Source: Bacteroidaceae bacterium | GTDB taxonomy: Bacteria > Bacteroidota > Bacteroidia > Bacteroidales > Bacteroidaceae | Length of the DNA stretch: 32,628 nucleotides | Direction of reading: 5' to 3' | NCBI GenBank assembly: GCA_017429945.1 | Contig: JAFRNY010000044.1 | Coordinates: 1-32,628 of the forward strand | In this document: in pieces, positions 1-32,628 of the stretch | Layout of the letters: each line of letters begins with the position of its first letter | Position numbering within the stretch: the stretch's first letter is position 1 | Translations under genes and position numbers: made by a program | Notes under the pieces: generated by a model | What the model was told of the DNA's origin: nothing | The model's database searches: none | Seen by the model: only the letters and a program-made list of their open reading frames with translations

Positions 1-66
1 AAAAATGAAAAGTGAAAAATGAAAAATTAAAAATGAAAAGTGAAAAATGGAGAATGGAGAATGAAA
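1..66. repeat. heptamer array (AAAAATG/AAAAGTG type)
   Basis: About nine back-to-back 7-base units of the form AAAAATG or AAAAGTG, with two GAGAATG variants at the end. The array begins at the window edge and stops 12 bases before the GH31 stop codon, so it occupies the 3' side of that gene. Units of the same kind recur near 11.38, 11.93, 15.61, 16.07 and 24.15 kb. No promoter or hairpin is visible here. Confidence 0.85.
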
Positions 67-78
67 CCTTTGAGGGTA

Positions 79-2997
79 TTAGGTTGTGAGGGATACTCGC
101 TTGGCTGTGCCGTCGTAGTCCACACTGACGGCACCGTCTTCATTGCCAAAGGGGCACGGATGGTCGGGGCTGACACGGACAATGCGGAAGGTGCGGCGCT
201 CGGGCATACCGGGGTACGTGCCTTGGCGGTCGCCGATGGTCAGGGTGGCCGAGGCCTCGTCCCAGGTAAGAGATATCAAAGAATAGGCGCCTTGCTCATA
301 AGCATAGGTCGTGCCGTCGTCGTCGTAGAGCGTGAAGCGACCGTCGCGACCGGCATAGACGTAGATGGTCAGCGGAGCATCGGGCTGCTCGGATGAATAT
401 TGGACATCGGGGCCGATAGGGAGTATGCTACCGGCCGGCACAAAGAGCGGAATGCGCTCATAGGGAGCGGCAATGGTTTGCCGGCCCGCCTCCGCGATGC
501 GACCTGAATAGAAATCATACCATTTACAATTTACGGATTTACCATTTACGATTTGCGGCAGATAGACACTACGGCTGCGGGCGCCATACTCATAGACAGG
601 GGCCACCATCAGCGAAGGCCCCAGCAGGAACTGGTCGCCGACATTGCGCGCGTCGGCGTCGGCCGTGAAGTCCATTACCAACGGACGCATCAGCGTATAG
701 TCGTCGTGCCAAGTCATGCCGGCCAACGAATAGAGGTAAGGCATCAGCCGGTAGCGCAGGCGCGTGTAGTAAACAATAGAGTTGTAGGCCGGCTCGCCTT
801 CGTGGCCAATATTCCATACTTCGCGGAACGGCCCCTGGCCATGCGCGCGGAAGAGCGGGCAGAAAGCGCCGAACTGATACCAGCGCGTCTGCAGTTCCTG
901 CCATTCGCGCCAGTCGTCGGTCACATGACCTTGGTTGTAGGCTGCCAAAGCTCCGTAGTAGCGGTTCTCGATGGTGAAACCTCCGATGTCCATGGTCCAG
1001 AAAGGTATGCCGCTGACCGAGAAATTCAGTCCGGCAGAGATCTGTGCCTTCATGTCCTCCCAGCGCGACGCGATGTCGCCGCTCCAGGTGGCCGTGGAAT
1101 AGCGCTGCAGACCGGCGAAGCCCGAGCGCGTGAGCAGGAACACGCGACGGTCGGGGTCGGCGCTGCGCTGTCCTTCGTAGATAGCACGGGCGTTCATCAA
1201 AGCATAGGTGTTGAAATACTGTGCCGACGGACCGAGGGCGGTGGGGCCACAGAGCGCCTTGCGATAGTCCATATCTGTGCAGTCGGTGACGTTGGGCTCG
1301 CTGGCATCCATCCACCAAGCGTCGATGCCGAGGGGATAGAGGTGGTCGTACATCTGCCCCCAGAAGAGCTTGCGGGCGCCGTTGCTATAGGCATCGTAGA
1401 ACGAGCCTACATAGCCGGGGCCTACCCAGTCGCGGATGCTGTCCTCGACGGCCTGACGGTACATCCAACCCCGCTCGTCGAACTCACGGAAATGTTCGGT
1501 ATTGGCATAGAACTTAGGCCATACGGAGATCATCAGGTGGGCGTTCTGGGCATGTACGCTGTCGACCATGGCCTTGGGGTCGGGGAAGCGGGTCTTGTCG
1601 AACTCATGGCTGCCCCATTGGTCCTCGGGCCAGTAGAACCAGTCGAGCACGATGTTGTCGATGGGAATCTGACGGGCACGGAACTCGCGGAGCGTAGCCA
1701 GCAACTCGTCCTGCGTCTTGTAGCGCTCGCGGCTCTGCCAGTAGCCCATGGCCCAGCGCGGCATCACAGGAGCCTTGCCCGTGAGCGTGCGGTAGCCGCT
1801 GACGACGTCGTCCATCGAGGGGCCACCGACGAAGTAGTAGTCAAGCTGGTCGTCCATCTCGCTCCACCACGACATTTGCTGCCGCTCATCGTCGGGCACG
1901 GGAGCCATGGCGCGAAGGCCGAAGAACGATTTGTCGCCGTCGGGAGCCCATTCCACACGCAGGTGGACGCGCTGCCCGGCCTTTAAGGCCTTCTCGAACT
2001 TCCAGCTATTAGGGTTCCAGGCCGCGCGCCAACGTTCGGGCACGACCAGCTCGTCATCGAGATAGACCTTGACATAGCCGGCATAATAGAGCAGGAAACG
2101 GTGGAGGCCGTCGGCCTTAGGTTCAAGGTCGCCTTCGTAGGTCACGGCACTGCCTCCGAAGCGGAAGTCCTGCGGCAGGTTGACCACCCGCTGCAGGTGG
2201 GCCTCGCGGTCGTTGCACTCAAAATAGAGCGAATCCTCACGCCGCACCAACGGCTCGCCCTCGGCAGGACGGTAAGTGCCCGTGAGGGCTCCCTCGCTTC
2301 CTTCGGCATCGGTCAGCCCGAAGACCTCGCCCAGCTGCACGTAAGGCTGCGGATTGCCGAAACGGCAGAGCGAATAGCTGTCCCAGAGCACACCATAGCC
2401 CTCAGTAGATACGATGAAAGGCACAGAGACTTTCGTGTTGTACTGAAAGAGTTCCTCACTGCGACCTTTATAGTTGAACTCGTAGGACTGATGCTGTCCC
2501 AGGCCATAGAGACCCTCATCGGCAGACGTAGATGCAAAGACTTGCTGAACGGTGTAAGCGCGCGTGCCCTCCACCTCGATGGGTTTGAACGTCCGGCCGT
2601 CCTCGGCCTCTGACAGCAACAGGCGCCCTGAGGCATCGGCGAAGCGGACGACGCCCGTCTGTCGGCTGACGGCCGCTGTAAGCGAGCTCGTGCGAACGAA
2701 GACGGAGTCCTCACGCTCTTCGACATCGAAGTCGGTCTTCGACGTCTGCGGCAGCACTACAAGACTCTCCTTGTCGGCAAAGCGGCGTTCCGGCGTTGCC
2801 GAGACGTGGATCAAGCGCTCACCCAGCACCTGAAGGCGCACCTGCCGCGCTGACGTTTCGGAGGCGGGAGTGAGGTGAACGACCACGCCGTCGGCCGTCT
2901 GCACTACGCCCTCACGGCTGCCGCATGACAGTTGCAGCAGCGAGCCCAGCAACGCCATTGCGATGCCAGATCGGTATATATTGCCATTCATTTTCAT
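79..2997 (-). CDS. GH31 alpha-xylosidase/alpha-glucosidase lipoprotein with PA14 insert
   Basis: Predicted retaining alpha-glycosidase that removes alpha-xylosyl (or alpha-glucosyl) residues from oligosaccharides. The 972 residues start with a lipoprotein-type signal ending LQLSC (Cys25). The GH31 N-terminal beta-sandwich is followed by a PA14-like insert (about residues 250-360). The (beta/alpha)8 barrel carries WWMDASEP with nucleophile Asp564, and WSGDIASRW with acid/base Asp641. Size and PA14 insert resemble the alpha-xylosidases of Bacteroidota xyloglucan loci, so alpha-xylosidase is the preferred reading; substrate is inferred. It is the last gene of the enzyme run, with only nine bases to the preceding esterase gene. 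Oddity: residues about 815-825, between VYLP and WYDF, are encoded by a heptamer repeat tract and lengthen a normally short loop. Confidence 0.93.
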   Translation of the reverse strand: MKMNGNIYRSGIAMALLGSLLQLSCGSREGVVQTADGVVVHLTPASETSARQVRLQVLGERLIHVSATPERRFADKESLVVLPQTSKTDFDVEEREDSVFVRTSSLTAAVSRQTGVVRFADASGRLLLSEAEDGRTFKPIEVEGTRAYTVQQVFASTSADEGLYGLGQHQSYEFNYKGRSEELFQYNTKVSVPFIVSTEGYGVLWDSYSLCRFGNPQPYVQLGEVFGLTDAEGSEGALTGTYRPAEGEPLVRREDSLYFECNDREAHLQRVVNLPQDFRFGGSAVTYEGDLEPKADGLHRFLLYYAGYVKVYLDDELVVPERWRAAWNPNSWKFEKALKAGQRVHLRVEWAPDGDKSFFGLRAMAPVPDDERQQMSWWSEMDDQLDYYFVGGPSMDDVVSGYRTLTGKAPVMPRWAMGYWQSRERYKTQDELLATLREFRARQIPIDNIVLDWFYWPEDQWGSHEFDKTRFPDPKAMVDSVHAQNAHLMISVWPKFYANTEHFREFDERGWMYRQAVEDSIRDWVGPGYVGSFYDAYSNGARKLFWGQMYDHLYPLGIDAWWMDASEPNVTDCTDMDYRKALCGPTALGPSAQYFNTYALMNARAIYEGQRSADPDRRVFLLTRSGFAGLQRYSTATWSGDIASRWEDMKAQISAGLNFSVSGIPFWTMDIGGFTIENRYYGALAAYNQGHVTDDWREWQELQTRWYQFGAFCPLFRAHGQGPFREVWNIGHEGEPAYNSIVYYTRLRYRLMPYLYSLAGMTWHDDYTLMRPLVMDFTADADARNVGDQFLLGPSLMVAPVYEYGARSRSVYLPQIVNGKSVNCKWYDFYSGRIAEAGRQTIAAPYERIPLFVPAGSILPIGPDVQYSSEQPDAPLTIYVYAGRDGRFTLYDDDGTTYAYEQGAYSLISLTWDEASATLTIGDRQGTYPGMPERRTFRIVRVSPDHPCPFGNEDGAVSVDYDGTAKRVSLTT
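520..555. repeat. in-frame heptamer repeat tract inside the GH31 gene
   Basis: On the coding (minus) strand the tract reads as four copies of NGTAAAT with one extra base. This matches the ATTTACG-type heptamers seen between genes near 17.13 and 24.08 kb. It encodes IVNGKSVNCK between the conserved VYLP and WYDF segments. Related GH31 proteins usually have only three to four residues there, so about 21 bases (three heptamers) appear to have been added without breaking the frame. Low-complexity ATTTAC units stand out sharply from the GC-rich coding sequence around them. Confidence 0.75.
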
Positions 2998-3006
2998 AGT
3001 CGTATC

Positions 3007-4317
3007 TTACTTCAGGTAGTTATCAATAAAAGCATCGCGCGGACGCAGGTATTTCTGTTCCCAGTACGGGCGAATAGTCCCCGAAGGCCAGGCATGAGTG
3101 CGGAAGGGTACGCAGTTGACGGTCTTCTTGCCCTTGGCACCATTGAGCGAAGCCCAGATGCTGGCGGGCGGACAGGTCGTGTCGATGAGTCCCATCTCGC
3201 AATAGATCTCTGCACGCGAATGGCGTATGAGGAGTGCGCCGTCGAAATAAGGAAGGGTGGCATCGAGCTGCTCGGCCGTGAGGAAGGGGTGGTTCTCGAT
3301 AGGCTGGGGCCAACCGCTGCGACGACCGGCACGGGCGCCGCCCAGGTCCTGCAGGGCTGGGACGTTCAGCACTACGGCCGAGACGCGCTCGTCAAGCCCG
3401 GCAGCCGCCACGGCCTGTCCGCCGCCCTGGCTCTCGCCAATGACTATGATACGTTTGCCGTCCCATTCGGGCTGCCGCGTCATATATTCTATGGCTCTCA
3501 GCAGTCTCAAGTACATCCCACGGAAGTAGTAGGTCTCGCGGTCGGCGGCGTTGTGCTCGAAATAGTTGCGCAGCATTCCGTTTTCGAGCATCGCGTAATA
3601 GCCGTCGGGCTGCCCGTTGAGCATGCCATGGGCATTGAGGTCGAGACTGAGGGCTCCGTTGCCCTTTGAGGCATTATTGACGCACTCCCATACAGAACAG
3701 CGGCACCAGTCGCCCTTGACCCCGGCCGCGCGACACAGAATGATGATAGGCAACGATTTCTTCTTGGCACCCACGGGCTTGGACACGTAGGCACGGACAG
3801 GCGCCGGCCCGAGACAGTTGATCTCGATGTCCTCGCAGCTGTATTTGCCCTGGAAATTCTGAGGCACGGTCAGCGCCGTCTTTTTCACCTGCATAGGCAA
3901 CGCCTTTAGCTGACGCTTCAGGTTGTCCCAGTAGGGCATGAGGTCATCGGGCTCGGCATAGCCTGCGCGGAAGCCTTCGGGGGCAACGACATATCCTATC
4001 GCCGCGCCGGGGTCCTGGCCGCAACGTACTTCTACGCTGACGGCGCAGGTGCTGTCGAGCGCCTGTTGCAAGACCGTGAAGTCTTGGGCGGAGGGCAAGA
4101 GGCTGTACTCGTGATGGAGCTGATTATTGTGAAAGATGCGCACGTGGATGGAGTCGTGAGGCTGCGCATCGGTGTGGCAGGTTACGACGGCGCGTTCTCC
4201 TGCAGCGTATACACCGCTCTCCTTGTCGATGTCAAGGCGAAGGTGCCGGGGCAGCTCCTGGGCCGGTGACGCTGCGGCGAGTGCCGGCAGAAGGAGCAGT
4301 AGGATTAGGCGTTTCAT
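3007..4317 (-). CDS. secreted CE7-like acetyl (xylan) esterase, alpha/beta hydrolase
   Basis: Predicted secreted esterase that would remove acetyl groups from hemicellulose so that the neighbouring glycosidases can act. The 436-residue protein has a signal peptide (cleavage near SPAQ, about residue 20), an N-terminal beta-sandwich-like region (about 25-115), and an alpha/beta-hydrolase domain. Likely triad: Ser296 in IGESQGGG, Asp379 in LIDTTCPP and His408 in RTHAW. GxSQGG and IDxxCPP are typical of the AXE1/CE7 family. The usual RGQ motif of CE7 is not obvious; NAHG occupies the comparable place, so this is a divergent member and a different ester could be the substrate. It sits between the GH3 (21-base gap) and GH31 (nine-base gap) genes, consistent with one transcript. 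Confidence 0.82.
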   Translation of the reverse strand: MKRLILLLLLPALAAASPAQELPRHLRLDIDKESGVYAAGERAVVTCHTDAQPHDSIHVRIFHNNQLHHEYSLLPSAQDFTVLQQALDSTCAVSVEVRCGQDPGAAIGYVVAPEGFRAGYAEPDDLMPYWDNLKRQLKALPMQVKKTALTVPQNFQGKYSCEDIEINCLGPAPVRAYVSKPVGAKKKSLPIIILCRAAGVKGDWCRCSVWECVNNASKGNGALSLDLNAHGMLNGQPDGYYAMLENGMLRNYFEHNAADRETYYFRGMYLRLLRAIEYMTRQPEWDGKRIIVIGESQGGGQAVAAAGLDERVSAVVLNVPALQDLGGARAGRRSGWPQPIENHPFLTAEQLDATLPYFDGALLIRHSRAEIYCEMGLIDTTCPPASIWASLNGAKGKKTVNCVPFRTHAWPSGTIRPYWEQKYLRPRDAFIDNYLK

Positions 4318-4338
4318 AGTCTATGATGGTGATTAAGG

Positions 4339-6690
4339 TTACTTGGCCTCAACCTTAACATTCTGCTTTTCGCTGAAGAGGACGAACTCGCCGGGCTCAA
4401 GCACCCACTCGCCGTCGAGGTTGACGAACGAGAGGTCGCGCGCAGCCAGTTTCAGCGTCACGGTCTTGCTCTCGCCGGGCTTCAGTTCCACTTTCTCGAA
4501 GGCACGCAGACGGCGGTTGTCGGGTGTGAGCGAAGCCACGAGGTCGCTGCTGTAGAGCAACACGCACTCCTTGGTGAGGCGGTCGCCGGTGTTGCGGACA
4601 TCGATGGTGACGGTGAGCGTGTCGTCGGCACTGAAGGTCGTCTTGTCCACTTTCATATTGCTATACTCGACGGTGGTATAGTGCAGGCCATGGCCGAACG
4701 GCCACTGGACGTCCATGACGGCGTCGTAGTTGTAGTTGCCGTCCATCTGGCCCATGTTCTCGCACGGTTTATAGTCGTAGGTCACGAGGGCACCGGTGTA
4801 CTTGGGATAGGTGAAAGGCATACGGCCCGTGAAATCTACGTCGCCGGCCAGCAGGCGTGCCAGCGCCGTGCCACCATAGTTGCTGGGCAGGAAGGTGTGA
4901 ACAACGGCCTGGCACAGCGGCTCCACATCGCGGATGATGCGTGGACGGCCTTCTGCCAGTACGAGCACGATGGGCTTGCCGGCCGCTGCCAGCGTGCGCA
5001 GCATCTCTTTCTGGTTGTCGCTCAGGTTGAGGTCGTTGATATTGCCGGGCGTCTCGCAGTAGGAGTTCTCGCCCACACAGGCCACGATGACATCGGCGGC
5101 ACGGGCGGCAGCGGCGAGCTGGCCCCAGTCGGCAGCACGCTCGTCGAGGTTGAAGTCCTTGGCATCCCAGCGCACGCCTTCGACGAAGCGCACGGCGGCC
5201 TCACCGAAGCGCTCCTTCAGCGCCTGCTGGAAGGTGGGATAGTCGCCCATCTGCGGCGCCAGTTCGTTGGTGCGGTCGCCCTGCCATGTGTAGGTCCAGC
5301 CGCCGTTCATGCCTCGCAGGTTGTCGGCATTGGGGCCGCAGACGAGCAGCCGCGTGCCTTCGGCCAACGGCAGCACGGCCTTGCCCTGCACGGAGTCGTT
5401 CTTCAGCAGCACCATGCACTCCTCGGCCATCTGCTCGGCCTCGCGTGCAAAGCCTTCGCCGGCGAAGTCGGGAAACTCTGTTGCCAACTGCTCAGGCGTC
5501 TTGTCCCAGGTCTGCTTGTCGAGCATGCCAAGGCGTACCTTCAGGCGAAGGATGCGCCGCACAGCATCGTCGATGCGCGCTTTCGAGACGCGCCCTTCAT
5601 CGACGAGCTCGCGCAGCAGGTCGCAGAACTCCACTTCGTAAGGCACCATTGACATATCTATGCCGGCGTTGATGGCCATGCAGATGGCATCTTTCTTGGT
5701 TGCTGCCACGCGGTCGCGCGTACATATATTATTTATGTCAGCCCAGTCGGTGACAATCATGCCGTCCCAGTTCAGTCCCTCCTTAAGCCATTCGGTGAGA
5801 TATTTGGCATTGGCATGGAAGGGCACGCCGTTGTTCACGCTCGAGTTGACCATCAGCGAGAGGGCGCCGGCCTGTATGGCCGCGCGGAACGGCTGGAAGT
5901 ATTTCTCGCGCATATCGCGATCCGTGACGCTGCTGGGCGTGCGGTCCTTGCCGCTGACGGGCACGCCGTAGGCCATATAGTGCTTAATGCAAGCAGCCAC
6001 GCGGTCGGCAGGGATATGGTTGGGGTCGTCGCCCTGATAGCCGAGCACGGCCTGACGCGCCATCTCACAGCTGAGATAGACGTCCTCGCCATAGCTCTCC
6101 CACATACGGCTCCACAGGGGCTGGCGCCCGAGGTCCATGACGGGGGAATACACCCACTGAATGAGGCTGGCACGGCTCTCGTAGGCAGCTATCTCGCTCA
6201 CACGCCGCGGGATGTTGCGGTTGAACGAGGCTGCCTGGCCCACCTCCTGCGGGAAGAGCGTCGCGCCCCAGGTGTAGGACGCGCCGTGGATCTGGTCGAC
6301 GCCATAGATCTGCGGCACCTCAGAGCAGGTCTCCATAGAGATTTGGTTGAGCCTACGGATAAGCGCGCTCCACACCTCGGGCCGCTGAGCCACGCCCTTG
6401 GGCACGTTCAGGATGCTGCCCACATGGTATTGCTCAAAGACCTTGCGCAGCGCCTCTTCGTTCAACGTGAACTCGGGTTTCTGGGTATCGGTTATTACGT
6501 CGATGGTGAGCTCACACATCTGCCCGATCTTCTCGTCGAGCGAGAGTTTGCCCAGTGCTTTCTCCACCTGTGCCTCCACGTCGGAATCGACGGGGATGGC
6601 GGGGTCGGCGGTGTTCTTGGTTCCACATGCGAGCATAGCTAGACTCATAGGTATAATCATTGCATTAAGTTTCCAGTTCATGACAATCAT
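4339..6690 (-). CDS. GH3 beta-glucosidase-type lipoprotein
   Basis: Predicted exo-acting beta-glucosidase (possibly beta-xylosidase) that trims cello- or gluco-oligosaccharides at the surface or in the periplasm. The 783 residues include a signal with Cys22 (MLAC), the GH3 N-terminal barrel with nucleophile Asp315 in GMIVTDWAD, the KHY motif near 236, the GH3 C-terminal alpha/beta domain with GEN-SYCE near 540-550 (probable acid/base region), and a fibronectin-III-like domain at about 690-783. The start may be the first Met or Met4 (MNWKL), since two ATGs lie nine bases apart; no strong Shine-Dalgarno separates them. The GH5 gene ends 21 bases upstream and the esterase begins 21 bases downstream, so operon membership is likely. 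Confidence 0.94.
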   Translation of the reverse strand: MIVMNWKLNAMIIPMSLAMLACGTKNTADPAIPVDSDVEAQVEKALGKLSLDEKIGQMCELTIDVITDTQKPEFTLNEEALRKVFEQYHVGSILNVPKGVAQRPEVWSALIRRLNQISMETCSEVPQIYGVDQIHGASYTWGATLFPQEVGQAASFNRNIPRRVSEIAAYESRASLIQWVYSPVMDLGRQPLWSRMWESYGEDVYLSCEMARQAVLGYQGDDPNHIPADRVAACIKHYMAYGVPVSGKDRTPSSVTDRDMREKYFQPFRAAIQAGALSLMVNSSVNNGVPFHANAKYLTEWLKEGLNWDGMIVTDWADINNICTRDRVAATKKDAICMAINAGIDMSMVPYEVEFCDLLRELVDEGRVSKARIDDAVRRILRLKVRLGMLDKQTWDKTPEQLATEFPDFAGEGFAREAEQMAEECMVLLKNDSVQGKAVLPLAEGTRLLVCGPNADNLRGMNGGWTYTWQGDRTNELAPQMGDYPTFQQALKERFGEAAVRFVEGVRWDAKDFNLDERAADWGQLAAAARAADVIVACVGENSYCETPGNINDLNLSDNQKEMLRTLAAAGKPIVLVLAEGRPRIIRDVEPLCQAVVHTFLPSNYGGTALARLLAGDVDFTGRMPFTYPKYTGALVTYDYKPCENMGQMDGNYNYDAVMDVQWPFGHGLHYTTVEYSNMKVDKTTFSADDTLTVTIDVRNTGDRLTKECVLLYSSDLVASLTPDNRRLRAFEKVELKPGESKTVTLKLAARDLSFVNLDGEWVLEPGEFVLFSEKQNVKVEAK

Positions 6691-6711
6691 GCTTTTAGGT
6701 TAGTTAGTTAT

Positions 6712-8070
6712 CTATTGAAAAAGGATTTTCTTTCCATTGACTATGCGCAGGCCTTTCTTCGGGGCTTTGTCCGGCAGGAGCTGACCTGAGATGGAGTAAG
6801 CCTTCGCCGATGATGAGGGCGCCGTAGCCTGGAGGTCCTCAACGCCGACGTAGCCGCCCTCGCCATAGTAGCCTTTCACCAAAGCCTCGAGCAGGTCGGG
6901 CTGGTTGAACTCGGGCACGGTGCGATGTTCGCCGTCGGAGAGGCCCATCCAGTAGAAGGTGCCGATGCCGGCGGCCTTGCACTGCTCTACAAAATAACGT
7001 GCGAAGTCGAGGTATGCAGAACGCCGTTTGTCGTAGTCGCTACCCTCCAACGAGCCCCACTCGCCGAAGATGACCGGCGCGCCCTTGGCCACGAGATAGC
7101 GCTTTAGGTCGCTGATGCAGGTGCGCAGCTCCGTCTTTACCCACGAGAGGTTGCTGATGTCGGGATAGGTGTGGACTTCGAAGATAAGGTGACCGCTGCC
7201 GGCCGGGTCGTTGGGCAGGCGCATCTGCTTCAGCGGGTCCTGCAGGTGTTCGTTCCAGTTGCCGTGGCCGTCGCAGGCGCCGTAGGTCGAGACGACGAGG
7301 TTGCGCTGCGCATTGTTGCCGCCGGTGGCGCGCACTGCATTGACAAAGCTCTGGGCGTAGGCGTTGATGGCGTTGTAGGCCGACGTGGCGATGGCGGCAT
7401 CGTAGCGTGCGGTGGTGCCGAAAGATGCGAAGCACCACGAGCGCGGCACATCGAGCATCTCGTTGTAGCCCTCGAAGAGCAAGTGCTCGTCGTAGTCGCG
7501 GAAGGTCTCTGCGATCTGTGTCCAGATGGCTTCGAAGCGCGTGTGCTGCTTGGCATAGACGTCCTCATCGGCGATGAGCCAGGCGGTGTTGGCCGCGCCC
7601 GTGTCGTGGTGGACGTTGAGTATGCAATACATATCTTGGCTGATGACGTAGTCCACGACTTCCTTTACGCGCGCCATCCAAGCGGCCTGAATCTTCGTGC
7701 CCAGGTCGTCCTTCCAGGGGTACCAGTAGCTGTTCTGGTAAGTGGCAAACTGGAACTTGGCCTCCATGTGCGGGTACCAGGTCACCGGCACGCGAATGGC
7801 ATTGAAGCCGGCTTTCTTGAACATCGCTATCACCTCCGGCGTGGCCACCTTCTGCCCCCAGGCCGTCTCATAGGCCGATGGCGAGCGGTCGGTCCAGTGT
7901 TCGATCCACATATTCAGCGTGTCGCCCGAGTTGCTGTCGAGCGTGTTGCCCAGGTTCCAGCCCAGGCGCATTTTGTCTACGGCCTCGCGTGCCGATTCGA
8001 AGGTTGCGGCCTGCGTCATCGTCACGATGCCCACCGAGGCCACTGCAAGTAAAAGGATTAGTCGTTTCAT
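6712..8070 (-). CDS. secreted GH5 endo-beta-glucanase (subfamily 4-like)
   Basis: Predicted endo-acting enzyme on beta-1,4-glucan backbones (xyloglucan, mixed-linkage glucan, glucomannan or cellulose). The 452 residues start with a signal peptide (to about AQAA, residue 22). GH5 motifs are complete: GWNLGNTLD near 37-45, AGFNAIRVPVTW near 87-98, NVHHD near 152, acid/base Glu204 in FEGYNEM, and nucleophile Glu337 in FGEWGS. The pattern around NVHHD and GYNEM suggests subfamily 4, where many xyloglucanases fall (inference). After the catalytic domain come about 45 residues ending in GLRIVNGKKILFQ, a tail like those of the GH26 and GH2 proteins here. It lies 45 bases downstream of the GH26 gene. 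Confidence 0.94.
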   Translation of the reverse strand: MKRLILLLAVASVGIVTMTQAATFESAREAVDKMRLGWNLGNTLDSNSGDTLNMWIEHWTDRSPSAYETAWGQKVATPEVIAMFKKAGFNAIRVPVTWYPHMEAKFQFATYQNSYWYPWKDDLGTKIQAAWMARVKEVVDYVISQDMYCILNVHHDTGAANTAWLIADEDVYAKQHTRFEAIWTQIAETFRDYDEHLLFEGYNEMLDVPRSWCFASFGTTARYDAAIATSAYNAINAYAQSFVNAVRATGGNNAQRNLVVSTYGACDGHGNWNEHLQDPLKQMRLPNDPAGSGHLIFEVHTYPDISNLSWVKTELRTCISDLKRYLVAKGAPVIFGEWGSLEGSDYDKRRSAYLDFARYFVEQCKAAGIGTFYWMGLSDGEHRTVPEFNQPDLLEALVKGYYGEGGYVGVEDLQATAPSSSAKAYSISGQLLPDKAPKKGLRIVNGKKILFQ

Positions 8071-8115
8071 TGTGCTTGTATGAGGTAAATGATTATGCTT
8101 GTACTAAGGTGTTGA

Positions 8116-9297
8116 TTATCGATGGAAGTATTTCTTTCCGTTGCGTATCACGATGCCGCGACGGCCTTCCTGCCACGGACGGCCCAGGAGGTCGTAGCTG
8201 CCTGCCGGACGAGTGACGCGGTCATCCCGCACGCTCTCCACGCCGGTCATCAGCTGCTTGAAGTCGTCGCGCGTGAGCACATAGTCCTGAGCGAAGGCAT
8301 CGGCCCACCATTCAGCGTTGGCATGGCCGTGCTCAGTGCTCTTGAAAGCTTCGCTGTTGACGTCTTTCGTCCTCTCGTAGTCGTACCATGGCATGAAGAA
8401 GAGCCACTTGCTCCGCGTGCGCCACTGTGCGCTTATCTTGGCAACATTACCGCATTCGGTCAGCGCCACCATCTTGTCGGGCGAATAGGTCTGCAGGAAC
8501 TTGAAGCATGAGTTGTAGATATTCGCAGCGCCAGTGTTGTTGTAAATATCTATGCCGACAATGTCCACGTACTCGTCGCCCGGGTACCAATTGTAGCCGT
8601 CGCTGTAGGGCTTGTTCCATGCAGCAGCCGAAGTCCACACCCAGATGAGATTGTCGAGGCCCATCTCCTGGAACCGGCGAAACATCACGCGCCACAGTTC
8701 CTTGCACGCCTCTGCGTCCATACCCCACCAGAACCACATTCCGCCAGCCTCATGCAGGGGACGCCATATCACAGGTATCTTGCGCATTTTCAGCATTTTC
8801 AGATAGGAACCGATAGTGTTGATGTCCTTCATCATGAGCTTATATTCGTCAGACTCCGGCTCGAAAATCTTGCGGACGTCAAAGCTTGTCTGCCCAGAGC
8901 CTTTTCCAGGGGTGCAGGTGTAGCTCTTGCCATCGTTGGTCGGCACATTCCAATGCCACATAGCGCCGACTATGCCTCCCTGCCGATGCCAGTTGAGGAC
9001 CTCGGTGACATCGGTATAATCAATCCAACTGCCTTTGGCCGAATATACATGATGTATGAAATCGAAACAGTTGATAGCCGGCCACTTGCCTGTGTGCTGA
9101 TACACCCATTTGGCCTCATTGATGTTCCAGTTTACGTTGGCCATAGTGCCCGAGAGCGTCTTCTCGCCCTCGATGGCCTTAAGGCATTTAAGCAGATTGG
9201 CCGCTTCGGCCGATAGTTGTCGTGTCTCTTGTGCTGATGTGCCGAGCGTGGCCGTCAGCGCCAACAGTATCACAAAAAATAGTCTTCTTAGTGTCAT
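8116..9297 (-). CDS. secreted GH26 endo-beta-1,4-mannanase
   Basis: Predicted endo-mannanase cutting the backbone of (galacto/gluco)mannan. The 393 residues have a signal peptide (cleavage near TSAQ, about residue 22) and a single GH26 domain. Catalytic residues fit the family: acid/base Glu183 in WRPLHEAGGMWFWWG and nucleophile Glu281 in ALTECGN. The region GAMWHWNVP near 111-119 is also typical. The last 35 residues (YDLLGR ... GIVIRNGKKYFHR) look like a short C-terminal sorting-type tail. It is the first gene of the enzyme run, with a -7 promoter element about 60 bases upstream, and the araC-type gene directly before it. Confidence 0.95.
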   Translation of the reverse strand: MTLRRLFFVILLALTATLGTSAQETRQLSAEAANLLKCLKAIEGEKTLSGTMANVNWNINEAKWVYQHTGKWPAINCFDFIHHVYSAKGSWIDYTDVTEVLNWHRQGGIVGAMWHWNVPTNDGKSYTCTPGKGSGQTSFDVRKIFEPESDEYKLMMKDINTIGSYLKMLKMRKIPVIWRPLHEAGGMWFWWGMDAEACKELWRVMFRRFQEMGLDNLIWVWTSAAAWNKPYSDGYNWYPGDEYVDIVGIDIYNNTGAANIYNSCFKFLQTYSPDKMVALTECGNVAKISAQWRTRSKWLFFMPWYDYERTKDVNSEAFKSTEHGHANAEWWADAFAQDYVLTRDDFKQLMTGVESVRDDRVTRPAGSYDLLGRPWQEGRRGIVIRNGKKYFHR

Positions 9298-9360
9298 TGT
9301 CTGATGATAAAAGTAAATGATTAGCTATGCTTTAACTCGCAATACAATACTTATGCGCTG

Positions 9361-9368
9361 CAAAGATA
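9361..9368 (-). promoter_or_regulatory. -7 promoter element for the glycoside hydrolase operon
   Basis: On the minus strand TATCTTTG matches the Bacteroidota -7 consensus TAnnTTTG, followed by GC as often seen, about 63 bases before the GH26 start. No TTTG -33 box is found 19-21 bases upstream, where the sequence is CGAACGCC-like. A weak -33 would fit a promoter that needs an activator such as the adjacent AraC protein (inference). Confidence 0.55.
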
Positions 9369-9420
9369 AGCGATAAGCGGCGTTCGCGACTGACACTTTT
9401 TTAACCGATGATAGCACTCT

Positions 9421-10311
9421 TCACACTATCACCTTCCTGCGCACGTAGTTCTCGCGGAATTCCGTCGGCGAACAGCCTTTGTACTTGCGGAACAGACGGT
9501 TGAAATTGGAGATGGTGTTGAAGCCGCAGTCATAGCAGACCTCAGCCACGGTTTGCTCGGAATCGACGAGCTTGCGAGAGGCTATGCCCAGACGGAACTC
9601 AATGAGATAGTCCGAGAAGGTGCGGCCCGTGCGCTGACGGAAGAAGCGCGAGAAAGCCACGGGAGTCATGCCTACCAGGTCGGCAAGCATCTCAAGGCGC
9701 ACATCCTCGCTGTAGTGGCGGGCGACATACTCTTGTACCTTAGCCACACGACGGCTCTCGCTATGGACCTCGACGCGCGCAAACGACGAGCTTGAAAGGG
9801 TGCGCGAGCCCTCGCTGACCGACAGCTCATACAATATCTCATATAACTCCAGCACGGCGCGGAAGCCCGTCTGGTGGTCGATGAGGGCGATAAGATTGTT
9901 ATAGACACGCATGATGGCGGGCAGCGAGAAAGCCAGACCGCAACGGGCGCGCTCCAGCATGCGACGGATGCTCTCGAACTGGTTGCGCTCAAGCAGAGCA
10001 TCTGGCAGGAGGTCGGCCTTGAACTGAATGGTGATCTCGCGGATGTCGGAACTCGTGCAGTCGCCCTGCTCCCATACGTGCTCCAGGCCGGGACTTGCAA
10101 TGAGCACCAGGTCGTAGTCGCCTATGACTTCGCTGCTGTCGCCCACCGTACGCCGTACGCCGGCGGCATTCTGGATGAAGTTGAGTTCGTACTCGGGATG
10201 ACAATGAATGGGATAGTCGAAGCTCGACTTTCGCCGGTCGGCAATATAGAAGCAGTCGCGCTCCGACAGGGGCGTGATCTCATGCATCACATTTGTTCGT
10301 ATCTCATTCAT
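9421..10311 (-). CDS. AraC-family transcriptional regulator
   Basis: Predicted cytoplasmic DNA-binding regulator of the adjacent polysaccharide enzymes. The 296 residues contain a cupin-like sensor region with HCHPEYEL (about 25-110), a helical linker, and an AraC double helix-turn-helix at about 190-290, including MTPVAFSRFFRQRTG and the family signature VCYDCGFNTISNFNRLFRKYKG. It lacks membrane or hybrid two-component domains, so it is a one-component sensor of a soluble ligand. The start is uncertain: the ATG at 10311 lies inside a TCATTCG heptamer array, and Met9 (10287, MHEITPL) is an alternative that would leave the array untranslated. The gap to the GH26 gene is 123 bases and contains that gene's promoter. 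Confidence 0.92.
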   Translation of the reverse strand: MNEIRTNVMHEITPLSERDCFYIADRRKSSFDYPIHCHPEYELNFIQNAAGVRRTVGDSSEVIGDYDLVLIASPGLEHVWEQGDCTSSDIREITIQFKADLLPDALLERNQFESIRRMLERARCGLAFSLPAIMRVYNNLIALIDHQTGFRAVLELYEILYELSVSEGSRTLSSSSFARVEVHSESRRVAKVQEYVARHYSEDVRLEMLADLVGMTPVAFSRFFRQRTGRTFSDYLIEFRLGIASRKLVDSEQTVAEVCYDCGFNTISNFNRLFRKYKGCSPTEFRENYVRRKVIV

Positions 10312-10375
10312 TCGTCATTTGTCATTCGTCATTCATCATTCGTCACTCGTCATTCGTCACTCGTCACTCGTCATT
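10305..10375. repeat. heptamer array (TCATTCG type)
   Basis: About ten 7-base units TCATTCG, TCATTTG and TCACTCG in direct succession. The array touches or overlaps the start codon of the AraC-type gene and therefore lies in its leader region. A second array of the same type and orientation follows at about 10521-10604. Confidence 0.88.
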
Positions 10376-10412
10376 ACGCTCTCTGGCCTGCGCTCTGCGA
10401 TAGACTGCAGAA

Positions 10413-10470
10413 TTTGAAAAGTTTTTTGAAAAAGGGTTCATCCTACATTGCAAGCACCTGATAATCAGCA
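10413..10470 (+). repeat. dispersed ~58-bp element, copy A
   Basis: Starts TTTGAAAAGTTTTTTGAAAA, runs through GGGTTCATCCTACATTG and ends CTGATAATCAG. Both ends are partly self-complementary (TTTGAAAA/TTTTCAAA and CTGATNATCAG). Two other copies lie at 14064-14121 (same strand) and 14211-14266 (opposite strand). All three lie close to heptamer arrays. Confidence 0.8.
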
Positions 10471-10520
10471 ACGCCTAATTTTCCTCCTTTAAATGACAAG
10501 GCATAAGGCCTTGACCAAAG

Positions 10521-10604
10521 ATCATTCGTCATTTGTCATTCATCATTCGTCACTCGTCATTTGTCATTCGTCACTCGTCATTTGTCATTCGTCACTCGTC
10601 ATTC
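10521..10604. repeat. heptamer array (TCATTCG type)
   Basis: About twelve 7-base units alternating TCATTCG, TCATTTG and TCACTCG. It lies directly 3' of the LpxH-like gene, whose stop codon is at 10614-10616. Same orientation as the array at 10305-10375. Confidence 0.9.
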
Positions 10605-10613
10605 CCCATCTCC

Positions 10614-11378
10614 CTACGGCTCCGTCTCGCCCTCGATGTAATTCTCCATCCACAGGCGGTCGCCGTCGAATACGGCATAGGTGAAGTGCGAGATCCAGTC
10701 GCCCAGAATCATCACGCGCGACGATTGCGAGAGCATCAGGTCGAGCTCGATATGGCGGTGGCCGAAGATAAAGTAGTTCACGTCGGGGTGCGTGCGCAGG
10801 TAGTCTTTGGCAAAGAGGACCAAAGGCTCACTGTCCTCGCCCATATATCGAGGGGGCTCCTCATTCAGGTGCTTCTGCATACTATGCTTAGCCCACGTCA
10901 GTCCCAGCTCCATACCCCACCGCGGGTGCAGAGCCGAGAAGAGCGTCTGGCACACGCGGTTGCGGAACAGCCAGCGCAGAAACTTAAACTTGCGGTCGGG
11001 GTCGCCGAGGCCGTCGCCATGAGCCATGAAGAACAGCTTGTCGCCCAACTCCATGGTCAGCGCCTGACGGTGGAGCACGGCGCCACACTCCTTCTCGAGG
11101 TAGTCGTAGGCCCAGATGTCGTGGTTGCCCGTGAAGAAATGCACTTCGACGCCGAGGTCGGTCAGCTCGCTCAGCTTGCCCAGCAGTCGCGTATGGCCTT
11201 TCGGCACAACATGCTTGTACTCATACCAGAAGTCGAAGACATCACCCAACAGATACACCGCACCTGCCTTCTCCTTTATGCTGTCAAGGAACCGGACGAG
11301 GCGGCGCTCCTGCGTGCGGCCGTGCTTCAGTGCGCGACAGCCCAAATGCGCATCAGACAAGAAATATATTGGCTTCAT
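10614..11378 (-). CDS. lpxH: UDP-2,3-diacylglucosamine hydrolase-like metallophosphoesterase
   Basis: Predicted lipid A pathway enzyme that cleaves the pyrophosphate of UDP-2,3-diacylglucosamine to give lipid X and UMP, acting at the inner face of the cytoplasmic membrane. The 254-residue calcineurin-type domain shows the whole metal-binding set: SDAHLG (Asp9, His11), GDVFD (Asp46), GNHD (Asn85, His86), AHGDG (His120) and GHRH (His207, His209). The helical stretch around 131-175 is in the position of the LpxH lid. The start ATG at 11378 sits at the edge of an AAAAGTG heptamer array, but the protein begins directly with the MKPIYFLSDAH core, so the start is well supported. The next gene upstream is the Fe-S assembly gene, 165 bases away. 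Confidence 0.88.
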   Translation of the reverse strand: MKPIYFLSDAHLGCRALKHGRTQERRLVRFLDSIKEKAGAVYLLGDVFDFWYEYKHVVPKGHTRLLGKLSELTDLGVEVHFFTGNHDIWAYDYLEKECGAVLHRQALTMELGDKLFFMAHGDGLGDPDRKFKFLRWLFRNRVCQTLFSALHPRWGMELGLTWAKHSMQKHLNEEPPRYMGEDSEPLVLFAKDYLRTHPDVNYFIFGHRHIELDLMLSQSSRVMILGDWISHFTYAVFDGDRLWMENYIEGETEP

Positions 11379-11402
11379 TTTTCACTTTTCATTTTTCACT
11401 TC
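11376..11402. repeat. heptamer array (TTTTCAC type) at lpxH start
   Basis: Four units of TTTTCAC/TTTTCAT. The ATG of the LpxH-like gene is formed by the last unit, so the array is the immediate 5' leader of this mRNA and replaces any recognisable ribosome-binding site. Confidence 0.78.
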
Positions 11403-11499
11403 TGAGTGGTGGCTTTGAACTTAAATCTTACTTAAATATGTTTTTTGTGGTTTCTTCGGCTTATCGCCTCATAAGTTTACGGCCGCATGCGACCTACCC

Positions 11500-11529
11500 A
11501 TAAACGATAAGCGATAAACGATAAACGAA
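11500..11529. repeat. heptamer array (GATAAAC type)
   Basis: Four units GATAAGC or GATAAAC in a row, in the gap between the LpxH-like and MIP18-family genes. Two units of GATAAGC also occur at 9364-9377, next to the glycoside hydrolase promoter. Confidence 0.72.
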
Positions 11530-11543
11530 ATATCACTCTTCAC

Positions 11544-11858
11544 TTAAATCATCCCCAACTCCAGCTGAGCCTCTTCGCTCATCATGCTCTGGTCCCATTC
11601 GGGTTCGAACACGAGGTTGACGTTGACCTGCTCGAGGCCCTCGATGCTCTCGAGCTTCTGACGGACGTCCTCGATGATGAAGTCGGCCATAGGGCACGAG
11701 GGTGCCGTCATGGTCATATCAACGTCCAGACGCTTGAGGTCGTCGCTCAGCTCGATGCGGTAGATGAGACCCAAGTCATACACGTTGACCGGGATCTCGG
11801 GGTCATAGACCGTCTTAAGCAGTTCCACAACCTTCTCTTCTATCTCTATCTTTTCCAT
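11544..11858 (-). CDS. MIP18/SufT-family (DUF59) Fe-S cluster assembly protein
   Basis: A 104-residue single-domain protein of the MIP18 family, whose members help insert or mature iron-sulfur clusters in target proteins in the cytoplasm. Seen: VYDPEIPVNVYDLGLIY (about 17-33), holding the family DPE and DLGLIY motifs, and TAPSCPMADF with the conserved Cys (about residue 54). The C-terminal part (EPEWDQSMMSEEAQLELG) is typical of bacterial members. Upstream on the minus strand AGGAG lies nine bases before the ATG, one of the few clear Shine-Dalgarno sites in this window. No suf genes are adjacent, so the specific target is unknown. Family assignment is firm; the exact role is inferred. Confidence 0.9.
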   Translation of the reverse strand: MEKIEIEEKVVELLKTVYDPEIPVNVYDLGLIYRIELSDDLKRLDVDMTMTAPSCPMADFIIEDVRQKLESIEGLEQVNVNLVFEPEWDQSMMSEEAQLELGMI

Positions 11859-11927
11859 TTATATTTTCTCCTATATTTTATATTTCATGGCAGCGACGCA
11901 GAGCTATACGACACTGCGCGCAGCCGA

Positions 11928-11985
11928 TTTTTCACTTTTCACTGTTCACTTTTCACTGTTCACTTTTCACTGTTCACTTTTCATT
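11928..11985. repeat. heptamer array (TTTTCAC/TGTTCAC type)
   Basis: Eight perfect-phase 7-base units alternating TTTTCAC and TGTTCAC. The array is bordered on both sides by GCGCGCAGC (about 11916-11924 and 11987-11995), like a short direct repeat. It lies 3' of radC, whose stop codon is at 11998-12000. Confidence 0.9.
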
Positions 11986-11997
11986 AGCGCGCAGCGC

Positions 11998-12681
11998 TCA
12001 TACCTTCCCTTGCTCACGATAGCTGTAGTAGCTGCCGTCGGCCACGATGACGTGGTCCAGCAGGCGCACGTTCATCACCTGACAGGCGCGTGCGAGGCGG
12101 TCGGTCAGTTGGTCGTCCTCGCGCGAAGGGCGTGTGCTGCCCGAGGGATGATTATGCACGAACACCACCGTGGGCGTCTGCCGTAGCAGCGCTTCGCGGA
12201 GGATCTGCCGCACATCCACGGCTGTGCCCGTCAGGCCGCCCTTGCTCACGAGGAACGGCTTGCCCTCCACGCTATTGTCGGCGCGCAGGTAGATCGCATA
12301 GCTCTCCTCATGAGCCAGGTCGCGCATGCGGGGGTGCATAATATTGTATATGTCTGTCGACGAGGTGACTATACGCTTCTCCTCGGCCTCCTCGAGCTGA
12401 CGACGGCGCCCCAGTTCGCAGGCCGCCAGGATTGTCACAGCGCGCGCCGGGCCCAGACCTTTGTAGTTGCGCGTAAGGTCGTTCAGCGAGAGGCGCCCCA
12501 GCGCACGCAGGCTGCCACCGCAGTCCGTGAGCAGGCGCTGCATCAGCTGCACGGCCGTCTCCTCAGTGTTGCCCGACCCTATCAGTATGGCCAACAACTC
12601 TGCCGGCGACAATGCCGCTGCGCCCTGCTCGATCATGCGCTCACGAGGTCGCTCATCAGTTGGAAGATCCTTGATGTTCAT
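11998..12681 (-). CDS. radC: RadC family protein (JAB/MPN domain)
   Basis: A 227-residue RadC/YicR-type protein. It contains an N-terminal helix-hairpin-helix-like region (PAELLAILIGSGN ... GLGPARAVTILAACELGRR, about 25-90) and a JAMM metalloprotease-like domain with FVHNHPSGSTRPSREDD near the C-terminus (HxHPSG plus downstream Ser and Asp). The family was first linked to DNA repair, but its biochemical role is still unsettled. Its ATG overlaps the stop of the upstream glycosyltransferase gene in an ATGA overlap (12678-12681), so translational coupling is likely, though the two functions look unrelated. No sign of truncation. Confidence 0.93.
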   Translation of the reverse strand: MNIKDLPTDERPRERMIEQGAAALSPAELLAILIGSGNTEETAVQLMQRLLTDCGGSLRALGRLSLNDLTRNYKGLGPARAVTILAACELGRRRQLEEAEEKRIVTSSTDIYNIMHPRMRDLAHEESYAIYLRADNSVEGKPFLVSKGGLTGTAVDVRQILREALLRQTPTVVFVHNHPSGSTRPSREDDQLTDRLARACQVMNVRLLDHVIVADGSYYSYREQGKV

Positions 12682-13742
12682 TTGTATAGTCTTTCGTTGT
12701 CATCGAAACCTTCGCCACCACGCTTGAGCACCAAACGGTTCCACGCAGCGCTGAGGAAGCCCGTGCCGTAGCCGATGAGCTGGATGAACGAGGCCGGAAT
12801 GGAAAGCAGGCCCACCCACGCGCTGCGGTTGCGGATTGAGGAATCGACAAATATTATCAGCGCATACAGGAGCGGCAGAGCCAGGCACAGCCCGGACAGC
12901 GCCACGCCGAACGCCTTTATCGCATGAACAGAGCTTAAGAGCCATAGCAACAGGCCAAGCACGAAGAGTATCAGCAGCACCAGACATCCCACGGTGAATA
13001 CCGCGGGCAACAGATGCACCAGCTTCAGCGTTCCCGGGTGCAACAGATGCAGGTTGATGCGCGCCTTGCCCGAGTTGTTCACCTGACGGAAGAAACGGCG
13101 GAAGTCCGTCCGGCGCTTATGCCACACCCATGCATCAGGCAGCAGGCGCATACGCGCACCGGCCTTCTCCAGACGGTAGCTGAAATCAATGTCCTCGCCG
13201 AAGCGCATACGGCGGAAACCGCCCAGCTCATGCCACAGCCCGCGCCGCACACCCATATTGTAAGAGCGGGGATAGAAACGGTCGAGCTTCTTCTTGCCAC
13301 CGCGTATGCCGCCCGTAGTGAAGAACGACGTCATGGCATAGCTGATAGCTTTCTGCAGCGGAGTGAAGTCGGGGTGCGCGCGGTCCGGACCGCCGAAGGC
13401 ATCGCACGGGGCGCTCGCAAGCTCTTCCTCAACGGCTGCGAGGAAGCCCACTGGCAGCACCACGTCGGAGTCGAGCACTATAAGATAGTCGCCCGTGGCA
13501 CGCTCCGCGCCGTAGTTGCGCGCTGCGCCCGGACCGCCATTCTCTTTCACGTAGTAATGAATGTCCAGGCGGTTAGCAAAATGCTCGCACGCCTCGCGGC
13601 ACGTCACCTCGCTGCCGTCCTCCACGATATGGACATCGAAATCGCGGAACGTCTGCTTCGTCAGGCTCTGCAGCAGCTCCGCCACCTCGTCGGGGCGGTT
13701 ATATACCGGCACTATAATACTATACTTCATGCACTCTCTCAT
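12678..13742 (-). CDS. family 2 glycosyltransferase, membrane-anchored
   Basis: Predicted GT2 (GT-A fold) enzyme that moves a sugar from a nucleotide donor to a cell-envelope acceptor. Seen: YSIIVPVYNRPDEVAELLQSL at the N-terminus, the donor-site EDGS (about 41-44), GGPGAARNYG, the metal-binding LDSDV (DxD-type, near 96), and an acceptor-region GEDIDFSYR (ED motif). Hydrophobic segments at about 240-310 form two to three membrane helices. The start could be 13742 (MRECM) or 13730 (MKYSIIVPV, usual for the family); the longer form adds only four residues. An excellent promoter lies just upstream. It overlaps radC by four bases. Donor and acceptor cannot be told from sequence. Confidence 0.9.
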   Translation of the reverse strand: MRECMKYSIIVPVYNRPDEVAELLQSLTKQTFRDFDVHIVEDGSEVTCREACEHFANRLDIHYYVKENGGPGAARNYGAERATGDYLIVLDSDVVLPVGFLAAVEEELASAPCDAFGGPDRAHPDFTPLQKAISYAMTSFFTTGGIRGGKKKLDRFYPRSYNMGVRRGLWHELGGFRRMRFGEDIDFSYRLEKAGARMRLLPDAWVWHKRRTDFRRFFRQVNNSGKARINLHLLHPGTLKLVHLLPAVFTVGCLVLLILFVLGLLLWLLSSVHAIKAFGVALSGLCLALPLLYALIIFVDSSIRNRSAWVGLLSIPASFIQLIGYGTGFLSAAWNRLVLKRGGEGFDDNERLYK

Positions 13743-13757
13743 TTAAGTTTTCGGCTA

Positions 13758-13789
13758 CAAAGATAATCTCTCCACCCCACCCCACCAAA
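13758..13789 (-). promoter_or_regulatory. consensus Bacteroidota promoter for the GT2-radC operon
   Basis: On the minus strand TTTG (13789-13786) is followed after exactly 20 bases by TATCTTTG (13765-13758). This matches the TTTG-N19-21-TAnnTTTG consensus of the Bacteroidota primary sigma factor. It sits about 16 bases before the longer glycosyltransferase start, so the leader is very short; the shorter start 12 bases on may be the one used. Confidence 0.8.
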
Positions 13790-13881
13790 TTTTCGCCCCT
13801 TTTTCTTCATCCTCGGCCCTGCCGCCGTGTGTTAATGCCAAACGGATATCGCGGAAAAGCACTGATGACCGTCCGCACACA

Positions 13882-14013
13882 ACCGGTTGCACAAGCCAAT
13901 TCAACCGGTCGTATCGACACATTCAATAGGGCGCATCGGCTCATACAATAGGGCGCATAGCTCAACACGATAGGGCACATCGGCACATACGATAGGACGC
14001 ATCGGCACACACT
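13882..14013. repeat. 22-bp tandem repeat, about six units
   Basis: The core ATAGGGCGCATCGG recurs with the A of ATAGG at 13926, 13948, 13970 and 13992, an exact 22-base period. Two more diverged units in phase precede these (starting at 13882 and 13904, with ACCGG in place of ATAGG). The period is not a multiple of three and no coding role is evident. Units are directly joined with no unique spacers, so it is not a CRISPR array. Confidence 0.82.
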
Positions 14014-14063
14014 TCCGACCGTGCCTCCACCGCCCCACAATTCATCCCTGCAAAGTCCCCAAA

Positions 14064-14121
14064 TTTAAAAAGTTTTTCAAAAAAGGGTTCATCCTACATC
14101 GCAAACGTCTGAAAATCAACA
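14064..14121 (+). repeat. dispersed ~58-bp element, copy B
   Basis: Same layout as copy A at 10413: A/T-rich TTTAAAAAGTTTTTC start, GGGTTCATCCTACATCG core, and a diverged CTGAAAATCA end. It is followed immediately by a heptamer array. Confidence 0.78.
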
Positions 14122-14128
14122 AAACCTT

Positions 14129-14176
14129 ATTTGTCGTTCATCATTTGTCATTCTTCATTTGTCATTCTTCACTTTT
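14129..14176. repeat. heptamer array (TCATTTG/TCATTCT type)
   Basis: About six 7-base units (TCGTTCA, TCATTTG, TCATTCT and variants). It lies between two oppositely oriented copies of the 58-base dispersed element. Confidence 0.78.
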
Positions 14177-14210
14177 TCTTCCCCCTCAGAGGCTCCTCTT
14201 GATGCCTCTG

Positions 14211-14266
14211 CTGATAATCAGCTACTTACAATGTAAGATGAACCCTTTTTTGAAAAACTTTTCAAA
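14211..14266 (-). repeat. dispersed ~58-bp element, copy C (inverted)
   Basis: Read on the minus strand it starts TTTTGAAAAGTTTTTCAAAA, continues GGGTTCATCTTACATTG and ends CTGATTATCAG, matching copy A closely. It forms an inverted pair with copy B about 90 bases away, a potential large stem enclosing a heptamer array. Confidence 0.8.
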
Positions 14267-14340
14267 AATCATTCCTCGCCCATCTCTCCCAGCCCGTCAT
14301 GCTCCCCCGAAAGCCCTTCAGGCGCCACAAACAGAGTTGG

Positions 14341-14369
14341 AAAAAGCCCTGCGGGAGACCGCAGGGCTT
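14341..14369 (-). terminator. Rho-independent terminator of ackA
   Basis: A perfect 11-base stem (AAGCCCTGCGG at 14344-14354 with CCGCAGGGCTT at 14359-14369) and a GAGA/TCTC loop. On the minus strand it is followed by a run of T (CTTTTTCC). It lies about 33 bases after the ackA stop codon, right for ending the pta-ackA transcript. Confidence 0.9.
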
Positions 14370-14401
14370 CGATTGTGATGATGTGTGTAGTCCTTGAAAC
14401 T

Positions 14402-15601
14402 TTATTTCTTACTGACGATGGCGAGGGTGTCCATGGCTATCATCAGCTCTTCGTCGGTGGGGATGACGCAGACCTTTACGCGCGAGCTGTCCTTGGAGAT
14501 GACGGCTTCGGTGGCGCGGCAGGCACGGTTCTTGGCATCGTCGAGCTCTACGCCGAGGAACTCCAGACCGCGTGTGGCACCTTCGCGCACCTCATACTGG
14601 TTCTCACCGGCACCTGCGGTAAAGAGGATTACGTCAACACCTCCCATGGCAGCGGCGTAGGAACCGATGTACTTCTTGATGCGGTAGGTGTACATCTCCT
14701 TAGCCAGGCGAGCGAGGTCGTTGCCTTCAGCTATGCCAGCGAGAATATCGCGGAAGTCGCTGCGACCTTCGCTGACGCCGAGGAGGCCAGACTGCTTGTT
14801 CAGGAGGTTGGAGATGCCCTTTGTGTCGAGGCCGAGCTTGTCCATGAGGAAGGTGACGGCGCCAGCGTCGATGTCGCCGGAGCGCGTGCCCATCATAAGG
14901 CCCTCGAGGGGCGTGAGGCCCATGGAAGTGTCAACGACCTTGCCATCCTTGACGGCTGCGATTGAGGCTCCGCCGCCGATGTGGCAGGTGATGACCTTGG
15001 AGCCCTCGACGGGCATGCCGAGGTATTCGAGGACGCGGGCCGAGACATAGCGGTGGCTGGTGCCGTGGAAGCCGTAGCGGCGCACGCCGTACTTGCGATA
15101 GAGGTCGTAAGGCAGGGCGTACATGTAGGCATAGTCGGGCATGGTCTGGTGGAAGGCCGTGTCGAAGACGCCCACCTGCGGAAGGTCGGGCAGCAGGGCC
15201 TTGACGGCGTTGACGCCCTTGATGTTGGCGGGGTTGTGGAGCGGGGCGAGGTCGTTGCAGGCCTCGAAGTCGCGCATGACCTCAGGCGTGAGGAGCACGC
15301 TCTCGGAGAATTTCTCGCCGCCGTGCACCATGCGGTGGCCTACGGCATCAATCTCATGGAGGTCGGAGAGCACGGCGTGCTCGCCTTCGGTCAGCACCTT
15401 GAAGATGAGCTGTACGCCAGCTGTGTGCTCGGGCACGGGAGCTTCGAACTGAAACTTCTGGCCCTCGGCCTTATATTTGATGAACGAATCGGGCAGCCCA
15501 ATTTTCTCGATGCCGCCGGAGGTGATGACCGAGTGGTCATCCATATTGTAAAGAGCGTATTTTATGGACGAAGAGCCACAATTGAGAACGAGGATTTTCA
15601 T
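14402..15601 (-). CDS. ackA: acetate kinase
   Basis: Converts acetyl phosphate and ADP to acetate and ATP, the last step of acetate formation in the cytoplasm. The 399-residue ASKHA-fold protein has the expected length and motifs: MKILVLNCGSSSIKY at the start, VGHRMVHGGEKF, FDTAFHQTMP, GFHGTSHRYVS, CHIGGGASIAAV and TAGAGEN near the C-terminus. I place the start at 15601 (MKILVLN). The frame stays open 18 codons further to 15655, but those codons are mostly translated heptamer repeats (FSLFTFHF) and are absent from the family. A strong terminator follows. Its usual partner pta lies upstream, but with another gene between them. Confidence 0.96.
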   Translation of the reverse strand: MKILVLNCGSSSIKYALYNMDDHSVITSGGIEKIGLPDSFIKYKAEGQKFQFEAPVPEHTAGVQLIFKVLTEGEHAVLSDLHEIDAVGHRMVHGGEKFSESVLLTPEVMRDFEACNDLAPLHNPANIKGVNAVKALLPDLPQVGVFDTAFHQTMPDYAYMYALPYDLYRKYGVRRYGFHGTSHRYVSARVLEYLGMPVEGSKVITCHIGGGASIAAVKDGKVVDTSMGLTPLEGLMMGTRSGDIDAGAVTFLMDKLGLDTKGISNLLNKQSGLLGVSEGRSDFRDILAGIAEGNDLARLAKEMYTYRIKKYIGSYAAAMGGVDVILFTAGAGENQYEVREGATRGLEFLGVELDDAKNRACRATEAVISKDSSRVKVCVIPTDEELMIAMDTLAIVSKK

Positions 15602-15606
15602 TTTAA

Positions 15607-15638
15607 GTAAAAAGTGAAAAGTGAAAAGTGAAAAATAA
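15607..15638. repeat. heptamer array (AAAAGTG type), left side of the four-helix-bundle gene
   Basis: Four units of AAAAGTG plus variants on the plus strand. It lies directly upstream of the ackA start, and in opposite orientation to the array at 16064-16099 on the other side of the small gene. Confidence 0.85.
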
Positions 15639-15675
15639 GATTTACCTATGCTCACAATTCTCTTTCCTGGCTAAC

Positions 15676-16050
15676 TTATTGATTATTATTCTTTGCTGTT
15701 TTAATTGATGCGACAAGGATGGCTATGAGTTCCTTACAAAGGGGATGCAAATTGCAAAAGGTGGACTCATCCAAGCAACCCGCTTCGTATAAGACTTCTA
15801 ACCAACCTTTTGTCTCATTGGCTTCTTTAAGTGAAATAGTGAGTTTAGTAATGAAATCTGGTGGACTTTGCGCAAATTCCGACTCTCGCACATTGGCATG
15901 AATGGAAGTGCCCGAACGTAGTATCTGTTGGAACAGACTATTCACACGCCAATCATTGTTTTGCTTGACCATTCTAACTATAGCAACAGCAAAATACTTG
16001 CTCTTCACATGAAGAGGGGAATCAGCACCTTGGCGAGTAATATAACCCAT
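15676..16050 (-). CDS. four-helix bundle protein (23S rRNA intervening-sequence protein family)
   Basis: A 124-residue protein of the four-helix-bundle family first noticed as the protein of 23S rRNA intervening sequences, also related to Avd proteins of diversity-generating retroelements. Seen: SPLHVKSKYFAVAIVRM, then LFQQILRSGTSIHANVRESE and LTISLKEANETKGWLEVL, the family's hallmark helices. The function of stand-alone members is unknown. It has no rRNA or reverse-transcriptase context here; it sits between pta and ackA. Base use differs from its neighbours: two 60-base lines from 15721 contain 28 and 22 G+C, well below the flanking genes. Heptamer arrays in inverted orientation flank it. 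This suggests a transferred insertion (inference). The first ten residues (MGYITRQGAD) may not belong if a later start is used. Confidence 0.88.
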   Translation of the reverse strand: MGYITRQGADSPLHVKSKYFAVAIVRMVKQNNDWRVNSLFQQILRSGTSIHANVRESEFAQSPPDFITKLTISLKEANETKGWLEVLYEAGCLDESTFCNLHPLCKELIAILVASIKTAKNNNQ

Positions 16051-16063
16051 TGCAAATGATACT

Positions 16064-16099
16064 TTTATTTTTCACTTTTCATTCTTTCACTTTTCACTT
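16064..16099. repeat. heptamer array (TTTTCAC type), right side of the four-helix-bundle gene
   Basis: Five units of TTTTCAC/TTTTCAT with one irregular spacing, in inverted orientation to the array at 15607-15638. It fills the space between the small gene's leader and the hairpin at the pta stop codon. Confidence 0.85.
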
Positions 16100-16118
16100 C
16101 GCTGAACAACGTTCAGCG
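16100..16118 (-). terminator. hairpin overlapping the pta stop codon
   Basis: CGCTGAAC (16100-16107) pairs with GTTCAGCG (16111-16118) around a three-base loop. It covers the last pta codons and its stop at 16113. There is no T run after it on the minus strand, so it may be a stability or attenuation element rather than a full terminator. Confidence 0.45.
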
Positions 16119-17120
16119 AGCATCCATGGCCTGGCAGGCTGTGATGGCAATGAGGTAGTAGATATCATCGACGGAGCAGCCGCGGCTGAGGTCGTTGACG
16201 GGACGTGCTATGCCCTGGAGGATAGGACCTATGGCTATTGCACCGGCGAGACGCTGGACGAGTTTGTAGCTTATGTTGCCGACTTCGAGATTCGGATAGA
16301 CGAGGACGTTGGCGTGGCCTGCGATGGCGCTGCCGGGGGCTTTCTTCTCACCTACGCTGGGCACGAGGGCGGCGTCGGCCTGCAGTTCGCCGTCGACCTT
16401 GAGTTCAGGACAACGTTCCTTAGCCAAACGAGTGGCCTCCACGACCTTGTCCACCACTTCGTGCTTGGCAGAGCCCTTGGTGGAGAAGCTGAGCATGGCA
16501 ACGCGCGGGTCGTCGAAGCCAGCAACGCTCTTAGCGGTCTGAGCCGTGCAGATGGCAATCTGCGAGAGCTGGTCAGCATCGGGCATGGGCGTCACGGCCA
16601 CATCACCTACGACGAGAACGCCATCCTCGCCGTACTCAGGACGGTCGGTGATGAGGAGCATAGCGCCGCTGACGCAGGTAATACCCGGGGAGCACTTGAT
16701 GATCTGGAGTGCGGGGCGCAACGTCTCACCCGTGGTGGAGAGAGCACCGGAGATCTGTCCGTCGGCACCTTCGGTCTTGATGATCATACAACCGAGGTAG
16801 AGCGGGTTCTTTACGAGCTCGCGGGCCTGTTCGATGGTCATGCCCTTGCTCTTGCGGAGTTCGCAGAGGAGCTGTGCGAGTTCCTCCGAGCGCTCGTAGT
16901 TCTCGGGGTCGATGAGCGTAGCCTCGCCGATGTGTGTGAGACCATGCTTCTCTGCCAGAGCGTGTACTTTGGCAGGATTACCGATAAGGATGATGTCGGC
17001 CAGGTGGTCGGCCAAGGCCTTGTCGGCCGCGATGAGCGTGCGCTCTTCCTCGGCCTCGGGGAGCACTATGCGCTGCGGATTGGCTTGCGCACGTGCGATG
17101 ATTTTTTCAATCAATGACAT
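16113..17120 (-). CDS. pta: phosphate acetyltransferase
   Basis: Converts acetyl-CoA and phosphate to acetyl phosphate, which AckA then uses to make ATP. The 335-residue protein is the short, single-domain PTA form without the N-terminal DRTGG/BioD-like part found in enterobacteria. Seen: RIVLPEAEEERTL (8-32 region), GALSTTGETLRPALQII near the middle, SFSTKGSAKHEVVDKV and DGELQADAALVP, with VYPNLEVGNISYKLVQRL near the C-terminus, all family signatures. The start MSLIEKI is preceded by a short ATTTACG-type repeat instead of a clear ribosome-binding site. The GH2 gene ends 27 bases upstream, so some read-through from it is possible. Confidence 0.95.
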   Translation of the reverse strand: MSLIEKIIARAQANPQRIVLPEAEEERTLIAADKALADHLADIILIGNPAKVHALAEKHGLTHIGEATLIDPENYERSEELAQLLCELRKSKGMTIEQARELVKNPLYLGCMIIKTEGADGQISGALSTTGETLRPALQIIKCSPGITCVSGAMLLITDRPEYGEDGVLVVGDVAVTPMPDADQLSQIAICTAQTAKSVAGFDDPRVAMLSFSTKGSAKHEVVDKVVEATRLAKERCPELKVDGELQADAALVPSVGEKKAPGSAIAGHANVLVYPNLEVGNISYKLVQRLAGAIAIGPILQGIARPVNDLSRGCSVDDIYYLIAITACQAMDAR

Positions 17121-17125
17121 CTTTG

Positions 17126-17156
17126 TGATTTACGATTTAATAATTTATTATTTGAT
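17126..17156. repeat. short heptamer-like tract (ATTTACG type)
   Basis: Three to four degenerate 7-base units (ATTTACG, ATTTAAT, ATTTATT) fill the gap between the GH2 stop and pta start. Same type as the tract inside the GH31 gene. Confidence 0.55.
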
Positions 17157-20100
17157 GATTACTTTCTGTCCATTAATGATATATACGCCTTTGGCCAGTC
17201 GGGAATGGTCTAAGCGCAGGCCCGAGAGGGTGAAGACGCCTGTGGCATGGGAGCCGTGGGGCGCAGGCAGGGCGGTGATGCCCGTGAGCGTGTCGGCTAT
17301 GCGCTGTAGCTCTGAGCGCTTGATCACTACAACCTTGCCACCGTCGGCATCGGCAGGGAAGCCAGTGGGAGCAATGTCGGAGAAGCGCCAGGAGAGGCTG
17401 TTGGCAGGAGCCTGCAGTGCGGAGTAGAATTCGCGAAAACTACCGTCCTCGGAGCCAAAGAGGTGCCAGCCCTTGCCGTCGAACGAAGGGAAGGTGGCAG
17501 GAGTAAAGAGCTTATGATTGTAGGAGAACACACGGGTGAAGTCGTGAAAGCGGCCGCGTGAGGGGTTGAGGCTGTTGGACCATGCCGTGCAGAGACCCTG
17601 GTTGTCGGGGTCGGTATAGAGGGCGACATACTGCTCGCCGACCTTGAAGATGTGGAGGTCGCGCACGGAAGTGCCGGGCGCGAAGTAGTTCATTGGGCGT
17701 GTGAACGAGGTGAAGTCCTGCGTACGGCTCCACTGCGGGACGTAGGTCTTGCCGGAGAGGGCCGTCCAAAAGTAGTAATAATTGCCGCTGGCGCTGTCGT
17801 AATCCATCTCCGGACCATTGGCAGCTACATCGCGAACCCTACCGCCCTCGGCGCCTACGGGTGTCCAGCGCACGAGGTCCGACGAAGTGTAATGATAAAG
17901 GCCAGGGGCATCGTCGGTACCGCCAAAGACGAGGTGGAAGGTGGCCCCACCCTCCTCATCCTCCAGCCTACGGACAAAAGGGCGCACCACTGCGGGTTGA
18001 CCGCCGGCGAGGCCGAAGATGCTTTGTCCGTCGTTGAGCTGCGTCCACGCCCGACCGTCGAGACTTGCGGCATAGAAGAGCCTATTGTCGGCGGCTTTGG
18101 AGTAGCAGAGGAGGTAGGCCTGCTCTGGGTCCTCAGCCGGGGCGAGCTGATTGGCGGCCATGGGCTGCGGCTGGAGGTCGGCATTGGCGGTGTAGGAGCG
18201 TAGGCTGAAGCCCGCGTCGATATACTGTCCGCCGCCGGTCTGGAGCGTGTGTATGGCTATGACGTTGTCGCCGTCGAGGTTGATGGCCTTGCGCGCTGCG
18301 TCGGAGATGTCGAAGAGCTGGTAGGTAGTGTTGTAACCCGTGATGCTGAAAGCCAGGACGCCGTTGATATACACCTCGGAGTCCTCATCGTAGAAGATAC
18401 GCAGGCAGAGGCGCGGGAGGTCGGCAGCCGCGACGCCGTCGAGGCGGAAGGTGCGGCGCACCCATATCTCGGGTGTGCTCCACTTGGTGCGCACGCGGGC
18501 ATCGGGCTGGCTGATATCGCCGAAGCCGGCGGCGCCACGCTTCCAGGCGCTGTCGTCGAAGGAGGGTTGTTCCCAGCCTTCGGCCGGCGCATCGGTGGTG
18601 TAGCGCCAATAGACGTTGGTGGCGTTATCGCCTGCGGACACGACACTTGTGGCACCGCTCAGGCGGTTGTTGGTGGTCTGCTCGATGTTGCGGCGGATGG
18701 ACGCCAACTGCTCGGCATCGACCTTAAGGACCTTACGGTCGTAGGTGAGGATGCCGTTGACCTCCTGCTCTACGTCGGTGATCTGAGTATAGACGGCAGC
18801 CCAGAGGCCCTTGGTGAGCTGCAGGCTCTGAAGGGCTGAGGTGTACTGATTGAAACGCGCTGTGTAGTCCTCGCTGTTGTCAACGGCGGTATACACCTGC
18901 TGACTGCCGGCCCACAGGTGGCCATCGATGAGATAGGTGATGCCACCATACTCGCCGCATACGTTGACGCGGTTGTTACCGGGATTGCTTGTGCCGTTGG
19001 GCGAGGGATAGCTATGGGCATCGGTGATATCGCCAATCTCGAAATCGTGCCAACCGGAAGCGGCGTTCATCAGGCGACCCATGTCGGCATCGGCATTGCG
19101 CACGACGAGATAGCCGCGCATGGTGTGGCCCGCACCGCCGTCAACGTCCTGGCCCCAGCTCTCGTTATAGGGAATCCATACGCAGATGGAGGGGTGCTGC
19201 TTCAGTGCGGTTACGATGCGCTCGCTCTCTGTGTAGAAGATGTGCTGCAGCTCAGACTTGGTGCCGAGGCTGCCGCCCTCGCTGCCATTGGGCATATCCT
19301 GCCACACGATGAGGCCGTTGCGGTCGCACCATTCGTACCAGAGGTCGGGCTCCACCTTGATGTGCTTGCGCACCATGTTCATGCCAAGCGCCTTGATGGT
19401 CTGGAGGTCGAAGATCATAGCCTCGTAGGAGGGCGGCGTCAGAAGACCGTCGGGCCACCAGCCTTGGTCGAGCGGGCCGAACATGAAGATGGGCTTGCCA
19501 TTGAGGAGGAAACCGGGATGACCGTCGATCATGGCCTTGGTGAGCGTTCGCAGTCCGAAATAGCCGCGCGCTTTGTCGCAGTCCTGACAGTTGGCTTCAG
19601 AGAGGGTAATGTCGAGGTTGTAGAGGTAGGGCGAGTCGGGCGACCAGAGCTTAGCGTCGGGGATGGTCAGCGTGACCTCCTCGCCAACAGCCGTTTTCTC
19701 GGAGGTAGCCACGATCTGCTCACCGTCGCGGGCTATGAGGGTGTACTTACACGTAGGATTGTTGGCAAAGACCTTAACACGGACGCTGCCTGTGGCTGCA
19801 TTGGGGACTAACTCGTAGCGCTCGATATAGCAGTTGCTGACGGGCTCGAGCCAGACGGTCTGCCAGATGCCGCTGCAGCTGGTGTACCAGATGCCGCCAG
19901 GGCCGGTGGTCTGCTTGCCGCGCGGCTGACCGCCACGGCTGCTGGGGTCATAGACGGCCACCTGCAGCTCCTGCTCACCTTCGGCTTTCAGCGCTTCGGT
20001 GATATCAAAGGTGAAGGGGTCGTTGCCACCTTCGTGCTCGCCCACCTTCGTGCGGTTGACATAGACGGCGCAACGCCAGTCGACGGCTCCGAAATGCAGA

Positions 20101-20492
20101 AGCACGCGTTTGTCACGGAAGGCGTCGGTCAGCGTGAATGTCCGACGGTACATCAGCGTAGAGTTGGCTGTCGTGCCGAGGTCGGTGTGCTTGATGCCCG
20201 AGAGGGCTGACTCCACACCGAAGGGCACGAGGATGCTCTTATTGAAACGGCTGACTGCGCTCTCGGCGGTCAGACGCACGACGTTGTCGCGCCGATAGTA
20301 GCCCCACAGGCCGTTGAGATTCATCCAATCGGAGCGCACGAGCTGCGGGCGAGGATACTGCTGCCACACCGACGCGGGGTCGATCTGCTCGCCCCAAGGC
20401 GTCATGACCGGCGCTGAGAGGCGCTGCCACTGCTGAGCCTGACAGGCCAGGCTCATCACGGCTACAACTATGCTTAAAACGAATCGTCTCAT
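17148..20492 (-). CDS. secreted GH2 glycosidase with C-terminal GH43-like propeller
   Basis: A 1114-residue exported protein, probably a beta-galactosidase/beta-glucuronidase-type exo-enzyme. Order: signal peptide (to about 20), GH2 sugar-binding domain (about 50-215), immunoglobulin-like domain (220-320), GH2 barrel (325-600) with acid/base Glu444 in PYNESWG and nucleophile Glu514 in VCGEYGG, a second jelly-roll domain (620-770, DEDSEVYINGVL), then a beta-propeller-like region (785-1050) resembling GH43 (GPEMDYDSASGNYYYFW, SVRDLHIFKVGEQYVALY). It ends in KGVYIINGQKVIIK, a sorting-type tail also seen on the GH5 and GH26 proteins. The two potential catalytic modules in one chain are unusual; whether the propeller is active or only binds sugar is unclear. 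The substrate is not evident from context, which is metabolic (pta) and transport genes. Confidence 0.88.
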   Translation of the reverse strand: MRRFVLSIVVAVMSLACQAQQWQRLSAPVMTPWGEQIDPASVWQQYPRPQLVRSDWMNLNGLWGYYRRDNVVRLTAESAVSRFNKSILVPFGVESALSGIKHTDLGTTANSTLMYRRTFTLTDAFRDKRVLLHFGAVDWRCAVYVNRTKVGEHEGGNDPFTFDITEALKAEGEQELQVAVYDPSSRGGQPRGKQTTGPGGIWYTSCSGIWQTVWLEPVSNCYIERYELVPNAATGSVRVKVFANNPTCKYTLIARDGEQIVATSEKTAVGEEVTLTIPDAKLWSPDSPYLYNLDITLSEANCQDCDKARGYFGLRTLTKAMIDGHPGFLLNGKPIFMFGPLDQGWWPDGLLTPPSYEAMIFDLQTIKALGMNMVRKHIKVEPDLWYEWCDRNGLIVWQDMPNGSEGGSLGTKSELQHIFYTESERIVTALKQHPSICVWIPYNESWGQDVDGGAGHTMRGYLVVRNADADMGRLMNAASGWHDFEIGDITDAHSYPSPNGTSNPGNNRVNVCGEYGGITYLIDGHLWAGSQQVYTAVDNSEDYTARFNQYTSALQSLQLTKGLWAAVYTQITDVEQEVNGILTYDRKVLKVDAEQLASIRRNIEQTTNNRLSGATSVVSAGDNATNVYWRYTTDAPAEGWEQPSFDDSAWKRGAAGFGDISQPDARVRTKWSTPEIWVRRTFRLDGVAAADLPRLCLRIFYDEDSEVYINGVLAFSITGYNTTYQLFDISDAARKAINLDGDNVIAIHTLQTGGGQYIDAGFSLRSYTANADLQPQPMAANQLAPAEDPEQAYLLCYSKAADNRLFYAASLDGRAWTQLNDGQSIFGLAGGQPAVVRPFVRRLEDEEGGATFHLVFGGTDDAPGLYHYTSSDLVRWTPVGAEGGRVRDVAANGPEMDYDSASGNYYYFWTALSGKTYVPQWSRTQDFTSFTRPMNYFAPGTSVRDLHIFKVGEQYVALYTDPDNQGLCTAWSNSLNPSRGRFHDFTRVFSYNHKLFTPATFPSFDGKGWHLFGSEDGSFREFYSALQAPANSLSWRFSDIAPTGFPADADGGKVVVIKRSELQRIADTLTGITALPAPHGSHATGVFTLSGLRLDHSRLAKGVYIINGQKVIIK

Positions 20493-20688
20493 TATTTATG
20501 GGCGTTAATGTTAAAACCTATTTTGACGTTACACTACTTAGTCTCTGGAAGAAGGTTCAAGGGTCCGGGGCAAAAGTCTTAAGAGTTTTTTACGACACCC
20601 TTTACTTCACTTGCGAAGAACCGTCAGCCCTAATCCCTCGCTCGGCGCTTGCGACGCTGTAACCCTTCATTGTCCACTTTCCCTTTCT

Positions 20689-20718
20689 CCCCTCCCTTTG
20701 GGAGGGGCTGGGGGTGGG
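20689..20718. repeat. G/C-rich hairpin element next to the transporter stop
   Basis: CCCCTCCC (20689-20696) and GGGAGGGG (20700-20707) form an eight-base stem around TTT, followed by CTGGGGGTGGG, directly against the transporter stop codon at 20719. Similar 'CTCCCTTTGGGAGGG...GGGGTGGG' sequences are commonly dispersed 3' of genes in Bacteroidota genomes (from general knowledge). It could act as a terminator-like structure, but lacks a T run. Confidence 0.6.
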
Positions 20719-22683
20719 CTATTCTGTCTTCGCTTTCACGCTCGCCACTATCATATAGATAATAATGAGAGCGTAGGCTGCTATGGAAAGAAGCTCAGAC
20801 ATAGGGTTGGCCAGCCACGCCTCGCTGATAGGATTAAAGCCCACGAATCGGAGGATGGCCGAGACTACGCCCATCAGAGCGCCGCCGGCGATGAAACCAC
20901 TGGCGATGAGCGTGCCGCGCTCGCCACGGGCATTATTGAGGGCGGCATCGGAGGAGCGATGAGTGACGAACCAGTTGATGGCGCCGCCTACGACGAGGGG
21001 AACGTTGAGCTGCAAGGGGATGAACATACCAAGGGCGAAAGCCAGCACAGGCACGTCGAGCAGGTTGAGCAACAGCGCCAGCATAGCACCGACGCCGTAG
21101 AGCGTCCAAGGTGCGCCCTGCCCCATCATCAGAGGCTCGATGACGGCAGCCATGGCGTTGGCCTGCGGAGCTACGAGGGCATCGTCGCCCGTGAAGCCAT
21201 AGGTTTTGTTGAGGATGATGATGACACCACCCACGGTGGCTGCCGAGACGAGCGTGCCGAGGAACTTCCACGTCTCCTGCTTGGCAGGCGTCGTGCCGAG
21301 CCAGTAACCTATCTTCAGGTCGGTGATGAATCCACCGGCCATGGACAGAGCCGTGCAGACGACACCGCCGATGACCATAGAGGCCACGATGCCGTCGGTG
21401 CCTTGCAGGCCTACGGCCACGAGGACGATGGAGGCGATAATGAGGGTCATCAGCGTCATGCCCGAGACGGGGTTGGTGCCCACGATGGCTATGGCATTGG
21501 CGGCCACGGTGGTGAAGAGGAAGGCTATGACAGCCACTACGAGCCAAGCCACGAAGGCTTGTGCGAGGTTGTGGATGAGGCCGACGTAGAAGAAGATGAA
21601 GACGATGGCCAGGGCTGCGATGATAGCGATGGCCAGGAAGCGCATATTCAGGTCGCGGTCGGTGCGAAGAGTGGCAGCAGCGACGTCCTTGCCCTTGCCG
21701 CGCAGCTCACGGCCGGCCAGACCTACGGCACCCTTGATGACGCCCCAGCTCTTGACGATGCCGATGACGCCGGCCATGGCGATAGCACCGATGCCGATGT
21801 AGCGGGCGTAGTTGGTGAAGATGAACTGAGGGTCCATCTGCGAAAGCATAACGCTATCGACCGTCGTCATGCCGAGCAGGGGAATGAGGAACCACCATAC
21901 GAAGAGGCTGCCGGCGCAGATGATGGCGGCATACTTAAGACCCACGATGTAGCCCAGGCCAAGGACGGCGGCGCCGGTGTTGATGGAGAAGGTGAGCTTA
22001 GCCTTCTGGGCAAGAGCCTCGCCCCAAGCGGTCATACGCGTGGAGAGGGTCTCGTGCCACCAACCGAATGTGGAGACGACGAAGTCATACAGGCCGCCTA
22101 TGGCAGCTGCCCAGATGAGCGTACGCGCTTGGTTGCCGCCCTGCTGACCGCTGACAAGGACCTGCGTAGTGGCTGTGGCCTCGGGGAAGGGGTACTTGCC
22201 GTGCATATCCTTGACGAAATAGCGGCGGAAGGGGATGAGGAACAGTATGCCCAGACAGCCGCCGAGCAGCGAAGCGAGGAACACCTGCAGGAAATTGACG
22301 GTGATCTCAGGATATTTGGCTTGCAAGATGTAAAGGGCCGGCAGGGTGAAGATGGCACCGGCCACGATGACGCCCGACGAGGCGCCGATGCTCTGGATGA
22401 TGACGTTCTCGCCGAGACCGTTCTTGCGACGGGCAGCGGTGCTCAAACCCACAGCGATGATGGCAATGGGTATGGCGGCCTCGAAGACCTGGCCTACCTT
22501 CAAGCCGAGGTAGGCGGCAGCGGCCGAGAAGAGGACGGCCATAAGAATGCCCCACGACACACTCCAGGCGTTCACCTCGGGATAGTCGCGGTCGGCGCGC
22601 ATAAGGGGTTCGTAGCTCTCGCCATCGTGCAGCTCGCGGAAAGCGTTCTCCGGCAACTGCATCTGTTCTTGCTTTTCTTCCAT
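20719..22683 (-). CDS. OPT-family oligopeptide transporter
   Basis: Predicted inner-membrane secondary transporter of the OPT family (peptides or metal-chelate compounds). The 654 residues form around 15 hydrophobic segments after a charged N-terminal tail of about 38 residues. Motifs fitting the bacterial OPT branch: VSWGILMAVLFSAAAAYLGLKVGQVFEAAIPIAI near the start, GASSGVIVAGAIFTLPALYIL, and PFPEATATTQVLVSG in the middle, then LNLLDVPVLAFALGMFIPLQLNVPLVVGGAI near the C-terminus. Length is normal and no break is seen. It stands alone, with its own -7 element and a hairpin upstream. The substrate cannot be told from sequence. Confidence 0.93.
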   Translation of the reverse strand: MEEKQEQMQLPENAFRELHDGESYEPLMRADRDYPEVNAWSVSWGILMAVLFSAAAAYLGLKVGQVFEAAIPIAIIAVGLSTAARRKNGLGENVIIQSIGASSGVIVAGAIFTLPALYILQAKYPEITVNFLQVFLASLLGGCLGILFLIPFRRYFVKDMHGKYPFPEATATTQVLVSGQQGGNQARTLIWAAAIGGLYDFVVSTFGWWHETLSTRMTAWGEALAQKAKLTFSINTGAAVLGLGYIVGLKYAAIICAGSLFVWWFLIPLLGMTTVDSVMLSQMDPQFIFTNYARYIGIGAIAMAGVIGIVKSWGVIKGAVGLAGRELRGKGKDVAAATLRTDRDLNMRFLAIAIIAALAIVFIFFYVGLIHNLAQAFVAWLVVAVIAFLFTTVAANAIAIVGTNPVSGMTLMTLIIASIVLVAVGLQGTDGIVASMVIGGVVCTALSMAGGFITDLKIGYWLGTTPAKQETWKFLGTLVSAATVGGVIIILNKTYGFTGDDALVAPQANAMAAVIEPLMMGQGAPWTLYGVGAMLALLLNLLDVPVLAFALGMFIPLQLNVPLVVGGAINWFVTHRSSDAALNNARGERGTLIASGFIAGGALMGVVSAILRFVGFNPISEAWLANPMSELLSIAAYALIIIYMIVASVKAKTE

Positions 22684-22737
22684 AATGAAATCGTTTTACC
22701 AGACCACAAAATGCAGTCTGCACTATATACTGCGCCG

Positions 22738-22745
22738 CAAAGGTA
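22738..22745 (-). promoter_or_regulatory. -7 promoter element of the OPT transporter gene
   Basis: TACCTTTG on the minus strand followed by CGGC matches TAnnTTTG, about 55 bases before the start codon. The position for the -33 box falls inside the neighbouring terminator hairpin and carries no TTTG. Confidence 0.55.
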
Positions 22746-22747
22746 CA

Positions 22748-22775
22748 AAAAAAACCGCTTTGCAGCGGTTTTTTT
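22748..22775. terminator. bidirectional Rho-independent terminator
   Basis: A 12-base stem, AAAAAAACCGCT (22748-22759) with AGCGGTTTTTTT (22764-22775), and loop TTGC. It gives a T run on both strands. It lies three bases upstream of the OPT -7 element, shielding that promoter from transcription coming from ompA. Confidence 0.85.
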
Positions 22776-22783
22776 AATTAAAA

Positions 22784-22884
22784 ATGAACGATGAACAATG
22801 AATTAATTATATCAGCATTTAACCAAGTTATCTCAGCATTCAATGGTGACTCTTATTCGTCATTCTTCATTCGTTATTTGTCAC
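22784..22884. repeat. two short heptamer arrays between two terminators
   Basis: GATGAAC-type units at 22784-22807 and TCATTCT/TCATTCG-type units at 22855-22884, separated by about 45 bases containing two ATCAGCATT/CTCAGCATT segments. The stretch lies between the two terminators and holds no gene. Confidence 0.6.
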
Positions 22885-22888
22885 AAAA

Positions 22889-22918
22889 TTAAAAGCCCGC
22901 ATATCAGCGGGCTTTTAA
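22889..22918 (-). terminator. Rho-independent terminator of the OmpA-like gene
   Basis: A perfect 12-base stem, TTAAAAGCCCGC (22889-22900) with GCGGGCTTTTAA (22907-22918), and a six-base loop. On the minus strand it ends in TTTTAATTTT. It starts right after the porin stop codon. Confidence 0.9.
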
Positions 22919-22920
22919 TC

Positions 22921-24033
22921 TTACTTTGCGATAGCGATAGAAACGCGGTTCTTGTCGTTCTCGGCGAAAGGCTGAACGGTGTCGCCCTTGCTGTCAACAG
23001 TGATGCGAGCGGCGTCGATGCCAGCCTCGGTGAGAGCCTTGGCAACGTTCTCAGCACGCTTCGAAGCATACATCTGGTTGATCTTCGGGTTACCTGTGCC
23101 GGCATCAGCATAGCTGGTGACGCTGACCTTCGTGTCGGGGTTAGCCTTCAGGAAGGCGATGAGGTTCTGCAGCTTGGCAGCTTCGGTGCCGACAGCAACA
23201 GTCTCGCGGATAGCGTAGAAGATCTCGGTGCGCATCTCGGGCTTCTTAACGGGCTCGGGCTTAACAACGGGCTTCGGCTCCTCAACAACGGGAGCGGGCT
23301 CCTCAACGACGGGTGCGGGGATGACGGTGCGCTTAACGGTGGGACCGAGAGCTACACGTACACCGAGCAGAGCGTTGAAGTACCAGTCGGCCTTCATCTT
23401 CTTCTCTGCCTTCTTCGAGTTGTACTTGTCGGAGAGGACATTGGCGTTACCTTCGAGGGTGATAGCTACGCGGTCGGAGCAGCGGAAGTCGAAGTCAAGA
23501 CCGGCGCGGCCTACGGGGCGAACCTTGGTGCCGTCCCAGAGGTACTCGAGCTCGTGGGTGTAGCCGTTGGGATCGAACACAGGGGGCTGGCTGGCAATAA
23601 CAGCCTGCAGGTCCTGAGCCTCGTCGTTGTTCCAAGCGATGTTAGCAGCACCGCCCAGGATAAGACCTACGTTGAGGAAGCGCTTGGGCTTCCAACCGCC
23701 AATGAGGTTCGTCAGGCTAACCTTCAGGTCGAGACCTGCGCTGGCGTAGTTCCACTTGTAGTCTGCCTTGGGGTGGCTTACCCAACCGCCCTTAGACTCC
23801 CAGCCGCTGCCCTGCAGACGCAGGCCGAGGACGGGGTTGAACTGATAGCCTACTGCAACCTGTGCGGCAGGTGAGAGGAGGTCCTTGAACTTAGCCTCGC
23901 CCAGAGTGTGGGCGCCGCCGGCCTGCAGCTGCAGGAACCAGTGGGGCTGGAACTCTTCGATTACCTGGTCCTGAGCGGAAGCCGTGGTAAATGCAGCAAA
24001 GAACATTGCTGCCAAAAACATAAACTTTTTCAT
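22921..24033 (-). CDS. OmpA-family outer membrane protein
   Basis: Predicted outer membrane porin that ties the membrane to peptidoglycan. The 370 residues contain a signal peptide (cleavage after TASA, about residue 20), an N-terminal beta-barrel (about 25-225, alternating pattern with many aromatic ends such as HWFLQLQAGG and WYFNALLGVRVAL), a Pro/Val/Glu-rich linker (about 235-268, PAPVVEEPAPVVEEPKP), and a C-terminal OmpA domain (about 275-370). In the latter SYADAGTGNPKIN and ASKRAENVAKAL carry the Asp and Arg positions that bind diaminopimelate in the family. Codons are strongly biased toward those of highly expressed genes, as in the giant lipoprotein at the right edge. A strong terminator follows. 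Confidence 0.94.
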   Translation of the reverse strand: MKKFMFLAAMFFAAFTTASAQDQVIEEFQPHWFLQLQAGGAHTLGEAKFKDLLSPAAQVAVGYQFNPVLGLRLQGSGWESKGGWVSHPKADYKWNYASAGLDLKVSLTNLIGGWKPKRFLNVGLILGGAANIAWNNDEAQDLQAVIASQPPVFDPNGYTHELEYLWDGTKVRPVGRAGLDFDFRCSDRVAITLEGNANVLSDKYNSKKAEKKMKADWYFNALLGVRVALGPTVKRTVIPAPVVEEPAPVVEEPKPVVKPEPVKKPEMRTEIFYAIRETVAVGTEAAKLQNLIAFLKANPDTKVSVTSYADAGTGNPKINQMYASKRAENVAKALTEAGIDAARITVDSKGDTVQPFAENDKNRVSIAIAK

Positions 24034-24143
24034 TTTCGTTTTGTTTTTAATAAAGGGTTAATACTGATTTTTTTCGTTTAATGATTTACGGTTTACTAAT
24101 TACTCCTTACTTTCTGTCTCGTATGATATATATTGGTGAATTA

Positions 24144-24174
24144 CATTTTTCATTTTTCACTTTTCACTTTTCAT
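24144..24174. repeat. heptamer array (TTTTCAC type) overlapping a stop codon
   Basis: Four units TTTTCAT/TTTTCAC. The TGA of the 244-residue lipoprotein gene (24171-24173) is part of the last unit. The array occupies the 3' side of the five-gene secreted-protein operon. Confidence 0.8.
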
Positions 24175-24905
24175 TCCTCACTCTCCTCCTCTATCCCAAG
24201 TTCCTTGGCATAGGTGGCGCGCCAAATCTTCTGACGGTCCTTGACGAACTCGCGGAGCTTGGCGTAGGTCTTTTGGTCAACAAAGTGAATCTCAGAGCAG
24301 GCCTCGAGGTATTTGGCTGGGGCGTTGGGCGCCACGATTACGGCGGTGACCTTCGTTGGCTCTTTCGTCAGCGGCAGGGCTATCGTTCCTGTCATGATCT
24401 TGCCCTCGCTGCCTTGCAGCACGTAGTAAGCCTTGTCGGCCACGCTGTCGGGCGTGAACTCCATATCGAGGAACACGCGCTCCTCGCCGCCTACGCTGCG
24501 CAGCTTGGGCAGCAGCACAGTGAGGACCTTAGCTTCCGAAGCTACCTTGTACGGCAGACCGGCATCGGCCGTGCAGCGCACGATGCCGCCTTGCATACCG
24601 ACAATCTCCGCCAACGACTTTTCCTCGGCCACCGTATAGGCTGAATCGGCCAGATTGGCCATAATGCCGCGCACGCTCTCAACATTGTTGCCGGCTTCGC
24701 GGTGTGCCTGCTCGGTGATGAGGCGCATCTCGTTCTCGTAGATCGAAGGCACCTTACCGAAGACCGACGTGAGCACCTTGGGCGCCAGCGAATCACTGTC
24801 GGCAACAGCAGTGCTGTCGGCACCACCACCAGCGCCCATCAGTCCGCCCTTGCAGGCAGGCATCAACAGCGCTGCAGCAGCTATGATGAATATTATTTTC
24901 TTCAT
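24171..24905 (-). CDS. predicted lipoprotein of unknown function (244 aa)
   Basis: I do not recognise a family. The N-terminus is a lipoprotein signal with Cys18 in LLMPACKGG, followed by a Gly/Ala/Ser-rich linker (about 19-42). The rest is mixed alpha/beta, with a hydrophobic strand-rich middle (SEAKVLTVLLPKL, ERVFLDMEFTPD, IMTGTIALPLT, VTAVIVAPNAP) and a charged helical C-terminus ending EEESEE. It is the last gene of a five-gene run and overlaps the preceding gene by four bases (ATGA), so the two proteins are probably made together. The stop codon lies in a heptamer repeat; a repeat-driven shift of the C-terminus in relatives is possible. Confidence 0.8.
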   Translation of the reverse strand: MKKIIFIIAAAALLMPACKGGLMGAGGGADSTAVADSDSLAPKVLTSVFGKVPSIYENEMRLITEQAHREAGNNVESVRGIMANLADSAYTVAEEKSLAEIVGMQGGIVRCTADAGLPYKVASEAKVLTVLLPKLRSVGGEERVFLDMEFTPDSVADKAYYVLQGSEGKIMTGTIALPLTKEPTKVTAVIVAPNAPAKYLEACSEIHFVDQKTYAKLREFVKDRQKIWRATYAKELGIEEESEE

Positions 24906-25429
24906 TTCTTTATTATCTTAAACGACCTGTCGTTAGCACGAATGACGTATATGCCAGCAGGCAGCTCGCTCATCGTGATGGTGACAGCGCTTGATGTAAT
25001 AACCGTCCGAGGCTGAACCTGCACGCCGGCGGTGTTGAACACAGCCACCTTCGGTGCCTCGCCCAATCCCTTAATCTGGGCTACGCGCCCATCATAAGCA
25101 AACTCAAAGCTCACCTTCTCCACTGCATCTTCCTTCAGTTCGTCGATGGCGTCGGGCTCAGGTTCGGGCTTGATGGTCTCATCTTCTTCTACCTCAAAGT
25201 AAAATTTCTCGATATCGATGTACTCGCGAGTTATATCAACATATTCGGACTTAATTCTAAGCGTAGTGCCATCCTCGAATGTCACCACAGGCTTTGTTGC
25301 CAACTTAAACTTCTCAACAGCATCGCTATCCTTCAGTTTCAGAACCAACGTGACAGCACCGGCGGCGAAGGTCAGCTGGCTGATGAAGGCGAAGAGCAAG
25401 AGTGATAATATATATTTAATGTGTCGCAT
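24902..25429 (-). CDS. small secreted protein with sorting-type C-terminal domain
   Basis: A 175-residue exported protein (signal peptide to about AFAAG, residue 23). The first half has the pattern LKLKDSDAVEKFKL ... VVTFEDGTTLRIKS ... IDIEKFYFE, resembling the short N-terminal module common in Prevotella surface proteins. An acidic/proline linker (IKPEPEPDAIDEL) follows. The last ~75 residues (VAVFNTAGVQV ... LPAGIYVIRANDRSFKIIKK) look like a type IX secretion (type A) C-terminal sorting domain, with little between the modules. So this could be almost only a sorting domain plus adaptor. Twelve bases separate it from the upstream gene and it overlaps the next by four. Function unknown. Confidence 0.78.
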   Translation of the reverse strand: MRHIKYILSLLLFAFISQLTFAAGAVTLVLKLKDSDAVEKFKLATKPVVTFEDGTTLRIKSEYVDITREYIDIEKFYFEVEEDETIKPEPEPDAIDELKEDAVEKVSFEFAYDGRVAQIKGLGEAPKVAVFNTAGVQVQPRTVITSSAVTITMSELPAGIYVIRANDRSFKIIKK

Positions 25430-25441
25430 GACTCTCTGAGA

Positions 25442-27715
25442 TTATTTAAGTATGACGGGACGGATAGTGAGACCGTACTGGCGGCTGGTATCCATCTGAA
25501 AATACATATATCTTGGATCGGTCTCGTTCTGTATCACGAACTCCATAGCCTGTTTGGCCTTTTCCCAATCGGCCGGGAACAGATAGAGCGAGGAAGTCCA
25601 ATAGTAGCCACGGGGGCGCGCGGTACAGCTGGAACCATTATAGTATCCCGTAATAGGCAGGAAGATTGACTTGCTATTCTTTTTTGATTTCACAAGGTAA
25701 CCTTCAGAACCGTTCTGCGTGGTCCACTCCCACGTGCATTCTTCAACGAGTTCATTAAACTGCGTAGGCGAAGGTATAACCCAATTGCCGCCCCAGATGA
25801 CGTGAGCGGCATCCTGTTCTGTACCTTGGATGCCTTTCTCGCCTCGATAGGGGCTTTGGAAGGTCTCGTAGTCGGCGTTATACTGAGAATAGTTCGTGAG
25901 GAGGTATGTGTCTTTTGTCTCTGTCTCGCCCCAGGCATAGTAATCGCCCGACTCGCCTGAATTGCCAGCGCCAACATTCTTATTAGCCCAAAGCGTACCG
26001 GAAGTAAGACCGAGGTCAATGGCTTCTACATCTTCAGCAATGGGGTTCACAGGAGGATCTACGGGATCATCGCCACCAGGTTCGTCACCGCCCGGTTCGT
26101 CTCCACCCGGCTCTTCGCCGCCACCCTGTTCGGGATCGATATCATCGGGGTTCTCAACAAAGTTCTTAGGATCATTCTTGCCATAGACGGCACGAACGGT
26201 ATAGCCGAGGCTCTTGCTGAAGGATACGAGGTTGAAGAAATCGTCGTAGATAGGCGACATCAGCTCCAGCTGAGTGGCCACACCTGTCTCGCCCTCGCTC
26301 GTCCAGTAGTAGCCCGCCTTACGCTCGTTCTGGACAGAAGAGCCAGCACGGCCGCCAGCAAACGGAAGGAAGATAGAAAACTTACCGCGTGTAAAGCGCA
26401 CGCCCGGGACATCGTTAACCTTATCTTGTGTGGCTGTACAATATTTCTTCAGCTCTTCGAACTCCGCACGTGTAGGCATACGCCATTCACCGCCCCACTT
26501 AGCACGAGCAATGTCATAGTCGGGGTTGCCGCTAATGTTGCCCGAACCGCCATAGGGATAGTGAATCTCAGAGAGAGCGCCCCACGCTACATAATATCCG
26601 AAGTCCGACTCTGTGTTGGCGCCGATATTACGGCTGGCCCACTTGACGCTAAGGCCAAGGTTCACGATGCGATCATCCGGACCGATGGTGAACTCGTGTG
26701 AGGCTTCTTCGAGAATCTTGTTGTCGCCACAGACGGCGAGAGCACGATAGTAATAGGTTGTCTCGTAATCGAGGCCTTCAAGAGTAACCTCTGAGGCAAA
26801 GGCGTCGCCAAGGAGTTCGGCAATAGTATAAGGACCACGTTTCTCGGCATTCTCCTCGTTGGGATCTTCGGTCTTGCCATACAGCAGATAATACTGTATG
26901 TTCTCGCCTTCGCCCTCAACAGTAATGGTGATGGTGGCTGTAGTCCCAGCTACCATTGCCTCATTTGAGGTGATAGTAATAGGCATTACATACTCACCAA
27001 AGACAGGGCGCACCGCCAAATGGCGTGAGCGATAGCCGTCGAGCAGTTTCCAGAGGGTCATATCAATCTCTGCTTCCGGATCAGCGATCAACGGGAAGTT
27101 GAGATATACTGCAGAATCCTTGTTCTCGGCAATAGAGCCTGACCAATAGAAGCCGAAGTCGAGCGAATCGGCATCGGCCTCGCCCATACGTTTGCCCGTA
27201 ACAGGGAAATAGATACAATTCTTCTTCAGCGAATCGGGGGCCTCGGGGTTAGTAACCTTATAGGCACTCTTTTCGACATCCCAAGCCCAGTTCAAAGACA
27301 AAAGCTCTTGGAAATCCTCGATGGTAGGCATGTGCCAAAGGTCGCCCCAATAAGTTTTGGCGACGTCAAACTCTGTATTCGTGATATTCTTCACGCCTGA
27401 AGGAGCATAAAAGTATTTAAGGTCAGTGGAGAGATTCGTGGAATCAGGATTACCCCAGCCAAGAAGGAAACCAACCTCACTCTCAGACGAAGCGCCCAGG
27501 TTCCAGGGAGCCCAGAGCAAACCGCTCTTCAAGCCAAGGTTGACAGCTGAATCGGGAATAGCGGTGTCGGGCATCTGAAATTCCTGAAAACTTATATTGT
27601 CGACCTTCCAAACTGGAACGACGAGAGCTGTGTCATTCAATGTTATCACCATCTTCTGCTGAGCAGAGAGTAGTGTAGAAACTAAGAGAAGGGCGAAAAG
27701 TATAGTTTTTTTCAT
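25442..27715 (-). CDS. secreted protein with three FISUMP-like repeats
   Basis: A 757-residue exported protein (signal to about SAQQ, residue 20). After a short module (MVITLNDTALVVPVWKVDNISF) it has three copies of a domain resembling the 'Fibrobacter succinogenes major paralogous domain': about 57-240, 350-511 and 565-757. Each starts with VNLGL-SG-LWA-NxGA, continues with GYYVAWG and WGGEWRMPT-x-EFxEL, and ends with YYWTS and LxVRPV. Between copies 1 and 2 lies a fibronectin-III-like domain (about 243-345). Between copies 2 and 3 is a GGDEP-repeat linker (about 530-548). The fold is related to C-type-lectin/FGE-like surface domains, suggesting binding rather than catalysis (inference). Start and operon position are clear: 15 bases after the DUF1573 gene. 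Confidence 0.85.
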   Translation of the reverse strand: MKKTILFALLLVSTLLSAQQKMVITLNDTALVVPVWKVDNISFQEFQMPDTAIPDSAVNLGLKSGLLWAPWNLGASSESEVGFLLGWGNPDSTNLSTDLKYFYAPSGVKNITNTEFDVAKTYWGDLWHMPTIEDFQELLSLNWAWDVEKSAYKVTNPEAPDSLKKNCIYFPVTGKRMGEADADSLDFGFYWSGSIAENKDSAVYLNFPLIADPEAEIDMTLWKLLDGYRSRHLAVRPVFGEYVMPITITSNEAMVAGTTATITITVEGEGENIQYYLLYGKTEDPNEENAEKRGPYTIAELLGDAFASEVTLEGLDYETTYYYRALAVCGDNKILEEASHEFTIGPDDRIVNLGLSVKWASRNIGANTESDFGYYVAWGALSEIHYPYGGSGNISGNPDYDIARAKWGGEWRMPTRAEFEELKKYCTATQDKVNDVPGVRFTRGKFSIFLPFAGGRAGSSVQNERKAGYYWTSEGETGVATQLELMSPIYDDFFNLVSFSKSLGYTVRAVYGKNDPKNFVENPDDIDPEQGGGEEPGGDEPGGDEPGGDDPVDPPVNPIAEDVEAIDLGLTSGTLWANKNVGAGNSGESGDYYAWGETETKDTYLLTNYSQYNADYETFQSPYRGEKGIQGTEQDAAHVIWGGNWVIPSPTQFNELVEECTWEWTTQNGSEGYLVKSKKNSKSIFLPITGYYNGSSCTARPRGYYWTSSLYLFPADWEKAKQAMEFVIQNETDPRYMYFQMDTSRQYGLTIRPVILK

Positions 27716-27730
27716 CGTGTAGAAATGCGT

Positions 27731-28150
27731 TTATAGGCTGGAGAAATATGTCGTGAACAGTAAGTCGTTGTACTGTTTCTCTGTATTCGTTCGAACGTGA
27801 ATATAAAATTCATGGGAGCCTAAGCCGTACTTGTTGGCTCCATTGAAGGTGACAGCTATCTCGCCGGACTCGCCCGGAGCGATAGTGTCGGTAGAATAAG
27901 CGACGTGGGTGCATGAACCGCAGTCGGGCTGTACGCCCCAGAGCAGAAGGCCTGCGTCGCCGGTATTTGTGAAACTGTAGCTGAAGCGAAGAGTATCGCT
28001 CAACGCCACCTCACCGAGGTCAAGGACAGTGTCGGTGAACTCGATGACAGCTTGAGGACGCTGATGGTTCTTCTGCCTGCATGATGCTGCTGCCATGAGC
28101 AACAGCACTACAGACAGCAGAAGAAATAGTATGTTACGCAATGATGTCAT
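27731..28150 (-). CDS. DUF1573-family lipoprotein
   Basis: A 139-residue lipoprotein (signal ending AAASC, about residue 24) with a single DUF1573 domain, an ASH/PapD-like beta-sandwich: DLGEVALSDTLRFSYSFTNTGDAGLLL, then QPDCGSCTHVAYS and PGESGEIAVTFN. Many Bacteroidota have several such proteins; their exact role is unknown. I start it at 28150 (MTSLRNILF), because this Met directly precedes a proper signal sequence; the frame is open to 28213 but the extra residues have no signal character and overlap the upstream gene. One base separates it from that gene, implying tight translational coupling. Confidence 0.88.
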   Translation of the reverse strand: MTSLRNILFLLLSVVLLLMAAASCRQKNHQRPQAVIEFTDTVLDLGEVALSDTLRFSYSFTNTGDAGLLLWGVQPDCGSCTHVAYSTDTIAPGESGEIAVTFNGANKYGLGSHEFYIHVRTNTEKQYNDLLFTTYFSSL

Positions 28151-28151
28151 C

Positions 28152-28631
28152 TTAACGACGGACGCCATCGGCATTAAGGTCCAGCAGGGTGAGATACCAC
28201 TTACCCTGGACATAGACAGGATTCAGATAAAGCTTGCTGACGCCAATCTCGTTATCTAAGTCACCATCTTCGATAAGCTGTATAAGAATACCTACTTCGT
28301 TGTTGACATTACTGCGAAGTTGGAAGCTATGGAGCTTAGCGGCGTAGATGGGAATTTGCTTGAGGCCGCGCATGACGCTGTCGCGCTGTTCGCCTTCGAA
28401 AGCGACGATACGATTATCCTTAAAGGCATAGAGCATGTCGGCCATACCATCATAGTCGTGCTCGTTCAGACAAGCTATATACTTATTAACCAGGCCAAGA
28501 ATCTCAGTGGTGTCGGCACCCGAGTATTCCATTGAGGCTGGCGGGATGTATGACGCTTTCTCTTGCTTGTTCTTGCAACCTGCGAAGAGGAGACCGAGAA
28601 GCAAAGCAGAAAGGATGATACGTGATTTCAT
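28152..28631 (-). CDS. NTF2-like lipoprotein
   Basis: A 159-residue lipoprotein (signal ending LLFAGC, Cys19). The remaining part fits an NTF2-like/SnoaL-type fold: a first helix TTEILGLVNKYIACLNEHDYDGMADML, followed by strands and a final VYVQGKWYLTLLDLNADG. Such domains bind small molecules or act as binding modules; no catalytic residues can be argued here. It is the first gene of the five-gene run, about 40 bases downstream of the terminator hairpin of the giant lipoprotein gene. No clear TAnnTTTG promoter is visible in that space (TACTTTTA is a weak match), so read-through from the giant gene may contribute. Confidence 0.75.
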   Translation of the reverse strand: MKSRIILSALLLGLLFAGCKNKQEKASYIPPASMEYSGADTTEILGLVNKYIACLNEHDYDGMADMLYAFKDNRIVAFEGEQRDSVMRGLKQIPIYAAKLHSFQLRSNVNNEVGILIQLIEDGDLDNEIGVSKLYLNPVYVQGKWYLTLLDLNADGVRR

Positions 28632-28669
28632 CTATTCTCTGACGTTAATGAGAAAATGATTAAAAGTAG

Positions 28670-28704
28670 AAAGGGAGGAGGAGACTAACACTCCTCCTCC
28701 CTTT
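28670..28704 (-). terminator. long hairpin after the giant lipoprotein gene
   Basis: A 14-base perfect stem, AAAGGGAGGAGGAG (28670-28683) with CTCCTCCTCCCTTT (28691-28704), and a seven-base loop. It lies 23 bases after the stop codon of the gene at 28728. The T tract on the minus strand is interrupted (TTTCTACTTTT), so termination may be partial. Confidence 0.75.
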
Positions 28705-28727
28705 TTATTCATGACTGGTTGTCGGGA

Positions 28728-31700
28728 TTAACGACGAACCTTGACAGTGGTGTTCTCAAGAGTCTTCACTACGTGGATAGTAACATCCTGGTAGAGGTGA
28801 CCCCACTCGTAGCAAACTGTGATAGGAACGGTTACGTCGAACTCATCAACAGTTGAACGGTTGTTGGTGTACTTAATGCTGCCGTAGAAGGCGGGATCGC
28901 CAATCTGAGCGTTAGCACCGGTGGTAGCATCAGCAGGCACGTAGGTGAACTCAACATTGTTGGAGACGGTAGCCAGGATAGTCTTGGTGATATCGTTGCC
29001 GTTCATGTTGGTGTGCATGATGTTGTTCAGAGGAGCTTCCTGTGCGGGATCGATGATCTCAGTAGCATTACCAATGATGATGTGCTTAACGTTGTAGTAG
29101 TACCAGTAGTCAACGATGAACTTGCCACCATCGGGAACTACGCGGTCGCGACGCTCCTTATTCTGAGTAGAAGCTGCAGTCGGGTTCCACTGCTCACGCC
29201 AGTCGGTGAAGCGAACAAGGTCGTAGAGCGGGAAGATCTGAGTGGTGTTAGCAGCATCCTGAACCTGGAGGCCTTCGCTGAACATGTTGATCGGGCGGAG
29301 GAAGCGAACCTGGAATGCAGGCAGAGTAACCTCGTAGCCGCACTTAGCAGGCAGATCTTTGGGAGCAGCCCACTTGAGGGTGATGCCGAGGTCAACCTTC
29401 AGGAAGTCATCGGTCAGATCGTTGTGAGCCTTGTAGTTGATGAGATCCTCTACGAAGCTGTTGATGTGATCCTGACGGTGAGCAGCCTTGTTCAGGACAA
29501 CCTTCACGTGGTTGATGGTCTGTTCGCCAGACTCGTCGTACTCGAGGTAAGCGATGAGCTCCTTCTTACCGTTAGCGGTAGCATAGAGACCCCATCCGGG
29601 AACCTGCTGGTAGTCACCAACGCTGATGGTGTAAGTTGTGCCGGAGTAGCCCTTAGCCTTGTTGTTAGCCTTGTAGCCATCCTTGTCAGCAGTCAGGACA
29701 ACGAAGCCGAATGTCTTCTCAGCCTTGTCGAGAGCCCACAGCTTGTTAGTGGTAGGATCGTCAACAGTGATGTACTGAGCGAGGTTGTTCTCGTTGAGAA
29801 TGTAGTTGTTGTTGAAGTCAGAGCTGAGGAGGAACTCGAACGGACATGTGCGGCTCTCGCCCCAAGTCTTGATCCAGTCTTCAGGTGAAGGAACATTCAG
29901 GTGAGCCTCGTGGAGAGTCTTCTGAGCGGTCTGAGTGTTCTCATCGTACCAATACTCCTTAATCTTATTGGTGTCGAACTTACCAGTTACGGTCGGGTAC
30001 TGAACAGTCTCCTTAGTAACCTTGATCGTGCCAGCCTTCAGGATGACATATACATCCATGAACTTGCTGCGGTCAGCAGCATTGATGAGCTGATACTTAA
30101 CGACACGTGTGGTTTCGGTCTTGCCGTCGAGAGCGTAAGCCTTCAACTGCTCGCCGCTAACCTGCCAGTCGAGAACCTGAGTCTTGGTACCCTCACCAAT
30201 GAGAGAGCCGGGACGTACGGTGATGTCACCGAGGTACTCGTCAGCCTTGCAAGCAACGAAGGTGGTGTCGCCGTTGTTGATAACCATGCGATACTGCTTC
30301 AGAGCGTCGTCGAGGCCAGAGGTGCAGTACTTGCCACCGTCAACGTCCTTGATGACAGCTTCGTAGCGATCCTCGAAGTCACGCTGTGAGAGGCTATACA
30401 TGTTGTAGAGGTCGTTCTCGAAGGAAGCCCAAGTCTGACGCCATGACCACTTCTCGGGAGTGGGCTGAGCAGCGCACTCGTTGTAGACGTAGTCGAGGCT
30501 GTTGCCAGTCTGGTACTCTACAGTGCGGAAGTCTTCAAGAACAACAGGCTCCTCCTGAGGAGTATCGATGATGACGAGGCGGATGTAGCCGTAGTCGAGG
30601 ACGTGGTCGTTGTGCTTGGTGTCAACCAGCATTACGCGAACCAGAGGAGTACGACCGATGGTGGTGCGATCCTGCTTGGTAGCGCCATACTTGGCAGCAA
30701 GACCCTTAGACTGACCAGCAGCATCGTAACCCATTTCGGGGAGCTGAGGACGGAGAGTCTTACCATCTTCTGCGATAGCAGCGTGAGCAGACTCAGAGGT
30801 AGCGTTATCGGTCATCTTCAGACCGGTGAGCTCGAAGCGGATCTCGAAGCCGTTCTTCTCGAGTTCGGCAGCGGTCATAACCTTTTCAGCAACGTTCTCG
30901 TCGCCAATGCGGTGAACCTCAGCGAGCTTGGAGAGGTCGATAGTGCTGTTCCAAACAACGATATCCTGAGCGGTAGTGGTGCTGGGATCGGAGTTGAGAG
31001 CAGAAACGAGGGGCTGATCCTCGAGAGTTACAGCGGTGAGGCCGTTGCCTTCGCCGAAAACAGTCTCGTCAGCGTCGGTGAAGAGGTGACGGCTAGCAAG
31101 AGCAACGTCGCAAGCACCGCAAGCTGTAGGATTAACAACCTTTGTGAAAGAGCTGGTCAGACCGGCACCCTTGACAGCGGGGTCACCAGCGTTGGTGTGA
31201 GCCAGACGATAGCCGTTAGCATAGGTGGTAGCCAGAAGAGCAGCGTAGTCAGAAGTTACGGTGTTCTTCATCTCGTCGTTAAGAGTAACCTCGGTAGCGA
31301 AGACTGTTACCTGCTCGTCCTCAGCAACGAATGTGCCATCCTCAACGTGACCGATAGCCTTGATCTTAGCGGGATCAACAATATTGAGGTTCAGGTAGAG
31401 GTCGCCGTTCTTAACGTCAGCAGCGGGATCGAAGCTGGCAACGGTGATGTTGCTGTTCTTCTTGTCGGTAGCAGCAGCGCGGGTGCGATACTCACGGTCG
31501 CCAGAGAGAACTGCGAAGTTCTCAACAGTCAGCTTGCTGAGGTCAGCGCTGGAAGGATTGAGGTGGTAGCGAGCCACGAAGTTCTCAACGAGGAAGTCTT
31601 CCTTCTGCTTGCTGAGAGCGGGGTTCTCGAAGCACTGGAGCTTACCGCGGTTGAGCAGGTTCCAAGTGGGATCGTTATCGTCAGCGTTAACCTTGGGCAT

Positions 31701-32628
31701 ATCGGAGATAAGCCAGTACTTGTAGTAAACGCCAGAGAGCTCAGTAGCCTCAATACCGAAGTAGTAGAAGTCGGGGATGAAGACGAGGCTACGGAGAGAC
31801 TTGAGGATAAGAACGTTCAGCTCATTGAGTTTGTCGTTGATCTTGGTGAGTTCCTCGTTGATCTTCTTGACGTCTTCCTTCAGAGTAGCGATGTCGTCTT
31901 CGTTGGTCTTAACGCGAGCGGTCAGCTTTGTGATAGCTTCGTCGATGCGCTTAACGTCAGCCTCATAGTCCTCGCGGAGCTTCTTGATGAGATCGCGGAG
32001 TTCAGGAACAACCTTCTCCTCGAGCTCCTTCAGGCGAGTCTCGTGGTTGGCGATGATCTTCTTCTGCTCCTCAAGGTCTTCAGCGAGAGCTTTGCGAGCG
32101 AGGATCTCATCTTCGAGACCCTTCTCGAGAGTTTCGATACGCTTCAGAGCTTTGCCAAGGTCGGTCTCGATGGACTCCATCTTAGCCCAGATCTTAGCAG
32201 TCTCCTCCTCGAAGGTCTTCTTGTCGAGCTTGTTGTCCTGCAGGTCCTTGATCAGCTTCTCGAGGCCGGGGATAACCTCATCCTCAAGCTTCTTGATGCG
32301 AACCTCGAGGGCAGCCTCAGCTGCTGTTGCACGGACGATCTCGTTGGCGATAGCCTTCTGGTTCTCCTGAGAGAGCGCGTCAGCACGCTCAGCGATTACT
32401 TTTGCCTGGTCGGCAGTGCCCTGAGCAGTGGCTACAAGACCATCGAGGCGCGATACCTCTTTAGCCAGCTGAGCCTTCAGGTTCGTCAGCTCGGCATTTG
32501 CAGCATCAAGAGCAGTGTGCAGAGCCTGGTTGTCTGCATCATTGGCGTCTACGCGTGTGTTGAGGGCGTCGATGTCGTCATCATAGTCCTTACAAGACAC
32601 GAACGTACTTGTCGAAGCAATGGTGAGT
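28728..32628 (-). CDS. giant coiled-coil surface lipoprotein (5' end outside window)
   Basis: At least 1299 residues, open through the right edge. The first visible residues, LTIASTSTFVSC then KDYDDDID, form the end of a lipoprotein signal, so only about the first 10-15 residues are missing; a GTG at 32600 encodes the Val before SC and is not the true start. About 280 residues of heptad-patterned coiled coil follow (ALNTRVDANDADNQALHTAL ... KINDKLNEL), then about 1000 residues of apparently beta-rich repeats of unknown family, ending in TTVKVRR. 'CKDYDDDI' N-termini are common in Prevotella-type surface proteins, some annotated with a PL29 lyase N-terminal or DUF4988 region; I see no evidence of enzyme activity. 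Codon use is strongly biased (AAG, GAG, AAC, GTT), suggesting very high expression. A stalk or surface-layer-like role is inference. Confidence 0.85.
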   Translation of the reverse strand, partial: LTIASTSTFVSCKDYDDDIDALNTRVDANDADNQALHTALDAANAELTNLKAQLAKEVSRLDGLVATAQGTADQAKVIAERADALSQENQKAIANEIVRATAAEAALEVRIKKLEDEVIPGLEKLIKDLQDNKLDKKTFEEETAKIWAKMESIETDLGKALKRIETLEKGLEDEILARKALAEDLEEQKKIIANHETRLKELEEKVVPELRDLIKKLREDYEADVKRIDEAITKLTARVKTNEDDIATLKEDVKKINEELTKINDKLNELNVLILKSLRSLVFIPDFYYFGIEATELSGVYYKYWLISDMPKVNADDNDPTWNLLNRGKLQCFENPALSKQKEDFLVENFVARYHLNPSSADLSKLTVENFAVLSGDREYRTRAAATDKKNSNITVASFDPAADVKNGDLYLNLNIVDPAKIKAIGHVEDGTFVAEDEQVTVFATEVTLNDEMKNTVTSDYAALLATTYANGYRLAHTNAGDPAVKGAGLTSSFTKVVNPTACGACDVALASRHLFTDADETVFGEGNGLTAVTLEDQPLVSALNSDPSTTTAQDIVVWNSTIDLSKLAEVHRIGDENVAEKVMTAAELEKNGFEIRFELTGLKMTDNATSESAHAAIAEDGKTLRPQLPEMGYDAAGQSKGLAAKYGATKQDRTTIGRTPLVRVMLVDTKHNDHVLDYGYIRLVIIDTPQEEPVVLEDFRTVEYQTGNSLDYVYNECAAQPTPEKWSWRQTWASFENDLYNMYSLSQRDFEDRYEAVIKDVDGGKYCTSGLDDALKQYRMVINNGDTTFVACKADEYLGDITVRPGSLIGEGTKTQVLDWQVSGEQLKAYALDGKTETTRVVKYQLINAADRSKFMDVYVILKAGTIKVTKETVQYPTVTGKFDTNKIKEYWYDENTQTAQKTLHEAHLNVPSPEDWIKTWGESRTCPFEFLLSSDFNNNYILNENNLAQYITVDDPTTNKLWALDKAEKTFGFVVLTADKDGYKANNKAKGYSGTTYTISVGDYQQVPGWGLYATANGKKELIAYLEYDESGEQTINHVKVVLNKAAHRQDHINSFVEDLINYKAHNDLTDDFLKVDLGITLKWAAPKDLPAKCGYEVTLPAFQVRFLRPINMFSEGLQVQDAANTTQIFPLYDLVRFTDWREQWNPTAASTQNKERRDRVVPDGGKFIVDYWYYYNVKHIIIGNATEIIDPAQEAPLNNIMHTNMNGNDITKTILATVSNNVEFTYVPADATTGANAQIGDPAFYGSIKYTNNRSTVDEFDVTVPITVCYEWGHLYQDVTIHVVKTLENTTVKVRR

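Follow-up and report, generated by a model that had tools for sequence, protein, structure and literature searches.

The short loop that precedes the WYDF motif of a predicted GH31 alpha-xylosidase from a Bacteroidaceae bacterium consists, in one genome, of repeat DNA. We consider it probable (roughly three chances in four) that this loop is a captured copy of a dispersed AT-rich GTAAATN heptad array that was then filtered for frame. The gene lies in a stretch of 32,628 nucleotides, here called the window, the relevant features of which are collected in Table 1.

Table 1. Features of the window (positions on the forward strand)
Feature	Position	Strand	Remarks
GH31 alpha-xylosidase gene (predicted)	79..2997	-	972 aa, BoGH31 type, frame intact (ORF, Pfam, PDB match, dN versus dS)
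Heptad tract GCAAATC GTAAATG GTAAATCC GTAAATT GTAAATG	521..556	-	unit lengths 7, 7, 8, 7, 7
Loop codons CAA ATC GTA AAT GGT AAA TCC GTA AAT TGT AAA	523..555	-	QIVNGKSVNCK
GTAAAT-type heptads	17128..17140	-	intergenic, forward orientation, just upstream of ORF beginning at 17120
GTAAAT-type heptads	24084..24096	-	intergenic, about 50 bases upstream of ORF beginning at 24033
AAAAATG/AAAAGTG-family heptad array	1..66	.	intergenic, 9.4 copies of period 7
TCATTCG-family heptad array	10308..10375	.	between called genes except first bases
TCATTCG-family heptad array	10522..10604	.	intergenic
TTTTCAC-family heptad array	11929..11983	.	intergenic

A heptad tract encodes a loop of the GH31 protein

The host protein carries, in order and above the Pfam cut-offs, PF13802, PF01055, PF21365 and PF17137 (GH31 N-terminal, barrel, C-terminal and DUF5110 domains). 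Its best PDB match is BoGH31A (5jou; 1391.6 bits), and alignments to 5jou and to the orthologues showed that the WMDASEPN nucleophile motif and the GDI..RWEDM stretch are kept; the catalytic nucleophile Asp of BoGH31 is named in the part of PMC4967831 covered here. The NCBIfam alpha-xylosidase model PRK10658 scored 208 bits, under its cut-off of 606. By domain order and catalytic motifs, the protein is a predicted alpha-xylosidase of the BoGH31 type. On both sides of the loop dN was well below dS.

An initial annotation of the window had described, in this coding sequence, a tract of heptamers of the type found between genes, and we confirmed this observation. Read on the minus strand from 556 to 521, the tract consists of four exact GTAAAT cores and one degenerate core (GCAAAT), followed by the G of a Trp codon. 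The encoded loop lies between VYLP and WYDF as annotated, but is 11 residues long rather than 10, the initial Q having been missed. All 11 codons (33 nt) are GTAAAT heptad DNA, with an A+T content of 73% compared with 39% for the CDS. When up to one mismatch was allowed, GTAAATNGTAAAT matched the window five times, against 0.01 expected from shuffles; three of these matches fall in the tract (two overlap) and the other two are the intergenic GTAAAT-type heptads of Table 1.

The loop has three or four residues in all 23 congeneric GH31 orthologues in which it could be read (54-83% identity; 11 of them also in the full alignment), in agreement with the length annotated as usual for GH31 proteins. 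The same long loop in homologues had been named as the finding that would speak against a repeat origin; it occurs in none of the 23, nor in BoGH31, where the site is occupied by the four residues QAEG (at about chain residues 806-809 of 5jou by our own count) and the alignment leaves a gap of seven. The net gain is 21 nt relative to the four-residue loops (19 of 23) and 24 nt relative to the three-residue loops (4 of 23). The earlier estimate of about seven added residues, or 21 bases, is therefore borne out against the majority form, but only as a net figure, since the whole loop is heptad DNA. Six relatives came from a contig scan, of which L149, L150, L152 and L153 look like records of L006, L007, L003 and L002 and are not independent. 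Since the allele was seen in one genome only, with no array-free counterpart from the same species, the event is not datable below about 17% protein divergence.

Long loops at this site were found in two of six readable paralogues, L025 (13 residues) and L029 (12). The L025 loop is itself heptad-like; we do not claim it as a dispersed repeat, its unit having four matches in G058, two of which are the loop itself. Together with the homology to BoGH31, whose C-terminal proximal beta-sandwich (759-839) contains the QAEG site according to the part of PMC4967831 covered, these paralogues suggest that the loop may be exposed and that the GH31 fold may tolerate a longer loop here.

In the forward orientation a stop was present in 768 of 768 frames of pure (GTAAATN)4, against 0 of 768 on the opposite strand, and the GH31 tract has the stop-bearing orientation. 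It is readable because CAA replaces TAA in the first unit and the 8-nt unit skips the second TAA position. The proposal that three heptamers had entered the gene harmlessly does not hold for this tract, given its 8-nt unit, the stops of pure forward arrays and old loop codons that seem to have been overwritten. The principle behind it, that heptads are accommodated in multiples of three, was seen directly in miaB: between the related genes L157 and L171 the array changes in length by 21 nt, exactly three heptads.

Heptad arrays elsewhere in the genome

GTAAAT heptads are dispersed through the genome that holds the GH31 gene. With up to two mismatches, GTAAATNGTAAATNGTAAAT gave 40 matches (partly overlapping), compared with 16 for the reversed control. 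We read 19 distinct sites of this family, the GH31 tract included, and 10 of them closely precede the ATG of an ORF in sense orientation. A looser pattern of five AAAT heptads (up to three mismatches) gave 383 matches and its reversed control 231; background therefore accounts for part of the AT-rich signal. In 13 GTAAAT-type arrays, again counting the GH31 tract, successive units were spaced by 7 nt in 30 of 40 intervals and by 8 nt in the remaining 10.

GTAAATN is one of many heptad families in this genome, and the main unit differs between them. In a sample of 424,628 bases, period-7 arrays were the commonest tandem repeats: 51 were found, of which 34 lay between genes, 14 overlapped the end of a gene and 3 were inside one, as judged from gene calls by a simple codon model made for this analysis. 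Other periods between 4 and 15 yielded zero to four arrays each, except for period 8 (14 arrays) and the multiple 14 (34 arrays). Unit-family counts were taken over 62 arrays, one of them being a stretch of 210 N in L113, which the period counts exclude.

Five further genes of this genome carry translated arrays, among them miaB, whose loop reads QFTIHNSQSII; further examples are the linkers ESSKFKVQSSKS, QLSTLSSQLSTLNY and FITQPSALCPLH. The linker of a GH16-like protein holds QIVNSKS, read in the same phase as the QIVNGKS of GH31. This linker exceeds its counterpart in length in eight of the ten relatives shown; in the other two, L282 and L286, the lengths are about equal. Three units of the CAATTCA type, that of the genome's own MiaB array, gave 23 matches in this genome, including two within miaB, and none in the control. 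The linker array of L099 has a main unit (AGAGGGC class) that it shares with none of the other sampled arrays, which fits local slippage better; its length varies among five aligned relatives and no clear net insertion was seen there.

Heptad-built MiaB loops across the genus

The MiaB loop that follows LLGQNVNSY proved to be heptad-built repeatedly across the genus (118 loops read). Among 70 loops of at least 12 residues, 13 had a lag-7 self-match of at least 0.45, against 0.22 expected from codon shuffles; lags 8 and 9 were also above the shuffles (7 versus 0.34 and 5 versus 1.00). For the tree, heptad sets were picked by hand, a strict set of 11 (the 13 high-lag-7 loops minus L136 and L200) and a wide set of 17. 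On this tree L124, which has an array, and L146, which has none, are only 0.022 apart. The MiaB array of G134 is pure CAATGGA, and three such units gave 62 overlapping matches in the G134 genome and 8 in its array-less neighbour G136, with none for the reversed controls in either. G098 has a degenerate CAATGGA-type MiaB loop, yet its genome contained no match to the threefold CAATGGA. The position varies in length across the genus anyway; here and in L099, a repeat-filled loop is consequently not always a net insertion.

An automatic palindrome label was attached to 16 MiaB loops. Because it does not separate true palindromes from heptad loops (L147, L157 and L160 are among those labelled), it was left out of the counts.

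The GH31 loop had been annotated as the protein-level trace of a repeat that has spread through the genome. The independent cases in other genes of the same genome and in MiaB across the genus support that description.

Origin of the GH31 tract

The array might instead have grown within the gene through slippage of the polymerase, 7 nt at a time, from a short local seed and without any copying from elsewhere. Heptanucleotides do dominate the long simple repeats of bacteria, for which a polymerase effect of 7 nt has been suggested (Mrazek et al, 2007, as cited in the part of PMC4679880 covered). That units are gained or lost inside a gene is shown by L157 and L171, which are three units apart, and the L099 array, with a main unit of its own, is of the kind that slippage would leave. 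We nevertheless regard slippage as an unlikely origin of the GH31 tract. Its units belong to the GTAAAT family that occurs throughout the genome. In the five closest orthologues (L061, L002, L003, L062 and L004) the loop contains no GTAAAT-like seed. Moreover, the main units of three of the four scored in-gene arrays occur in 2, 3 and 8 of the sampled arrays, each figure including the array in question, and the MiaB unit of G134 recurs through that genome as described above.

A phase-variable switch, in which the tract would turn the xylosidase gene on and off by shifting its frame, seems highly improbable. Each 7-nt copy gained or lost does change the frame, and every pure forward frame bears a stop. 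However, the tract is short and imperfect and has one 8-nt unit, so slow slippage is to be expected; the frame is intact, pairwise dN/dS is low, the tract is missing from every readable orthologue, and the product is a sugar hydrolase and no classical surface antigen.

We give a slimmer chance still to an assembly or binning artefact. The genome is metagenome-assembled, in 92 contigs and 82% complete, and repeats can disturb assembly, but the reading frame is continuous on either side of the tract, the flanks align without a break, 36 nt is less than an ordinary read length and many other assemblies show the same phenomenon. Finally, that this is an ordinary lengthened loop with an accidental likeness to heptads deserves next to no credence in view of the match count and the A+T contrast given above. 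The two long paralogue loops do show that the site tolerates length by other means, but one of them, L025, is itself heptad-like.

Capture of a dispersed array thus remains our preferred reading. The proposed source family is that of the GTAAATN arrays, often spacers just upstream of start codons; no source array for the GH31 tract was identified. An array would have been written into the C-terminal proximal beta-sandwich, at the loop that joins VYLP to WYDF, overwriting a short ancestral loop with a net change of +21 nt relative to the four-codon form. The most likely route would be ectopic copying, with a second heptad array as the donor, in the course of replication or repair (template switching or short-homology recombination), after which 7-nt units may have been gained or lost under selection for in-frame outcomes. 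Its survival would be explained by the position of the loop outside the catalytic barrel, at a site that is long in some paralogues too, by a net length that keeps the frame and by the missing in-frame TAA; the enzyme is presumably still active.

More tentatively, and with less than even confidence, we suggest that the tandem heptad arrays of this rumen-type Bacteroidaceae genus are actively copying non-palindromic repeats that lack both inverted ends and a known enzyme and write whole arrays into ORFs. Exposed loops such as those of MiaB and GH31 might then act as traps in which one array after another, or some other dispersed repeat such as a G-rich palindrome, takes the place of the one before. 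Intergenic repeat DNA would in this way continuously rewrite a part of the protein surface.

In these bacteria, intergenic tandem repeats become part of the coding sequence of conserved enzymes, in clear contrast to repeat-free relatives, and spreading repeats appear to write new pieces of protein. The MiaB loop makes it possible to count, in a single widespread gene, how often repeat-coded loops are gained, lost or replaced. Two questions become testable: how short tandem arrays reach new sites without a known enzyme, and what share of new protein loops comes from repeats as opposed to point mutation and small duplications. Heptapeptide-like linkers in such bacteria (QIVNSKS, QWTMDNG, SKFKVQS) can be repeat DNA, and a function is not implied by their presence.

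Comparison with known repeat systems

The initial annotation had likened the GH31 tract to the palindromic elements of Rickettsia (Ogata, Claverie and colleagues), and in principle the comparison holds. According to the part of PMC2229807 covered, those elements occur in 19 reading frames, and a guanylate kinase carrying one is still active with a changed substrate affinity. As with them, the heptad family is found both between genes and in frame within genes, and is absent from the same place in all 23 GH31 orthologues in which the loop is readable. The Rickettsia elements, as described there, are palindromes of 105-146 bp, whereas the GH31 tract is a tandem direct heptad array of 33-36 nt with no palindrome; moreover, the array seems to overwrite the old loop and its unit sequence varies from gene to gene. 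The tract works like a Rickettsia-type insertion but is no Rickettsia palindromic element.

A second relative is the TAACTGA heptamer, a direct repeat of marine Beggiatoaceae, some Cyanobacteria and Bacteroidetes (MacGregor, 2015; PMC4679880). Among the matches listed, all from open-licence literature, this was the only report of heptads in Bacteroidales or Prevotella. The parts of it covered describe likenesses to our arrays: 7-nt tandem units, forward arrays just before start codons (as at the 10 GTAAAT sites above), stops in each of the three forward frames and some occurrences in ORFs. Here, in contrast, the unit is GTAAATN and each genome has many families. The TAACTGA cases in ORFs are, in the same parts and with one exception, mostly stop-codon overlaps, short hypothetical proteins or protein ends, whereas our arrays lie in internal loops of conserved enzymes, the GH31 array in the stop-bearing orientation.

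Heptamers are a dominant long tandem unit in bacteria and are mainly intergenic (Mrazek et al, 2007, via PMC4679880; Rehm et al, 2015, PMC4692102), and the parts of these heptanucleotide reports covered contain no heptads as loops of conserved enzymes. Heptads and in-gene repeats are thus both known in bacteria; what appears to be new is their repeated capture into the loops of conserved enzymes.

The GH31 loop

The genome carrying the window (92 contigs, 2.96 Mb, 82% complete; the window is its contig C32) has named relatives that are metagenome-assembled genomes of Bacteroidaceae or Bacteroidales, with goat omasum and reindeer among the sources; those with RUG names presumably come from the rumen. 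The minus-strand ORF at 79-2997 encodes a GH31 enzyme whose GH31 domains stand in order, and its nearest solved structure is BoGH31 (5jou), the xyloglucan alpha-xylosidase of Bacteroides ovatus. The gene is constrained, as judged by a pairwise comparison with its closest relative (locus L061), averaged across both lineages: dN was 0.109 and dS 0.94 (ratio about 0.12) 5' of the loop, and 0.198 and 1.11 (about 0.18) 3' of it. On a reading of translations only, its neighbours (3007-10311) appear to be an esterase, a GH3 enzyme, GH5-like and GH26-like enzymes and an AraC regulator, which perhaps form a plant-polysaccharide gene cluster with it.

The loop DNA is a heptad tract, with units of 7, 7, 8, 7 and 7 nt, far above chance. 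Some GH31 match was present in 129 of the 139 genomes of the genus searched. Among 23 loci of the same subfamily with a readable loop (54-83% identity), the loop has four residues in 19 and three in 4; the 11-residue loop is new in the window's lineage. It is 21 nt longer than the common four-codon loop and, if the ancestor had such a loop, 33 nt have taken the place of its 12. The BoGH31 counterpart is four residues, QAEG, at about chain residues 806-809 (counted along the alignment). This falls in the C-terminal proximal beta-sandwich (759-839) and not in the barrel (384-758), which, in the available text on that structure, holds the named residues touching bound sugar (PMC4967831).

In 13 distant GH31 loci (L018-L030) the motif recovered the loop in 6: four residues in four of them, 12 in L029 and 13 in L025. 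The homologous loop DNA of L025, a paralogue in genome G058 (around 2788), consists of five heptads, each ending in GGC; this unit is scarce in G058 (4 matches including two in the loop itself; control, 0).

Reading frame

The initial annotation held that a 7-nt repeat enters a gene harmlessly in multiples of three. This is correct as to length but incomplete. All 768 frames of a pure forward (GTAAATN)4 array carry a stop, against none when read in reverse, and the GH31 tract runs in the forward, stop-bearing orientation. Two features keep the tract open: CAA in its first unit replaces the TAA of a pure array, and its 8-nt unit bypasses the next TAA position. As spacings of 8 nt are not rare in such arrays (10 of 40 intervals, counted up to 9 nt, in 13 GTAAAT-type arrays that include the GH31 tract), this unit need not postdate the insertion. 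The VNCK peptide picked out in the initial annotation appears because a pure TAAATTG array translates as IVNCKL followed by a stop.

Heptad families in the genome

Three GTAAAT units with at most two mismatches gave 40 matches in this genome, some overlapping, against 16 for the reversed control. Thirty fetched loci reduced to 19 distinct sites, including the GH31 tract; at 10 of these the array lies shortly upstream of an ORF's ATG in the sense orientation, where it could act as an AT-rich leader for translation start. At L032, L036, L037 and L051 it starts at, or a few bases from, the preceding gene's stop codon. Relaxing the search to five AAAT heptads gave 383 matches against 231 in the reversed control, indicating a high background from AT-richness alone.

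The window and 20 further stretches, a sample of 424,628 bases in all, contained 51 period-7 arrays, 34 intergenic, 14 across a gene end and 3 within genes. The remaining periods between 4 and 15 gave 0-4 arrays each, except period 8 (14) and the multiple 14 (34). The period-8 arrays (L098-L117 and the window), second commonest after period 7 and its multiple, never overlap a period-7 array. At a slightly lowered threshold there were 62 arrays (one a run of N) with 118 distinct heptads, of which a few families dominate.

At least six genes, GH31 included, carry translated heptad arrays, counting the sample and one case outside it. The domain following ESSKFKVQSSKS is one we take to be for secretion sorting; one of six sample proteins with this kind of C-terminus has a heptad linker. 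The protein outside the sample, presumably GH16-like, has a linker longer than those of 8 of the 10 relatives shown and about equal to the other two.

Translated heptad arrays and ATG-upstream GTAAAT sites in the genome carrying the window
Feature	Location	Strand	Sequence	Remark
GH31 loop codons	523-555	minus	CAA ATC GTA AAT GGT AAA TCC GTA AAT TGT AAA = QIVNGKSVNCK	flanked by VYLP and WYDF
miaB loop			LLGQNVNSY-QFTIHNSQSII-KFPD	CAATTCA units
Linker	sample		ESSKFKVQSSKS	heptad array; precedes C-terminal domain
Linker	sample		QLSTLSSQLSTLNY	heptad array
Linker	sample		FITQPSALCPLH	heptad array
Linker, putative GH16-like protein	outside sample		QITNDKLQITNDKLQIMNDESQIVNSKS	heptad array; reading phase as in GH31 loop
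ATG-upstream GTAAAT sites	L032, L036, L037, L038, L043, L046, L051, L052, L058, L060			ten sites

The MiaB loop across the genus

MiaB matches at E <=1e-120 occurred in 118 of 139 genomes; 120 places were taken, and the motif was present in 118. The loops of these 118 loci span 6-31 residues, most commonly 9 (38 loci). Of the 70 with at least 12 residues, 13 reached a self-match of 0.45 at lag 7, against 0.22 loops expected from codon shuffles. No loop did so at lags 4, 5, 6, 10, 11 or 13; the remaining counts (expected) were 7 (0.34) at lag 8, 5 (1.00) at lag 9, 2 (1.16) at lag 12 and 7 (0.68) at lag 14. The rise at lag 8 occurs alongside the period-8 arrays of the genome sample.

On a MiaB tree built without the loop, heptad loops were scattered: the 11 strict cases required 11 changes (10.7 on average after shuffling) and the 17 wide ones 16 (16.3), which points to fast turnover or many events. 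The miaB genes of L157 and L171 (tree distance 0.077) differ inside the array by exactly 21 nt, three heptads. L124 has a pure CAATGGA array (QWTMDNGQWTI), and L146, at a distance of 0.022, a 9-residue loop; three CAATGGA units gave 62 overlapping matches in the genome of the former versus 8 in that of the latter (reversed controls, 0). A contrary case is G098, whose MiaB loop is array-like yet whose genome has zero matches to three CAATGGA units. Structures including 7mjv, which we take to be of the B. uniformis type, have a 14-residue loop at the same place (RFEKPDGETITFPM by alignment), and a repeat can therefore occupy a naturally variable MiaB loop without net insertion.

Palindromic repeats also occur in such loops. 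In the GH31 protein of G043 (L003, 3952-4035) the loop that follows WYDFYTG, one loop beyond the heptad loop, is longer by about 22 residues, and the DNA encoding these contains the palindrome CTCGGCGG-TTTTC-CCGCCGAG. Searched against G043 at E <=1, the stretch gave 39 matches, of which one was the stretch itself, 33 fell on its palindrome and 5 on another part of it. It is a second type of dispersed repeat inserted in frame in the GH31 family. The miaB loops of L189, L197 and L229 contain stem-loops of the form CTCCCCC..GGGGGAG, and that of L119 a C-rich/G-rich stem-loop sequence of this form adjoining heptads. Given these palindromes, it seems that tolerant loops, more than heptads as such, collect intergenic repeats, and the MiaB loop, judging by its sequences, appears to trap them in general.

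Discussion

Arrays lie in loops and belong to families, two related genes differ by exactly three heptads, and the frames are open. The best overall explanation is that a dispersed heptad array was captured in the GH31 loop, to which we assign a probability of about 0.76; weighing the lag-8 and lag-9 excess in MiaB and the reversed control for five AAAT heptads lowered this from 0.77. As the way in which an array would reach a new place we favour ectopic copying, through short-homology recombination or a switch of template while DNA is replicated or repaired, after which slippage would alter the unit number. The main rival holds that slippage in situ alone produced the arrays.

Among the matches listed from open-licence literature, we found no published report of repeated heptad capture in internal loops of conserved enzymes. 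MacGregor had already noted forward stops in heptamers, and also reported a number of arrays inside ORFs; most of these lay in hypothetical proteins or at the end of a gene or protein (PMC4679880). The GH31 tract and related arrays belong to the wide class of heptamer repeats known from bacteria (PMC4679880, PMC4692102), and the tract works like the palindromic elements in Rickettsia protein genes, although it is much shorter and lacks a palindrome, and so is not one of them (PMC2229807).
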